From: Chitinispirillales bacterium
Lineage (GTDB): Bacteria > Fibrobacterota > Chitinivibrionia > Chitinivibrionales > Chitinispirillaceae
Reading direction: 5' to 3'
Assembly (NCBI GenBank): GCA_031254105.1
Contig: JAIRVB010000051.1
Span: 1 to 57,813, forward strand
DNA length: 57,813 nucleotides
Shown here: positions 1 through 57,813 of the stretch, piece after piece
How positions within the stretch are numbered: position 1 is the first letter of the stretch
Layout of the letters: each line of letters opens with the position of its first letter
The notes under the pieces: generated by a model
What the model was told of the DNA's origin: nothing
Seen by the model: the letters and a program-made list of their open reading frames with translations, nothing else
The model's database searches: none
Made by a program: the position numbers and the translations under genes

Positions 1-105
1 GAACGAGACGATTGTCCGCACTTTTTTGGCTTTGGTTTTAGGTGCAGCTTTAGGTTCAGCGCGGGGTTTCTTTGTTGTTCGTTTTGCTGTTCGCTGCTTT
101 TGCAT
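1..105 (-). CDS. Lysine/alanine-rich protein, N-terminus only (partial)
   Basis: A minus-strand reading frame starts at ATG 103-105 and stays open for 35 codons to the window edge. It begins MQKQRTAKRTTKK and is dominated by Lys, Ala, Pro and Thr, ending in VRTIVSF. An AGAAAGGA ribosome-binding site sits about five bases upstream of the ATG, which is the main reason to accept the start. Such basic low-complexity N-terminal tails occur on nucleic-acid-binding proteins (histone-like, ribosomal, DksA-like), but the folded domain lies outside the window, so no function is assigned. Confidence 0.55.
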   Translation of the reverse strand, partial: MQKQRTAKRTTKKPRAEPKAAPKTKAKKVRTIVSF

Positions 106-192
106 GGCGTTCCTTTCTAAGAGGGGCGCTGTTGGGAATTGTCTCTGCCTCTGCGATAAGGGATGGATGGGGTTTATCCGGTCTTGGTATAA

Positions 193-222
193 TATATATT
201 GTGCGGGATGCTGATTTATCAA
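193..222 (-). promoter_or_regulatory. Possible sigma-70-type promoter for the Lys-rich gene
   Basis: On the minus strand TTGATA (217-222) is followed after 18 bases by TATATA (193-198), about 90 bases upstream of the start at 105. The match is fair, but the region is AT-rich, so this is tentative. Confidence 0.35.
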
Positions 223-279
223 TAGGAATTTAGCAGGACAAGCGGTATCGGGCAAAAAACTTGCGCCCTTGCATTCGCT

Positions 280-528
280 TTACGTAACGGGCTTGCTGTC
301 TTCATATAAAACATCAGGGCCAAATTCAATTTCCCCTGGCCATTCAACTGTCATAGGATTTACTTTGACGGCGTGAAATATTGCGGGATTACGTAACGGC
401 GACCAGAATATGTCGTCCAAATATGGCTTGACATCAAATATCCGCTGCTCTTTATTGTTGAATGTTAAGAGTATCTGGTAATCTTCGAGGGGCTTGACTT
501 CGATGGGATAGTAGTATTCGCGGTTCAT
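280..528 (-). CDS. DUF2442 family protein
   Basis: An 82-residue protein with the DUF2442 pattern: an N-terminal strand-rich stretch (YYYPIEVKPLEDYQILLTF), the FDVKPYLD motif, then WSPLRNP and a C-terminal region ending EFGPDVLYEDS. Family members are small proteins commonly encoded beside DUF4160 proteins, and the pair is often listed as a putative toxin-antitoxin-like module; its biochemical role is not established. Here the gene follows a truncated DUF4160 reading frame (stop at 532-534) with only three bases between stop and start, so it was probably translationally coupled to it. GGGA lies about ten bases before the ATG. It may be an orphan now that its partner is broken. Confidence 0.8.
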   Translation of the reverse strand: MNREYYYPIEVKPLEDYQILLTFNNKEQRIFDVKPYLDDIFWSPLRNPAIFHAVKVNPMTVEWPGEIEFGPDVLYEDSKPVT

Positions 529-531
529 GGT

Positions 532-678
532 TTATTCCCATCCCTTTATTTTTATAACTTCATTGAATTTATTAAGCGCGTCCCATGAAGCTATAATATC
601 GGTTTCATGTACCGATACCCAAGCTTCTACAATTTTTTGCTGTTTTGGCGGAAGTTCACACGCAAGAATCTCTCCATA
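532..678 (-). pseudogene. DUF4160 protein, C-terminal remnant
   Basis: Directly after the TGA stop of the DUF262 gene, in the same frame, the minus strand encodes about 48 residues (YGEILACELPPKQQK..., then VEAWVSVHETDIIASW, ending IKGWE and TAA). The spacing of Gly-Glu-Ile-Leu, Leu-Pro, Val-x-x-Trp and a final Ser-Trp matches the C-terminal half of DUF4160 proteins. The N-terminal half, with the usual HxPPHxH segment, is absent and not found upstream of the DUF262 gene. There is no start codon with a ribosome site, so I call it a truncated gene whose 5' end was replaced by the DUF262 gene. Confidence 0.65.
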
Positions 679-2778
679 TCAAACAACGTAAACATTACTT
701 TCATTTTCAGCGTATTTAATAAATAATTCATCTTCTAATTTTAAGATGCTTAGCGCTTCCTTGATACGATCTATCTTTTCGGCGTTGGTGTAATTAGTAC
801 ACATAAAATATGTGTCATTTAATTGTTCATAAGCCTTATTTTCATATACCTCAATCTTATTTGAAAGATTGATTCGGTCTTTAATTGGCGTATTAAAAAA
901 TGATTCTGGTTGCAAATCAAATAGTTGTTTAAAAATATTACAAAACAATTGCGAGGTGGTAAGCACTTCTGTCCGTTGGTCACAAAACACGTAGTATTCT
1001 AGTTGCTTATCAGACTGATCATCTATTTCAAAAATATTAACTTCTCCATTCCCATCTTCAGATTTAATTTGAATATCAGGGTATTCCCAGATTTTCATAA
1101 ATCGTTCAGTAATCATCTTCGTTCGCTCTTTTATTTCATGCAGATTCCATTCTGTTTTTTCTCTTAAACTTTTATTTAACCAAAAACGGCTATACGAATA
1201 ACCTTGCTCTTTTCCATCAACGTTCATATTTCGTTTTTCACTGAATGACTTATTTCCAAGCTTACCGTTATTACCTGAAAGGGTAAGATTTCCAATGGTA
1301 TTTAGATAAAATTCTTTTATTTTATCACATTGATCAATACCCAATTCCATTCTCCATTTTGGATCTGGATTTTGTGGGAAAATATGTTCAATTGTAATAT
1401 TTACGCAATCCTCAATTTTTACATATTCAGGATTTTGATAATTTTCGAGACGCTCTAAAAAATACATAGTATTCTTATGCTTAATGTTATAAACGTCCTT
1501 TTCTTTTAAGGCGTTGCTGATTTCTGTGTTATTAGGAAAACGTTGTGTGCTGGAACGTTGTAAAAGTGATTTTTGAACAGAAAATAAATAATCATTTTTG
1601 TCAACTTTGTCATATAAACTCATAAACATTTTGTTCAAAGCATTTGTTGGCAGACCGACAATAAATCTTCGCCATGTAAGTGACTGAACAAGATTTAATA
1701 TACTGATAAATGTAGATTTATCAATTACGTTATTATTAAAATCATCATACACTTGCATCAAAAACGGATAAGCAACATTTATTTCGAGCTGGGCTATATA
1801 CTCAAGTTGCTTTTGTATCTCTTTGTCGGGTTCTTTTTTAGGGTTAAGTAATTTATTATAATGCATAGCCAACTTTTTTATTCGTAATAGAAGACGTTCA
1901 AGTTCATCCATTGAGGAAATAAGATTGGGATATTTTTCTTTAAACTTAATATAAACACTTCCCTTATTTGGAATATTCTTGGTTTCTAATGTTAAAAAAT
2001 CTCTTATAAACTCAGACACTTTACTTTCGTTAGTAGTTTCATCTTTTGCAAATTTTTCTATAACTTCCCAATAATTTTGATAAATTTTGCTTTGATCTAT
2101 TCTGCTTAAACCCATTAAAATATAGTTTCTAATCAAATCTGCTTGCGATAAATCTAAGCCAGTTGAATTTAAACTTTCAAAAATTCGCTGTGGGTCATCA
2201 TTACTTCGGTCTAACGAAATTTCAACAAACATTAACTTGGCCAAACCTTGACGGATTGTTTGGTAATTTTCTTTAGTTATTCTTTTCTTAAAAAGATCAA
2301 AATTGGCAATAAGTGTGGAATATGATTCAAAATCAGCATGGTTGCTATCTTTTAACAAACATTTTAATGCATAATCATTGTTATCAGTGGGACGTAATTT
2401 TAATTTTTCGCTTTCCTCAGCAAATTTGTTTATCAAATATGTTTCCATAATTTCATCTGCAAGACTTTTTTCTTCCATTGACTTTACTAAATGATATAAC
2501 GCTAAATATATTAAAGTTATTGTTGTTAAGCGTTGCTGACCATCAATAATGATTAGCTCGTTAATTTTTGCCGTAGTATACGCATCATCATGAACATAGA
2601 CAATGCTGCCTATAAAGTGTACTTTTAAATTGTCATTGCTCCCTACTTCAAGAATGTCATCTAATAACCGCTCACACTGTATTTTTTTCCAGTCATAGTT
2701 TCTTTGATAAACAGGAATAACAAACTGCACTTTTGTTGTTTCTAAAAAACGCTCTACTTTTGTTTCATTTGCGTTCAT
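679..2778 (-). CDS. DUF262/DUF1524 (GmrSD-type) protein
   Basis: About 699 residues. The N-terminus is a DUF262 (ParB/Srx-like) domain with the signature DGQQRLTT near residue 77 and an early FVIPVYQRNYDW segment. The C-terminal third holds a DUF1524 His-Me-finger nuclease domain with IEHIFPQNP near residue 462 and IGNLTLSGNNGKLGN further on. This is the architecture of GmrSD-type, modification-dependent (type IV) restriction enzymes, in which DUF262 hydrolyses nucleotide and DUF1524 cuts DNA; many single-polypeptide homologues are uncharacterised. An ATG ten codons upstream (2808) is possible, but AAAAAGG lies well placed for the ATG at 2778. The gene abuts a truncated DUF4160 frame and repeat copy A, which suggests horizontal acquisition. 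The defence role is inferred from the family. Confidence 0.85.
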   Translation of the reverse strand: MNANETKVERFLETTKVQFVIPVYQRNYDWKKIQCERLLDDILEVGSNDNLKVHFIGSIVYVHDDAYTTAKINELIIIDGQQRLTTITLIYLALYHLVKSMEEKSLADEIMETYLINKFAEESEKLKLRPTDNNDYALKCLLKDSNHADFESYSTLIANFDLFKKRITKENYQTIRQGLAKLMFVEISLDRSNDDPQRIFESLNSTGLDLSQADLIRNYILMGLSRIDQSKIYQNYWEVIEKFAKDETTNESKVSEFIRDFLTLETKNIPNKGSVYIKFKEKYPNLISSMDELERLLLRIKKLAMHYNKLLNPKKEPDKEIQKQLEYIAQLEINVAYPFLMQVYDDFNNNVIDKSTFISILNLVQSLTWRRFIVGLPTNALNKMFMSLYDKVDKNDYLFSVQKSLLQRSSTQRFPNNTEISNALKEKDVYNIKHKNTMYFLERLENYQNPEYVKIEDCVNITIEHIFPQNPDPKWRMELGIDQCDKIKEFYLNTIGNLTLSGNNGKLGNKSFSEKRNMNVDGKEQGYSYSRFWLNKSLREKTEWNLHEIKERTKMITERFMKIWEYPDIQIKSEDGNGEVNIFEIDDQSDKQLEYYVFCDQRTEVLTTSQLFCNIFKQLFDLQPESFFNTPIKDRINLSNKIEVYENKAYEQLNDTYFMCTNYTNAEKIDRIKEALSILKLEDELFIKYAENESNVYVV

Positions 2779-2889
2779 AATAACATGCCTTTTTAAAGTC
2801 CGGTGCATAAGAAATAAGTTAATCTACTAAAATATAAGAATTTAAGTACAAAGTGTTAGATATTATGAACAAAAATGATTTCCCAAACC

Positions 2890-2990
2890 AAAAGTCAACT
2901 GCAAGAGTCACCCGAACAAACTCCATAGCCGCGGACGGTACCCGTCCGCGCAAGCAATATCGTTCTACCAACAGTAAAAATCAAAAACGA
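2890..2990 (+). repeat. Dispersed ~100-bp repeat, copy A
   Basis: Begins AAAAGTCAACTGCAAGAG, contains CCGAACAAAC, then the hairpin core GCGGACGGTACCCGTCCGC at 2931-2949 (8-bp arms, 3-base loop), then GTTCTACCAACAG and an A-rich tail. It fills most of the gap between the DUF262 gene and the AlbA_2 gene. A second CGGACG-containing stretch follows at about 3000. Confidence 0.85.
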
Positions 2991-3083
2991 TCTGTCCGCT
3001 CTCGGACGTGGCGTTGCACCGCCGCTTACGCTGAACAATCGCCTCATTATATATGTCGGAAATATCGGAAACGTATCGGAAAT

Positions 3084-4397
3084 TTATCGGAAATAAAACC
3101 TTGTCGTTTTATAGTCTCCTTGCTTTATAAGCAGCTCTTTAGCAACTAATTCTGTTAAATCAGTTCTCGCCGTTCTATCGGAAACACTGTATTTCTCAGC
3201 ATATTCCGAACTTGTTATTTCGCCTTTTGTTTTGTAAAATAAAATTGCATCTATTTGTCTTTCATTCAATCCAAGTTTTTTCAACTGTTCCTCAGTCAGA
3301 TTGTTTTTGAAAAGCGTTACAAAAAAACCGCCGTCTCGTTCGGCAAGTTCGGGGTCGGGAAGTCCAGCCTCTTTGCAGGTGTCAATAATGCGAAGTGTGC
3401 CGCGCCCCCACGAATCAATCAACCCGCCCTTGAAGCACACATCAGCAATGAGCAAGTTTCGCGGTTTTGAAAAATGTGTGCGTTTCAACGACTCTACATT
3501 TATTCCTTCTGGCAAACCACCGTCATTCCAAATTAAAATCTTATCATCATACACGCGAATTTGGGTGAAACTTCCCATATAATTACGGTGCACCATAGCG
3601 TTGAGCAACATTTCTCGTAAGGCAGGCATGGGATATTCAGGTGTTTCTATGCGGTACATTCCCTCAAATTCGATATTTCGAATGAGAAATTTCTGTATCA
3701 ACTGCTCTAAAACGTTACGCAGCAATATAATAATATTGCCTTCTTCCACTTCTTGAAAACGTAAATCAGCATCATCTTTGACAAAGCGCCCCATTTTCAT
3801 AAACACATTCGGGTAAAATCGGCAAGGGTCTTTGCCAAACAGAATAATAGCGGCGCGTTTGAGCTGTCCGTTTTCTAAAAGCCGCAATTTTTCAAATATT
3901 TCTTCAGTTGTTAAACCCTCCACATCAGGCAAGCGGCCTTTTTCTTTTGACATTACCAAATACGCTTTAACTGATTTTTCGTCAATATCTGCGAATGTGG
4001 CTCGCGGCTCAATCACATTATCCCAAGTTTGTCCCGCTCGTTTAAGCAAAAATTCGTTCAACGAATTACCTGTGAGTTCCTGTTTCACGCTCCCGCTGCG
4101 ATAATAATACCTGCCGCGCAATGAAATAGGCACAGAATAAGATTGCACGGCAATCTCTATAAAACGTTTGCCATCTTCTCGCAACAGATTGACTTCTGCG
4201 GTAATTCCCATCAAGTTTTTGATTTTGTTGGGAATCTCATCCATCGGCCTTTTGTAATCCTCTACACCAATAACTTTTCCAGTATCATCTTTCCCAATGT
4301 AAATTCGTCCGCCTTGAGCGTTTGCAAAGCCGCATATCCATTTCAGATAATCATCGTGCCATGAAGATTTGTATTCTATGTTTTGATGTTCAGGCAT
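3084..4397 (-). CDS. AlbA_2 (Schlafen-like) ATP-binding transcriptional regulator
   Basis: A 437-residue protein. The N-terminus (EYKSSWHDDYLKWICGFANAQGGRIYIG...) is an AlbA_2 putative DNA-binding domain of the kind fused to RecG-like C-termini. The middle (FPMPALREMLLNAMVHRNY-like stretch, then VYDDKILIWNDGGLPEG) is a GHKL-type HATPase_c_4 domain with the N-box MVHRNY and the DGGLPEG loop. The last 70 residues (LNERQIDAILFYKTKGEITSSEYAE...) form a winged helix. Homologues are annotated as ATP-binding or RecG-like regulators and are common in accessory regions; target and ligand are unknown. Promoter and ribosome site are weak by eye. Lying between repeats A and B, it is the only gene in that module. 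Not RecG itself: helicase motifs are absent. Confidence 0.85.
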   Translation of the reverse strand: MPEHQNIEYKSSWHDDYLKWICGFANAQGGRIYIGKDDTGKVIGVEDYKRPMDEIPNKIKNLMGITAEVNLLREDGKRFIEIAVQSYSVPISLRGRYYYRSGSVKQELTGNSLNEFLLKRAGQTWDNVIEPRATFADIDEKSVKAYLVMSKEKGRLPDVEGLTTEEIFEKLRLLENGQLKRAAIILFGKDPCRFYPNVFMKMGRFVKDDADLRFQEVEEGNIIILLRNVLEQLIQKFLIRNIEFEGMYRIETPEYPMPALREMLLNAMVHRNYMGSFTQIRVYDDKILIWNDGGLPEGINVESLKRTHFSKPRNLLIADVCFKGGLIDSWGRGTLRIIDTCKEAGLPDPELAERDGGFFVTLFKNNLTEEQLKKLGLNERQIDAILFYKTKGEITSSEYAEKYSVSDRTARTDLTELVAKELLIKQGDYKTTRFYFR

Positions 4398-4525
4398 AAT
4401 TTTTTATTTTAAGATTTTTATAGGGTATTTTTCTTCATTATAAATAAATAATATCTACACTTAATATAATTAAAAAACACTTTTGCGGAGCTTGTTTTTG
4501 AAAATTGTAATACCTTTCCAAACCC

Positions 4526-4617
4526 AAAAGTCAACAACAAGAGCCAGTCGAGCAAACACCATAGCCGCGGACGGTTCCCGTCCGCGCAAACAGCATCGCT
4601 CTACCAACAGAAAAAAC
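4526..4617 (+). repeat. Dispersed ~100-bp repeat, copy B
   Basis: AAAAGTCAACAACAAGAGCC start, GAGCAAACACCATAGCC, core GCGGACGGTTCCCGTCCGC at 4567-4585, then GCATCGCTCTACCAACAG. The 3' part diverges into an A/C-rich run. It lies in the 420-base gene-free gap between the AlbA_2 gene and the DUF1016 remnant. The rest of that gap holds an 18-base palindrome (4648-4665) and no recognisable gene. Confidence 0.85.
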
Positions 4618-4647
4618 CCCTTAAAAAAACCACCCAAGAAGTCATAT

Positions 4648-4665
4648 CATCAGTTGTAACTGATG
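4648..4665. repeat. 18-base near-palindrome CATCAGTTGTAACTGATG
   Basis: CATCAGTT-GT-AACTGATG has 8-base arms. Its exact reverse complement recurs at 5107-5124, inside the end of the first DUF1016 open frame. The two copies therefore bracket 440 bases in inverted orientation. Confidence 0.7.
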
Positions 4666-4818
4666 ATTTGGGAAATACGCACAAAACAAAAACAAATACC
4701 GCAGCTATGATTTATATTATTTAAACGATAAAAATTTCTCGCAAGCGAACTATGTCAAGCAAAAGTGCAACTGGCGTTGCACTTTTGAAAGAGAAACTCA
4801 ACATAGGAGTAAAAATAA

Positions 4819-5425
4819 GTGAGCGCTATCCAAGATAATTATAGAAACGCTACGCAAGAAATTAAAAATGCCATTTTACGGAGCCGTTACCATGCCGCTG
4901 CGCTTGCAAACCGTGAAATGCTTTCACTCTATTTTCAAATAGGCGGTTACATCTCTCATAACAGCCGACAGGACGCATGGGGAAGTAACGCAATAGCGGC
5001 TATTGCAAATCAATTACAAAAAGAGCTGCCCGGATTGCGCGGATTTTCTGTTACAAATATGCGCAATATGCGGCTTTTTTATGAAGCTGGTCACCGTTTG
5101 TTAAATCATCAGTTACAACTGATGTATTTATAAGAAGTAAGCTTTTAGAAAATAAGCAGTTTCAGCCTGATGGCAGTACAAGCAAATTGCATCAATTGGC
5201 TGCCGATGAATTAAAACCGTTCTTTTCCATAGGTTTTACGCATCATTGTGAGATTTTCATGAAAGTAAAAGATACCGCGCCCGTCTTTTCTACATCCAAA
5301 GATGCGCCTCTGAGTTTTGGAGCGTTGAGAAACTGAAATATAACCTTAAAAGCAACCTTTACAGTAAGCAGGGTACGCTAAAAAACAATTTTACCAAGAA
5401 TCTGTCCGCTTCAACTGCATCTTTC
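4819..5425 (+). pseudogene. DUF1016 (YhcG-like PD-(D/E)XK) nuclease, decayed
   Basis: A GTG start at 4819 opens a 104-residue frame matching the DUF1016 N-terminal domain (NREMLSLYFQIGGYI, then LQKELPGLRGFSVTNMRNMR). It stops at 5131-5133. The homology resumes in another frame with LLENKQFQPDG, FSIGFTHHCEIFMKVKDT (about 5150-5270), and then in a third with RLFYIQRCASEFWSVEKL and NLYSKQGTLKNNF (about 5270-5400). Intact family members have a C-terminal nuclease domain; it is missing and the homology runs straight into repeat copy C. Family members are often part of restriction or mobile loci. At least one stop, one or more frameshifts and a 3' truncation make this non-functional. Confidence 0.8.
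5107..5124. repeat. 18-base near-palindrome CATCAGTTACAACTGATG
   Basis: Reverse complement of the element at 4648-4665. It overlaps the codons just before the premature stop of the DUF1016 remnant, so it may mark an insertion or a small hairpin element that broke the gene. Confidence 0.65.
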
Positions 5426-5432
5426 CAAAACC

Positions 5433-5535
5433 AAAAGTCAACTACAAGAACCATCCGAACAAACACCATATCCGCGGACGGTACCCGTCCGTGCAAGCAG
5501 CATCGTTCTGTCAACATCAAAATCAAACGCAAGAG
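5433..5535 (+). repeat. Dispersed ~100-bp repeat, copy C
   Basis: AAAAGTCAACTACAAGAACC, CATCCGAACAAACACC, core GCGGACGGTACCCGTCCGT at 5474-5492, then GCATCGTTCTGTCAACATC and AAATCAAACGCAAGAG. The DUF1016 remnant reads directly into its left end. It separates that remnant from the 77/187-residue gene pair. Confidence 0.87.
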
Positions 5536-5645
5536 GCAATCACGTTCAAGCTAATAAGATTTAATCTTGTTAATTCTGAACTTCTGTTATATATTTATTT
5601 GTAGTTTGCTGTTGGTATTAAAAAATCAGGCGGGGAGGGTTATTT

Positions 5646-5879
5646 ATGTCTAAAGAAACAATGACTGTGAGCGAGAAGCTCAGAATATCAAACGAGGCCA
5701 TTGCTCTGAAAAAAGCGGGTGACATTGACGGATATGACCGTCTTATGAAAACGCTTCCTTTGCCCCCTTATATAGCAAAAGTTATTAAGGAAAAAGTCGG
5801 TCTTGAGTATGTTACCAACAGCGGTTGGAATTTAAGTGAAGTGAAGGCTGAATTTGGATCTGCCTGGCTTACTAAATAG
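5646..5879 (+). CDS. Small protein of unknown function, first gene of a coupled pair
   Basis: 77 residues beginning MSKETMTVSEKLRISNEAIAL and ending FGSAWLTK. GGCGGGGAGGG sits about ten bases before the ATG, a strong ribosome site. It is charged and probably helical, with no membrane segment and no motif I recognise. Its last 26 bases overlap the start of the next gene. A small upstream gene coupled to a larger one between two repeats resembles an antitoxin-toxin or immunity arrangement, but nothing in the residues proves this. Confidence 0.7.
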   Translation: MSKETMTVSEKLRISNEAIALKKAGDIDGYDRLMKTLPLPPYIAKVIKEKVGLEYVTNSGWNLSEVKAEFGSAWLTK

Positions 5880-6417
5880 CGTTTACAAAGCAGCGGCAAA
5901 CATCGACTCCGGCCGCAAGGGTTTTGCCATGATAGGAGAGGAGCGGGCAGGGCGTATTTCATACGAAGATGGCATCAATATGGCTATAAGCGTTTTTAAG
6001 GAAGCGCTCCTTGCCGCAGACCCGTATATTATACTTCTTGTTGAGTACACTTTTTTATCTCAGGAGCTTCAGCTTTGCGATGAAAGAGACAAAAACGCTT
6101 TAGTCAGCCTCAAATCCGCTATCGAAAGTTTCGATGAAGCTTTTCTTTGTCTTAAAATTGTAGGAAACCGCAGCCTTTATACGGCGGTCGAAAAATGTTT
6201 CCCACATCGCGACAAATACCGTGTAAAAGGTTTTCCCAAAGATGCGTTTCATATTGCGTGCTCTTCCCACAGAACACGTCTCAAAAATATGCTGACCACT
6301 ACCGGTGTAGACCTTACGGAAAAATCACTATTAGAACAACGCCGCTTAAATCTCACCGCCGCACAAAACAGCTATACAAAAAAACAGAAACTTGCGCTTG
6401 AACATCCCACCGCTTAA
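5854..6417 (+). CDS. Unknown 187-residue protein, second gene of a coupled pair
   Basis: Starts at TTG 5854, with AAGG in the preceding gene about eight bases upstream, and overlaps the 77-residue gene by 26 bases. The middle is rich in Leu and Glu (FKEALLAADPYIILLVEYTFLSQELQL), and the second half holds KCFPHRDKYRVKGFPKDAFHIACSSHRTR. It looks soluble and helical. I recognise no family. The stop falls at the left boundary of repeat copy D (AAAAGTCAAC), so the natural C-terminus may have been trimmed by the repeat. The pair is the sole content of the C-D interval. Confidence 0.7.
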   Translation: MDLPGLLNSVYKAAANIDSGRKGFAMIGEERAGRISYEDGINMAISVFKEALLAADPYIILLVEYTFLSQELQLCDERDKNALVSLKSAIESFDEAFLCLKIVGNRSLYTAVEKCFPHRDKYRVKGFPKDAFHIACSSHRTRLKNMLTTTGVDLTEKSLLEQRRLNLTAAQNSYTKKQKLALEHPTA

Positions 6418-6517
6418 AAGTCAACAACAAGACTCATCCGAACAAACACCATATCCGCGGACGGTTCCCGTCCGCGCAAACAGCATCGTTCTATCAACAG
6501 TAAATCAAAAACAAGAG
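6416..6517 (+). repeat. Dispersed ~100-bp repeat, copy D
   Basis: AAAAGTCAACAACAAGACTC, ATCCGAACAAACACC, core GCGGACGGTTCCCGTCCGC at 6457-6475, GCATCGTTCTATCAACAG, AAATCAAAAACAAGAG. It lies between the unknown gene pair and the PIN module. Confidence 0.88.
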
Positions 6518-6534
6518 ATTTTCGAGCTAACATA

Positions 6535-6741
6535 TTATATCTGCTGCTTGCCAAAATTTTTCATAGCGCGGCTGCTTAACTCGCGTAAACAGATATTCTC
6601 TTTATTCAAGTTACCCCGCCATGCGGTATAGTCAAACGGTTCGCGGAGAATGAGGGCGACAAATCTCTCTGCGTCAACCTCGCCAAGCTTTTCAAGCAAC
6701 GCATTCATACCCTCTGCTCTGACAACGGAATCTGTGCGCAT
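6535..6741 (-). CDS. Small partner of the PIN protein (putative antitoxin)
   Basis: 68 residues: MRTDSVVRAEGMNALLEKLG, EVDAERFVALILREPFDYT, then a short basic tail. The pattern of a short lead, a helix ending in LG, and GEVDAERFVALI...FDYTxW matches a small family that I recall next to PIN-domain proteins in several phyla. It begins three bases after the PIN gene stop, so the two form one transcript with the toxin-like gene first. This is the reverse of the usual antitoxin-first order. The role as antitoxin is inferred from linkage. Confidence 0.7.
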   Translation of the reverse strand: MRTDSVVRAEGMNALLEKLGEVDAERFVALILREPFDYTAWRGNLNKENICLRELSSRAMKNFGKQQI

Positions 6742-6744
6742 AAC

Positions 6745-7173
6745 TCAAACCTCCAATTCCATGATAAAATCAATGGGACTGTAAACTTGAATTTCATCTA
6801 TTTGTTTATTCAGCAACCCACGATCCACTGTAAGTAGACAATCACACCCGCCTGCATACGCACAAGCAACATGCAACGCATCATACAATTTTATACCGCG
6901 CTCAATCAGTTTTTCACCAAATGATAAAATTTCTTCAGATTCTACTATTGAACTTTTTGCAATTTTTTTCCATCTTATTACACTGTCACGGCGAGCGTCA
7001 AAAGGATTTTTACTATTCTCATACTCAAGAACATAAGACCACATAAGTTCATACTTGCCGTACAATATTTCCTGCTGTATAAATAATTTAGCCTGTGTTT
7101 CAAGACTTATTTGCAAATGAGATTGATCATCAAAGGGACGGTTAAAACAGCAATTATCAAGATACAAAAGCAC
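6745..7173 (-). CDS. PIN-domain ribonuclease (putative VapC-like toxin)
   Basis: 142 residues. The N-terminus LYLDNCCFNRPFDDQ carries the first PIN acidic residue (Asp6). Acidic residues Glu50/Glu52 (EYENSKNP), Asp98 (LYDALHVACA) and Asp117 (LLTVDRG) complete the four-acid Mg-binding set expected of PIN nucleases, so the active site looks intact. Family toxins cleave tRNA or other RNA when freed from an antitoxin. The partner gene follows three bases downstream. The module is flanked by repeats D and E. The start ATG at 7171-7173 has AAAGGGG upstream. Confidence 0.85.
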   Translation of the reverse strand: MLLYLDNCCFNRPFDDQSHLQISLETQAKLFIQQEILYGKYELMWSYVLEYENSKNPFDARRDSVIRWKKIAKSSIVESEEILSFGEKLIERGIKLYDALHVACAYAGGCDCLLTVDRGLLNKQIDEIQVYSPIDFIMELEV

Positions 7174-7298
7174 TTAAACACCCCTTTCGCTGCTATTTTA
7201 CTGTATACTTAATATCACATTGCACAATATACAAATATGCCTCTCTATTAAAATACGTTTTCCAACAGTAGTATCGTTAAAAAAGATAATAATACGCA

Positions 7299-7401
7299 AA
7301 AAGTCAACAACAAGACTCATCCGAACAAACACCATATCCGCGGACGGTTCCCGTCCGCGCAGGCAGTATCGTTCTATCAACATCAAAATCAAAAGCAAGA
7401 A
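7299..7401 (+). repeat. Dispersed ~100-bp repeat, copy E
   Basis: AAAAGTCAACAACAAGACTC, ATCCGAACAAACACC, core GCGGACGGTTCCCGTCCGC at 7340-7358, GTATCGTTCTATCAACATC and AAATCAAAAGCAAGAA. It lies in the 520-base gene-free stretch between the PIN gene and the KilA-N remnant. Confidence 0.88.
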
Positions 7402-7423
7402 TTTTACGAACAAATATTTTACC

Positions 7424-7500
7424 TGCGGACAAATAGGAATTTGTCCGCCTTAAACACCATCTTTCAAATCATAAAAGTCAGCTACAAGATTCTTTGAACA
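7424..7500 (+). repeat. Degenerate partial copy F of the dispersed repeat
   Basis: A weakened hairpin (TGCGGACAAAT...AATTTGTCCGC, 7424-7448) is followed by CATCTTTC and AAAAGTCAGCTACAAGATTC (about 7470-7490), which resembles the 5' end of a further copy without its core. This looks like two eroded or rearranged copies. The following stretch to 7696 contains nothing recognisable beyond AT-rich sequence. Confidence 0.55.
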
Positions 7501-7696
7501 AAATAACCCTATTCCCCGCAATAATATTGACGCCGCTCATCACAAATAATTTATATTATGAACTAAGCGCTATTTCATTTTCCGCATATCTCATAAGTTA
7601 ATTTCTCATTTTACACTTTCCATCTCATTTTTCCGCGCCAATTTTTATTAACTGCTATTATCCTAAAATACAGCCATAGAATCAGGAGATTACACT

Positions 7697-8137
7697 ATGA
7701 AATTATCAGCGTACAGGGAACCGAAATAACGGTATTTTCGTCATCAGAAGAAAACGATTATATCTCTTTAACAGATATGGCTAACGCTAAAGGAAATGAA
7801 GTTAGAGCAGCGGATGTTATCAAGAATTGGATAAGAACCCGCACGACTCTTGAATTTTTAGGCACTTGGGAACGGATTTATAATCCGGATTTTAAAGTGG
7901 TCGAATTTGACCACTTTAGAATGCAGGCAGGTCTGCCAAGTTTTGTGTTGAGTCCAGGGCAATGGATTGAAAAGACCGATGCAAAAGGAATTATTGTAAA
8001 ACTGGGAAAATACGGCGGAACTTATGCTCATAAGGATATCGCTTTTGAATTCGGCGCTGCGATTAGTGCGGTATTCAGATTGTTTTTGATAAAAGAGTTC
8101 CAGCGTTTAAAGCAAAAGCAAACGTTCACGCAATTTT
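7697..8137 (+). pseudogene. KilA-N domain protein, frameshifted and truncated
   Basis: From about 7699 the plus strand encodes EIISVQGTEITVF...DYISLTDMANAK, then VIKNWIRTRTTLEFLGTWE, FKVVEFDHFRMQAG, FVLSPGQWIEKTDAKGIIVK and GGTYAHKDIAFEFGAAIS, ending IKEFQRLKQK. This is a clear KilA-N domain, a DNA-binding domain of phage and mobile-element proteins. The ATG at 7697 behind AGGAG is out of frame by one base, so a one-base deletion near the start is likely. The C-terminal half expected for the family is missing: the homology ends where the convergent truB gene ends (8143). It is best read as a remnant marking the island boundary. Confidence 0.75.
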
Positions 8138-8142
8138 TGAAT

Positions 8143-9015
8143 TCAAAAAAGCAGGACACAAAAAACTCTTTCTGGATGATAATTCCGCCCATCGGTTTTT
8201 CTCAACACTGCCGTAAGTTCACTATTCTTGTTGAAAGCTATCAGAAAATTTTCAGATATCTCAACATCAAGTTTTATATCCTTGCCAATCAATACCTCTT
8301 TTTCCTGATCATCATTTAAAATAATCTTTTGTGAATCGTTAAAAGCTTCATGAGGCGGTATAATATATTTTGACGCGTTTTCTAAATTTTGGTAATCTAT
8401 TGATTGCGACAAATTAAAAAGTCCTGTCTGATTCCGGCGCAATCTGCTTACAAAACCTTCCGCTCCCGCCATCTTTACAATGTCACGCGCCAGTGAGCGC
8501 ACGTAAGTTCCCGACGAACAGCTGACAACAAAATCCGCCTGTAAACCATTATCAACATAACCGCTTAACTCTAAAGAAAATATATTAATCAGGCGCGGAT
8601 TAAGCTCCACCTCCACCCCCTGCCGCGCAAATTTATAGGCAGGTTTACCGCCGATCTTTATCGCGGAATAAACAGGCGGAAGCTGCTGCTGCTCTCCCAA
8701 AAATTTTTTAGATATGTCAACAAGTTCCTGTCTTGACGGATATACATCACTTGACGCAATTACTTCTCCCTCAGCGTCAAGCGTATCCGTACTGCGGCCA
8801 AAGCTTATACTGAATTCGTAAACCTTAGGTTCAAGAGATAAATATTGCAGAAGCCGTGTACATTTGCCAAGCGCTACAAGCAGAAGCCCTGAGGCCATCG
8901 GATCAAGCGTTCCTGCGTGACCCGCTTTTTTAGTTTTGAAAACTTTTCTTACGGTGTTTGTTACTGAAAATGATGTGGGGCCTGTTGGCTTGTCAACGCA
9001 AATAAAACCGTCCAA
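8143..9015 (-). CDS. truB: tRNA pseudouridine(55) synthase TruB
   Basis: 290 residues. GFICVDKPTGPTSFSV at the N-terminus and HAGTLDPMASGLLLVALGK, which carries the catalytic Asp, identify TruB, which makes pseudouridine 55 in the T-loop of elongator tRNAs. A C-terminal PUA-like tail follows. The start is a TTG at 9013-9015, directly after the nrnA stop TAG. AAGGAG nine bases upstream decides this unusual start. It is the last gene of the rimP-nusA-infB-rbfA-nrnA-truB operon and ends convergently against the KilA-N remnant. Confidence 0.96.
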   Translation of the reverse strand: MDGFICVDKPTGPTSFSVTNTVRKVFKTKKAGHAGTLDPMASGLLLVALGKCTRLLQYLSLEPKVYEFSISFGRSTDTLDAEGEVIASSDVYPSRQELVDISKKFLGEQQQLPPVYSAIKIGGKPAYKFARQGVEVELNPRLINIFSLELSGYVDNGLQADFVVSCSSGTYVRSLARDIVKMAGAEGFVSRLRRNQTGLFNLSQSIDYQNLENASKYIIPPHEAFNDSQKIILNDDQEKEVLIGKDIKLDVEISENFLIAFNKNSELTAVLRKTDGRNYHPERVFCVLLF

Positions 9016-9969
9016 CTACTCAAGCTCCTTGGCAAGTATCGCAAGCATCTGTTCCATCGCTTCTTTGTAGGGGAGCTTTATGGTGCAGCCGGCGGCGCAG
9101 CTATGACCGCCCCCGCCCGGAATCATTTGAGCGACCTGGCCTACGTCAATTTTGCCGCGTGAGCGCAGGCTGAAATGAGTCTCATCCGGGGTATGCTTTG
9201 TCATAATGCCAACTTCGGTGCCTATTCCGCTTACTGTAAAGTCAGCCATCCCCTCTGAGTCGCTGTACTTTGCCCCTGTCTCATTCAAAATAGAGAGCGG
9301 CATATCCATACTGCAAACCTGACCATGAAGATGAAACGTAAGCGTTGACCAGATGCGGGATTGCAAGAGAAGAGTTTGAGGGGTATGCGAAGAGTACACT
9401 TTGTCATAAATACCTGCGCAGTCGGCGCCTTTATCAATTAACTCAGCGCATATCCGCAGAACTTTACTCGATGTATTCGAAAAGCGGAATCCGCCGGTAT
9501 CTGTCATTATAGCTGTATAAAGAGTTTCCGCTACATGGGATGGAAAATCGATATTGCAGTCTTTGAAAAAAGAGAATATAATCTCTCCGGCAGCCGCTGC
9601 TGAACTGTCAATATAATTTACGGCTCCGAATTTTGTATTGTCTCTATGGTGATCAATATTAATAATAGCTTTCGCGCCTGAATTAGCCACATCCCAGCCA
9701 AGCCTGCTAACATTTGAGCAGTCAAGAACCATAAGTATATCAAACGAATCCTGAGGTTTAACCTGTGAAATAAGCTCAGAATCTTTCAAAAACTCAAACT
9801 TCTGAGGCAGCGGATCAACGCAGTAAACACTCGCTTTTTTCCCTATACTTTGCAGATACCACAAAAACGCAAGCTGCGAGCCGATGCAATCTCCATCGAG
9901 GCTCAGATGGCTTGATATGAGAAAATTGTTATTATCATTAATGATTTTATTCAGTTCTGTCCAGATCAT
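9016..9969 (-). CDS. nrnA: DHH/DHHA1 phosphoesterase NrnA (nanoRNase / pAp phosphatase)
   Basis: 317 residues. SSHLSLDGDCIGSQLA carries the first Asp pair, MVLDCSN the second, and INIDHHRDNTKFG is the DHH motif near residue 110. MIPGGGGHSCAAGCTI near the C-terminus is the DHHA1 GGGH motif. NrnA proteins degrade 2-5-mer RNA and often dephosphorylate 3'-phosphoadenosine 5'-phosphate. It overlaps the rbfA 3' end by 23 bases and is coupled to truB. This is a common place for it in many phyla. Confidence 0.93.
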   Translation of the reverse strand: MIWTELNKIINDNNNFLISSHLSLDGDCIGSQLAFLWYLQSIGKKASVYCVDPLPQKFEFLKDSELISQVKPQDSFDILMVLDCSNVSRLGWDVANSGAKAIINIDHHRDNTKFGAVNYIDSSAAAAGEIIFSFFKDCNIDFPSHVAETLYTAIMTDTGGFRFSNTSSKVLRICAELIDKGADCAGIYDKVYSSHTPQTLLLQSRIWSTLTFHLHGQVCSMDMPLSILNETGAKYSDSEGMADFTVSGIGTEVGIMTKHTPDETHFSLRSRGKIDVGQVAQMIPGGGGHSCAAGCTIKLPYKEAMEQMLAILAKELE

Positions 9970-10315
9970 CTTGAATCTCTTTGAACAATTCGTTTAAATG
10001 CTGACCGCGCTCAATCGCTTTGTCAAGCTTGAAGACCAAACGGGGAAAATGTTTTGTAATAATCTGTGACGCAACTGTACGCTGAATAAAAGGAGCCGCT
10101 TTGTTAAGCGCAATAACCGCCTCCTCCTTCTCCTCTTTTCCGCCTATAAGGCTTACAAAAACAGTCGCGTTTCTGGCGTCTTTGGCCAAAACTACTTCCG
10201 TAACAGTAACCACCTCAGGTACACGGGGATCGCGCACTTTTTGAGCGATCACCGTTCCTATCTCTCTGAGCAGAAGCTCGCGCAGCCGTTCATTATGGAA
10301 TCGTGGTGCCGGCAT
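9947..10315 (-). CDS. rbfA: Ribosome-binding factor A
   Basis: 122 residues with the RbfA pattern: RFHNERLRELLLREIGTVIA at the start, VRDPRVPEVVTVTEVVLAKD, then LRNATVFVSL-like and FKLDKAIERGQHLNELF at the end. RbfA is a KH-fold protein acting in late 30S subunit maturation. The 3' end overlaps nrnA. It is separated from infB by 172 bases that contain a MITE-like repeat, so it may need readthrough of that hairpin element or a promoter of its own. Confidence 0.93.
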   Translation of the reverse strand: MPAPRFHNERLRELLLREIGTVIAQKVRDPRVPEVVTVTEVVLAKDARNATVFVSLIGGKEEKEEAVIALNKAAPFIQRTVASQIITKHFPRLVFKLDKAIERGQHLNELFKEIQDDLDRTE

Positions 10316-10357
10316 CTATAACCTTTCAGATCAATTGTAAAGGATACATCTTGCATA

Positions 10358-10469
10358 CGTCATTCCCGCGAAAACGGGATCGTGGGTATTGAACCGTAAG
10401 GCAATCCATTGTTCTTATTCCATCAATTTAGGGAAGGAACAATGGGCCCACGCCTTCGCGGGGTGACGT
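10358..10469 (+). repeat. MITE/REP-like element, copy 1 (CGTCATTCCCGCG termini)
   Basis: The left end CGTCATTCCCGCGAAAACGGG and the inverted right end CGTCACCCCGCGAAGGCG (on the minus strand) form terminal inverted repeats around about 70 bases. The left end also contains the ATTCCC-N8-GGGA type of hairpin. A relative lies at 17370-17475, sharing AACAAT...CCGCCTTCGCGGGG. It interrupts the rbfA-infB junction of an essential operon. Confidence 0.7.
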
Positions 10470-10487
10470 AATGTAAGATAAGCCCCC

Positions 10488-12989
10488 TTACCTTGTAAGC
10501 TTTCTCGCGATTTCAACCTCTTCAAATGTAATGATGCGGTCACCTTCCTGAAAATCGGAGAAACGTTCAAGCATAATACCGCACTCGTAACCGGCCTGCA
10601 CCTCTCTGACGTCTTCCTGTATGCGCTTGAGGCTTGAGATTTTAGATTCCGCCAACTCCACATCATCGCGTATAACACGCGCTTTGGAGTTACGGTTAAC
10701 AGTGCCACTATCAACAATGCAACCCGCGATTGTACCGATTTTGGATACTTTGAATACTTTACGCACCGTAATTTCGGAAAGGATATTCTCCTTGATTTCA
10801 GGCTTAAGCATACCTTCCATAGCGCTGTGCACCGCATCAACAGCTTCGTAAATGATACGGTAGTTTCTTATCTCCACCCCTTCGTTTTTGGCAAGGTCTC
10901 TTATCTTTGTGTTAGGACTGAGATGGAATGCTATTATAAGAGCGTTTGATGCAGCCGCAAGCATAATATCCGTTTCTTTTATGGCGCCTACACTCTTGTG
11001 AATAACCCGCACCTTGATCTCCGGAGTGCTGAGTTTTTCAAGAGACGCAGCCAGGGCCTCTACAGAACCATCCACGTCACCCTTTATTATGAGGTTAAGA
11101 TTTTGAACGCTTCCCGCCTTAATCTGCTCGTAAAGGTTATCAAGAGATATCGCGCTTATCCGGTGCATCTCACGCTCTTTTTGAGCAAGACGGCGGCGGG
11201 CGCTTATCTCTCTGGCCTCTTTCTCATCGTCAACCACTTTGAAAGAGTCGCCTGCCTGGGGTGTTCCTGTCAAACCTAAAATCAAAACCGGCTGGCTTGG
11301 GCCCGCGCTGTTTACTAATTTTCCGCGTTCATTATACAACTCACGTACGCGGCCGCTGTGTATTCCGGTAACAAAAGCGTTGCCTTTTGTAAGCGTTCCC
11401 TTTTCTATAAGCACAGTAGCGATAGGGCCTTTGCCTTTATCAAGTTTGGCTTCAATAACTACCCCGTGAGCTCTGCCTTCAGGGCTTGCCTTGAGTTCCA
11501 AAATTTCGGTTTCAAGAGCAAGCACCTCAAGAAGCTTATCTACCCCAAGACCGGTTTTGGCCGAAATTTCAACGCATGAGGTTTGGCCGCCGTACTCTTC
11601 TACAAGCACATTGTAATTAGCCAACTCGCCTTTTATCTTGTCGGGATTCGCTGTAGGAAGGTCAATTTTGTTTAAGGCTACTACCAAGGGCACATTTGCG
11701 GCCTTGGCATGGTCAATCGCCTCGCGTGTTTGCGGCATTACAGAGGAGTCCGCAGCTACCACAAGAACAATAACGTCTGTGATCTGTGAACCTCTGGCGC
11801 GCATGGCTGTAAACGCTTCATGACCCGGAGTATCAAGGAATGTAACAGGGCCCTGCTTTGTTTTTACCTCATACGCCGCTATGTGCTGAGTGATACCGCC
11901 GGATTCACCACCCATCACGTTGGTTTTCCTGATATAGTCAAGAAGAGAGGTTTTTCCGTGGTCAACATGACCCATTACTGTTACAACCGGAGCGCGCGGG
12001 AGAAGCGCGCCGGCTTCCACTTCTTCTGATTCTTTTTCCGGTTCGTACTCTTCCATTAGCTGAGCGGTGTAACCGAACTCATCTACAACCATCTCTATTG
12101 TTTCAAAGTCAAGGCGCTGGTTTATGGTGACAAATGCGCCTAATTCCAAAAATTTGGTGATCACATCGCTTGGAGCCACATTCATCATGTTGGCAAGCTC
12201 ATTTGCGGTTACGAACTCCGCAACGTTGAGGATTTTCTTGTCTGTACTTTCTTCATCCTCCTTAACGCCAGTTTCTTTTTTATACTTTTTCTTTGCGAAG
12301 CCCGACCCGATTTTGGCAAGAGTCTTTTTTATATTAGCCTTTAAATCGATTTCATTTGTTTCGGGGCGTTCATTTTTGTGTTTGCCGCCCTTCTTCTTGT
12401 GTTTGTCAGCTTTACCGGAAGGAGCCTTTTTATTTTCGGCGCCGGGTTTTGCGGGGAGAGGAGCGGATCCCGCCGCTGCAGGCGCGGCTGCGCCTGCAGC
12501 GGCGCCGTTTCTGACAGGGCCGCCTTGCTGTTGAGACGGCGTATATGTGCCTTTCGCCCAGGATTCTCTTTCATGATACTTGCGAATCGGGCCCCTGTTA
12601 GGTCTTTGCTGCCCGCTTCCCTCCTGGCGCGCCTGCGGCTGTCTTGCGGGCTGCTGCCCATCCGCCGGATTTTGAGCGCTCTGAGGCTCACTGTTCGGGG
12701 CGGCTGTTTGCGCAGCGGGCGCTTGAGTTTGTGACGCAGGCTGTTGGGGAGCGGCAGCCTCCTCAATATCTTCGCGCGCCTTGGCTATTATCTGTTTTTT
12801 GCGCTCATACTCTTTTTTGATTTTCGCGCGTTCCTGCTCAAACTTCTCTTTAATTTTATCACGCAAACCTTCATCCACCGTACTCATGTGGCTTTTTACC
12901 GGAATGTCCATTTCGCGCAGCATCTGTACCAGAGCTTCGCTGGATACTTTAAATTCCTGCGCGAGTTTGTAGACCTTTTCTTTAGCCAT
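10488..12989 (-). CDS. infB: Translation initiation factor IF-2
   Basis: 833 residues. The N-terminus [20 protein letters not shown] is an IF2_N domain. Residues about 40-240 are a long charged Ala/Gln/Pro/Lys-rich linker. The GTPase domain starts near 335, with [12 protein letters not shown] (G1), [15 protein letters not shown] (G3) and NKIDLP (G4). Domains II, III and the fMet-tRNA-binding C-domain follow ([15 protein letters not shown], then [13 protein letters not shown]). IF-2 brings initiator tRNA to the 30S subunit. The start MAKEKVYK has AGGTTAAG just upstream. The gap to nusA (216 bases) has no gene. Confidence 0.97.
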
Positions 12990-13205
12990 TCACTTAACCT
13001 CTCTATTCTTAGCTGCCGTCAGTCCAATGTCAAAACCATAAGACCAAACGCGGCAGTTTTTTAACTGTGATGCGGAGTGACTCAGGAAGCATCTGTCAAG
13101 AAGCTTTTACAACGGTATCTTTATTGTAATGCAAGTCACAGTATATTCAATTACCAAATTATTTCTATCAGTACTGACACCCCTCGCGAATACCCCTCTC
13201 TTTAA

Positions 13206-14594
13206 TTATATAGATGAATTCTCAGGGCCCTCTTTGTTTTCGCTTGCATTGTCGATTGCTGAGCCGGAGTTTTCATCTGACGCGGATATGGATTCTACCG
13301 CGCTGTTGATGATCTCATGCTGAACCGGATTTTCCTCATTGTCATTCTGAACCCGCAGATCGCCTCTCGCTTCATCACGCATTTTGTCGTAAGCTTCATC
13401 ATAAGTTATGTCGCCGTCATCATCATTGCCTGAAACTTCAGGAATGGGAGATTCTTGCTCCTGGTCAGGAATAATTATTGACTCAGGCTCCCGCGATTCG
13501 CTCAGAGCTGCCGCGCGCTGTTCATCGCTCAGGCTTGCAAACTCCTCATCACCAAAAACATCAATCTCACGGTCAAGCATTTTTGACGCGAGGCGGATAT
13601 TCTGTCCTTCACGCCCTATAGCCTGAGCCAGGTCATCTTCATTTATAACAACCACAATTTTGTGCTCACCCACAGGAATCACCCTTTTAACCTCCGCGGG
13701 TGAGAATACCCTGCGGACTAAAAGTGACATCTCATCAGTCCAATTAATAATGTCGATTCTCTCGTTTGACAATTCACGGACAATAGCCTGTACACGGTTT
13801 CCACGCATACCCACACACGCCCCTACCGGATCGACCCTTGTATCGGAAGTGGTTACAGCGATTTTTGAGCGGTGCCCGGGATCACGCACAACTTTTACAA
13901 TACGCACTGTCTTGTCATAAATTTCCGGTACCTCGAGTTCAAATAGTCTAGCTAGAAATTCGGGACTTGTTCTTGAGATAATAACCTGCGGCCCCTTGGT
14001 ATTATTTCTGACATCTACAATACAGGCGCGGATAGAAGCGCCCTGAGAGTGATGCTCCTTGCGGATCTGCTCCTTGTACGGTAAAAGCGCTTCTGTACGG
14101 CCAAGATTTACAAGAATATTACCCTTCTCAATCTGCTGGATAGTTCCCGTAACAAGCTCGCCGATTCTTTCGCTGTAGTCAAAGAAAATTTTATCCCGTT
14201 CCGCTTCGCGCACTCTCTGTACGATAACCTGCTTTGCGGTTTGTATGGCTGTTCTTCCAAATAACGCAATGTCAAGATCCTGAACCAGCTCATCGCCGAT
14301 CTCAATATCCTCATCTACCTCACGGGCGTTTTCAAGGGAGATCTGATTTTCAATGTCTTCTACCAGTTCCACAACAGTCTGGCGTGTGAAAACTTCGATA
14401 GTTCCCTTGTCACGGTCAATTTTAGCTTCAACATTCACAGGCGTGCCCAAATATTTTTTCGCAGCGGTGGCTAGTGCGTCCTTGAGTGTTTCAAGAACCA
14501 TATCCATGCTTATGCTTTTCTCTTTTGTCACCGCGCCCAGTGAAGCTACGATGTCCATTGCCTTGAGCGCCTCATTTTTGCTCTTCTTTTTCAT
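13206..14594 (-). CDS. nusA: Transcription factor NusA
   Basis: About 462 residues. The N-terminal RNA-polymerase-binding domain (MDIVASLGAVTKEKSISMDMVLETL...) is followed by S1 (GTIQQIEKGNILVNLGRTEA), KH1 and KH2 (VGACVGMRGNRVQAIVREL, then AIGREGQNIRLASKMLD). The last 100 residues are acidic and low-complexity instead of a second pair of structured acidic repeats. I take ATG 14594 (MKKKSKNEAL) as the start; a TTG six codons upstream is possible, but GAAAGG is placed for the ATG. NusA modulates pausing, termination and antitermination. It lies directly after rimP. Confidence 0.96.
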   Translation of the reverse strand: MKKKSKNEALKAMDIVASLGAVTKEKSISMDMVLETLKDALATAAKKYLGTPVNVEAKIDRDKGTIEVFTRQTVVELVEDIENQISLENAREVDEDIEIGDELVQDLDIALFGRTAIQTAKQVIVQRVREAERDKIFFDYSERIGELVTGTIQQIEKGNILVNLGRTEALLPYKEQIRKEHHSQGASIRACIVDVRNNTKGPQVIISRTSPEFLARLFELEVPEIYDKTVRIVKVVRDPGHRSKIAVTTSDTRVDPVGACVGMRGNRVQAIVRELSNERIDIINWTDEMSLLVRRVFSPAEVKRVIPVGEHKIVVVINEDDLAQAIGREGQNIRLASKMLDREIDVFGDEEFASLSDEQRAAALSESREPESIIIPDQEQESPIPEVSGNDDDGDITYDEAYDKMRDEARGDLRVQNDNEENPVQHEIINSAVESISASDENSGSAIDNASENKEGPENSSI

Positions 14595-14615
14595 TCTCTG
14601 CAAACCTTTCAACCG

Positions 14616-15074
14616 TTACCTGAATCGGATCTCTTCCTTACCGCTGAATATATTTACGAGTGGCACTTTAGTTATATTTTTATCAATCTCTATCTCCAAA
14701 ATACCGTCTTTATACTCAATAACTTTACCCCGCACACATTTTTTACCGTTTACAGCTTCGCTTAAGTTAAGCATTACGTTTTTTCCGGTCACCCTCCTGA
14801 AATCCCGCTCCGTTTTCAGGGGACGGTCTATTCCGGGAGACGATACTTCAAGAGTGTACTGTTTATCTCCGAAAAAATTTTGTTCATCAAGGAGCGCGCC
14901 TATCGCACCGCTTACAAGCTCACAGTCAGAGATGGAGATGTGTCTCTCACTGTCAATTGTAATACGCATAATGGAACGCGACCCCGCGCCAAAAAAACGT
15001 AAATCAAAAAGTTCAAACCCAAGCTCAATCACCTTTGATTCAACAAGCGGTCTGACCTGCTCAATAGTAGACAT
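14616..15074 (-). CDS. rimP: Ribosome maturation factor RimP
   Basis: 152 residues. FELFDLRFFGAGSRSIMRITID is the RimP N-terminal KH-like region, followed by LEVSSPGIDRPLKTERDF, the family's most conserved segment, and a small SH3-like C-domain. RimP assists 30S assembly. It is first in the operon, as in most bacteria. GAGATGAG precedes the ATG. Upstream are a promoter and a terminator-like hairpin, so expression may be set by attenuation. Confidence 0.95.
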   Translation of the reverse strand: MSTIEQVRPLVESKVIELGFELFDLRFFGAGSRSIMRITIDSERHISISDCELVSGAIGALLDEQNFFGDKQYTLEVSSPGIDRPLKTERDFRRVTGKNVMLNLSEAVNGKKCVRGKVIEYKDGILEIEIDKNITKVPLVNIFSGKEEIRFR

Positions 15075-15120
15075 AGCCGTTTCTCATCTCTTGTGAGTTT
15101 GGGCGCAAAAACGCGACTAT

Positions 15121-15146
15121 AACAAAAACGGGCCCCATGTGCCCGT
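15121..15146 (-). terminator. Terminator-like hairpin in the rimP leader
   Basis: On the minus strand ACGGGC-ACATGGG-GCCCGT is followed by TTTTTGTT, a six-pair GC-rich stem plus T-run. It lies between the predicted promoter (15183-15211) and rimP, about 50 bases before the start. It could be an attenuator, or simply one of the short GGGC/GCCC hairpin repeats found elsewhere in the window. Confidence 0.55.
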
Positions 15147-15182
15147 CCTATCCACTACCCGATGCAGTAACGCAATCAAGAG

Positions 15183-15211
15183 AATATAATAGATGGGCGT
15201 TTTTGCTACAA
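15183..15211 (-). promoter_or_regulatory. Predicted promoter of the rimP-nusA-infB operon
   Basis: On the minus strand TTGTAG (15206-15211), a 17-base spacer, then TATATT (15183-15188). The start of transcription would be near 15176, giving a leader of about 100 bases. Confidence 0.55.
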
Positions 15212-15301
15212 GATATTTTTTGAATAGGCCGCTTCGCGCTCTTTGTCCGCAAGCGTCTATAATAAGTTTTGGGGGCAGATTACGAGTTGGGAGGATGATT
15301 A

Positions 15302-16243
15302 TTATTCTGTAATCAACCGGTTTTTAATCAATTCATAAGCGGATATTATACTCTCCGCCATAAACATCTCTAAAAGTTCAAACTTTTCTTCTGTCTGCGC
15401 GATTTCAAGATATTTGTAATAAGCGTGTTTTTTCTCTTTTAGTACTAACGGCGGTATTACCCCATATTGCAAAGCTGATATAAAAAGTATGAGCCGCCCT
15501 GTTCTTCCGTTTCCGTCTGAGAAGGGATGAATTTTTTCAAACGTTGAATGTGTTTGCGCCAAAAACCGAATTAAATCTTTTGTTGGTGTATTCAAACTCT
15601 CAATAAATTCCTCTATCAACCTTGGTATTTTTACATAATTTGCCAGGACAACTCTTGATGACGCGATTCTTGCTCCGTGATTACGAAACGCGCCGGCATT
15701 GGAGATTATTGAGTTCATGAGCCGTAAATGAATTTCTAATATCAACTCTTTTGTCCAAAAAAAAGTGTCCTTTTTAGCATTAAGCTGATCTAATAGAAAA
15801 TATAACGCAGAACGGTGATTTTTGGCCTCGATTTGTTCTCTTGCGGTTTTATTTGATAAGACTTTATTATCATCGGATAAAATTTCTTGAACATCGGCCA
15901 AAGTCATCGTAGAACCTTCGATGGTATTGGTGTGATATGTCAAATGCAAAGTTAACGCGTCCAAAATCTCTTTGTCGCTTACTATTTTAGCAACGTTTAT
16001 TCCTTTTGATATTGCGCCATTTTTTTGTTTGCTTAAAATAGAAAATTCTATTTGGGCATATCCGATAATGTCAAAATACAGGAGATCTATTTTTTGTATA
16101 TGTCTAAAATGCGGAGATGATCTTTCATTTATCCATAAGTTCACGGTTTTTTGAGTTGTGCCGAGATTTCTCGCTAGCTCTTCCTGAGTCCAAGCTGCGC
16201 TTATTAGAATATCTTTTAATTTTTGGCTTATAGTTTTTTCCAT
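15302..16243 (-). CDS. Fic/DOC family protein with N-terminal HTH
   Basis: About 313 residues. The N-terminus (TQEELARNLGTTQKTVNLWI) is an XRE-type helix-turn-helix. TNTIEG near residue 120 fits the (S/T)xxxE(G/N) inhibitory motif of class II Fic proteins. The Fic loop IHPFSDGNGRTGRLI lies near residue 240 and has every residue of HxFx(D/E)GNGRxxR, so AMPylation activity is likely. Fic enzymes usually transfer AMP to a target protein. An ATG at 16249 is possible, but GAGGAG is nine bases before the ATG at 16243. Its promoter carries an inverted repeat, consistent with autoregulation by its own HTH. It stands alone between the rimP operon and the pot cluster. Confidence 0.9.
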   Translation of the reverse strand: MEKTISQKLKDILISAAWTQEELARNLGTTQKTVNLWINERSSPHFRHIQKIDLLYFDIIGYAQIEFSILSKQKNGAISKGINVAKIVSDKEILDALTLHLTYHTNTIEGSTMTLADVQEILSDDNKVLSNKTAREQIEAKNHRSALYFLLDQLNAKKDTFFWTKELILEIHLRLMNSIISNAGAFRNHGARIASSRVVLANYVKIPRLIEEFIESLNTPTKDLIRFLAQTHSTFEKIHPFSDGNGRTGRLILFISALQYGVIPPLVLKEKKHAYYKYLEIAQTEEKFELLEMFMAESIISAYELIKNRLITE

Positions 16244-16273
16244 TAACATGCACTCCTCTGGGTATTTAAGGAT

Positions 16274-16317
16274 AAAATACTAAAACGTAATGACTTTTTC
16301 AAAGCGTTATTACGTTT
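16274..16317 (-). promoter_or_regulatory. Promoter with inverted-repeat operator, Fic gene
   Basis: On the minus strand TTGAAA (16297-16302), a 17-base spacer and TATTTT (16274-16279) form a good promoter. Nine-base half sites AAACGTAAT (16283-16291) and ATTACGTTT (16309-16317) are perfect inverted repeats, 26 bases centre to centre. One lies in the spacer and the other just upstream of the -35. A dimeric HTH repressor bound here would block transcription. The rest of the gap to 16514 has no gene. Confidence 0.6.
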
Positions 16318-16514
16318 AGAGTTGCTTTTTAGTTGGAATTTTGGTAGGAAAGTGCGTCAATATTATAAAGGTTTGCGGAAAAACCGATTTATATAATGTT
16401 ATATGGCGATAATATTTTTTAATGGATGGCGGATTGCCTCCCATTAAATTGAAATATTATTTTTTAACGACTATTACTAAATAAAAATTCTTCCTTGCAA
16501 ACAACAGATCACAT

Positions 16515-17375
16515 TTAAATTTCCATCATCACATGCCAGGCAGTTATTTCGCCGGATTTAAGAACACACTGCGTAAAAGGCTCAAATGAAAATGTATTCG
16601 CGTTAGCCCAAAGAGCGCAGCGTACCACGTTGTAGCTTGTTTCCATTTTGATTGATTCGACAATAGGGTGAGGGACATTAAAACACAACTTTGTTTCCGG
16701 GGCCGCGAGTACTTGGAAATGTCCTTTCTTCCAGGGATAATCCGGTTTCATGAAGATTATGTTATCAGCACTCATCTGGTAACCGCTGCTTTCCGGCAGT
16801 ATCACATTTGGGCTGATTTTGCCGCATGCAAAATCTTCGTTTAAGGGAAAAAACGGATGGCAGAACCAACGAAGCGTCACATCCGCGTTACCTGTATTTT
16901 CGACATGGCTTATTGACAAAATCCGTTTCCCTTTTACATGTACTTCCCGTCTTAACTTGATAGATTTTTCTCTATAACTTTGACTGGTCGTCATAACCGC
17001 CCATCCATCACCCTGTTCAACATCCCATAAACAGGGCTTGGTGACAAGCGGATTATTCCTTGGATGAAACGGTTCAATACCGCTTGTTTTCCTGACCATC
17101 CCAACACCTATCACGCAGACCTCTGCGCCCACAGGTTCATCATCTCCGCCCAATGGTATCTCAAAAACTTCCGGCATCCCCTGACCATCAAAGGGAGGCG
17201 GGTTTTCAGATGGAAAATTCGGGCCGGACAAAAGAAAATGTCCGTCCGCGCCCAATACCTGCCATATATAACATCCCGTGCAGTATCTTGAACCTGTCTT
17301 ACGAATGTCTTTACTAGGATCAAGCAATGAAACTGAGAGATCACCGCTGCTGATGTGTATCATGTCTTCACTCAT
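16515..17375 (-). CDS. Galactose-mutarotase-fold protein (aldose 1-epimerase-like)
   Basis: About 286 residues starting MSEDMIHISSGDL; the exact ATG (17375 or 17363) is unclear. A longer frame back to 17507 exists, but its first 44 residues translate a MITE-like repeat, so I discard them. The body contains ILSISHVENTGNADVTLRWFCHPFFPL, which resembles the central strands and the His of mutarotase-like sugar-binding proteins, and a long beta-rich pattern throughout. The catalytic Glu of aldose epimerases is not obvious to me. Substrate is unknown. It follows potD by about 140 bases of repeat and may share its transcript. Confidence 0.6.
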   Translation of the reverse strand: MSEDMIHISSGDLSVSLLDPSKDIRKTGSRYCTGCYIWQVLGADGHFLLSGPNFPSENPPPFDGQGMPEVFEIPLGGDDEPVGAEVCVIGVGMVRKTSGIEPFHPRNNPLVTKPCLWDVEQGDGWAVMTTSQSYREKSIKLRREVHVKGKRILSISHVENTGNADVTLRWFCHPFFPLNEDFACGKISPNVILPESSGYQMSADNIIFMKPDYPWKKGHFQVLAAPETKLCFNVPHPIVESIKMETSYNVVRCALWANANTFSFEPFTQCVLKSGEITAWHVMMEI

Positions 17376-17475
17376 TCTCCCGCAAAGGCGGGAATCCACT
17401 GCATTTATGTTGTAATGTTTTAATGACAAAGAGAAGGAATGAGGAACAATAGACCCCCGCCTTCGCGGGGGTAGA
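17370..17475 (+). repeat. MITE/REP-like element, copy 2
   Basis: CATTCTCCCGCAAAGGCGGGAATCC on the left (a hairpin) and CCCCCGCCTTCGCGGGGGT on the right (a second hairpin), with about 55 AT-rich bases between. Compare 10358-10469, including the shared AACAATrG before the right hairpin. Its translation creates a spurious N-terminal extension of the mutarotase gene. Confidence 0.65.
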
Positions 17476-17516
17476 GTATGCAAAGATTCCTTTCTAAAAA
17501 CTGACAACTGGTAACT

Positions 17517-18542
17517 CTACTTCCCTACCATTATCTCCTGCCAGATTTTATTATAAAGCTCAATATGCTCACCAAGGTCTTCCTTGAATTCCGATGTAGC
17601 AAGATCTTCGATCTGATAGTGAGGTTCTACCGTCATGTGCTTACGAGCGGGGACATTAACAGAAGGGAGCTGAAAGAAATCCATAATCCTGGCATAAACT
17701 TCCGGTTCGTGGATGTAGTTGATGAACTGATAAGCCAGATCCTTGTTGCGGGCGTTTTTGAGGATAACCATATTATCCATATAGATTGGACCGCCCTCAT
17801 CGGGAATAAAAAATTCCACATTTTCCTGAGCTTTTTCGTCAAGCTCGAGGAATACGTTTTCGGCATATCCATGTACCATCCAGAACTCACCTGCCGCGAA
17901 TCCTTTCCCAAACGCTTCGGAATCAAACTTGACAATGTTTTTCTTCCAGCCCATTACCACTTGTTTAGCTTTTTCAAGCTGAGCGGTATCTTTGGAATTT
18001 ACGGAATAGCCCAGTGTTTTAAGAGCCGCGCCCAATACTTCACGCATATCATCAAGAAGAGTTACACGTCCTTTGTAGTCAGAGTTATCAAGGATCCTCC
18101 AGCTTCTAGTTGTATCGGCAATTTTGCGCTTGTCAATTGATATTCCAGCAGTACCCATAGCATAAGGTACACTGTATCTTGAACCGGGATCAAACAGAAG
18201 CTTGGAAAGAACAGTAGTATCTAAATTGCCGTAATTGGGTACTCTGCTTTTGTCAATTTCTTCAAGCATACCCTCTTTTATCATTATAGAAACAAAATCT
18301 CCTGAGGGGAACACAAGGTCATACCCCGCCCCGCCTGACTTAAGCTTTGCGTACATCTCCTCATTTGAAGAGTACATATCATAATAGACCTTAACGCCGT
18401 AGCGCTTGCCGAACTCTTTTACTACCTCATCAGGAATGTAGTAAGTCCAGTTGTAAATGTAGAGTTTGGGCTTTTGAGGGCCGCACCCGAATCCAGTCAC
18501 AAGAAACAGAGCAGCAGCGGCAGCGCACAATAGACGCTTCAT
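17517..18542 (-). CDS. potD: Spermidine/putrescine-binding lipoprotein PotD
   Basis: About 341 residues. The signal MKRLLCAAAAALFLVTGFGC ends in a lipobox, so it is a lipid-anchored binding protein. KLYIYNWTYYIPDEVVKEF is the PotD/PotF N-terminal signature (YNWxxYI), and YDLVFPSGDFVSIM follows. Type II periplasmic binding fold. The start at 18542 is preferred to 18557 because it opens directly into the signal sequence. It closes the potA-B-C-D cluster, five bases or so after the permease region with a ~20-base gap. Exact polyamine specificity cannot be read from sequence by eye. Confidence 0.93.
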   Translation of the reverse strand: MKRLLCAAAAALFLVTGFGCGPQKPKLYIYNWTYYIPDEVVKEFGKRYGVKVYYDMYSSNEEMYAKLKSGGAGYDLVFPSGDFVSIMIKEGMLEEIDKSRVPNYGNLDTTVLSKLLFDPGSRYSVPYAMGTAGISIDKRKIADTTRSWRILDNSDYKGRVTLLDDMREVLGAALKTLGYSVNSKDTAQLEKAKQVVMGWKKNIVKFDSEAFGKGFAAGEFWMVHGYAENVFLELDEKAQENVEFFIPDEGGPIYMDNMVILKNARNKDLAYQFINYIHEPEVYARIMDFFQLPSVNVPARKHMTVEPHYQIEDLATSEFKEDLGEHIELYNKIWQEIMVGK

Positions 18543-18562
18543 TTTTACCCCTTTCAAAAGGT

Positions 18563-19393
18563 TTACCTATTTTGTTGAAACACAAGTTTAACGACATTTC
18601 TTGACAACACCGCAAGCACCACAGTACCAGCGATGACTATTACGGACAGTGCATTTATGACAGGTGAAACACCGAACCGGATCATCGAATAAATATGAAG
18701 CGGCAGTGTTGAGGAGCCAGGCCCTGATACAAAGAACGTTATAACAAAATCTTCAAGCGACAACGTAACCGCTATAAGAAAACCTGACATGATACCGGGA
18801 AAAGCGGTCGGCAGTATCACTTTTAAAAGCGCCTGAAACTCTCTTGCTCCCAAATCATAAGCAGCTTCTATTATCGTAAAATCAAACTCCTCAAGACGCG
18901 CCATAACTACTAAAAGTACAAATGGGATATTAAATGTAGTGTGTGCTAAAAATATTGTAAAGAGGCTAAGCTGAAACTTCAATCCCGCAAAAAAGATCAA
19001 CAGTGATACACCTATGATAATTTCAGGAATAAGCATGGGCAAAAAAGCTGTCAGTTGAATCGCTTTCCTGAAACGAAAGTTGTACCAATAAAGTCCAATC
19101 GCTCCAAGCGTTCCGATTAAGGTGCTGACTGTGGCGGAGGTGACAGCGATCATCGCGCTGTTGCCGAAAGATTGCCACAAACTGCCTGAGCTGAAAAAAA
19201 GCTCCTCATACCAGCGCAAAGAGAAGCCGCCCCAGTTCATCATCCGGCTCTCATTAAAAGAGTACACTACCAGAATAATAAGCGGCATGTAAAGAAAACA
19301 GATAACAAGCGAAAACATGCCGAGAGAAAACTTTCCGGTTTTCTTACCCGCCCATTTTTGGTTAGGTTGATTAGGTTTGCTAAGTTTTTTCAT
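18563..19393 (-). CDS. potC: Polyamine ABC transporter permease PotC
   Basis: 276 residues with six or so membrane segments, beginning with a basic cytoplasmic tail and SLVICFLYMPLIILVVYSF. The EAA loop is EAAYDLGAREFQALLKVILPTAFPGI (residues about 165-190), which contacts the ATPase. Overlaps potB by four bases (ATGA), so translation is coupled. Confidence 0.94.
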   Translation of the reverse strand: MKKLSKPNQPNQKWAGKKTGKFSLGMFSLVICFLYMPLIILVVYSFNESRMMNWGGFSLRWYEELFFSSGSLWQSFGNSAMIAVTSATVSTLIGTLGAIGLYWYNFRFRKAIQLTAFLPMLIPEIIIGVSLLIFFAGLKFQLSLFTIFLAHTTFNIPFVLLVVMARLEEFDFTIIEAAYDLGAREFQALLKVILPTAFPGIMSGFLIAVTLSLEDFVITFFVSGPGSSTLPLHIYSMIRFGVSPVINALSVIVIAGTVVLAVLSRNVVKLVFQQNR

Positions 19394-20268
19394 GCCTTGG
19401 CGCCTGCAGCAACTGTTTTTTGTTTTTGCCCGCGGGCGGATTCTGTCGCGCTACGGTTAAAGCGCATGAAAAGAAGTACGCCAAGTGTGGTGAACACAGT
19501 AAGTACCATTGATATTGATGAAGCAAGAGGCCAATTTCGCGTAACCGTAAGCTCCCGCGCTATTACATTGCCAAGCATGTAGGAGTTAGTGCCGCCGATG
19601 ATTTGGGGAATAGCGTAGCTCCCGAAAGCGGGAATAAATGTAAAAAGCACCGCAGTGGTTATACCACCTCGAATATTCGGTAAAAGGATGCTTGCCATCG
19701 CTTTCCATTTTGTTGCGCCCAAATCTCTCGCTGCCTCTAAAAGTGAAAAATCAAACTTCTCTATTGTAGAGTACAGCGGCAGAATGGCAAAGGGGAGATA
19801 AGTGTAAATCGTCACAAGAATAACGGCGTTAGTATTGTAAAGAAACTGTATGTGGTTATTGATGATTCCCGTAGAAAGCAGAATGTTATTAAAGATACCG
19901 TTATTGCCTAAAATCGCCATCCACGCGTATATTCTGATCAAAAAATTTGTCCAAAATGGAATTATGACAAGAAGCAGAAAGAAATTTTTGAACCTGCTGC
20001 GGGCCATGAAGTAAGACGCGGGTATCGCAAACGACACCATTATAACTGTCGCAAGTATTGCAACTTGAAAAGTGTTTATTGTGATTTGGAAGATTGTCGG
20101 ATTATAAAGAGCTCTGAAGGCATCTAAAGATAGTTTATGAATAACGCCGCCGTTAATACCCTTTGTCAAAAAACTGTAGTATACGATAATGCTTATGGGG
20201 ATAACAAAAAAACAGGCTAACCACACAGTAACAGGCGCTACGTAGAAGGGGCCGTAATTCTTCTTCAC
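19390..20268 (-). CDS. potB: Polyamine ABC transporter permease PotB
   Basis: 292 residues. Membrane segments start at VAPVTVWLACFFVIPISIIVYYSF. The EAA loop EAARDLGATKWKAMASILLPNIRGGI lies about residue 175-200. The C-terminus is basic and hydrophilic (RFNRSATESARGQKQK). Overlaps potA by four bases. With PotC it forms the transmembrane channel of the importer. Confidence 0.94.
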   Translation of the reverse strand: MKKNYGPFYVAPVTVWLACFFVIPISIIVYYSFLTKGINGGVIHKLSLDAFRALYNPTIFQITINTFQVAILATVIMVSFAIPASYFMARSRFKNFFLLLVIIPFWTNFLIRIYAWMAILGNNGIFNNILLSTGIINNHIQFLYNTNAVILVTIYTYLPFAILPLYSTIEKFDFSLLEAARDLGATKWKAMASILLPNIRGGITTAVLFTFIPAFGSYAIPQIIGGTNSYMLGNVIARELTVTRNWPLASSISMVLTVFTTLGVLLFMRFNRSATESARGQKQKTVAAGAKA

Positions 20269-21401
20269 AAAGCTTCTACCTCCACAATGTAACCATCGTT
20301 GTTATGCCACCAGATGTAAACATTATCTTTCCAGTTGATAGCTTTTTCATCGGTAAAAAACTTAACATGCTGCTTAAAGACCCGAAACATCGTACGCTTT
20401 GGGCCGATTTCGATAAAGAACTTGGTTTGAAAACCAGAGTAGATAAGCTCATCTACTTTACCCTGAAGAACGTTCCACTTTTCATCTAATCCTTCGGGTT
20501 TCTCTGTGGATATGCGGATCTTTTCAGGCCGTATTGTTAATTTAACGTTATCGCCTTTAATAAGAGACTTGTCCTGATAAACAGTCAAGGAAGACCCAAG
20601 ATCCGGAAACTCAACCATCGCCCGCTTCTCATTGAGGATCTCTGTTACTTTACCTTTAATAAAGTTTGTTTCTCCAATAAAATGAGCGATAAAAGGCGTT
20701 TGCGGGCTTTCGTAAATTTCAAAGGGCGTGCCTATCTGCACCACCTCACCCTCGTTCATAACCGCAACCCGGTCGGAAACACTCAAAGCTTCCTGCTGAT
20801 CATGGGTAACATAAATGAAGGTGATTCCAATTTTGTCATGAATGGCGTCAAGCTCTATAAGCATATGCTGGCGAAGCTTGGCGTCAAGAGCGGATAAGGG
20901 TTCATCCAAAAGAAGTACGCTCGGCTCGTTGATAAGCGCGCGCGCAATGGCTACCCGTTGTTTTTGTCCGCCCGAAAGTTGACTTGGTAGCTTTTTACCC
21001 TCTTTAGGCAGTTTTACAAGTTCTAAAAACTCCTGAACCTTATCTTTTACGATATTATTAGTCACTTTACGTAAACGAAGCGGAAACGCGACGTTTTCGA
21101 ATATCGTTAAATGAGGAAACAGAGCATAGGTTTGGAATACTGTGTTGACCGGACGCTTATTTGCCGGAATGGGGATAACATTACGGTCATCCAAAAACAC
21201 CGCGCCGGAGGTAGGGTCTTCAAATCCGGCGATAATCCTCAATAGAGTGGTCTTGCCGCAGCCTGAAGGGCCTAACAGTGAAAAAAATTCGCCTTTTTTG
21301 ATCTCAAGAGAGATGTTCTTTAAAACGTGGAAGTCGCCAAAATTTTTTTCGACGTTTTTAACCGTTACTAAACTCCCTTTCACTCGCTTTTTACCCCGCA
21401 T
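20265..21401 (-). CDS. potA: Polyamine ABC transporter ATP-binding protein PotA
   Basis: About 378 residues. Walker A GPSGCGKTTLL, signature LSGGQKQRVAIARAL, Walker B VLLLDEPLSALD and the switch His (YVTHDQQEALS) are all intact. The C-terminal 120 residues form the TOBE/OB regulatory domain typical of PotA/MalK. The frame extends to 21443, but the first 14 residues lack a ribosome site. ATG 21401 or GTG 21383 are the realistic starts. It is the first gene of potA-B-C-D. Confidence 0.94.
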   Translation of the reverse strand: MRGKKRVKGSLVTVKNVEKNFGDFHVLKNISLEIKKGEFFSLLGPSGCGKTTLLRIIAGFEDPTSGAVFLDDRNVIPIPANKRPVNTVFQTYALFPHLTIFENVAFPLRLRKVTNNIVKDKVQEFLELVKLPKEGKKLPSQLSGGQKQRVAIARALINEPSVLLLDEPLSALDAKLRQHMLIELDAIHDKIGITFIYVTHDQQEALSVSDRVAVMNEGEVVQIGTPFEIYESPQTPFIAHFIGETNFIKGKVTEILNEKRAMVEFPDLGSSLTVYQDKSLIKGDNVKLTIRPEKIRISTEKPEGLDEKWNVLQGKVDELIYSGFQTKFFIEIGPKRTMFRVFKQHVKFFTDEKAINWKDNVYIWWHNNDGYIVEVEAL

Positions 21402-21570
21402 TCCTGCCGTGAACCGTAGACACTTCGGCGCCAAAGTCCACATTCAACACGGGAGCCTGGCTGTTAAATAGGAATTCAAAAATAATTCAATACACGATAC
21501 AAAAAACATTTTTTTGCAAGAATCTAATTAAAATTTTTTCCACAAAAATTACATATAGGGAACAATCAGT

Positions 21571-21668
21571 GACCGTTCCGTTTTTTACAAAAAAAATGGA
21601 TATGCACGCGTGCAGGAAACGGTCAGGGTAACCCTACCGGAGGTTCAAATCCTTCTTATGCGCATAAG
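21571..21668 (+). promoter_or_regulatory. Structured leader upstream of the DUF2279 gene, with tRNA T-arm-like segment
   Basis: GACCGTTCC (21571-21579) can pair with GGAAACGGTC (21615-21624), enclosing the palindrome TGCACGCGTGCA (21603-21614). Then AGGGTAACCCT makes a small hairpin, GGAGG-TTCAAAT-CCTTC (21639-21655) has the exact shape of a tRNA T-arm, and CTTATGCGCATAAG (21655-21668) is a perfect palindrome. No acceptor, D or anticodon arm is present, so this is not a complete tRNA. It may be a structured 5' leader or a tRNA-derived scar. Confidence 0.35.
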
Positions 21669-21715
21669 TCTCGTGGTACATCTTTTGTTTTTTACAAGCT
21701 TAGTAAGGGGGTTGT

Positions 21716-22567
21716 ATGAAAACGCGCATACTTGTAGCCGCTCTGTTCTGCATCGCAGGACTGACACAGGCTGCCGATTTTGATACAGAACCGCATCTTT
21801 TAATATCACCGAATCAGCTATCATTATCATCGCCGGATTTAAACCCAGTATTATACGAGGATGTTTTGAAAATCAGCGCGGGAGCAGCTTTTTTATGTTT
21901 TGAACTAATAGGCTTTCCTATACTTCAGAAATCTGTCTTCTGGAAAAAACCGCCAAGTACATACAAGCCTTTCGCGCTTGGCGAAAACGAACCTTATCTT
22001 ATGGATAAATCGCTGCATTTCACCGGAGCCGGCATTATAACCGAAATCAATTACCATGTGATGAAAAGCTGTTTCGGCTTTGAAGATCCTATACTTGCGG
22101 CAGGTTTAACAAGCCTTGCTTTCTGGACGATAATGGAATACTTTGACGGTATCGCGAGTAACGGTTTTTCCGTAAACGACCAGATTAGCAACTCTCTTGG
22201 CGCGGCTTTTGGCATGTTAAAGCTTAAATATCCATCGTTCCCTGTCTACGTACGCATGGGAATAGATGATTTGAGAAGAACACTAAACTGGGCTCAAGCC
22301 GGTTTTGATCTTAAAAAATTCGGCACTGATTACTACAGTATGCTTAAAACAGAGATGATTTATGTTTTTGATAACAACCTCTACGTCGGAGTAGCGCTTT
22401 CCAAAGGAGAGGGTAAGGATAATTACAAAAACCGTTTCGGAATATCTGTGGGATACGATCTGCTCAACGGTATTGATGACAAAGGCAGTTCCGTTATCCA
22501 TAAGATATTAGGGTTCGCCCATCGCCACGCGGCGATCTCTATCAGCGCTACCTATTGGAATAGATAA
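21716..22567 (+). CDS. DUF2279 family exported protein
   Basis: 283 residues. The first 19 (MKTRILVAALFCIAGLTQA) are a signal peptide ending in TQA-A. DKSLHFTGAGIITEINYHVM and the region to GFSVNDQISNSLGAAFG resemble DUF2279 (YfiM-like) proteins, which usually show DKxxHfxgay and a later D-x-x-x-N motif around membrane segments. The C-terminus (YVGVALSKGEGKDNYKNRFGISVGYDLL) looks like strands of an outer-membrane-associated protein. AAGGGGG lies five bases before the ATG. It is a single gene facing away from potA, behind a structured leader. Function unknown. Confidence 0.7.
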   Translation: MKTRILVAALFCIAGLTQAADFDTEPHLLISPNQLSLSSPDLNPVLYEDVLKISAGAAFLCFELIGFPILQKSVFWKKPPSTYKPFALGENEPYLMDKSLHFTGAGIITEINYHVMKSCFGFEDPILAAGLTSLAFWTIMEYFDGIASNGFSVNDQISNSLGAAFGMLKLKYPSFPVYVRMGIDDLRRTLNWAQAGFDLKKFGTDYYSMLKTEMIYVFDNNLYVGVALSKGEGKDNYKNRFGISVGYDLLNGIDDKGSSVIHKILGFAHRHAAISISATYWNR

Positions 22568-22647
22568 AACCCACAGCTCAGTAAAAGAATTTTTTTTATT
22601 GAGAAATTTTAGTGTGATACTCTTTTGACTTCTCTGAGTTCTGAATT

Positions 22648-25431
22648 CTATTCCTCAACCGCTTTCCTGCGCAACTCCGAAAGCATATTAAGCGCGTCAA
22701 GCGGAGTGAGGGAGTTAATATCAAGCGTTTTAAGACGGGCTGTAATATCAAGCGCATGTGCGTTAATAATGCTAAGCTGCACGCTTTCCTCCGGTTTATC
22801 TGTCTCTGCGGCTTTACGGGCAAGCACCGGCTTATGGTCCGGAGTGAGCTCCATGTTTTCGAGGTTGCTAAGAATCTCTTTTGCGCGCAATATTACAGAT
22901 GTCGGGACTCCGGCTAAGCGCGCTACCTGTATGCCGTAGGAGTGGTCGCAGGAACCGGTATCAATTTTACGAAGAAAAATTATCTGGTCGTTCCACTCTT
23001 TCACTTTTACGTGGAGATTTTTTATCCTTGGAAACAGAAGAGACATCTCTGTAAGTTCATGGTAATGAGTGGCGAAGAGAGTTCGGGCGGTGCGCTCACT
23101 AGATTCATGAAGATGCTCAGCAACAGCCCATGCAATGGAGATGCCGTCAAAAGTAGATGTTCCTCTTCCCACTTCATCAAGCAGTACGAAAGATTTATCC
23201 GTAGAGTTATTAAGTATGTTTGCGACTTCAATCATCTCTACTAAAAAAGTACTCTGCCCGCGCGCAAGCCTGTCGGATGCTCCTATGCGTGTAAAGAATT
23301 TGTCAACAAGCCCGATTTGCGCGCTTGCGGCGGGAACAAATGACCCCATCTGAGCCATAATCGCAATAAGAGCGTTTTGGCGCAGGTAAGTTGACTTACC
23401 CGCCATATTCGGACCTGTGATGAGCATTATCTGGGATTCTCCTGAGATAAATTCCGTATCGTTTGGTACGAACTGCTCTCTGGAATTTATATTCTCCACC
23501 ACAGGATGGCGACCCTCTTTGATTATCATGTTAGCGCCGCTGTCAAGCTGCGGGCGGCAGTAGGAATTTTCGGCGGCTACGCGCCCCAAAGATACAAAAA
23601 TATCAAGTGCGCTTATCGCAAGAGCAGCCTTCTGGATGCGCTCACAGTGATTTGCGATTTTTTTTCTCAGCTCAACGAAAATTTCATACTCAAGCGCCGC
23701 GATTTTTTCCTGAGCCCCCAAAATTTTCTCTTCCATCGCTTTAAGGTCAGGGGTGATAAACCGTTCACCGTTTGTTAATGTTTGCTTGCGAATGTAGTCC
23801 TTAGGAACAGCGGCGGCGTTTGCGCTTGTAACTTCAATGTAATAACCAAATACCTTATTGTACCCTACTTTTAACGACCCAATGCCTGTGCGCTGCCGCT
23901 CGGTTTCCTGGAGCCGCGCGATCCACTGTTTTCCATTGATTGACGCATCGTGAATTTCATCAAGCTGTTTGTCAACCCCTTTGCGTATCATCCCGCCCTC
24001 TTTTATTGAGAGCGGTGGATCTTCAACTAAAGTTGTTCCTATGGCTCTAACCAAACCCTCAAACCCATTAAGATCGGATCGGAGACTTGATATAAGAGAG
24101 ACAGTGCATTTCTCAAGAATTTTCTGCAAATGCGGAAACGTTTCAAATGATTTTTTAAGAGCGTTTACGTCACGGCCGTTTGCTCTTTCAAATGTAACAC
24201 GTGATATAAGCCTTTCGAGATCAGCTACGCTTTTAAGGAAAAGTTCTGTTTCTCCTCTTACAAAAGTATCCTTTTTGAACCATTCCACACAATCAAGACG
24301 CTCATCTATGGCTTTTATGCAGCGAAGCGGATGAGAAAGCCAGCGCCGCAGCATCCTGCCGCCCATAGAAGTGCTTGTCCGGTCAAGAACTTCAATTAAA
24401 GTCCCTCCTGTGTCATCAGACTGCATCGGTTTAAACAATTCAAGGTTTCTTATTGTAGACGGATCGAGTTCCGCGAATTGCCGCGCGTTGCGGGCGCTGA
24501 TAGAGGTGATATGGCGAAGGTCGTTTTTTTTCTGCTCCTTAAGGTAGCGGATAAGAGCGCCGGCGGCGCATACGCCGCTTGTGTATCCCTCAAGACCAAG
24601 CCCCTGCACGGATGCTATGGCAAAGTGAGTTGTTATCGCATCGGAAGCGCTTTCAAACTCAAATTTCCAGCCGTCAAAGCGGGATAAGTATACCTGCCTG
24701 TGGGTGGTACGCACATAGGAAGGAGTTTGGGCTGAGGGATCAGCGGGAATAAGCACTTCGCCCGGATCTATTCTGACAAGTTCATGGTCAAGCGCCTCTT
24801 TTGCAAGCTCCTCCACCTGAAAAAACCCCGTTGATAAGTCGCAGATAGCGAGCCCGCAAACGGACGATTTTGAAGTTGAATATACCGCCGCGATAAAATT
24901 ATTCACTCTCTCATCAATAAAATTATCCTCAGTAGCGGTACCGATTGTAATCTCCTCAACCACATCCCGCTTGACAATACCTTTAGCGAGTTTCGGGTCT
25001 TCAATCTGTTCGCAAATGGCAATTTTATAACCTGCCTTAACAAGCCTATTTGCGTAGCGGTCAAGAGCGTGGTAAGGGAAACCGGCCAAAGGTGTATCGT
25101 CGCAGCCGCCGTGATTACGTGATGTTAATGTTATGCCCAGTACACGGGCACCGATTTTGGCATCCTCGCCAAAAAGTTCATAGAAATCTCCCATCCTGTA
25201 AAGAAGTACCGTATTGGGGTAACGCGCTTTTATGTTATTGTATTGACGCATCAGAGGGGAGAGTTTTTCATCTTTTTTAATTTTGGCCGTTGAGGCGCGA
25301 TTAACCGTGCCATTACCCGCATCCGCGTCCGTGTGGCTTTCAAGAAGGGTTTCAACGGAATACGCCTTAATTTCCTCATTAGTTGGAGGTTCCTGAGGAA
25401 AAAATGAGATCTGCTGAGAATCACTACTCAT
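22648..25431 (-). CDS. mutS: DNA mismatch repair protein MutS
   Basis: About 927 residues. The mismatch-recognition domain has LLYRMGDFYELFGEDA (the Phe-x-Glu motif is seen as DFYELF). The ATPase domain has Walker A GPNMAGKSTYLRQ near residue 672, FTRIGASDRLARGQSTFLVEM and DEVGRGTSTFDG, then ATHYHEL. The C-terminal helix-turn-helix region follows. Slightly long for MutS because of a linker near the N-terminus and another near the C-terminus. The frame extends to 25467, but GGGAG six bases before the ATG at 25431 fixes the start. It overlaps the scpB stop by eight bases. Confidence 0.97.
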   Translation of the reverse strand: MSSDSQQISFFPQEPPTNEEIKAYSVETLLESHTDADAGNGTVNRASTAKIKKDEKLSPLMRQYNNIKARYPNTVLLYRMGDFYELFGEDAKIGARVLGITLTSRNHGGCDDTPLAGFPYHALDRYANRLVKAGYKIAICEQIEDPKLAKGIVKRDVVEEITIGTATEDNFIDERVNNFIAAVYSTSKSSVCGLAICDLSTGFFQVEELAKEALDHELVRIDPGEVLIPADPSAQTPSYVRTTHRQVYLSRFDGWKFEFESASDAITTHFAIASVQGLGLEGYTSGVCAAGALIRYLKEQKKNDLRHITSISARNARQFAELDPSTIRNLELFKPMQSDDTGGTLIEVLDRTSTSMGGRMLRRWLSHPLRCIKAIDERLDCVEWFKKDTFVRGETELFLKSVADLERLISRVTFERANGRDVNALKKSFETFPHLQKILEKCTVSLISSLRSDLNGFEGLVRAIGTTLVEDPPLSIKEGGMIRKGVDKQLDEIHDASINGKQWIARLQETERQRTGIGSLKVGYNKVFGYYIEVTSANAAAVPKDYIRKQTLTNGERFITPDLKAMEEKILGAQEKIAALEYEIFVELRKKIANHCERIQKAALAISALDIFVSLGRVAAENSYCRPQLDSGANMIIKEGRHPVVENINSREQFVPNDTEFISGESQIMLITGPNMAGKSTYLRQNALIAIMAQMGSFVPAASAQIGLVDKFFTRIGASDRLARGQSTFLVEMIEVANILNNSTDKSFVLLDEVGRGTSTFDGISIAWAVAEHLHESSERTARTLFATHYHELTEMSLLFPRIKNLHVKVKEWNDQIIFLRKIDTGSCDHSYGIQVARLAGVPTSVILRAKEILSNLENMELTPDHKPVLARKAAETDKPEESVQLSIINAHALDITARLKTLDINSLTPLDALNMLSELRRKAVEE

Positions 25432-26230
25432 TGAGTTCTCCCTGTTTGTCTGCGATATCCGCTTCACAATCGCGATGTTCCGGTGTTTGCGTTTGTTCTA
25501 ACTCGTGGCCGGCCCCAAAATCCTGCTCTATTGCTTGTACTTGTTCCTGTTCTAAAACCTGATCAATTTCATTGTTTGCATCCTGTGAGGAGAGCTCCTC
25601 AGTAGAAAGCAGCTCCATCTTCTCTCGCGCCAGAGCTTCAAACTCTTCGATGCGGGGCAGGTCGTTTATTTTGTTTATACCAAAGTATTTCAAAAACTCG
25701 CTTGTAGTACTGTAAAGCAGAGGGCGGCCCGGTTTATCACTTCTGCCTGAGATGTTCACAAGCTTTTTTTCAAGCAGAGTTTTCATCGCTCCGTCAGACA
25801 TCACCCCGCGTACAACCTCAACATCAGCTTTGGATATGGGTTGACGGTAAGCAATTATCGCCAGGCATTCCAGAGCGGGCAGAGATAGTTTTTTAGCGGC
25901 GCGTTCCTTGTAGAGTTTTCTGACCCATGGGTAATAAACGGCAAGTGTGCGAAACTGATACCCTCCTGCAGTCTCAATGATCTCAAAAGGATGCTTCTGC
26001 TTCTCAAGCTCACTGTTAATCTCATTTACCATTTTGCGTATACGCCGTGCATCAGGCCCTCCAGGGATCATACTCCTCAGTTTTGCCGGAGTAAGCAGCT
26101 CCTCAGAAGCAAAAAGCAGAGCCTCCAAAATCTTCAGCTCATCAACCTTTTCTTCCTGCTGCTGTTCCTCTACCCCGCTATCATCATCAAAAGTAACCTC
26201 ATTCTGTTCTGTATTGTCTAAATTTTCCAT
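25424..26230 (-). CDS. scpB: Segregation and condensation protein ScpB
   Basis: 268 residues. The winged-helix core spans EKVDELKILEALLFASEELLTPAKL through LECLAIIAYRQPISKADVEVVRGV and GRSDKPGRPLLYSTTSEFLKYFG, the characteristic ScpB pattern. The last 60 residues are a Glu/Gln-rich tail. ScpB forms the SMC-ScpA-ScpB complex that compacts and separates chromosomes. It lies 122 bases after scpA; that gap holds a hairpin (TCGAAG-CAAAG-CTTCGA). It is coupled to mutS. Confidence 0.94.
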   Translation of the reverse strand: MENLDNTEQNEVTFDDDSGVEEQQQEEKVDELKILEALLFASEELLTPAKLRSMIPGGPDARRIRKMVNEINSELEKQKHPFEIIETAGGYQFRTLAVYYPWVRKLYKERAAKKLSLPALECLAIIAYRQPISKADVEVVRGVMSDGAMKTLLEKKLVNISGRSDKPGRPLLYSTTSEFLKYFGINKINDLPRIEEFEALAREKMELLSTEELSSQDANNEIDQVLEQEQVQAIEQDFGAGHELEQTQTPEHRDCEADIADKQGELNE

Positions 26231-26352
26231 ACCATACTTTCAATCGCTGAATAAACTACCCCGCAAGCAAGCTGCGAGATATTCAGTGGAACTAAACCTT
26301 TTATAAATCGAAGCAAAGCTTCGAAGAATTAGACCCGCTGAGATTAATAAGT

Positions 26353-27156
26353 TTAATTATCAATTCCTGAATCCTGCACAGTTATTTCTGTATTATTTTT
26401 TGAAACATACGCTCTTGACACAAATATAGCCCCAAATGTTTCATGCTGCCTGAAACTTATCTGCCCCATTTTTACAAGTTCAAGAATTGCCATGAATGTG
26501 ACTACAAAAACTATGCGGCGGTTATCATTGCGGAAAAACTCCTCAAAGTGAACCTCGCCCCCTCTGTCGGTTATCGTGGAGAGAATATGCTCAATATGGT
26601 CATCAATCCGGCAGCTGTCTACTTCTACAATGTGACTCGGATCACTTTGCAGCGGAACACGCTCCAAAATTTTACGAAACGCGCTCATCAGATCAAAGAT
26701 AGAGATGTCTCCAAGAATTACCTCATCGTTTTTCTGTGATTCGTTTTCCACATCTTCCGCTTTGCCGCGTGTGCAGGTTCCAAACTGCTCAGACTCAAAC
26801 GCCTTTAGTTTGTTAGCGGCTTCCTTGTACTTTTTATACTCCAGAAGCTGCGCAATGAGCTGTTCACGGTTATAGCTGCCCTCTTCTCCCTGCGAAAATT
26901 CATCATCTTCCGGAAGTGAATCCGGTAAAAGTTCGCGCGCTTTAAGCCTTACAAGAATGGTAGCCATTTTAAGATATTCACCCGCAACATCGATATTAAG
27001 CTCTCGCATAATATCTATACAGGCAAGATACTGAGACGCAATTTCAGACACTTTTATATCAATAATACTCACTTCAGATTTTTCTACAAGGTAGAGCAGC
27101 AGGTCAAGCGGCCCCTCGAAAAGATCCAAGTGAACTTCATACTCCTGCTTATTCAT
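26353..27156 (-). CDS. scpA: Segregation and condensation protein ScpA
   Basis: 267 residues. YEVHLDLFEGPLDLLLYLVEKSEVSI is the kleisin N-terminal signature that binds the SMC neck. KMATILVRLKARELLP follows. The C-terminal winged helix (RRIVFVVTFMAILELVKMGQI) binds the SMC head. Overlaps ridA by four bases. Confidence 0.95.
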   Translation of the reverse strand: MNKQEYEVHLDLFEGPLDLLLYLVEKSEVSIIDIKVSEIASQYLACIDIMRELNIDVAGEYLKMATILVRLKARELLPDSLPEDDEFSQGEEGSYNREQLIAQLLEYKKYKEAANKLKAFESEQFGTCTRGKAEDVENESQKNDEVILGDISIFDLMSAFRKILERVPLQSDPSHIVEVDSCRIDDHIEHILSTITDRGGEVHFEEFFRNDNRRIVFVVTFMAILELVKMGQISFRQHETFGAIFVSRAYVSKNNTEITVQDSGIDN

Positions 27157-27533
27157 TTATACGCAACTGCCTCTATCTCAACAAGAACGCCTCTTGGCAG
27201 GGCGGATACCTCCACTACACTTCTTGCGGGAGCGGTATTACCGAGTTCCTGTTGATATATTTGATTAAATTGAGCGAAATTTGTTAAATCGGTTAAAAAA
27301 ACGGTTGTTTTTACCAGATTTGTGAAATCAAGCCCCGCAACGTTAAGAACGGCTTTAAGATTAGTTAAAACCGTTTTCGCCTGGGTGGCAATATCATCTC
27401 CAACCACCTCGCCGCTCTCATAGTGAAGCGGTATCTGCCCCGAAATATAAATAAACGGCCCCGCCTCTACGGCCTGGCTATAGGGCCCTATAGGTTTTGG
27501 AGCTTTGTCGGTAAAAAAGTAACGTGTATTCAT
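27153..27533 (-). CDS. ridA: RidA family (YjgF/YER057c) enamine/imine deaminase
   Basis: 126 residues from ATG 27533 (MNTRYFFTDKAPKPIGPYSQ). AVEAGPFIYISGQIPLH, LKAVLNVAGLDFTNLVKTTVFLTD and the C-terminal ARSVVEVSALPRGVLVEIEAVA with the conserved Arg are diagnostic. RidA hydrolyses reactive enamines to keto acids and ammonia. A frame open to 27593 includes repeat-derived sequence and is rejected. First gene of ridA-scpA-scpB-mutS; no strong ribosome site. Confidence 0.93.
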   Translation of the reverse strand: MNTRYFFTDKAPKPIGPYSQAVEAGPFIYISGQIPLHYESGEVVGDDIATQAKTVLTNLKAVLNVAGLDFTNLVKTTVFLTDLTNFAQFNQIYQQELGNTAPARSVVEVSALPRGVLVEIEAVAYK

Positions 27534-27565
27534 AATGAACTTATAAAATATATGTCCGTTAAAAG

Positions 27566-27590
27566 TGGGCAAGCACACAGGATGCGCCCG
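27566..27590. repeat. Short GC hairpin repeat (GGGC...GCGCCC), copy a
   Basis: GGGCAAGCACACAGGATGCGCCC in the gap upstream of ridA. Close relatives lie at 31856-31878 and 44680-44704. Confidence 0.5.
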
Positions 27591-27660
27591 CACATATTAT
27601 GAGAATATATAAATATAATAGTCAGCGGCTCTTATCATGTTGATAAAACATTTTCCTTCT

Positions 27661-27737
27661 TTTCATATTTTATGTTTCATATTTTATGTTTCATATTGCA
27701 TGTTTCATGTTTTATGTTTCATATTGCATGTTTCATG
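27661..27737 (+). repeat. Heptanucleotide tandem repeat, 11 units
   Basis: Eleven consecutive 7-base units of three types (TTTCATA, TTTCATG/TTTTATG, TTGCATG), for example TTTCATATTTTATG repeated. It ends 22 bases before the ATG of the ATPase gene. Unit length is not a multiple of three. Confidence 0.8.
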
Positions 27738-27759
27738 TTTTTTTGCTATATTATATGAT

Positions 27760-28893
27760 ATGGAAACAGAGCCTAAAAACCCATTTCTAATATCAGGCTA
27801 CCATAGTCCTGATTATTTTTGTGACAGGATTGCGGAAACAGATCAGATAATATCCGCGTTGCAAAGCGGCAGAAATGTATCTCTGATCAGTCCGCGGCGT
27901 TTTGGCAAAACAGGACTTATACATAATATTTTTTACTGTTTAAAGGGACGAAGCAAAAAGTCATACTGTTTTTATATCGACATTTTCGCAACACAAAATC
28001 TGCTTGACTTCACAACCACTTTGGGCAGAGCCGTTATTGGGCAATTAGAGAATACGCCTCAAACCATAATTAAAAAAACAACCACCTTTTTTAAAAGTTT
28101 TCGTCCATCATTCTCATTTGATGAAAAAACAGGAATGCCTGTTGCGTCTTTGGATATCAAGAGCGAAGAGACTCGAAACAGTTTGCAGGAGATATTTTCG
28201 TACCTAAAAGATAGCAATAAAGATATTTATATCGCAGTAGATGAATTTCAGCAAATTACAGAATATCCGGAAAAAAATGTTGAAGCGCTGCTGCGTTCAT
28301 ATATACAATTTTTGCCTAATGTCCATTTCATCTTTTCAGGAAGTAAAAAACATCTGATGGATGCGATGTTCTCCTCCGCCAACAGACCCTTTTATCAAAG
28401 TACACAAAAAATCAACCTGAAAGAGATCGCGGCAGAGCCGTACAGAGAATTTGCGGTTCGTTTATTTGGTAAGCATAAAAAGAAACTTACACCACAGGTA
28501 TTTGATTTTGTTTATGCGAATCTGCAGGGGCACACATGGTATGTTCAATTAGTTCTTAACTTTTTATTTGCCCTCAATAAAACGGTTTATTCCGAACAGG
28601 ATGTAAAAGATGTAATGAACGGAATTTTGCAGGAAGAAAACGCAACTTATAAAACCTACTGCGAACTTATAACCAAAGGACAATTGAGTCTGCTTAGGGC
28701 AATAGCTAAAGAACAAAGTATAAAATCCCCCTTTGAGCACTCCTTTCTGCAAAAACACGGCCTGAAAGCGGTAAGCAGCGTAAGATTGGCGCTTAAATCT
28801 CTGATCGATAAAACATTAATTTTATCAGATGAAAGCGGCAGTTACTACGTTTATGACAGATTCTTCTCTTTATGGCTGAAGGGGGGTATATAA
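27760..28893 (+). CDS. AAA ATPase (archaeal-type ATPase_2 family)
   Basis: 377 residues from METEPKNPFLISGYHSPDYFCDR. The P-loop SPRRFGKTGLIHN lies near residue 45, Walker B-like DIYIAVDEFQQI near 160 and the sensor FIFSGSKKHLM near 190. The C-terminal part is a winged helix (LKALIDKTLI-like, ending YDRFFSLWLKGG). These stand-alone ATPases are widespread in Bacteroidetes and archaea without a known role. An upstream in-frame extension to 27637 translates the heptanucleotide repeat and is not expected to be protein. Single gene. Confidence 0.85.
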   Translation: METEPKNPFLISGYHSPDYFCDRIAETDQIISALQSGRNVSLISPRRFGKTGLIHNIFYCLKGRSKKSYCFYIDIFATQNLLDFTTTLGRAVIGQLENTPQTIIKKTTTFFKSFRPSFSFDEKTGMPVASLDIKSEETRNSLQEIFSYLKDSNKDIYIAVDEFQQITEYPEKNVEALLRSYIQFLPNVHFIFSGSKKHLMDAMFSSANRPFYQSTQKINLKEIAAEPYREFAVRLFGKHKKKLTPQVFDFVYANLQGHTWYVQLVLNFLFALNKTVYSEQDVKDVMNGILQEENATYKTYCELITKGQLSLLRAIAKEQSIKSPFEHSFLQKHGLKAVSSVRLALKSLIDKTLILSDESGSYYVYDRFFSLWLKGGI

Positions 28894-29058
28894 TACGTCA
28901 TAAATTACCTGTATAATTTCCCGACAGTTCATCGGATAAAGCAAAATGCGACAGAAATTTATGACGCTTCATATATATCACATTTTCAGAGGAAAGTAAA
29001 AACCTTTTTTAAGGAACGATTAATTATACGACAAAAATTTGATCATATCTTAATTTTT

Positions 29059-29094
29059 TATTTCTGCATTGATCAACAAAGATACAGAAATAAT
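29059..29094. repeat. AT-rich palindromic repeat (TTATTTCTGCATT type), copy 1
   Basis: TTATTTCTGCATTGATCAA...GATACAGAAATAA. Its inner sequence and flank (TTTACACG) match 30831-30877. It lies in the intergenic gap after the ATPase gene. Confidence 0.6.
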
Positions 29095-29111
29095 TTACAC
29101 GCCCCATTTTT

Positions 29112-29624
29112 TCATAATCTTGGCGGGATGCTTCGAAGATAATTTTTAAATTGCCGCAATTCTTTATCAGTGAGCGTTATCTCGCGCCCGCTTAATTCCA
29201 CTGAAAAAGAGTTGGCTTTCTTTAGCTTCTCCAGTATCTCCTGAGATATGTCATAAGTAAATATTCTCTTGCCTTTTTTACTTTTTTCCAGTTTGAGATC
29301 GTTTAATATAAATAGTTCATTGTCAATCTTAACAACGATATCGTCTGCGAATTCCCAAGTTGTGCTTAAAACTTCAATTCTGAAAAAATGGGAGGCTGCA
29401 ACAGAAACGGAAACGAAAGAGATGAGAGGTACACCAGTGCTTACTTTAGTATGACCCACTTTCAAGCCCATGGTATCAGGCGAATTTATTGGGGCTATAA
29501 CAAATGTTTCAGTAGTGTGCGTAACGTTTCCAATTCCATGACTTGTAGATTCAACTTGGCCAAAACGTGCAGCGCAGCCCGAAAAAAACAACATCGCGGA
29601 GACAACTACAAATAATTTTTTCAT
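29112..29624 (-). CDS. Putative lipoprotein, unknown function
   Basis: 170 residues from ATG 29624. MKKLFVVVSAMLFFSGC is a lipoprotein signal with lipobox FSGC. The rest is beta-rich with no domain I recognise; LSGREITLTDKELRQFKNYL near the end is a helix. An earlier in-frame ATG (29651) would spoil the signal sequence. First of three small lipoprotein genes in the region, all on the minus strand but spaced by about 90 bases. Confidence 0.7.
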   Translation of the reverse strand: MKKLFVVVSAMLFFSGCAARFGQVESTSHGIGNVTHTTETFVIAPINSPDTMGLKVGHTKVSTGVPLISFVSVSVAASHFFRIEVLSTTWEFADDIVVKIDNELFILNDLKLEKSKKGKRIFTYDISQEILEKLKKANSFSVELSGREITLTDKELRQFKNYLRSIPPRL

Positions 29625-29742
29625 AAAATAAACCCGATTAAGATTTTCCATATAAATTTTGTTTATGATTTAATATACAAAAAGGCACGGACTTTAAAAA
29701 TCCGCGCCGTAGTGCAGCGTAGCTATGGATACTAAGATATTA

Positions 29743-30078
29743 TTACTTCCCATTACCCTCTAATACAACTGTTCTTGTTCCAACAGTAATAATAGACAAA
29801 ACGCCGCTTATAAACGCATCGACAACAGTATATTTTGTACTGACTCTGACTTCCGTCAAACCGCTGTTCGAAATAGTTTTCTGGACACCATCTTCTGTGA
29901 GCGGAACCAGACCCCATAACGCAAACCATTGCCTTTGAGTATGTTTGAAAGAAGCATTGGCACCTGCGGATATCAGTTTGATCTCATCGTTGGGGTTTGC
30001 GTTCATTTTTACAGAATAACAGCCTGTCATCATAAAACAACAAACAACCACAATCGCAACAACTAAAAACTTTTTCAT
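29743..30078 (-). CDS. Bor-like small lipoprotein (paralogue 1)
   Basis: 111 residues from ATG 30078, behind GAGGAGG. MKKFLVVAIVVVCCFMMTGC is a lipoprotein signal (lipobox MTGC). RQWFALWGLVPLTEDGVQ and the Gly/Ile-rich C-terminal VDAFISGVLSIITVGTRTV resemble Bor/Iss-type lipoproteins. The neighbour at 30168-30500 is a clear paralogue. Cell-envelope role inferred. Confidence 0.75.
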   Translation of the reverse strand: MKKFLVVAIVVVCCFMMTGCYSVKMNANPNDEIKLISAGANASFKHTQRQWFALWGLVPLTEDGVQKTISNSGLTEVRVSTKYTVVDAFISGVLSIITVGTRTVVLEGNGK

Positions 30079-30167
30079 ACTACCGAAACCTCCTCTAAAA
30101 ATTATCCTTGATTTTAAATTTTTTAAAATATCAAAACCAACAGGCATACGCTGTATGGCATGGTGTT

Positions 30168-30500
30168 TTACCTATTACCCTCAATTACAGTAGTGTTCAC
30201 TCCAACAATGCCAAATATTATGCCGCTTATAATCGCATCTATAAATGTAGTTTTTGTTTCTGTTCTAACTTCTGTCAATTTATTCTCACGGATAATTCTC
30301 TCCGTTTTATCCGGAGTTAATGAAACTAAACCCCATAACGCAAACCAGTTCATCTGCGAACTTTTGAATGATGCAGATTTTGCGGGAGACATTATCTTAA
30401 CATCACCATCACCGGGTGCAGCCATTCGCACGGAATAACAACCTACCATAAAAAAACAAGTAGTCACTACTGCCAGAGTTACCGCAAATTTCCGAAACAT
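30168..30500 (-). CDS. Bor-like small lipoprotein (paralogue 2)
   Basis: 110 residues. Signal MFRKFAVTLAVVTTCFFMVGC, then YSVRMA. MNWFALWGLVSLTPDKTERII and IDAIISGIIFGIVGVNTTVIEG align residue for residue with paralogue 1. The stop is 90 bases from the paralogue start, and the pair is a tandem duplication with roughly half the residues changed. GGAGG lies upstream of the ATG. Confidence 0.75.
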   Translation of the reverse strand: MFRKFAVTLAVVTTCFFMVGCYSVRMAAPGDGDVKIMSPAKSASFKSSQMNWFALWGLVSLTPDKTERIIRENKLTEVRTETKTTFIDAIISGIIFGIVGVNTTVIEGNR

Positions 30501-30750
30501 AGAACCTCCATCTTGGAAAGTGATAAAATGAGATAAACATGTCAGGTTTTTAGAGATGCTCTTTTGGTTATTTGTTTATTTGTTTAAATTGAGACACATA
30601 ATAACCCTTGTCTATTAAACACCTGACACAAGCAAATTTGTTACTTTTAAAAGTAACAAAATGATAAAAGTCCAAAAAACCATTCTATTGATGACTTTGA
30701 ACATGAATTTCCAAAAATGTAAAACTAATAATGCTGAAAATGTAAAAACT

Positions 30751-30877
30751 AATGCAGAAATTAAAATAAAAGCAATCAAGAGATTTTGTTGCACTATTAA
30801 GTGTTTTGAGTATCTCTGCATTCAACCATTCTATTTCTGCATTGATAAGCAGAATTACAGAAAAGATTTGTACACGC
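30751..30877. repeat. AT-rich palindromic repeat, copy 2
   Basis: AATGCAGAAATTAAAATAAA at 30751 and CTATTTCTGCATTGATAAGC with AGAATTACAGAAAAG at 30831-30877 are inverted relatives. They occupy the 500-base gap (30501-31009) between the lipoproteins and mlaE. Several short ORFs in this gap show no coding pattern, and I see no other feature in it. Confidence 0.55.
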
Positions 30878-31009
30878 AGCACACAGCGCCGCATGCCGCG
30901 AATAATCCGCCCCAAATTCCCCATTATTACAATGGCAAAAAGTAGATTTATTTCGTATAGCGCTGTAAACAGAACGCTTATTTTGAGAATTTTGGAATTA
31001 TATAGAAAA

Positions 31010-31792
31010 ATGACCAATCCTTTAGACAAACTTGCTGATTTTCTCGGTTCTTCTTTTCGTCAGGCTGTGGAGCAGATGGGCTCAATCACTATCTTTTTGC
31101 TACGGATGATAAAGGCGATGCCCTCCTCGCTACGCCGTTATCATTTAGTAACGGAGCAGATGATGATACTTGGAGTTCAATCAATTCCAATTGTGCTTTT
31201 GACCTCTATATTTGTAGGAGCTGTGAGCGCCTGGCAAGTTCAATATATTTTTGGAGATGCTATTCCCCTTACTTATCTTGGGGCCGGCGTGGGCAAGGCA
31301 GTGTTCACGGAGCTTGGGCCTGTTCTCACCGCGCTTGTAATTACAGGAAGAATAGGCGCTAAGCTTGCCGCGGAACTTGGTACGATGAGAGTTTCCGAGC
31401 AGGTAGATGCTATGGTTTGCCTTTCACTTAACCCCTTTACCTACTTTTTGACTCCGCGGCTGATCGCTTCCTGCGTAATGGTACCGGTACTCACTATTTT
31501 CGCTGTTACTATCGCTATAGTCAGCGCTCAGATAATAGCGGAACTTTTTTTGGGGCTGAGTTTTGCCGCGTTTTATAAAGGGGTCAGACTGCTCTTTAAA
31601 ACTCAGGATATTGTAATCTGCGTTGTGAAATCGTTCGTGTTTGGGCTTGTAATCTCGCTATCAGGCTGCTACTACGGTTTTTACGCTAGAGGCGGAGCCG
31701 TCGGTGTAGGAGCTTTTACAAAAAAAGCGGTAGTCGCCGCAATGGTTATGGTGCTTATAAGTAATCTTATTTTGGTTAATGTATTATTGTAG
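31010..31792 (+). CDS. MlaE/YrbE family ABC lipid permease
   Basis: 260 residues. Five or so membrane segments, with ILGVQSIPIVLLTSIFVGAVSAWQ, YLGAGVGKAVFTELGPVLTALVITGRIGAKLAAELGTMRVSEQVDAM and LSGCYYGFYARGGAVGVGAFTKKAVV. These are the MlaE signature regions, including the E-x-G...E-x-x-A-x-E interface with the ATPase. MlaE moves phospholipid across the inner membrane toward or from the outer membrane. Unusually, no MlaF ATPase or MlaD MCE protein is adjacent. Start taken at ATG 31010 (MTNPLDKLADF); no clear ribosome site. Confidence 0.88.
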   Translation: MTNPLDKLADFLGSSFRQAVEQMGSITIFLLRMIKAMPSSLRRYHLVTEQMMILGVQSIPIVLLTSIFVGAVSAWQVQYIFGDAIPLTYLGAGVGKAVFTELGPVLTALVITGRIGAKLAAELGTMRVSEQVDAMVCLSLNPFTYFLTPRLIASCVMVPVLTIFAVTIAIVSAQIIAELFLGLSFAAFYKGVRLLFKTQDIVICVVKSFVFGLVISLSGCYYGFYARGGAVGVGAFTKKAVVAAMVMVLISNLILVNVLL

Positions 31793-31855
31793 TTGTTCTT
31801 TCGGAACGCTGATTGCGGTGGATGTTTTATAGGGATTGTATATGTGTGCAGGATA

Positions 31856-31929
31856 GGGCAAACACGCAGGGTGCGCCCGTACGACAGATCGTGTGTGTAA
31901 AACAGCGGGCGGCAGGTTGCCCCCATTAC
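31856..31929. repeat. Short GC hairpin repeats, copy b
   Basis: GGGCAAACACGCAGGGTGCG at 31856 and GGGCGGCAGGTTGCCCCC at about 31908. They belong to the family seen at 27566, 34212 and 44680. Together with the hairpin at 32037 they fill the 390-base gap between mlaE and the ECF sigma gene. Confidence 0.5.
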
Positions 31930-32036
31930 ACGGGTCTTGCTCCTGCTCTCATATCTTAATCTCTTGTCTTTGTCTTTTTTAGCCCCTTGCGACTTGGGAG
32001 GATAATGTGACAAGGCGTTGCGAGATGTTGAAGGAT

Positions 32037-32094
32037 AGTTCGGATCAAAATTGAATAGAGCGTCTTTTTGCCCTATTTAATTTTGATCCGAACT
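32037..32094. repeat. Long inverted repeat (22-bp arms) before the ECF sigma gene
   Basis: The left arm at 32037-32058 begins AGTTCGGATCAAAATTG, and the right arm at 32073-32094 ends TTTTGATCCGAACT. There is one G-T mismatch in 22 positions and a 14-base loop. A small GGGA-GACT-TCCC-TTTTT terminator-like hairpin follows at about 32097-32113. The ECF gene starts 89 bases after the right arm. Possible roles are terminator, RNA regulatory hairpin or transposon-end scar. Confidence 0.7.
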
Positions 32095-32182
32095 AGGGGA
32101 GACTTCCCTTTTTATTAAACTTTTGATTTTTCATTTTTATATAATTTATACAATATTTCACTCAAGAAAAACGTAATGAATT

Positions 32183-32749
32183 ATGCAACAACAAACAAAC
32201 GATGACCAGCATCTGTTTGATATGTGGCTTAGCGGGGATTCCCGGGGGTTTTCCGAACTCTACGGCAAGTACAAAAACCGGGTGTTTGGGTTTTTAGTAC
32301 GCATGACCGGTGACAGGGAGATAGCCGAAGACCTGCTTCAGGAGACATTTCTGGCTGCGCTTCGCAACGCGGAGCAATTTGACCGTAACAGAAGTTTCCT
32401 GAGCTGGCTTTTTGGTATTGCGCACAAGCGCACTATCGATTTCTTCCGTCACGCAAAAGTGGAGACCGACCACAAGGATAACACTGAAGGATCGGTAGGC
32501 AGCAGGATTGAGTCTCCTGATGCGCAGCTTTCAAACCGCGACTTGCGTACTTTTATAAACGCGGCGGTAGAGAAACTTGACCCGCAGCAGAGGGAAGTTT
32601 TTTTGTTACGGGAACTTGGCGGTGTGCCATTTAAGGAGATAGCGGAAATAATGGATTGTCCTATAAATACAGCGCTTGGCCGCATGCGTCTTGCGCTTAA
32701 AAACATTCGCAAGGAACTAAAGAAAAGGGGGGTCGATGGCGTGCAATAA
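32183..32749 (+). CDS. ECF-type RNA polymerase sigma factor
   Basis: 188 residues. Region 2 is seen as FSELYGKYKNRVFGFLVRMTGDREIAEDLLQETFLAAL and FLSWLFGIAHKRTIDFFR. Region 4 is DPQQREVFLLRELGGVPFKEIAEIMDCPINTALGRMRLAL. This is a complete group-4 sigma factor. It overlaps the anti-sigma gene by 14 bases, so the two are coupled. Its regulon is unknown. It has no strong ribosome site. Confidence 0.93.
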   Translation: MQQQTNDDQHLFDMWLSGDSRGFSELYGKYKNRVFGFLVRMTGDREIAEDLLQETFLAALRNAEQFDRNRSFLSWLFGIAHKRTIDFFRHAKVETDHKDNTEGSVGSRIESPDAQLSNRDLRTFINAAVEKLDPQQREVFLLRELGGVPFKEIAEIMDCPINTALGRMRLALKNIRKELKKRGVDGVQ

Positions 32750-33296
32750 GTTTGAGGAGTCCGGTTTACTGTATGTTTCAGAGGAGCTGGATGAGCACGA
32801 GATCCGACAGTATGAGGCGCATCTTGAGGTGTGCTCTGAGTGCAGATACGAGACTGAAAGCTACAAAAAGGAGCGCGCTTCTTTCTATAGCACACAAATT
32901 CTTTCCGAGAACCCCTCTGAATCCGTAGACAAGGAGATTATCAGAGTCTGCGGGGCAAGTTCTAAAAAGAAGTATACAACCGCATATCTGCCTATTTTCC
33001 TGAAGAAACATGCCGCCGCGCCTGTTTACCTTCTTATGATTATGTTGGCTATTGGCGGTTATGTTCAGTATCATTCCATGAACGCTGAGAGCATGCGCGC
33101 AAAACTGATGAACGAAACAACACTGCCTGTGACCTCTACGGCTTTGGCCCCTGAGCATGACATTTCCGCAGTAGCTTTTAGTGAAACAGATTCCTCCGGG
33201 TTTCTTGACAGCATTAGCGACAGCGGCGCGGCGTTTTCCAAAACCAGAGGCAACCTTAATATGGAAGGTGTTGTTACGGTAAAGAGCGGCGAATGA
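32736..33296 (+). CDS. Zinc-finger anti-sigma factor, membrane-anchored
   Basis: 186 residues. The N-terminus has YEAHLEVCSECRYE, the H-x3-C-x2-C zinc anti-sigma motif near residue 28, which binds the sigma factor. A membrane segment (APVYLLMIMLAIGGYVQYH) lies near residue 95, and an extracytoplasmic domain of about 70 residues follows. The sensor signal is unknown. Coupled to the upstream ECF gene. Confidence 0.85.
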   Translation: MACNKFEESGLLYVSEELDEHEIRQYEAHLEVCSECRYETESYKKERASFYSTQILSENPSESVDKEIIRVCGASSKKKYTTAYLPIFLKKHAAAPVYLLMIMLAIGGYVQYHSMNAESMRAKLMNETTLPVTSTALAPEHDISAVAFSETDSSGFLDSISDSGAAFSKTRGNLNMEGVVTVKSGE

Positions 33297-33354
33297 TATT
33301 TCAAACCCATCTGCAAGGATATCCGTACAGAAGATACATATGTTTTACTTAAGT

Positions 33355-33428
33355 ATGGGCGGCGCAAAGCCGCCCATTTGTTAAGCCCTGAAAGGGCGTA
33401 ATATGACTTACAATGGGCTTCGCCCATC
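33355..33428. repeat. Cluster of GC hairpins (REP-like)
   Basis: GGGCGGCGCAAAGCCGCCC, GCCCTGAAAGGGC and ATGGGCTTCGCCCAT in succession. They lie between the convergent anti-sigma and SDR genes and could serve as a two-way terminator. Confidence 0.6.
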
Positions 33429-33435
33429 GCTCTGA

Positions 33436-34143
33436 TCACACCGTTACGCTATCCTGCCGGTAATCCTGCGCATGAAAAAACTTCCCGCAAGTACCATCAG
33501 TCAAAAGAACCGCGACAAGCGCGCCCGGAATTACTGACTCCACAGCATTTGGCGCGTTAGGGCCGCCCAGATCTGTACGCAGCCAACCTGGATCCATAAG
33601 ATTCATAAGTACTCCCGTACCTTTAAGGTGCGGAGTCATATCGTAAACATACTTGTCAAGCGCAGCCTTGGATGCCGCATAAGGCATGAGCTGCGGTTCA
33701 TCCTTTATACCGGAAGATACGTTTATAACGCGGCCGAATCCGCGTTCAATCATTTTGGGGATGATGATATTACAAAGCATAATGGGCGCTATAGTGTTTA
33801 TGGTAAAACTTTTCATATACTCGTCTTCATGCGCTGAGTATATATCAGGACGGTATTGAGTCATCATAGCCGCGTTGTTGTAGAGGATGTCAAGACCGCC
33901 GGACAATCTTTCTGCTTCAAGGGCGAGTTCTTTTACTTTGGGGATATCGGAAAGTTCAGCTTCTACCTGTAATATTTTTACATTAGTATTTGACAATTCT
34001 GCCGCAATGGCACCGGTATTTTCTTTTCTTCGGCTGTGAAGAATAAGGTTACACCCCTTTTTAGCCATAGCTCTCGCGACCTCTTTTCCGACCCCGCGGC
34101 TTGCTCCTGTGATGAGCGCCCATTTATTTGTTATATCAAGCAT
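33436..34143 (-). CDS. SDR family NAD(P)-dependent oxidoreductase
   Basis: 235 residues. TGASRGVGKEVA is the Rossmann cofactor loop, NNAAMM follows, VINVSS holds the catalytic Ser and YAASKAALDKY the Tyr-x-x-x-Lys pair. PGWLRTDLGGP follows. Classical short-chain dehydrogenase; substrate not predictable. It lies 188 bases after the alcohol dehydrogenase on the same strand, with GC hairpin repeats between. Confidence 0.9.
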   Translation of the reverse strand: MLDITNKWALITGASRGVGKEVARAMAKKGCNLILHSRRKENTGAIAAELSNTNVKILQVEAELSDIPKVKELALEAERLSGGLDILYNNAAMMTQYRPDIYSAHEDEYMKSFTINTIAPIMLCNIIIPKMIERGFGRVINVSSGIKDEPQLMPYAASKAALDKYVYDMTPHLKGTGVLMNLMDPGWLRTDLGGPNAPNAVESVIPGALVAVLLTDGTCGKFFHAQDYRQDSVTV

Positions 34144-34211
34144 TTTTTGTTACCTTTTTGGTTAGTGATTATTTATTTATCATCCCCCGCAGAGCGGAGT
34201 ATGCGTGAATT

Positions 34212-34236
34212 GCGGGCGGCAGATTACCGCCCTTAC
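34212..34236. repeat. Short GC hairpin repeat, copy c
   Basis: GGGCGGCAGATTACCGCCC, followed at 34255 by GGTGACAGGTTGCTGCCC. Same style as 31908-31929. Confidence 0.5.
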
Positions 34237-34331
34237 AGAAAGATCTTTACTTATGGGTGACAGGTTGCTGCCCTTACTATGATCGCTCTCATGCATGCCT
34301 CCTTGTCCGCCTGTCCGGGGATACACTACCC

Positions 34332-35501
34332 TTACCTGGCAAGCTTCAAGATTTCCAGCACAGCGTTTTTGTCAAGTTTCGTAAAACCCCCGATTGCATA
34401 TTTGCCGCCACCGGTACACTTGTCGGCCATCTCCTCAAACCTGTCAGTCTCAATACTCATCTCTTTTAATGTAATCGGCAATCCAATCTCCGAAAAGAAA
34501 AACTCAAGAGCGGCAATTCCCTCTAAGGCTGTTTTTTCAGGATGCTGAAAATCTATCTCCAGATTCCACACCCTTGAAGCGAACTGGACAAATCGCGGAA
34601 TATTGGTTTTGTAAACATATTTCATCCATGCGGGGAACACTACCGATAACCCCGCGCCGTGCGCCACATCGTATATGCCGCTTATCTCATGTTCAATCTG
34701 ATGAGAGGCCCAGTCTTCGTTGCGTCCTGTTCCTAAAATATCGTTATGCGCTACTGTTCCGGCCCACATCACCTCAGCGCGCGCTTCGTAATTTTTTGGT
34801 TCTTTAAGACATTTCGGTATATTGATTACAATAGTTTTCATAGCCGCTTCACAGAGACGGTCGGTAAAATCCGCGTGTTCTGTAGTTGTAAAGTAACGTT
34901 CCATAATGTGAGCCATTATATCAGCGGCACCGCATGCAGTTTGATAATCGGGGAGTGTAAATGTAAGCTCCGGGTTAAGGATTGAAAAAGCAGGACACAG
35001 AAGATCGTTTGTTAATCCGCGTTTAAGATCACCGTCTGTATTTGTTATAACTGAACTTGGGCTTGATTCGCTTCCCGCGGCAGGGATTGTAAGTACAGTC
35101 GCAACAGGCAGCGCTTCTTCAGGTTTCGCTTTACCGATGTAAAAATCCCACACATCACCATTATAAGGTACACCCACGGCAATCGCTTTTGCGGAATCAA
35201 TAACACTGCCTCCACCCACAGCAAGAATGAAACGAATGCCGTTTTTGCGGCAAAGGTCAATGCCTTCCTTTACAAGACTGAGCCGCGGATTGGGCTGCAC
35301 ACCACTTAGCTCAACAAACTCAACGCCCGATTTTTTCAGCGATGCAACTACCCTCTCATAAAGTCCGCTCTTTTTTATGCTTGCTGTACCGTAGTGCAAA
35401 AGCACTTTTGAGCTGTACGCCTTTACCTCTTCACCTACCTGATTTTCGGTGTCACGCCCAAAGATGATTTTGGTTTTGTTCTGGAATACGAAGTTTTCCA
35501 T
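34332..35501 (-). CDS. Iron-containing alcohol dehydrogenase (BdhA/YqhD type)
   Basis: 389 residues. GGGSVIDSAKAIAVG binds NAD(P). The metal ligands are visible in CGAADIMAHIMERYF (Asp, His) and HQIEHEISGIYDVAHGAGLS (two His). FGRDTENQVGEEVK at the N-terminus is typical of the butanol dehydrogenase/YqhD group, which reduces aldehydes with NADPH. Likely role: fermentative or detoxifying aldehyde reduction, an inference from the family. Confidence 0.93.
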   Translation of the reverse strand: MENFVFQNKTKIIFGRDTENQVGEEVKAYSSKVLLHYGTASIKKSGLYERVVASLKKSGVEFVELSGVQPNPRLSLVKEGIDLCRKNGIRFILAVGGGSVIDSAKAIAVGVPYNGDVWDFYIGKAKPEEALPVATVLTIPAAGSESSPSSVITNTDGDLKRGLTNDLLCPAFSILNPELTFTLPDYQTACGAADIMAHIMERYFTTTEHADFTDRLCEAAMKTIVINIPKCLKEPKNYEARAEVMWAGTVAHNDILGTGRNEDWASHQIEHEISGIYDVAHGAGLSVVFPAWMKYVYKTNIPRFVQFASRVWNLEIDFQHPEKTALEGIAALEFFFSEIGLPITLKEMSIETDRFEEMADKCTGGGKYAIGGFTKLDKNAVLEILKLAR

Positions 35502-35531
35502 GCTGTTTGCGGCTCCCCTCTTTAAGTTTAA

Positions 35532-35636
35532 TTAATGCAGAATACAGAAATAAAACAACAGATATATGAAATAAGTTTTCTTTGTAGTATAAGTTGATTT
35601 AATATTTCTGCATTCTGAATTATTATTTCTGCATTG
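35532..35636. repeat. AT-rich palindromic repeat, copy 3
   Basis: AATGCAGAATACAGAAATAAA at 35534 faces ATATTTCTGCATTCTGAA and TTATTTCTGCATTG at 35602-35635, so the ends are inverted. It lies in the 349-base gap before the esterase gene. The remainder of that gap (35640-35850) shows nothing I recognise. Confidence 0.65.
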
Positions 35637-35850
35637 TTATTTTAAGGCAGATATTAAAGATAATAAATGGACGGTGATTCACTAACTAAAATTCAATATT
35701 CCGCGCTATAAGATGCTATTTATCCAGATTACGGAACTATGTTTGCTGCAACTTTGCAAGGGGAGAAGAGGTATCCAAGATTTAGTTGTTCCTGAAGGTG
35801 ATAGATTGTATCTTAAATAGACCGAAAGTGTAAACCTAGCATGGGCCGAT

Positions 35851-36957
35851 ATGACTGAATCCGAAATTCAAAATTCAAAATTCAAAATTCAAAATTTTTC
35901 AATAAATTTGATAGTTTTGATTTTGACAATTGCGTTTGCAGCGAGCTATGCCCAAGATAAGCACATATCTCCGTCAGACCCGCTTATACGATATAACGGA
36001 AGATTTGACATGAAAAATCCGCGCGCTCCCCGCTTTGACTGGCCCGGCAACCTGATTGAACTGCGGTTTGACGGAACATCATGCGCGGTAAAGATTCGGG
36101 GAGACGGCGGGCTGTACAATGTTTTTGTCAATGACAGCCAGTTTGTCAGGAGGTTTGATACTCTTGAAACGATATATCCGCTTGTCAGCGGATTGAAAGA
36201 TTCGATACATTTACTGCGGATAACAAAACGTTTTGAAGGCAAAACTGGACAGATTTCAACCATCAAAGGCTTTTATATCGATTCAGGAAAAACACTTCAG
36301 CCTCTCGATGACCCGCCGTTTCACAAAATAGAATTTATAGGCGGTTCAAATCTGCTGGGGTTTGGAATAGAAGCGGATATTATCCGCTGTGATACCCCGG
36401 CAGCTTTTTCCAATACGTATCTCTCTTTTGGCCCTGTCGCCGCGCGCCTGCTTAACGCTCAGTATCATGTAATAGCGATGTCCGGCAAGGGGTTAGTGCG
36501 CAACTGGAGATCGCCGTACTTATCAGCTCCACGCACATTTGGAAACTTTTACACCCGAACTGTTAAAAATGACCCAAAGTCAAAGTGGAGATTTAACTCG
36601 TGGGTTCCTCATGTAGTAGTTGTAAGTTTTGGAAACAATGATTTCTCCACAAGACCGCATACGCCCAAAGAACTTTTTCAAATTCATTATCTCAATTTTA
36701 TACAAGAGATAAAAGTGCGAAACCCAAAAGCTCAAATAGTTTGCGTGACCTCTTCCAGAGAGCCTTTCAGAACCTATGTAAGGGAATTAGTAGAAAAAGA
36801 GTGGGAAAATGGAAATGCCCAAATCCATTTTTACTCATTCTCCCCTGTGCCCAGACGGGAGTGCGGGTGTGACTGGCATCCCGGCGTTAATGCTCAGGCG
36901 CATATTGGCGGGGAGCTTGCGGAGGTTATCAGGCCGCTTTTGCCTAGTGATGAATGA
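35851..36957 (+). CDS. Secreted SGNH hydrolase, CE2-like carbohydrate esterase
   Basis: 368 residues. After a short lead, INLIVLILTIAFAASYAQ is a signal sequence. Residues 30-150 are a beta-rich jelly-roll-like domain (FDWPGNLIELRFDGTSCAVKI) as in CE2 enzymes. The SGNH domain starts with KIEFIGGSNLLGFG near 160 (nucleophile Ser; the usual GDS is GGS here), VVVSFGNNDFS supplies block III Asn and DWHPGVNAQAHIG supplies the catalytic Asp-x-x-His style end. CE2 proteins remove acetyl groups from xylan or mannan. Codons 5-16 contain a 7-base tandem repeat, AAAATTC. Single gene. Confidence 0.8.
   Translation: MTESEIQNSKFKIQNFSINLIVLILTIAFAASYAQDKHISPSDPLIRYNGRFDMKNPRAPRFDWPGNLIELRFDGTSCAVKIRGDGGLYNVFVNDSQFVRRFDTLETIYPLVSGLKDSIHLLRITKRFEGKTGQISTIKGFYIDSGKTLQPLDDPPFHKIEFIGGSNLLGFGIEADIIRCDTPAAFSNTYLSFGPVAARLLNAQYHVIAMSGKGLVRNWRSPYLSAPRTFGNFYTRTVKNDPKSKWRFNSWVPHVVVVSFGNNDFSTRPHTPKELFQIHYLNFIQEIKVRNPKAQIVCVTSSREPFRTYVRELVEKEWENGNAQIHFYSFSPVPRRECGCDWHPGVNAQAHIGGELAEVIRPLLPSDE
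35863..35897 (+). repeat. AAAATTC heptanucleotide repeat in the 5' coding region
   Basis: GAAATTC-AAAATTC-AAAATTC-AAAATTC-AAAATTT, about five units, within the first 16 codons of the esterase gene. A gain or loss of one unit would shift the frame. Confidence 0.75.
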
Positions 36958-37190
36958 TTTTGCTTTTCGCAACAATAGAGAACGCGCCTTACCGTGTAAT
37001 TTTTGCAGGGTTAGGAATGCCGTTTGCATCGTTGTTTAAAAATATTTAAAAAAGTTGATTTTTTTATGATAGATTAGTTATCTTTATATGATATACACTT
37101 AGTTTGTTCGTTTTATGGTAAAGGTTCACCAATTAGAAAATCTTTAATTAATTCTAAAAAAACAACGAAATCGCTTGTAGGGTGAATTTT

Positions 37191-37634
37191 ATGGATCGCT
37201 ATACTTTGTTTTTGGGATATTACAGGCTTTTAACCGATTTCATTATTCTTCACGAACTGTTATTTGCCAAGAATTCCAATTCTCTTTATCCAAGGTTAGT
37301 GCATGAACATAGAGTTGCGATAGTAAACTGTAGGGACTTTAATGATGATGTGTTTGAGGTGCATATCAAATATAAAACGTCAAAACTTCTTGCTGAGTAT
37401 ACTAAAGTAATTGAACATTACTTTACCAATAACTGTCATCCATCTTTTAAGCGCAGTTTAAATGTAAATGCAAGTTATAATGCGATTGTATCCGATATTG
37501 AGAGTGCTTTATCAAGAATAGAAATGAGTACAGCTATTCATAGCGACAATATTCTTGATGTGCAAAAAATTGTTGATAATATTCATGCTACAGAACGAAG
37601 CATGCCTTATTTTGCGACAGATGATGATAATTAA
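37191..37634 (+). CDS. Unknown protein, gene 1 of a three-gene operon
   Basis: 147 residues beginning MDRYTLFLGYYRLLTDFIIL. Mostly helical, with DDVFEVHIKYKTSKLLAEYTK and many Asn/His. I recognise no domain. A GTG nine bases upstream could also start. GGGTG lies seven bases before the ATG. Separated by 15 bases from the next gene. The preceding gap (36958-37190) is AT-rich and empty. Confidence 0.7.
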   Translation: MDRYTLFLGYYRLLTDFIILHELLFAKNSNSLYPRLVHEHRVAIVNCRDFNDDVFEVHIKYKTSKLLAEYTKVIEHYFTNNCHPSFKRSLNVNASYNAIVSDIESALSRIEMSTAIHSDNILDVQKIVDNIHATERSMPYFATDDDN

Positions 37635-37649
37635 AAAGGAGAGAGAGTT

Positions 37650-37916
37650 ATGGATTTGGTAGAACTGGCGGAGAAATTGAAAGCGTACAGTGAGACACTT
37701 CGAAAAGAATACAATCTGCCAAACGAAACAGCCATGAATATTGAAAGGTTAAATTTCGCTTCTGAATCAGGTGGGTTAGTAGCGCAACCGGTAAGTTTTC
37801 ACGATCCGTTACTAACGGAGCAGGAAGAGTTGTTCCCCGTAGAACAAGAAGAATCGCTTTCCATAGAAGAAGAATCGCTTCTCATAGAAAAATTAAATCA
37901 AATTTATGGGGAATAA
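37650..37916 (+). CDS. Unknown acidic small protein, gene 2 of a three-gene operon
   Basis: 88 residues, MDLVELAEKLKAYSETLRKEYN, then an acidic tail rich in Glu (EEESLLIEKLNQIYGE) with three imperfect QEE/EEES repeats. AAAGGAGAGAGAG makes a strong ribosome site. Small, acidic and encoded between two larger basic/helical proteins, so it may be a binding partner or inhibitor. Function unknown. Confidence 0.7.
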   Translation: MDLVELAEKLKAYSETLRKEYNLPNETAMNIERLNFASESGGLVAQPVSFHDPLLTEQEELFPVEQEESLSIEEESLLIEKLNQIYGE

Positions 37917-37921
37917 TAATA

Positions 37922-38542
37922 GTGTACTGTGCTACGATTAATGATAAGCGTTCGTTTATCGAAACGCAGATGGTTCAATACCACCCTTTTATGGACGAAT
38001 TAAGATGGTATAGGGACAATATCCACAAAAGGCTTTTGATACTTGGTAAAAAAAATTATATGGACGCGCCCGTATCTATATATACGAATTTTAGAGATAC
38101 CCTGTGGCATTTTGATAAATTTGATAAGTTTATCAAAACATCAAATGAACACGAAGCGCATGTTCAGTATGAGATGATGTTGGAGCATTTGAATCGCGCT
38201 GTGATGGATGCACTTATTGACGCATTGAATAAGATGCATATTTTTCATAAAATAGCGGCAAACAAATATTATAAATATTACGAACGCCTGAAGAGTGATC
38301 CTAGATCCGTTGGCCACAATAAAAAACTAAAAAATTTTAAAAAATCTAAAGAAGGATATTTGAAGGCGCGTGAAGCCCTCCTTTTATTGAGAATCAAAAA
38401 AATCGGTTTGAAGAAGCGTCCCATATCGGCGCCATATGACTTTGATAACGACGCTGATGCTTATAAAAAAAATACAGATTACTATCTTAAGATCATTTCC
38501 CTTTTTGTTGAGTGCTATAGCATATTGCATGAAAAAAGTTAA
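37922..38542 (+). CDS. Unknown helical protein, gene 3 of a three-gene operon
   Basis: 206 residues from GTG 37922, five bases after the previous stop. MVQYHPFMDELRWYRDNIHKR, then a basic middle (YKYYERLKSDPRSVGHNKKLKNFKKSKEG) and IKKIGLKKRP. Probably soluble and helical. I know no family. High Lys content would suit nucleic-acid binding, but that is speculation. Confidence 0.7.
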   Translation: MYCATINDKRSFIETQMVQYHPFMDELRWYRDNIHKRLLILGKKNYMDAPVSIYTNFRDTLWHFDKFDKFIKTSNEHEAHVQYEMMLEHLNRAVMDALIDALNKMHIFHKIAANKYYKYYERLKSDPRSVGHNKKLKNFKKSKEGYLKAREALLLLRIKKIGLKKRPISAPYDFDNDADAYKKNTDYYLKIISLFVECYSILHEKS

Positions 38543-38680
38543 ACCATTGGTGAGGTAATATCTCCTGCAGTTGTCTTCCATCTGCAACTGTAAAAAGTAG
38601 AAACAAAAACGATCACGGCAGAAAAATATGCTTTAGTTCTCAGACAAAAAATGACTTTGGGGTTGTGAAAAGAACAGGGG

Positions 38681-39889
38681 CTAAAACCCCTGCAATCCGC
38701 AGCACCTCGTACAAACCGGCATAAGCCCTTTTTTCATCTCCCGCCTGAACTTCTTGAACTCCTCCCCGTTCCATATATCATAAAACGGTTTTTCGTTGAT
38801 ATTGCCAGCTGTAAAATCCTGATAATCTCTGCACGGCGTTACCCTGCCGTCCGGCGACACCTCGGCGGTGTAGTAGATGCTTTCGCATTTTGGATAACCG
38901 CAGTGCCATGAGTGGTCATTGTAGTACCGCTTTATCTGCGCATCTGTCCCGATGTCGGGTATTATTTGAGGAATGCAAACTTTACCTTTTGACATAGCTT
39001 TGATCTCTTTAATCTGCTCGGCAGTGACCTTTGGGTCAACATCGTTAAAACAGCTTTTAAGATATCCGAGATGATTTTGAGGCTTGCAGCCAAAGCGGCT
39101 TTCAAACACTTTCTCATGCAGCGCGGCGCGTTCTTCGGTTATAAACCATCCGAAATAAAATGGATGCAACTGGGCTTTGTCAAGAACTAACCTGTGGATA
39201 TCTGCAAGATGAGAGTAATTGGTGTTTGAAATAACAGTTATAGGTATCACCATTGGAAAGCTGTACTTTTTACGCGCCTTGATCTCCTTAGCTTTCTCCA
39301 TGACCGCCATTGTCTTCTCAAAATTATCGGAGAGCTTGTTGTTTGCGGGAGAGCGCATAATGTTCTGTGAAGCTGAATCCCATCCGTCAAGACTAAGAAA
39401 CAGCACCGACAGCGCTTTGGTATCTATGAGGTCTTCGAGAATAGGGTCTAAGTCCTGCGCGTTTGTAACAACCGACCCGCGCAGCTTGTGCTTTGCGAGT
39501 TCCTCAAAAAAAGGCAGAAGCGGTTTCCACATGGTCGGTTCTCCGCCCCATACATAATAGAACGGCTTGTCGCGGCGGGTTTCAAATATCACGCGCTTTA
39601 CAACATCAAAATCAAGCTGCTGAAGTTTCCCCCCCCTCTCAAGTTTCTTACGTAAATGTCCATTCTCACCCCATTGTCCGCAGGAACCGCAGCGAAGATT
39701 GCATACCTCGTTTACACGAAGGGAGATCTGCCCCACCGGGATATCTTTATCAGGGTTGCGCGGATAGAAATATTTTCTTACCTGCTGACCGACCATGCTC
39801 CATGAATTTGGATCCTTAAGCATTCCGGGAAGTATCCAGTTTGTAACGAAGCTGGTTGGTAAAAGAGCTTTTCCGTTGAATTTCGACAT
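38681..39889 (-). CDS. Radical SAM protein with SPASM-like C-terminus
   Basis: 402 residues. RVNEVCNLRCGSCGQWG near residue 60 holds the Cx3Cx2C cluster-binding motif. YYVWGGEPTMWKPLLPFF is the SAM-binding GGE motif. The C-terminal Cys set (HCGYPKCESIYYTAEVSPDG, TPCRDYQDF, PVCTRCCGLQGF) is a SPASM/twitch domain binding extra Fe-S clusters. Such enzymes modify peptides, cofactors or lipids. No precursor peptide, transporter or peptidase gene is adjacent, so the substrate is open. Single gene. Confidence 0.88.
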   Translation of the reverse strand: MSKFNGKALLPTSFVTNWILPGMLKDPNSWSMVGQQVRKYFYPRNPDKDIPVGQISLRVNEVCNLRCGSCGQWGENGHLRKKLERGGKLQQLDFDVVKRVIFETRRDKPFYYVWGGEPTMWKPLLPFFEELAKHKLRGSVVTNAQDLDPILEDLIDTKALSVLFLSLDGWDSASQNIMRSPANNKLSDNFEKTMAVMEKAKEIKARKKYSFPMVIPITVISNTNYSHLADIHRLVLDKAQLHPFYFGWFITEERAALHEKVFESRFGCKPQNHLGYLKSCFNDVDPKVTAEQIKEIKAMSKGKVCIPQIIPDIGTDAQIKRYYNDHSWHCGYPKCESIYYTAEVSPDGRVTPCRDYQDFTAGNINEKPFYDIWNGEEFKKFRREMKKGLMPVCTRCCGLQGF

Positions 39890-40158
39890 TTTCAGTTAAC
39901 CTTTATTTTATGGGATATGCGCGGTTGGGCGCGGTTTTGGGCCGGAATAATCATAAGCTAATAATATAATTTAAGTAATTAAAGGAGTTGCTTTTTCCGT
40001 TGTATTCTCAATAAAAAAATGGATTTATACAGATAAGAACAATACTATAGATGGCGGGATGAGTAAGTTCATATTATCTGGTTGGAAATTGATCTAAAAA
40101 AAACGGACGGAGAGCAAAAGCGCCCCCGCCCATTACACATTGATTTATTAAGATATTA

Positions 40159-40803
40159 TCATTGTTTAGTATCAGCAACAACGAATCCCAAAAAAACTTT
40201 CCACTCATCAAAAGCGTTCATAGTCGCTTCGTGTGTTTTTTGGCTGACTTCGGGCATTTTGTCAAATCCGCCGAACATCTTCGCAACCGCGTCAAAACCT
40301 TTTTGTACGCCGTTGCGCAGGTTATCTACTTCTTTTTCAGAGGGATTGGCGCCTGCCAGAGCTTTTGCAAATTCCATGATGCGCTCTGTTGTTTTCTTCA
40401 CGCCAAAATACCCATCTTCGCCAATGAGTTCCTTAGCTTTTTCGCGGGTCGCTTCATCAACTCTTAGATTGGTAAAATCGAACTCCCCGGAACCAGCCGC
40501 CATTGACCAAAATGCCTGACCCTTAGGGCCGCTGTTCTGTACGCCGCCAAGCATCCCTTCAACCATGCTGCGCATTGAAGCATGATGAGCCTCTGCCATA
40601 CCCCACAACTGCTGCGCCGAGACAGAACTTTTAGAATACGCGCCCGCTACATTTGCGCTGCCGCCGGTGTATTTATCCTCAACTTTTGATGATTCTGTTG
40701 ATCCATCCGCCGTTTCGCTGCCACCGCTTTTTTTGCTCTGCAGATTCTGATAATAGGCATTTGTTGCTCCCGAACCTGTCACATTTCCCGCATTGTAGCT
40801 CAT
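40159..40803 (-). CDS. DUF5610-like protein
   Basis: 214 residues. The first 65 are low complexity (Ser, Gly, Thr, Asn). The rest includes LIGEDGYFGVKKTTERIMEFAKALAGANPSEKEVDNLRNGVQKGFDAV and MPEVSQKTHEATMNAFDEWK, which matches my recollection of the DUF5610 pattern (YFG...RI..FA, G...GF, S..T......W). The family is of unknown role in several Gram-negative groups. Start MSYNAGNVTGSG, behind a GGAGT ribosome site. Confidence 0.65.
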   Translation of the reverse strand: MSYNAGNVTGSGATNAYYQNLQSKKSGGSETADGSTESSKVEDKYTGGSANVAGAYSKSSVSAQQLWGMAEAHHASMRSMVEGMLGGVQNSGPKGQAFWSMAAGSGEFDFTNLRVDEATREKAKELIGEDGYFGVKKTTERIMEFAKALAGANPSEKEVDNLRNGVQKGFDAVAKMFGGFDKMPEVSQKTHEATMNAFDEWKVFLGFVVADTKQ

Positions 40804-40899
40804 AGTTACTCCTTTTTGGTAAGGATTTGCGCCAATATTATTATATGTAGTTTTTCGGCATTAAAGGACGAAACTTTAGTAAATAGTTTTTTAGATAAT

Positions 40900-40978
40900 A
40901 ACGCAGAATGCGGAATGCAGAAATAAAAACAGGTATTTATTAATCATTTCTACATCCCGCATTGTTATTTCCGCATTA
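40900..40978. repeat. AT-rich palindromic repeat, copy 4
   Basis: ACGCAGAATGCGGAATGCAGAAATAAA at the left and ATCATTTCTACATCCCGCATTGTTATTTCCGCATT at the right are imperfect inverted repeats (each read in short pieces). It lies between the DUF5610-like gene and pyrR. Confidence 0.6.
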
Positions 40979-41026
40979 TAAAAGTGATTCACTATTAGCT
41001 ATTTACTATAAATTATATTATGGACT

Positions 41027-41575
41027 ATGAAAAAAGTAGAACTTATCATGGACAGCCACTCTCTTGACCTTGCTTTAACCCGCATGGCTCATCAAATTGT
41101 GGAACATAACAACGATCTCGCCAATATGTGTATAGTAGGCATGCAGACAAGGGGGGTGTTTTTAGCCCGCAGGATAGCGCAAAAAATAAACCAGCTTGAG
41201 AATGTCTGCTTAGATTGCGGGATACTTGACGTAACCCTTTACCGTGATGATTACCGCAACGCTTTTAAGCAGCCAAAGGTTAAGGCCACGGATATTCCTT
41301 TTGACATCAATAAAAAGGATGTTATTTTAGTTGATGATGTGCTTTTTACAGGACGTTCCGTACGCGCGGCTCTTGACGCGCTGATGGACGTTGGACGGCC
41401 CCGCACCATACAGCTTGCGGCGCTTATAGACCGGGGGCACCGGGAGCTTCCCATAAGAGCGGATTACGCCGGAAAAAAAATTACAACGCTGGCAAAACAG
41501 GAAGTCGCTTTAAAAGTAACAGAAATAGATAGTGAGGATTCACTTTGGCTGATGGAAGTTGAGGAAGGCGATTAA
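41027..41575 (+). CDS. pyrR: PyrR bifunctional pyr regulator / uracil phosphoribosyltransferase
   Basis: 182 residues. VILVDDVLFTGRSVRAALDAL is the PRPP-binding motif. GMQTRGVFLARRIAQKI and LAALIDRGHRELPIRADYAGK are PyrR hallmarks. In Bacillus PyrR binds pyr mRNA to cause attenuation. Here the 50 bases upstream contain only a TATATT-like -10 close to the ATG, and no leader long enough for an attenuator, so its regulatory role is uncertain and its UPRT activity may matter more. It has no clear ribosome site. First gene of pyrR-pyrB-pyrC, with three bases to pyrB. Confidence 0.93.
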   Translation: MKKVELIMDSHSLDLALTRMAHQIVEHNNDLANMCIVGMQTRGVFLARRIAQKINQLENVCLDCGILDVTLYRDDYRNAFKQPKVKATDIPFDINKKDVILVDDVLFTGRSVRAALDALMDVGRPRTIQLAALIDRGHRELPIRADYAGKKITTLAKQEVALKVTEIDSEDSLWLMEVEEGD

Positions 41576-41578
41576 GAT

Positions 41579-42498
<920 letters not shown>

Positions 42499-42499
<1 letters not shown>

Positions 42500-43836
42500 T
42501 GATTAATAGAAAAAACGGCAACGTAGAATATCCTGTAAATAGTGAAGCGCCGGCTCAGCCTCTTGTAATCACAGGCGGCAGAGTTATAGATCCTATTAAC
42601 GACATTGACGGCATATATAATATTATACTTGACAACGGGAAGGTTAAGGCAGTCTGTACCGATATTCCGTCAGAATACTTCGATGTCGAAATACTGAATG
42701 CCGAAGGTATGTGGGTCTTACCCGGACTTGTTGACATGCACGTTCATCTGCGCGAGCCCGGGCGTGAAGACAAGGAAACAATTGCCACAGGAACTCAGGC
42801 TGCGGCAGCGGGCGGGTTTACGGCAGTGGCCTGTATGCCAAACACAAATCCTGTGCTTGACGAAGAATCAAAAATACGCTATGTAATACAAAGGGGCGAA
42901 GGGTGTCCCTGCCGGATATACCCTATAGGAGCGATAACCAAGTCGCTTGAAGGTGAGGAGCTCACTCCGTTTGGCGAAATGGTGAAGACCGGAGCAAAAG
43001 CTGTTTCTGATGACGGTAAATCAGTCGCTAAATCAAATGTCATGCGCAACGCGCTCAATTATTCCAAATCTTTTAATATCCCTGTTATCTGTCACAGCGA
43101 AGAATCGACGCTCAGTTACAAGGGGCACATGAATGAAGGTCTTATATCAACAGAACTCGGCATCAGGGGGATACCTGTTATCGCTGAGGATATCGCAGTA
43201 TCGCGTGATCTGCTTTTAGCTGAGTACACAGGAGCCAGAGTTCATATCGCTCATGTATCAACTGCCGGTTCGGTGCGTCTTATCCGTGAAGCTAAATCGC
43301 GCGGAGTAAAGGTAACGGCAGAAACCTGTCCGCATTATTTTACGCTCACAGATAAAGATGTCGGTATGTATGATACAAATAAAAAAATGAATCCGCCCCT
43401 GCGCACAGACATCGACAGAGAAGCGGTCATCGCCGGACTTGCGGATGGAACTATAGATGTAGTCGCAAGCGATCACGCTCCGCATGTTTCTGAAGAAAAA
43501 GATGTAGAGTTTGACGCGGCGGCTTTTGGAGTAGTTGGTCTTGAGACTTCACTCGGAGTAGTACTCACGGCTCTTGTACATAAGGGCATACTTACGCCAG
43601 CGCAAATGGTGGAGAGAATGAGCATAGCGCCAAACAAGATTTTAGGTCTCAACGGCGGAACGCTCAAAGCAGGGTCCGTGGCAGATATAACTATTGTCAA
43701 TCCATCTGTCAAATGGACAGTTGATCTGGACGGGTTCTTCTCCAAATCGAGGAATACCGCTTTTATGGGGATGGAGCTTGAAGGGGCTGCCGCTTATACT
43801 ATTCTTGACGGTAAAGTTGTTTATTGGAGAAATTAA
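42499..43836 (+). CDS. pyrC: Dihydroorotase
   Basis: 445 residues, class I type. LPGLVDMHVHLREPGREDKETI holds the first two metal His. ETCPHYFTLTD and VVASDHAPH hold further ligands and the catalytic Asp. C-terminal small beta domain (ADITIVNPSVKW). It closes carbamoyl-aspartate to dihydroorotate. Overlap with pyrB suggests coupled translation, and class I PyrC often forms a complex with PyrB. Confidence 0.96.
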
Positions 43837-43914
43837 CACAAAATTTTCCATCAGCTTTCTGCCGCACCTGATCTTAATTAATAAACTCAACATCTTTTTA
43901 CAAACACCTCCTCC

Positions 43915-43995
43915 GCGCGTGCGGCCGCGTGTTGAAACACGCGGCTTTAAAGACAGTCCCTTGGGCTGTGTACTCCTTCAGGATACGGAGCGGAG
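43915..43995. repeat. GC-rich hairpin cluster between pyrC and thiE
   Basis: CCGCGTGTTGAAACACGCGG, CAGTCCCTTGGGCTG and CTCCTTCAGGATACGGAG follow one another between convergent genes. Possibly a bidirectional terminator or a REP-like element. Confidence 0.5.
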
Positions 43996-44015
43996 AAGAG
44001 AGATGTCGTAATTTA

Positions 44016-44654
44016 TTAAGGATAATACCGATTGTAAATATGCTTAATTTCCTTAAGAACCTGTCCCGGATTTTCGCTTTGAGTAAACTGGCGGACCATG
44101 CAGAAGTTTTGCGCTCCGGCTTCAAGCACCGCGGCTAAGTTTGACAGATCTATCCCGCCTATGCAAACAGCCGGAACAACCGAAAAGTTGAGCTGCCGTT
44201 TCATCCCATCAAGCCCGATAACCGGATCCGCGATCTGTTTAGTCGGTGTAGCATATACCGGCCCGATTCCGATATAGTCAGGTGATAGAAGGCAGGCATT
44301 TTCCGTCTGTATTTTAGAATGAGTGGATATACCGATGACCGCATCCTTACCCGCAATGGAACGTGCCTCTTCGTAAGGCATATCATCCTGGCCGATATGC
44401 ACTCCGTCAGCTCCAACCTCTTTAGCTATGTGAGGGCTGTCATTTATTATGAGCAGTGTGTTGCTGCCTTCTGTGATCTTGCGCATCAGCAAAGCAGTGT
44501 CAGTGATCTCTTTTTCAGATTTGTTTTTCATCCTCAACTGCACAAAAGGTATCTCATTGTCAACTAATAGTTCCGTGAGATATTCGTATCCTTTTAGAGG
44601 ATCGGTGAGGACGGAATAGAAACCGAAGCGGGTTGGAAATGTGCGTTTTGGCAT
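44016..44654 (-). CDS. thiE: Thiamine-phosphate synthase
   Basis: 212 residues. VQLRMKNKSEKEITD at the phosphate site, LLIINDSPHIAKEVGADGVHIGQDDMPYEEAR and YIGIGPVYATPTK are ThiE motifs. It couples the pyrimidine and thiazole halves of thiamine. AAAGGATAA precedes the ATG. No TPP riboswitch is visible upstream and no other thi gene is nearby. Confidence 0.93.
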   Translation of the reverse strand: MPKRTFPTRFGFYSVLTDPLKGYEYLTELLVDNEIPFVQLRMKNKSEKEITDTALLMRKITEGSNTLLIINDSPHIAKEVGADGVHIGQDDMPYEEARSIAGKDAVIGISTHSKIQTENACLLSPDYIGIGPVYATPTKQIADPVIGLDGMKRQLNFSVVPAVCIGGIDLSNLAAVLEAGAQNFCMVRQFTQSENPGQVLKEIKHIYNRYYP

Positions 44655-44679
44655 GGTATTATCCTTTGTATGAAAGCAT

Positions 44680-44704
44680 GGGCACCCGCGAGGAGCGCCC
44701 GTAC
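44680..44704. repeat. Short GC hairpin repeat, copy d
   Basis: GGGCACCCGCGAGGAGCGCC followed by CGTAC, in the gap between thiE and the PPC-domain gene. Confidence 0.45.
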
Positions 44705-44738
44705 AGGATTGCTGTATGAGATAAATGATATCCTCTTG

Positions 44739-45191
44739 TTAATTGCTGATTGGCAATAATTTAAGAAGCTCAAGCCCCGAAGCTTCTTTCGCCCTCACAG
44801 CGCTCAATCCTTTCAGCTCAAGGATGATAATCTCATTTATCAACCAGCAGTCAAGGCCCATGCGCGGACATCCTACAACAGGTTCTTTTCCATGACCGAT
44901 AGAAGCGTGCATGTGGAGCTTGAGTGCGCCCTCTTCATTTTTAAAAAGAGTTCCGATCCCAGCAATTTCCCTTGCGTTATCAAAGCGTTCCACAGTCGGC
45001 CTAAGCGGTCTTTCATCCTGATCTTTAGGCCCCACCACCACCGCCCCATTTTTTACTCCGCCGATGACAAACACTACCCCTGCTTCGATATCCTCTTTTA
45101 CCGCAACGTTTTCGATACTCTGGTATACCGGATCATTTTCATGAAGTCTTAAACAGATACATTTGCCGACCGTGCCTGTTGTATATTCCAT
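44739..45191 (-). CDS. PPC/DUF296 domain protein
   Basis: 150 residues from ATG 45191 (MEYTTGTVGKCICLRLHENDPV). GVVFVIGGVKNGAVVVGPKD and LHMHASIGHGKEPVVGCPRMG, with the clustered His near residue 100, fit the PPC (DUF296) fold. Plants use it with AT-hooks; bacterial members are stand-alone trimers of unclear function, perhaps metal- or DNA-associated. AAAGGATG lies about nine bases upstream. Longer frames to 45389 run through the divergent small ORF and are rejected. Confidence 0.8.
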   Translation of the reverse strand: MEYTTGTVGKCICLRLHENDPVYQSIENVAVKEDIEAGVVFVIGGVKNGAVVVGPKDQDERPLRPTVERFDNAREIAGIGTLFKNEEGALKLHMHASIGHGKEPVVGCPRMGLDCWLINEIIILELKGLSAVRAKEASGLELLKLLPISN

Positions 45192-45219
45192 ATTTAAATC
45201 ATCCTTTAAAGGAATTGTG

Positions 45220-45381
45220 ATGTTTGGAAAAAAAAGGGTAAAACCCTGGTTTATGAGTACACTGTTTAATCTTTTTGCCATTTCACTTCTATACAGGCTT
45301 GCCCGCAATTTTCTCTCTCTTGCCGAGAAGCAGGGGGCGAAGAATAAAATACAAAAAGACAGGGCAAAAAAAAGAATATAA
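45220..45381 (+). CDS. Small basic membrane-type protein, divergent from the PPC gene
   Basis: 53 residues starting MFGKKRVKPWFMSTLFNLFA. A hydrophobic stretch (STLFNLFAISLLYRL) is followed by a strongly basic tail (KNKIQKDRAKKRI). AAAGGA sits six bases before the ATG. Codon use and the amphipathic layout make it plausible, but no homologue is recognised. It sits 28 bases from the PPC gene on the other strand. Confidence 0.45.
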   Translation: MFGKKRVKPWFMSTLFNLFAISLLYRLARNFLSLAEKQGAKNKIQKDRAKKRI

Positions 45382-45400
45382 CAATTCAACTTAAAAATAA

Positions 45401-45440
45401 TTATGCAGAAATAAAAAAATCTGCATCATTTCTTCATTAA
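45401..45440. repeat. AT-rich palindromic repeat, copy 5 (short)
   Basis: TTATGCAGAAATAAAAAAATCTGCATCATTTC. Short version with inverted ATGCAGA/TCTGCAT arms. Confidence 0.55.
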
Positions 45441-45481
45441 TAAAGTTTTTTCAAATGAAAAGACAACAGCGCAGAAGAATC

Positions 45482-45871
45482 TTAAGTATATTCTGGCAGC
45501 CGTGCCAATTCGTAAGCTCTTTTTACAGTCTCTTTTTGGCCCAGTTCATTTAAACTTTCAAATATTTCAAGCAGTTTAACGCCGCAGTCTCCGTATCTGT
45601 ACCGTAACTGCTCAAAAAAGGCTGTTTCTTGGGCTATTTGTTTCTCATCGCCGCGTTCCATAGGTACATCATATCCCATCAGCCATGCTTCCGAAACATT
45701 GAGAGTAACGGCTAATTTATGAAGACTGTCAGCCCGCGGTTCGGCCTTGCCCAGGTACCAGTGATTAATTGAGGATTTTACAATACCTGTATCCTGCGAT
45801 ATCTCTATTTGAGATTTACCGCGTATCTTTAATATATGTTGAAATCTTTCAAAAAATTTGAATTCCCGCAT
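45482..45871 (-). CDS. XRE-family HTH regulator (phage-repressor type)
   Basis: 129 residues. FERFQHILKIRGKSQIEISQDTGIVKSSINHWYLGKAEPRADSLHKLA is a clear XRE helix-turn-helix with AWLMGYDVPM after it, the layout of Cro/CI-like repressors. The C-terminus lacks the S24 peptidase domain of full repressors. Likely a regulator left by or belonging to a mobile element. Confidence 0.85.
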   Translation of the reverse strand: MREFKFFERFQHILKIRGKSQIEISQDTGIVKSSINHWYLGKAEPRADSLHKLAVTLNVSEAWLMGYDVPMERGDEKQIAQETAFFEQLRYRYGDCGVKLLEIFESLNELGQKETVKRAYELARLPEYT

Positions 45872-45975
45872 TCAAAAATATTCTTCTCTTTAAAAAATTA
45901 TCCTTTTCTTACTTCACACCTTTTTCCGCAGAACCAAATACTATAATTTAGTAACATCTGTATAGCGCTCTCTTT

Positions 45976-46446
45976 CTAATTCTCTTGTTTACATATTTTG
46001 CCTATTTGACGTAGCGCTTCTTTAAAAAACAAAATATTCCAAAGATTATCAGTATCCTTTTCTATATCGTTATATGTTATATTTTCGTTAACTATTTCTG
46101 ATATTGTTCCACCGGCCATTAAGGTTTCAAGTTCCGTTTTTGTTTTTCCACCCGCTTTATTAATTAATTTTTGGACGATGTCGTTGCCGCTGGTGTTTAC
46201 CAAATAGGGTTTTGGAAGTTCGTTTATGTCATTAAGCCAACTTTTTACTACACGTATAACACTCCAGAGATTATACACCTCCTTATTCCCAAACATATAA
46301 CTGTCATACCACTCCCTGATAATCTGAGTCTTACTTTCCAAACCATAATGCGCGAGTGTGGCGTTCATTTCACTTTGTGTAAAACCAAGGTATTCGATAA
46401 GGTACATTAATTTGCGCAAATTAATATACCTTATCTTCTTGTCCAT
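45976..46446 (-). pseudogene. PF09820-type AAA-ATPase-like protein, internal fragment
   Basis: About 156 residues. GFTQSEMNATLAHYGLESKTQIIREWYDSYMFGNKEVYNLWSVI and PKPYLVNTSGNDIVQKLINKAGG match the middle part of the AAA-ATPase-like family whose members are about 500-600 residues with a P-loop at the N-terminus and a DUF1703 nuclease-like end. Both ends are missing (no P-loop; it stops right after DNLWNILFF). The fragment begins within a plausible ATG, but is clearly not complete. Confidence 0.7.
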
Positions 46447-46563
46447 GTTAAATAATATACCTTTTTGCAAATAGTATTATCTGCTTTTTATACTTTTCAA
46501 TTGATATGAAACAATAAGGAAACTATAAAAACCCGCGCTTTGTTCGGAAAACTAAAAAAATAT

Positions 46564-46594
46564 ACTTGCTATCGCAAGTTCAATATATTATACT
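46564..46594 (+). promoter_or_regulatory. Promoter overlapping a palindromic operator
   Basis: TTGCTA (46566-46571), 17 bases, TATACT (46589-46594). The -35 lies inside the palindrome ACTTGC-TATC-GCAAGT (46564-46579). The next gene encodes a Cro-like HTH protein, so autorepression is likely. Confidence 0.6.
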
Positions 46595-46665
46595 ATTATA
46601 CTAATGTTTATAATATTGAATCGCATTTATAAACTCAAACATACTACCAAATCCGGAGAGACGCC

Positions 46666-46872
46666 ATGTATGCCAGGCTAAAAGGGCAGATTAAAGAAAT
46701 ATGTAAAAACTATACTAATCTCGCCAGATTAATGAATATTCATCCTGTAACTCTATCGAACAGACTGAACAATAAAGGGAAAGCGTTTACGCTGGATGAA
46801 ATTGATAAAATTTGCGAAATTCTGAGAATAGAGAAGGGAAATGTAACAAAATACTTTTGGGGTGAGACTTAA
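46666..46872 (+). CDS. Small Cro/C1-type HTH protein
   Basis: 68 residues. KNYTNLARLMNIHPVTLSNRLNNKGKAFTLDEIDKICEIL is a complete XRE-type HTH with almost nothing else, as in phage Cro-like proteins. GGAGAG lies six bases before the ATG. It precedes the polysaccharide locus and may regulate itself through the upstream palindrome; whether it also controls the locus is unknown. Confidence 0.8.
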   Translation: MYARLKGQIKEICKNYTNLARLMNIHPVTLSNRLNNKGKAFTLDEIDKICEILRIEKGNVTKYFWGET

Positions 46873-46935
46873 AACAGCAGCTTAGATTTCAAAATGAACG
46901 CTGAAGCATTGAAATTTATTATCTGAGGAGATAAC

Positions 46936-47424
46936 ATGAGCAAAAACAATACGGTGTTCCTGTTTTACGGCGAAGGCGGGCATAAAACTCAGATGAACTG
47001 CCTGCTGTCTCGTCTTAATAATTTACGTGAAGATGTTAATTATATCGGTATTGCGGAGGGAAAGATAGTTATTGACGCGATAAATAATTATCATCTTATT
47101 CCAATGCGCAGCAAATACAACAAACTGTTTACTCTCTTTTTGATGCCATGCTGCCTTTTTTATAATACTCTAAAAGTTCTTTTCTTATTAATGAAATACC
47201 GGCCTAAGGGAATTATTTCAACAGGCCCAGGTTCCGTATTTTTCCCCGCCATTATCTGTAAAATATTTCGTAAAAAAATTGTCTACATAGAGACCTGGTC
47301 AAGGTTTAATACAAAATCCTTAACCGGAAAATTTATGTATCGTCTCGCAAATAAATTCTATGTGCAAAATGCTGAGCTGCTTGCGTTATATCCGAAAACT
47401 ATCTATGCGGGACTATTGATATGA
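46936..47424 (+). CDS. Glycosyltransferase subunit, PssD/Cps14F/Alg14-like
   Basis: 162 residues. FLFYGEGGHKTQMNCLLSRL carries the GxGGH loop of the Alg14/PssD group, and STGPGSVFFPAIICKIFRKKIVYIETWSRF is the conserved second half. These proteins act as the membrane-recruiting half of a two-protein GT28-type glycosyltransferase. Overlaps the next gene by four bases. GGAG is seven bases before the ATG. First gene of the polysaccharide locus. Confidence 0.87.
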   Translation: MSKNNTVFLFYGEGGHKTQMNCLLSRLNNLREDVNYIGIAEGKIVIDAINNYHLIPMRSKYNKLFTLFLMPCCLFYNTLKVLFLLMKYRPKGIISTGPGSVFFPAIICKIFRKKIVYIETWSRFNTKSLTGKFMYRLANKFYVQNAELLALYPKTIYAGLLI

Positions 47425-47876
47425 AAATATTAGTTACTGTAGGGACTACAAAATATGACTCGTTGATAGCGTATATGGATTCAGAAAAAAGTTTTGATGA
47501 CTTGTCAATTGAGTTTCAAATTGCTGAAGGTAAATACATACCTCAAAAGCACCCGTATTTTACCTTCATAGACAGCGCCGGTATCGCGAAAAAATATTCG
47601 GAAGCCGATGTGGTTATCACTCACGCCGGAGCGGGAACAATTTACAAACTGCTTGAAATAAAAAAAAGATTTATAGTTGTTCCAAATTTTGAAAGAATTG
47701 ATAAACACCAAAATGATATTGCCGATTTTTTAGCGGTGAACAGGTACGCTTTCGTTGCCTATAGCTTTACACAATTGAAGATGTTTTTAGATATAATTAA
47801 CAGTTATGAGTTCAAGGAATATAATAAGGAAAGCTTTTCTAAAGCTGAGGAGATACTTGAGTTTTTGCTTTCTTAA
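47421..47876 (+). CDS. Glycosyltransferase subunit, PssE/Cps14G/Alg13-like
   Basis: 151 residues. KILVTVGTTKYDSLI at the start and DVVITHAGAGTIYKLLEIKKRFIVVP, then HQNDIADFL, correspond to the GT28 C-terminal catalytic half. With the preceding protein it should form one active transferase adding a sugar to the lipid-linked repeat unit. Confidence 0.87.
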   Translation: MKILVTVGTTKYDSLIAYMDSEKSFDDLSIEFQIAEGKYIPQKHPYFTFIDSAGIAKKYSEADVVITHAGAGTIYKLLEIKKRFIVVPNFERIDKHQNDIADFLAVNRYAFVAYSFTQLKMFLDIINSYEFKEYNKESFSKAEEILEFLLS

Positions 47877-47912
47877 AAGTTGAAGATTGTAACTCTGCGA
47901 AGAAGCGTTTAC

Positions 47913-49385
47913 ATGGAAGAAAAGATAGAAAATCTCAAGCAAAAAACCATAAATGGGATAATATGGAATTTTGTGGAGTTGTTTGGCAAATATGGTCTTA
48001 CTTTGCTTATATCCCTTACGCTTGCGCGGATACTCGGCCCTAAAGATTATGGGTTGATTGGTTTAACAGCAGCATTCTTTACCATAGCATCCGCGATTAT
48101 TGAGGGCGGGTTTAGGCCAATTCTTATAAGGAAGAAAACTGTTTCTCCAGTAGAGTATAACACGATTTTTTATTTTAACCTTACTGCATCTATTCTGGTT
48201 TATATCATCGTTTTCTTTTTGTCGCCGCTAATTGCAAAGTTTTACAATGAACCGCGCCTTGTGGCTTTAACACGCTTTATTGGCATAACCTTTTTCTTTA
48301 ATGCCCTCATGTTAATTCAGCAGACAGATAGGAGCAGGAAGCTTAATTTTAAGATTCAAGCGTTTATTACGATTCCGGCGGGGTTGGTTTCGGGTGGGGT
48401 TGCGATCGGGTTGGCGCTTAATGGATTGGGCGTTTGGAGTCTTGCGTTTCAGATGGTGCTTGGGTCTTTTTTAATGATGGTTTTGTATTGGGCGCTTAAT
48501 GGGTGGAGACCATCTTTGGTTTTTAGTTGGGACAGTTTTAGGGAGATGTTTTCTGGTGGGGTAATGTTTTTTCTTGCCTCAGTTGTTACCTCTATACGTG
48601 AAAATTGTATCTCGCTAATTGTCGGAAAGACGTTTTCTATTCAGCAGCTTGGGTATTATTCTTTTGGACAGAAGATAATCAGATTATCATCAGAGAACAT
48701 TGTAAGCGCAGTTCAAAATGTAACTTTTCCGGCATTGTCGAAAATACAGGATGATAAACAGAAATTGACGCAAGGTTGCAAGATGATTATAAAAAATATT
48801 AGCGTAATTATATTTCCACTTTTAGCGGCCCTATTCGTTTTATCTGATTGTTTTGTACAAGTATTCTTGGGCGAAAAGTGGCTTCCTGCTGTTTCATACT
48901 TAAAAATTTTGTGTGTTTATGGAGCAATACGTTCTCTTATTGTCATAAATGATAATCTTATCAGTGTTAAGGCATCTCCCAAGTTAGTTGTTAAATTAAG
49001 AATCGCATTTAGCGCCATCATAATTCTGAGTATAGTATTGATGGTTAATTTTGGAATGATTGCGATGTTATGGGGATTAGTACTAAGTAATGTTATTAAT
49101 GTTTTTCTTTACAGCTATTTTAGTTCCGTTTTTATAAATTACACAATTTGGCAACAGATGTTGGATTTGTTACCCACAGCCATATCTTCAGTGCTTATGA
49201 TAGCAACTGTGTACTGTGTGCGAATAGCAATCCCTGCCGATGCACTTTATGTACACCTGTTTTTATCTGTTCCGGCTGCGGTCGTGTCGTATGTGGTTTA
49301 TTGTTATCTGTTTAAGGTTGAAGCTATGAAGCAGTTTTTTCAGAATGTTGGCAGAAAATATTTCCCAACAACTGTTAGGATTTGA
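47913..49385 (+). CDS. Wzx-type polysaccharide flippase (MOP superfamily)
   Basis: 490 residues from ATG 47913 (MEEKIENLKQKTINGIIWNF). Twelve to fourteen hydrophobic segments. ARILGPKDYGLIGLTAAFFTIASAIIEGGF is the typical opening of PF13440/PF01943 flippases. It moves undecaprenyl-linked repeat units across the inner membrane. A TTG 33 bases earlier is less likely. A stretch near 48390-48560 is noticeably G-rich (GGGTTGGTTTCGGGTGGGG) compared with its neighbours. Confidence 0.92.
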   Translation: MEEKIENLKQKTINGIIWNFVELFGKYGLTLLISLTLARILGPKDYGLIGLTAAFFTIASAIIEGGFRPILIRKKTVSPVEYNTIFYFNLTASILVYIIVFFLSPLIAKFYNEPRLVALTRFIGITFFFNALMLIQQTDRSRKLNFKIQAFITIPAGLVSGGVAIGLALNGLGVWSLAFQMVLGSFLMMVLYWALNGWRPSLVFSWDSFREMFSGGVMFFLASVVTSIRENCISLIVGKTFSIQQLGYYSFGQKIIRLSSENIVSAVQNVTFPALSKIQDDKQKLTQGCKMIIKNISVIIFPLLAALFVLSDCFVQVFLGEKWLPAVSYLKILCVYGAIRSLIVINDNLISVKASPKLVVKLRIAFSAIIILSIVLMVNFGMIAMLWGLVLSNVINVFLYSYFSSVFINYTIWQQMLDLLPTAISSVLMIATVYCVRIAIPADALYVHLFLSVPAAVVSYVVYCYLFKVEAMKQFFQNVGRKYFPTTVRI

Positions 49386-49389
49386 TGGT

Positions 49390-50064
49390 ATGGATAGTAT
49401 TTCTGATATTGTTCCTGTAACCGGGAGTATAGAGTACAACAAAAGGTTTTTTACTTTTGAAAAATATATAAGTAAAGGGCGTTGGGTTTCTTATTGGAAT
49501 CAATTGAATGAAGTATTATCAGAAACTAGTCAAGATACTCCATCATCTTGTCTGATAATAGGTTGTGGTGACAACATAGTGCCTGATGTTTTAAAAAAGT
49601 TCGGAGTAGAAGCAGTAACTTTTGACTATTCAAAAGATTTGGAGCCGGATATTTGCGGTGACATTAGAGAAATACTTTCCATATTGGGAGAAGATAAAAA
49701 GTTTGATTTTATTTTGTGCTGTCAGGTTTTAGAGCATCTTGAATATACGCATTTTTTACCCGTTTTAAAACAGCTTTCAAAACTAGCGAAGCGGAAAGTT
49801 ATAATATCTTTGCCTCAACAAGCCTCATACTTGGAATTCAGATTGAAAGTCCCCAAATTCCCTGAAATTGATTTTTATAAATTGATATTCAGAAGTTGGA
49901 TTAAAGAATTTAGAAATAATGAACATTATTGGGAAATTGGTATCAAGGGATACCCATTAAATCGCATACGAAATGATTTGTACAATTGTTTCCGGATAGA
50001 AAAAGAGTTTACGGATCCGATTTTTAAGTATCATCGTTTTTTTATATTGCTACCCATTATCTGA
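49390..50064 (+). CDS. Class I SAM-dependent methyltransferase
   Basis: 224 residues from MDSISDIVPVTGSIEYNKRFF; longer starts back to 49345 overlap the flippase gene. SCLIIGCGDNIVPDVLKKFG is motif I, TFDYSKDLEPDICGDI motif II and FDFILCCQVLEHLEYTHF motif III/IV. It probably methylates a sugar in the repeat unit, though another substrate is possible. Confidence 0.82.
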   Translation: MDSISDIVPVTGSIEYNKRFFTFEKYISKGRWVSYWNQLNEVLSETSQDTPSSCLIIGCGDNIVPDVLKKFGVEAVTFDYSKDLEPDICGDIREILSILGEDKKFDFILCCQVLEHLEYTHFLPVLKQLSKLAKRKVIISLPQQASYLEFRLKVPKFPEIDFYKLIFRSWIKEFRNNEHYWEIGIKGYPLNRIRNDLYNCFRIEKEFTDPIFKYHRFFILLPII

Positions 50065-50102
50065 ATTAATGTGGTTATTCTGCAAAGGTGTTAATAATAA
50101 AT

Positions 50103-51089
50103 ATGTTCAAATTACTGTATGTTCTCACAAGCACTGAAAAAGATATTTATTTAGAACAAACGTTAATTTCTATCTTTTCTGCTAGAATTTATATGCCAAA
50201 TATAAATATAACATTGCTGACAGATGACAAAACGAACAACTCGTTAATAAGGGGTAGAGCACGGATAAAGGATTTTGTAACCGAGATTATTGTAACGGAA
50301 GTACCGGAAAATTTGACGAGTATGCAGATAAGCAGGTTTTTAAAAACATCCATGCGAATGCATGTTCAGGGTGATTTCTTATACATTGACGGTGATACTG
50401 TTTTGTGTGAATCATTGGAAGAAATTGCAACTTTTCCAAGTGATATAGGAATGGTATTGGATTCAAATTCGGATCATGATATAAAACATTATTTTAGTAG
50501 ATATAAGCATAAGATATATAGTTATTTTAAAAAAAATGCCGGAAATCTTCCCCAAAGATACAAGTTTTTTAACAGTGGCGTCATTTGGTGTAAAGATACT
50601 GAGGCAGGATATAAGTTTTTTGATGAATGGCATGAAAACTGGAAAAAATCCTATAATCATGGAATTTTTGTAGATCAAATTGCTTTAAATTTAACCAATC
50701 TTGATAAAGATATTGTCCAAGAATTGGATGGTAAATATAATTGTCAAATTGAGCATTGTGCAAAGTACCTCAGTTCCGCTAAAATTTTGCATTATTTCGC
50801 TACTAATAGTTTTTTCAAATACGAGCCATTTGCAACGGAGTTAGCGATGCAGTTAAAAGCAAATGACTTTTTTGTTGAAAATTATAGAGAAATAATAGCG
50901 AATCCAACAAAGTTTTTTCCTACCCCATCATTAATAATTGCAAATTCAGACTTAGAAATTTACAAATCAGAATTGGGGAGACTTATGAAGCGTATTGTTA
51001 AACTCTTTTATAAATGTAAACCGTTGTTTACACGTTTGAACGATGTTTTTTATTTGCTCAGAGTAACTATTCGGGAAAGGAATAAATAG
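50103..51089 (+). CDS. Glycosyltransferase (GT-A fold, nucleotide-diphospho-sugar transferase)
   Basis: 328 residues from MFKLLYVLTSTEKDIYLEQ. FLYIDGDTVLCESLEEI carries a DxD metal motif near residue 95, and FFNSGVIWCKDTEAGYKFFDEW with DQIALN is the later GT8-like/mannosyltransferase pattern. A GTG at 50088 is an alternative start. Sugar specificity cannot be told. Followed by an 80-base gap. Confidence 0.8.
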   Translation: MFKLLYVLTSTEKDIYLEQTLISIFSARIYMPNINITLLTDDKTNNSLIRGRARIKDFVTEIIVTEVPENLTSMQISRFLKTSMRMHVQGDFLYIDGDTVLCESLEEIATFPSDIGMVLDSNSDHDIKHYFSRYKHKIYSYFKKNAGNLPQRYKFFNSGVIWCKDTEAGYKFFDEWHENWKKSYNHGIFVDQIALNLTNLDKDIVQELDGKYNCQIEHCAKYLSSAKILHYFATNSFFKYEPFATELAMQLKANDFFVENYREIIANPTKFFPTPSLIIANSDLEIYKSELGRLMKRIVKLFYKCKPLFTRLNDVFYLLRVTIRERNK

Positions 51090-51168
51090 TAAGATTTATT
51101 CTTTGCTTTGATAGCTTGAACTAACAACATAATGAAACAATAAATATTATTAAAATCGCGTGTAATTC

Positions 51169-52248
51169 ATGATTGAAACATATCTTTTATATATATACAT
51201 CCTCATTTTCGCGGGATTTTTTGCTTACATAGCCCAATACGACAAAAATGCTATGCCAAGAATGTTGGGACGTATTCTTTGTTTTATGTTTTTATTTGTA
51301 CCTGCTGCGTTACGATATGGAATAGGTACCGATTATAAACATTATGTGAGAATATATGAGAATAATTTTCCTGATGACATGCAAAAATTAGAGCCTGGGT
51401 TTGTATTTATTGGTCGAGTGTGTCATTTTATAGGTTTGTCGCCAGAGATGTTTATTGCTGTAATAGCTGGGATTACTATTGCTTTGATATGTTTTTACAT
51501 ACCGCGAAATCACATATTTACTGTTGTTGTATTTTACATATTATCGTTTATTTACTTAAACTCGTATAATTTAAGCAGACAGTGTTTGGCAACTTCTTTG
51601 TTATTGTGTGGTTTTTCATTGTTTTATAACAATCAGAAAATAAAGGCTTTTTTACTTTTTGTATTTGCTATACTGATACATTATTCCAGCGTTGTTGCGT
51701 TACCTATTGTAGCAATTTCTTTTGTAAAGATGAATAGTTTTTTACGCTTTGGTTTGATAGTGTTAGTGTTCATTATTGGTATTAATGAAAAGTTTATGTT
51801 AATGCTTATTGACGTTGCGGCTTTAATAAATCCTAGAAATGCACGTCTTACTCTATTGTTAACAAAAACCGAAATAAATGTGGGCATAACCAACATAATT
51901 ATGGCGCTGCCATCGGCGCTTATATTGCTTAATTCCAAAAAAATTCTTCGACAAAACAATGGAACATTAATAGTAAATGCAAACGCCTTTTTCTTGATAT
52001 TACTAACGATGTCTTATCTGATGGCAATACTTAGCCGTTTCATTACAGTATTGTTTTTTATTCCATTATTTTCAATACAAATTCTGTACAACGCAAACAG
52101 ACGATATGCCCAGTTGTGTCACTTGTTTTTAATCGGCTGCTTCATTATGCTTTTTCTTCGCTATATAGAGCATCACAGTGTTACAAAAAGTCAGAGTTTT
52201 GGTATAGGTTTTGGAATTTCACCCTACATATCAATATTTAACAAATAG
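51169..52248 (+). CDS. EpsG family polysaccharide polymerase (Wzy-like)
   Basis: 359 residues with about ten membrane segments. ALRYGIGTDYKHYVRIYE is the EpsG signature (R-x-x-G-T-D-Y), followed by LEPGFVFIGRVCHFIGLSPEMFI and SYNLSRQCLATSLLLCGF. EpsG/Wzy proteins link repeat units on the periplasmic side. Upstream AT-rich gap of 79 bases. Confidence 0.85.
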   Translation: MIETYLLYIYILIFAGFFAYIAQYDKNAMPRMLGRILCFMFLFVPAALRYGIGTDYKHYVRIYENNFPDDMQKLEPGFVFIGRVCHFIGLSPEMFIAVIAGITIALICFYIPRNHIFTVVVFYILSFIYLNSYNLSRQCLATSLLLCGFSLFYNNQKIKAFLLFVFAILIHYSSVVALPIVAISFVKMNSFLRFGLIVLVFIIGINEKFMLMLIDVAALINPRNARLTLLLTKTEINVGITNIIMALPSALILLNSKKILRQNNGTLIVNANAFFLILLTMSYLMAILSRFITVLFFIPLFSIQILYNANRRYAQLCHLFLIGCFIMLFLRYIEHHSVTKSQSFGIGFGISPYISIFNK

Positions 52249-52257
52249 GATAAACAA

Positions 52258-53397
52258 ATGAATAAGCTAATAAGAATATTGATACATGGTATGACGGGAA
52301 ATATTGGTGGACTGGAAACTTTTATTATGAATTATTATAGAAATATCAATCCTCAAAAGATACGGTTTGATTTTTTATGTGTCAATCAAAGGCCGGCATT
52401 TTATCAAGAGATAATTGATAATGGCAGCAAAGTGTATGTTGTTCCCGGAAGGAGAAAAATTATTACTCAGTACCGTAAATTAGCATCAATTTTTAAAGAA
52501 AACAGATATGACGGATTTTGGAGCAACAGGTGCAGTTTATCAGGAACTTCCGTTTTCTTTAAAATAGCATCTAAATATGAAGTTCCATTACGAATCATCC
52601 ATGCACATAATACTGGTATTGCGGAAGGAGGTAATGCACATCAATTTTGCGGTAAATTATTGCATATTATAGAAAAGTCTCGTATTGAAAAATCAGCCAC
52701 AGATTTTTGGGCCTGTTCATCAGAAGCCGGCAAGTTTAACTTTACAAGGAAAATACTGCAATTGGCAACATTCAGATTAGTTCATAACGCAATTGATAGT
52801 GATAAGTTCAAGTTCCAAAAAAATATCTGTGATAACGCAAGAGAAGAATTATTGTTAAATAATAGATTGACAATAGGTCATATTGGCAGATTTTCATTTC
52901 AAAAGAATCACAACTTTCTGATTCGTGTTTTTCATGAAATATATAAAAAAGAACCTAATGCCATATTATTATTGGTTGGGAATGGAAAATTGCGTCCTAA
53001 AATTGAAACGATGGTAAATTCACTTGGCTTGAACGAGGCAGTGCGTTTTCTCGGAGTCAGATATGATATACCAAATTTATTAAGCGCAATGGACCTGTTT
53101 TTGTTGCCCTCAAAATTTGAGGGGTTAGGTACTGTATTAATTGAAGCGCAGGCCACATCTCTACGCAGTTTCGCTTCAACAAATGTCCCATCAGAAGTTG
53201 CTGTTACTGACTTACTCTCGTTTGTTGATTTGCAAAAAACACCGAAGGAATGGGCGAATATTATTCTATCAAAAAGTAATTACAATAAAATTGACATGAC
53301 AGAAAAAATACGAGAAGCTGCTTACGATATAAAAGCAGAAGCAGCTGAATTAGAACAATATTTACTTAAAAGAATAGAGCATATTAATGGCAAATAA
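52258..53397 (+). CDS. Glycosyltransferase family 4
   Basis: 379 residues. GMTGNIGGLETFIMNYYRNI is the GT4 N-terminal loop. RLTIGHIGRFSFQKNHNFLIRVFHEI and PSKFEGLGTVLIEAQATSL, with the E-x7-E motif, mark the C-terminal GT-B domain. Retaining transferase; sugar unknown. Overlaps the next gene by eleven bases. Confidence 0.92.
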   Translation: MNKLIRILIHGMTGNIGGLETFIMNYYRNINPQKIRFDFLCVNQRPAFYQEIIDNGSKVYVVPGRRKIITQYRKLASIFKENRYDGFWSNRCSLSGTSVFFKIASKYEVPLRIIHAHNTGIAEGGNAHQFCGKLLHIIEKSRIEKSATDFWACSSEAGKFNFTRKILQLATFRLVHNAIDSDKFKFQKNICDNAREELLLNNRLTIGHIGRFSFQKNHNFLIRVFHEIYKKEPNAILLLVGNGKLRPKIETMVNSLGLNEAVRFLGVRYDIPNLLSAMDLFLLPSKFEGLGTVLIEAQATSLRSFASTNVPSEVAVTDLLSFVDLQKTPKEWANIILSKSNYNKIDMTEKIREAAYDIKAEAAELEQYLLKRIEHINGK

Positions 53398-54382
53398 AAA
53401 AATAAGAGGTTTCTTACTTTCATTTTGGCTAACCCGTGAGTTATCATTTTTTATATACGGTAAAAAGGTATATAAAAAAACTATTGATAAAAAAATAGTT
53501 GCTTTTATTAAAGGTAGGCGTAAACTAAGCGAAAAACGAATTGATCATTTAATTATTTCATTAACATCTTTCCCGCAAAGAATTAGCGAAATTAAATACA
53601 CAATATATTCACTATTAGATCAAACGATTCTTCCAGAAAAAATCATACTTTGGCTTGCAGAAAGTCAATTTCCCAACAAAGAGCATGACTTACCAGAGGA
53701 ATTGTTATCTTTAAGAAAATTTGGACTTCTTATTAGTTGGTGTGAAGATATAAGATCGTATAAAAAGCTTATTCCCGCATTAGAATGGTTTCCCAAACAT
53801 TATATAGCAACTGCTGATGATGATTTATACTATAAAAAGACATGGTTAGAAAAATTGTGGCTTGAACATTTGAAATATCCTGACGATCTAATTTGTCATT
53901 TGGGAGCGAAAATACTTTTTAATGACAAGAAAGTATTACCGTATACTCAATGGATAAGATACATAAAAGGAAAATTGTTAGGTGAGCGAATACTCGTGTG
54001 CAGCGGTGGTGGTGCGCTTTATCATAAACGGTACTTGCACAATGACATTTGTAAAAAAGAGTTGTTTTTGAATTTGGCACCTTATGCTGACGATCTTTGG
54101 TTTTACTTTATGACGATACTAAACGACACAAAAATTCGAGTTGTCAAAAAACCATGTTTTAAAATTAAATATGTCGATCCGTATCGTGAATATGGATTGA
54201 ACAATGAATATACACTTTCGACAAATAACTTATATGCCAACTTTAATGACAAACAGTTGCAAAACATTATTGAACATTATCATATCAATTTGTATTCTTT
54301 AACAAATAAAAGTATAGTTGATTCATCTCTTAAAGATGTTGTTCCTGAATTGGGGACGCTTTCGTTATCTGATGTTAATTAA
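53387..54382 (+). CDS. Putative glycosyltransferase (GT-A, DDD motif)
   Basis: 331 residues. LIISLTSFPQRISEIKYTIYSLLDQTILPEKIILWLAE and YIATADDDLYYKKTWLEKLW are the family pattern, with the metal-binding DDD. CSGGGALYHKRYLH and YADDLWFYFMTI follow. It resembles uncharacterised transferases of capsule loci. TTG/ATG start in the overlap with the GT4 gene (ATGGCAAATAAAAA). Confidence 0.78.
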   Translation: MANKKIRGFLLSFWLTRELSFFIYGKKVYKKTIDKKIVAFIKGRRKLSEKRIDHLIISLTSFPQRISEIKYTIYSLLDQTILPEKIILWLAESQFPNKEHDLPEELLSLRKFGLLISWCEDIRSYKKLIPALEWFPKHYIATADDDLYYKKTWLEKLWLEHLKYPDDLICHLGAKILFNDKKVLPYTQWIRYIKGKLLGERILVCSGGGALYHKRYLHNDICKKELFLNLAPYADDLWFYFMTILNDTKIRVVKKPCFKIKYVDPYREYGLNNEYTLSTNNLYANFNDKQLQNIIEHYHINLYSLTNKSIVDSSLKDVVPELGTLSLSDVN

Positions 54383-54428
54383 CCTTTAGTGGTTGTTCAA
54401 TAGACACTAATTAAGGAGCATGAAAAAC

Positions 54429-55388
54429 ATGGAAGTCGAACAGAAACACACAACACCACATGCGAAAAAATTGGCAATAGTTACAATGTCTTACCGTGAT
54501 GATTTTGAGGAATGTGGATTACTTGTTAAGAGTATAGACATTTTTGTTGGCAATGAAATACTGCATTATATTGTCGTAAATGATGAAGATTTTAGATTGT
54601 TTCAAGCATACAATTATGGGCAACACAGAATACTGAAAAAATCTACAATTTTGCCTAAATATTTAGTAAGGCTGCCGTTTAAAATTTTTGGTCACAATTT
54701 TTGGATAAGCCCTTTTACTATACCTGTAAGGGGTTGGATAGTGCAACAAATATGTAAACTTGGTATATTTGAGGTAATTAATAAAGATATTGATGCTGTT
54801 TTAAATGTGGATTCAGAATCGGTTTTCTGCCGTCCATTTGATATTAATAGTTTCCTTTCTAATGGCAAATTTCCTCTGTTTATGATAAATTCAAACGAAT
54901 ATCACCATGATCATTATGTAAAATCAACCAAACGTCTTTTAAGAATTGATAAAGATATAACAGTTGCGTTACAATACAGCTACATAGTAGGGGGGGGTGA
55001 ATGTTTTACAAGAAAAAATTTGACATCTTTGTTAAAAAGAATAGGCGCAAAACAAATATTTCGGAGTTGGAAAATGAGGTTATGTAATACTTATAGATTT
55101 TCTGAATATAATTTGTATGGTATTTATGTGAATACATTTTTGGATGAGGAGGATCATTACTTGGCTCATATCGTGCATAATAAAGATAGACCTTTTCCAC
55201 TAATCAATATTATGACAAGTAGTACAGATTTTGAGAATAAAATTAAAGAATTTATGTCAAATGGTAAAGCCTTAGGACTATGGATGCAAAAACACAAAAG
55301 AAATAAAAAAACTGGTGGTTACTTGAGTTTTGGTAAAAGAAAAGAGATAATACAAAAATTTGGAAATTTTATAAATAGGGAGCAATAA
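54429..55388 (+). CDS. DUF6492 family protein (glycosyltransferase-like)
   Basis: About 319 residues from MEVEQKHTT, with AAGGAG ten bases before this ATG (the ATG at 54420 is too close to it). LAIVTMSYRDDFEECGLLVKSI, IDAVLNVDSESVFCRPFDI (DxD-like) and YIVGGGECFTRKNLTSLL fit DUF6492, whose members occur in polysaccharide loci. Likely a transferase. Confidence 0.75.
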   Translation: MEVEQKHTTPHAKKLAIVTMSYRDDFEECGLLVKSIDIFVGNEILHYIVVNDEDFRLFQAYNYGQHRILKKSTILPKYLVRLPFKIFGHNFWISPFTIPVRGWIVQQICKLGIFEVINKDIDAVLNVDSESVFCRPFDINSFLSNGKFPLFMINSNEYHHDHYVKSTKRLLRIDKDITVALQYSYIVGGGECFTRKNLTSLLKRIGAKQIFRSWKMRLCNTYRFSEYNLYGIYVNTFLDEEDHYLAHIVHNKDRPFPLINIMTSSTDFENKIKEFMSNGKALGLWMQKHKRNKKTGGYLSFGKRKEIIQKFGNFINREQ

Positions 55389-55394
55389 TAGTAA

Positions 55395-56285
55395 ATGATA
55401 ATCTTAAAAAGCATACTCCTCATTATCACACTCTTATCTTTTTCTATGATACAGTTTACTTGTGGCACAGAAGTGATTTATGTGGCAGGTGAAAAAGGTG
55501 AACCTGGTGAAAAAGGTGATCCTGGTGAAAAAGGTGATCCTGGTGAAAAAGGTGATCCTGGTGAAAAAGGTGATCCTGGTGAAAAAGGTGATCCTGGTGA
55601 AAAAGGTGATCCTGGTGTACCCAAAATTCAAAAGCGGGGTGGCGTTGTATTCACCTTTGATGATAGATTTGTGGACGCTTGGTATGATTTACATAGGTTA
55701 TTGGACGACACTGGTTGGAAAGCTACCTTTTTTATAAGTCGCTTTTATCAAAATACTTCTGAGCATATTGATAAATTGAAAAAAATGCAGGAGTACGGAC
55801 ATGAAATAGGGCATCATGGGCAAGGTCATCGACAAGCGGTAAATTATGTGCAGGAAAATGGGATTGAAGCTTATTTGGAAAATGAGATATATTCTCAAAA
55901 GCGGTTGATGGCCGAACACGGATTTCATCCAACAGCATTTGCGTATCCTTTCGGAAGCCGAAATACAACGATTGATTCTGTATTATTGAATGAATTCAAA
56001 ATTATTAGGGGAGTAACCAACGTTAGAAGTTCGGGTTACTACAACACTGGAGATAACCTCGTTTTTGGTTTAAGCATTGATGGGTTATCAGTGCCTACGG
56101 CATATGTTAAAGGTATTATTGACGAAGCAAGACGGGACGACAAGGTTGTAATTTTTTATGCACATGAAACCGTGCGATATATAACCGATAGTTATAAAAC
56201 AGAGATATTGGCAATGGTAGAATTAGTTAAATACGTAAACGACAACAACATGAACTTTGTAAAAATTTCAGACCTTAATCGTTAA
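55395..56285 (+). CDS. Lipoprotein polysaccharide deacetylase (NodB) with collagen-like repeat
   Basis: 296 residues. LKSILLIITLLSFSMIQFTC is a lipoprotein signal with Cys at about 23. Residues 32-73 are fourteen Gly-X-Y triplets (GEKGEP once, then GEKGDP six times), followed by a NodB domain: GGVVFTFDDRFVDAWYDLHRLL (TFDD metal Asp), GHEIGHHGQGH (metal His), FAYPFGSRN, and VVIFYAHETV near the end. It would deacetylate a cell-surface polysaccharide while tethered to a membrane through a collagen-like stalk. Last gene of the locus; the repeats may vary in number. Confidence 0.88.
   Translation: MIILKSILLIITLLSFSMIQFTCGTEVIYVAGEKGEPGEKGDPGEKGDPGEKGDPGEKGDPGEKGDPGEKGDPGVPKIQKRGGVVFTFDDRFVDAWYDLHRLLDDTGWKATFFISRFYQNTSEHIDKLKKMQEYGHEIGHHGQGHRQAVNYVQENGIEAYLENEIYSQKRLMAEHGFHPTAFAYPFGSRNTTIDSVLLNEFKIIRGVTNVRSSGYYNTGDNLVFGLSIDGLSVPTAYVKGIIDEARRDDKVVIFYAHETVRYITDSYKTEILAMVELVKYVNDNNMNFVKISDLNR
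55488..55613 (+). repeat. 18-nt tandem repeat, 7 units (collagen-like)
   Basis: GGTGAAAAAGGTGAACCT once, then GGTGAAAAAGGTGATCCT six times, with no base changes among the last six. The units are 18 bases, so copy-number change keeps the frame. Identity at third positions suggests recent expansion. Confidence 0.95.
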
Positions 56286-56324
56286 CAATCAGGGATTTAT
56301 AAAAACAGGAGGTGATCATTTCAA

Positions 56325-56417
56325 ATGCGTTATTTTACCACTATCTTTAAGATGTTTATATGTGTCTTGCTGCTTACATTTATCAAAACAGAGGGCATAG
56401 AGATTGTTGAGGAGTGA
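56325..56417 (+). CDS. 30-residue hydrophobic peptide, paralogue 1
   Basis: ATG 56325 to TGA 56417. MRYFTTIFKMFICVLLLTFI, then KTEGIEIVEE. One membrane-length hydrophobic stretch with a short basic start and an acidic tail. A strong ribosome site AGGAGGTGATC lies about ten bases upstream. A second copy at 57531-57623 shares 24 of 30 residues, and conservation starts at the ATG and ends at the stop, with flanks unrelated. It points into the 3' end of an Rpn nuclease gene, 23 bases away. It resembles type I toxin or small membrane proteins in size; function unknown. Confidence 0.7.
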   Translation: MRYFTTIFKMFICVLLLTFIKTEGIEIVEE

Positions 56418-56440
56418 GATGGATATGTGATCTGTGGATT

Positions 56441-57334
56441 TTACAGTTTCCCAATCTCTTCCTCACTCAACCCGGTAATTTTCGCGATTTTAGGTATTGC
56501 GAATTCATAATTTTTCATCTCTTTAGCGATTTTGCGTTGAGCATTGACGCTGCCTTCTATTCTACCTTTTTCCAAACCTTCTATTCTGCCTTCTTCTTTG
56601 CCTTCCAATTTCGCGGTGTATACGGTGCTTTCATTGCTGCGGCGTATGTCAACATACTCATCGTAGCGTTTCCGCTCCTCCGGACTCAAACTGCAATATT
56701 CCAGAACCTCGCTTGCTTCCGTTAAACCGGGAGCCTTAAAGTCAGGCTCAATCACGGAGTTCTTAAACAGATACATCCATTCGTCTAACTTGTCTTTGAC
56801 ATCATTATTGAAGCGATCAACCTTAAGCAGGTAAAATTCGGGGTAGATGTCTTTAATATCTATTTTTGCGAACTCCTCTTTCTGGCTGGGAGAGAGTTTG
56901 AGTTCATCGTCGTAATGCAAACCTTTGAAATTTGTTGTACCGTGATATATGTAATCTTTACCAACGCCTAAATCGAAGTAAACGATATTTATGGAATAGA
57001 CTTTTCTAACCATGGAATAGGGCATTCCCTTGTTTAGATAGTCTGTTATCGCTTTGCTTGAACCGAAGAGCATTCTGTGGAAATAATCTATTTCGGGTGT
57101 GAACTGAATTTCTATTATTGTTAAAGTGCCGTTTTCTTCCTCTGCTATTATATCAACCCGGTTGTACTTTTGCTCTTCTGTCTCTTTATCGCTTTCGCAG
57201 TCTTTAATGGTTTTAATTTTTATATCTTTGCCTAAGAGCGTAGTTAAGAAGCCCTCTAAAATTACATAGTTGGCTTTACGGCGCAATAAACTCTTTGCTG
57301 CCCAATCGAAAGATACAAGTGTGCGTTCGTTCAT
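56441..57334 (-). CDS. Rpn family PD-(D/E)XK nuclease (PF12784-like)
   Basis: 297 residues. FDWAAKSLLRRKANYVILEGFLTTLL is the Rpn start, RVDIIAEEENGTLTIIEIQFTPE holds D-x8-9-ExQ, the PD-(D/E)XK nuclease core, and YFHRMLFGSSKAITDYL follows. The C-terminal third contains repeated EGKEEGRIEGLEKGRIEGS and a small helical end LSEEEIGKL. E. coli Rpn proteins promote recombination and act in phage defence; some have intragenic antitoxins from internal starts. Convergent with the 30-residue peptide gene downstream. Confidence 0.88.
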   Translation of the reverse strand: MNERTLVSFDWAAKSLLRRKANYVILEGFLTTLLGKDIKIKTIKDCESDKETEEQKYNRVDIIAEEENGTLTIIEIQFTPEIDYFHRMLFGSSKAITDYLNKGMPYSMVRKVYSINIVYFDLGVGKDYIYHGTTNFKGLHYDDELKLSPSQKEEFAKIDIKDIYPEFYLLKVDRFNNDVKDKLDEWMYLFKNSVIEPDFKAPGLTEASEVLEYCSLSPEERKRYDEYVDIRRSNESTVYTAKLEGKEEGRIEGLEKGRIEGSVNAQRKIAKEMKNYEFAIPKIAKITGLSEEEIGKL

Positions 57335-57530
57335 ATCTCCTCATCTATTGCTATGCGTTTATAGAAAAAACACGCTTGCAGCGAAATTAACAATGAGAGT
57401 TGAAATGGGATGAAAAAACAGAGATTGAGAGAAACAACTTAATTATCAAAATAGTTTTTGCCGTCACCATTAACAAAATCCGTTTTGCGCGGAGAAAAGG
57501 ATAACCATTCTGGTTGAAAGAGAAAAAACA

Positions 57531-57623
57531 ATGCGTTATTTTATCACTATTTTTCAGCTGTTAATATGTGTCCTGCTGCTTACATTTATCAAAACAGAGG
57601 ACATAGAGAGCGTTGAGGAGTGA
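57531..57623 (+). CDS. 30-residue hydrophobic peptide, paralogue 2
   Basis: ATG 57531 to TGA 57623. MRYFITIFQLLICVLLLTFI, then KTEDIESVEE. Same length as paralogue 1 with six changes, mostly conservative in the membrane part, and several silent ones. The ribosome site is weaker (GAAAGAG about eight bases away). It lies 84 bases from the 3' end of a second Rpn gene, mirroring the first module. Confidence 0.65.
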   Translation: MRYFITIFQLLICVLLLTFIKTEDIESVEE

Positions 57624-57707
57624 GAACGCCGTCACTTCTCCCCTTTTCCGCATCTCTTTTATCATTTGTCACGGGAAAGGCCTTTGGAATAAATTAATAT
57701 TTTTGCC

Positions 57708-57813
57708 TCAACTAATCCCAAGCTTTTTCAAAGCTTCCTGTAAAGGTAAACCTTTTTCGATAAGTTCCGCAAGCTTTTTAGCGCCTTCTTTCTCGCCTTC
57801 TTCTCTGCCTTTT
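57708..57813 (-). CDS. Second Rpn-family nuclease, C-terminus only (partial)
   Basis: The minus strand from the window edge to TGA 57708-57710 encodes KGREEGEKEGAKKLAELIEK, then GLPLQEALKKLGIS. A Gly-Arg-Glu-Glu-Gly charged repeat followed by a short LPLxEALKKLGI helix is the usual C-terminus of Rpn/PD-(D/E)XK transposase-like proteins. The nuclease domain lies outside the window. Confidence 0.7.
   Translation of the reverse strand, partial: KGREEGEKEGAKKLAELIEKGLPLQEALKKLGIS

Follow-up and report, generated by a model that had tools for sequence, protein, structure and literature searches.

Five copies of a short repeat carrying a 30-codon open reading frame (mini-ORF) were found in one genome, four of them behind Rpn-type nuclease genes and one behind an HU-type gene. 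On balance, we explain it as a species-restricted passenger repeat of Rpn arrays, which probably encodes a small membrane peptide under purifying selection.

Copies of the mini-ORF and their flanks

The genome searched comprised 3.68 Mb in 56 contigs, and the window (the whole stretch of DNA analysed, 57,813 nt) was one whole contig, C43. The features of the window and the copies on other contigs (C21, C46, and C45) were as follows.

56302-56457, plus strand: repeat common to C43a and C21 (156 nt, 95% identity), which takes in the ribosome site and the last Rpn codons
56325-56417, plus strand: mini-ORF copy C43a, 30 codons, MRYFTTIFKMFICVLLLTFIKTEGIEIVEE
56441-57334, minus strand: Rpn family PD-(D/E)XK nuclease, 297 aa, tail type a (...GLSEEEIGKL), TIGR01784 and PF12784
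57531-57623, plus strand: mini-ORF copy C43b, 30 codons, without a Shine-Dalgarno motif, MRYFITIFQLLICVLLLTFIKTEDIESVEE
57531-57812, plus strand: stretch common to C43b and C45 (81% over 285 columns) that covers the ORF, the 3' flank, and a type-b Rpn tail
57708-57813, minus strand: second Rpn gene, 3' end only, with tail type b (...LGIS), stop at 57708, cut by the contig end
C21:1598-1693: mini-ORF copy C21, behind an HU-type gene, 95% identical to C43a
C46:62016-62109: mini-ORF copy C46, behind an Rpn gene, convergent
C45:141051-141143: mini-ORF copy C45, behind an Rpn gene, convergent

The two copies in the window were as first described: alignment of C43a with C43b showed 24 identical residues out of 30 (DNA identity 91% over 96 nt), and the two ORFs lay 23 and 84 nt beyond the 3' ends of convergent Rpn genes. 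The strong ribosome site reported for C43a was also confirmed (AGGAGGTGA, 9 nt before the ATG); this site was not kept across copies, with AGGAGG present only in C43a and C21, a weaker site in C45, and none in C43b and C46. The C46 copy had ACG where the others had ATG, and two copies seem degraded or ill suited to translation. Also in the window, a polysaccharide deacetylase gene (55395-56285, plus strand) encoded a protein with a collagen-like (GEKGDP)n stretch, built from near-exact 18-nt repeats, and with an N-terminus resembling that of lipoproteins.

The preliminary description held that the similarity is confined to the ORF, from ATG to TGA, as selection on a peptide would leave it, and that similarity extending well beyond the ORFs would point to a non-coding repeat. 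The limits were exact for C43a and C43b, but in other pairs homology ran into the flanks, with 24 to more than 200 nt shared upstream. C43a and C21 shared 24 nt upstream together with the last Rpn codons; C46 and C45 shared more than 200 nt of upstream non-coding DNA, at an identity about that of the ORF (90%); C43b and C45 shared the entire 3' flank and the Rpn tail. There were three upstream flank types (C43a/C21, C46/C45, and C43b) and two downstream flank types (type a in C43a, C21, and C46; type b in C43b and C45). The C46 copy was a chimera, with a left flank like that of C45, a right flank like that of C43a, and the repeat at their junction. Recombination in the Rpn arrays has left the copies as mosaics in which the ORF is what all types share, and the ATG and TGA limits of the C43a/C43b similarity are an accident of the copies compared.

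The gene before the C21 copy was taken to be HU-type from its sequence. The flank of this copy carried GGGAAACTGTAA, the last codons of a type-a Rpn gene; therefore, the copy seems to have been duplicated together with an Rpn end. Ahead of the HU-type gene and the mini-ORF, C21 contained a 285-aa gene (L002 190-1047) with no NCBIfam match, whose product presumably resembles PDDEXK nucleases; a similar gene adjoined an Rpn gene in C15 (L027).

Each of the contigs C43, C21, C46, and C45 ended within about 1.7 kb of a mini-ORF copy, and the end of C43 (window 57684-57813) matched the start of C21 (C21:1-131, L015) over 131 nt with 98% identity inside Rpn genes. The assembly therefore probably broke in Rpn repeats, and further array members or mini-ORF copies may be missing.

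Coding signal and predicted peptide

Alignment of the five copies showed that 20 of 93 positions varied, nine of them third positions, and that there were no indels and no internal stops, so that the frame length was kept. Frame-disrupting changes in further copies had been named as evidence against a peptide; none of this kind was present within the frame, but the start codon was lost in C46.

The codon model, fitted to five paralogues over 29 codons on the tree ((C43a,C21),C43b,(C46,C45)), gave an omega of 0.28, better than an omega of 1 (p 0.004), a result that gene conversion between copies may distort. The other five frames gave omega values of 0.48-1.48, none significant, and coding on the antisense strand was rejected since neither of its two partly open frames was significant in this model. 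In neutral simulations conditioned on an open frame, the synonymous fraction was 0.28 compared with 0.55 in the copies, a value reached in 0.65% of runs (P 0.0065). Column permutation of the five copies gave p 0.02. Twenty consecutive bases, TTACATTTATCAAAACAGAG, were invariant in all five copies with third positions included, which could reflect constraint on the DNA. According to these results, the ORF is rather likely to be coding. The earlier claim of selection on the peptide thus keeps moderate support from the codon model and the simulations, while its argument from the flanks fails over five copies.

A possible, less probable explanation is that the repeat is a non-coding hitchhiker, namely intergenic DNA duplicated together with Rpn genes, in which the open frame is accidental and the selection signal is a small-sample effect. 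The flanks were as conserved as the ORF in the pairs sharing flanks, the start was lost in C46, no orthologues were found in the searched collections, and about 58% of the neutral simulations left the frame open in all five copies. However, the codon-level constraint and the freedom from indels in five copies argue against it and for a coding repeat.

The peptide was 30 aa long and its best 15-residue mean hydropathy was 2.4, so that it is a short hydrophobic peptide, as a type I toxin would be; after shuffling, 2-5% of open frames with an equally T-rich composition reached this value. From these properties, the peptide may plausibly form a single membrane helix. No Pfam, PHROG, or PADLOC family matched the peptide. 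We infer that the repeat most likely encodes a small single-helix membrane peptide, translated in at least some copies, under purifying selection, and probably a young gene. If expressed, it would most likely insert into the inner membrane, as other short hydrophobic bacterial peptides do.

It was also considered whether the ORF encodes a toxic hydrophobic peptide of a type I toxin-like pair, with the read-through transcript of the convergent Rpn 3' end as the antisense antitoxin. The peptide is short, hydrophobic, and multi-copy, it lies antisense to an Rpn 3' end in four of the five copies, and no terminator-like site was found between the Rpn stop and the mini-ORF; the nuclease 3' transcript might, speculatively, act as such an antisense. 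However, there was no conserved RNA structure: the five-copy alignment contained no compensatory pairs among 29 predicted pairs, and only C43b folded somewhat better than shuffled sequences (z -2.2). There was no Rfam family match (ROSE_3 scored far below its cut-off) and no conserved promoter, as none stood out in the window and the upstream regions differed between copies. Behind the HU-type gene, moreover, the antisense to the C21 copy would come from the transcript of another gene. A type I pair is accordingly considered improbable.

Rpn arrays and distribution of the repeat

The neighbour of C43a was confirmed as an Rpn-type nuclease, matching TIGR01784 (E 3.4e-26; 92.7 bits against a curated cut-off of 52.1) and PF12784 (E 3.7e-22). 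Four Rpn paralogues contained a PD-(D/E)XK-type catalytic motif, VDIIAEEENGTLTIIEIQ, which we take to be the D...ExQ form. The array Rpn genes stood in tandem, with cores about 83% identical and with exchanged tails of types a, b, and c, and the tails held four-residue repeats (KEEG RIEG LEKG RIEG). Another intergenic stretch, about 180 nt long, was repeated upstream of array Rpn genes (L016 6154-6331 and 7149-7327; L017 6187-6366), its copies being 79-96% identical. Published rpn arrays were reported to arise when genomic regions are duplicated in tandem, the ends being variable and inverted repeats absent (Zhong et al., PMC10327210). The exchanged tails, the core identity, the repeated intergenic stretches, and the four-residue tail repeats found here fit that picture.

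The C-terminal tail of Rpn proteins is reported to be separately translated as the antitoxin RpnS (Zhong et al., PMC10327210). In three paralogues (C45, C46, and C37; L005, L004, and L025), an in-frame internal ATG within GLMEA might serve as the start of an RpnS-like tail protein, about 77-90 residues long; the ribosome sites ahead of it were weak, and the window copy had a Thr codon at this position.

The repeat unit of roughly 120-155 nt probably rides on duplication and recombination of Rpn genes: as tandem Rpn genes swap C-terminal tails, the repeat is brought along at their 3' ends. A DNA-level element, that is, a recombination or nuclease-related site at the 3' ends of Rpn cassettes serving as the crossover point for tail exchange, might account for the invariant 20-nt core run, the chimera junction of C46 at the repeat, and the presence of the repeat behind Rpn genes of both tail types, a and b. 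Several results speak against this. There were no terminal inverted repeats at the ends of the shared unit (the test for MITE or REP elements) and no palindrome kept in all copies; an integron-like attC site was rejected, as inspection by eye showed neither matching core sites nor a palindrome and no fold was conserved; Rpn genes without the repeat exist in the same genome, among them the second Rpn of C46, others, and that of C37, a close paralogue with the third tail type; and in the published view Rpn proteins are not transposases (PMC10327210). We give this explanation the lowest probability and keep to a passenger repeat that probably encodes a peptide.

Most Rpn genes elsewhere in the genome had no similar convergent ORF. 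The idea of diverged copies at further Rpn genes, among them those of C15 (L036) and C5 (L035), was rejected, the alignments being no better than with shuffled sequence. For a candidate in L042, the score of 35 exceeded the shuffled maximum (31), but its position relative to the Rpn 3' side was not copy-like; the resemblance of MKTEDILTIEE behind L036 had no DNA-level support.

Outside this genome, none of 23 further genomes from the family contained the repeat DNA. The peptide profile gave no credible match in 39 other genomes of the order, and none of 167 other genomes of the phylum matched at a credible score. A weak match (G015:C15, E 0.096) and a short one that fell within a different reading frame (G042:C2, E 0.007 per genome over 168 genomes) were taken as chance. 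The degenerate core pattern had no match in GTDB contigs or IMG/VR, and neither phages and plasmids nor a profile scan of viral contigs yielded a match to the peptide; these searches may omit the closest records to the genome of the window itself. The nuclease, for its part, matched GTDB contigs that were all labelled Candidatus Fibrimonadaceae, a hint that the organism is placed close to this family.

Absence of the peptide beside Rpn genes in related genomes had been named as evidence against the module, and it was indeed absent there: no similar convergent ORF lay behind the Rpn genes of relatives. The proposed nuclease-peptide module is further contradicted by several Rpn genes of the same genome that lack the peptide, by the copy behind a non-Rpn gene, and by the copy without a start codon. 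The results do not support a conserved defence module of Rpn and peptide, nor a functional tie of the peptide to the nuclease. A new species-specific membrane micropeptide that spread along with the arrays and is functionally coupled to the convergent Rpn, either as a membrane effector or as a toxin that the nuclease transcript silences, is very unlikely. Because the repeat was seen in no relative, it looks like a species-specific passenger of nuclease arrays, not an obligatory partner of the nuclease in a conserved two-gene system.

Comparison with known systems

An orphan small ORF in a duplicated array is an ordinary kind of finding. If the peptide is made, it would be a young orphan small protein spreading inside defence-nuclease arrays, and whether Rpn arrays carry accessory genes would become testable. 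If it is not made, the case gives a caution: a pair of paralogues whose homology ends at the ORF limits can mimic selection on a peptide when the flanks are mosaic.

Among known systems, Rpn (COG5464 / TIGR01784) with the intragenic RpnS shares with the present loci the Rpn-family neighbours, the arrays, and the variable tails with four-residue repeats. Known RpnS proteins consist of the C-terminal part of Rpn, made either in frame from the rpn gene or from a separate copy of this part downstream (PMC10327210). The mini-ORF peptide, in contrast, is unrelated to the tail, hydrophobic, and encoded on the opposite strand.

Type I toxin peptides (for example, Ibs, TisB, and Fst) are short, contain a single hydrophobic stretch and positively charged residues at the N-terminus, and are encoded in several copies with a gene on the opposite strand; Ibs/Sib is a multi-copy system of this type. 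The mini-ORF resembles them in all of these features, namely length, hydrophobic stretch, positive N-terminal residues, copy number, and opposite-strand gene. It differs in that it matched no family and that its opposite-strand partner is protein-coding. The repeat is also similar to the short intergenic repeats MITE and REP in being small, present in several copies, and variable in its flanks, whereas it differs from them in having no inverted repeats, in being tied to Rpn gene ends, and in its codon-level constraint.
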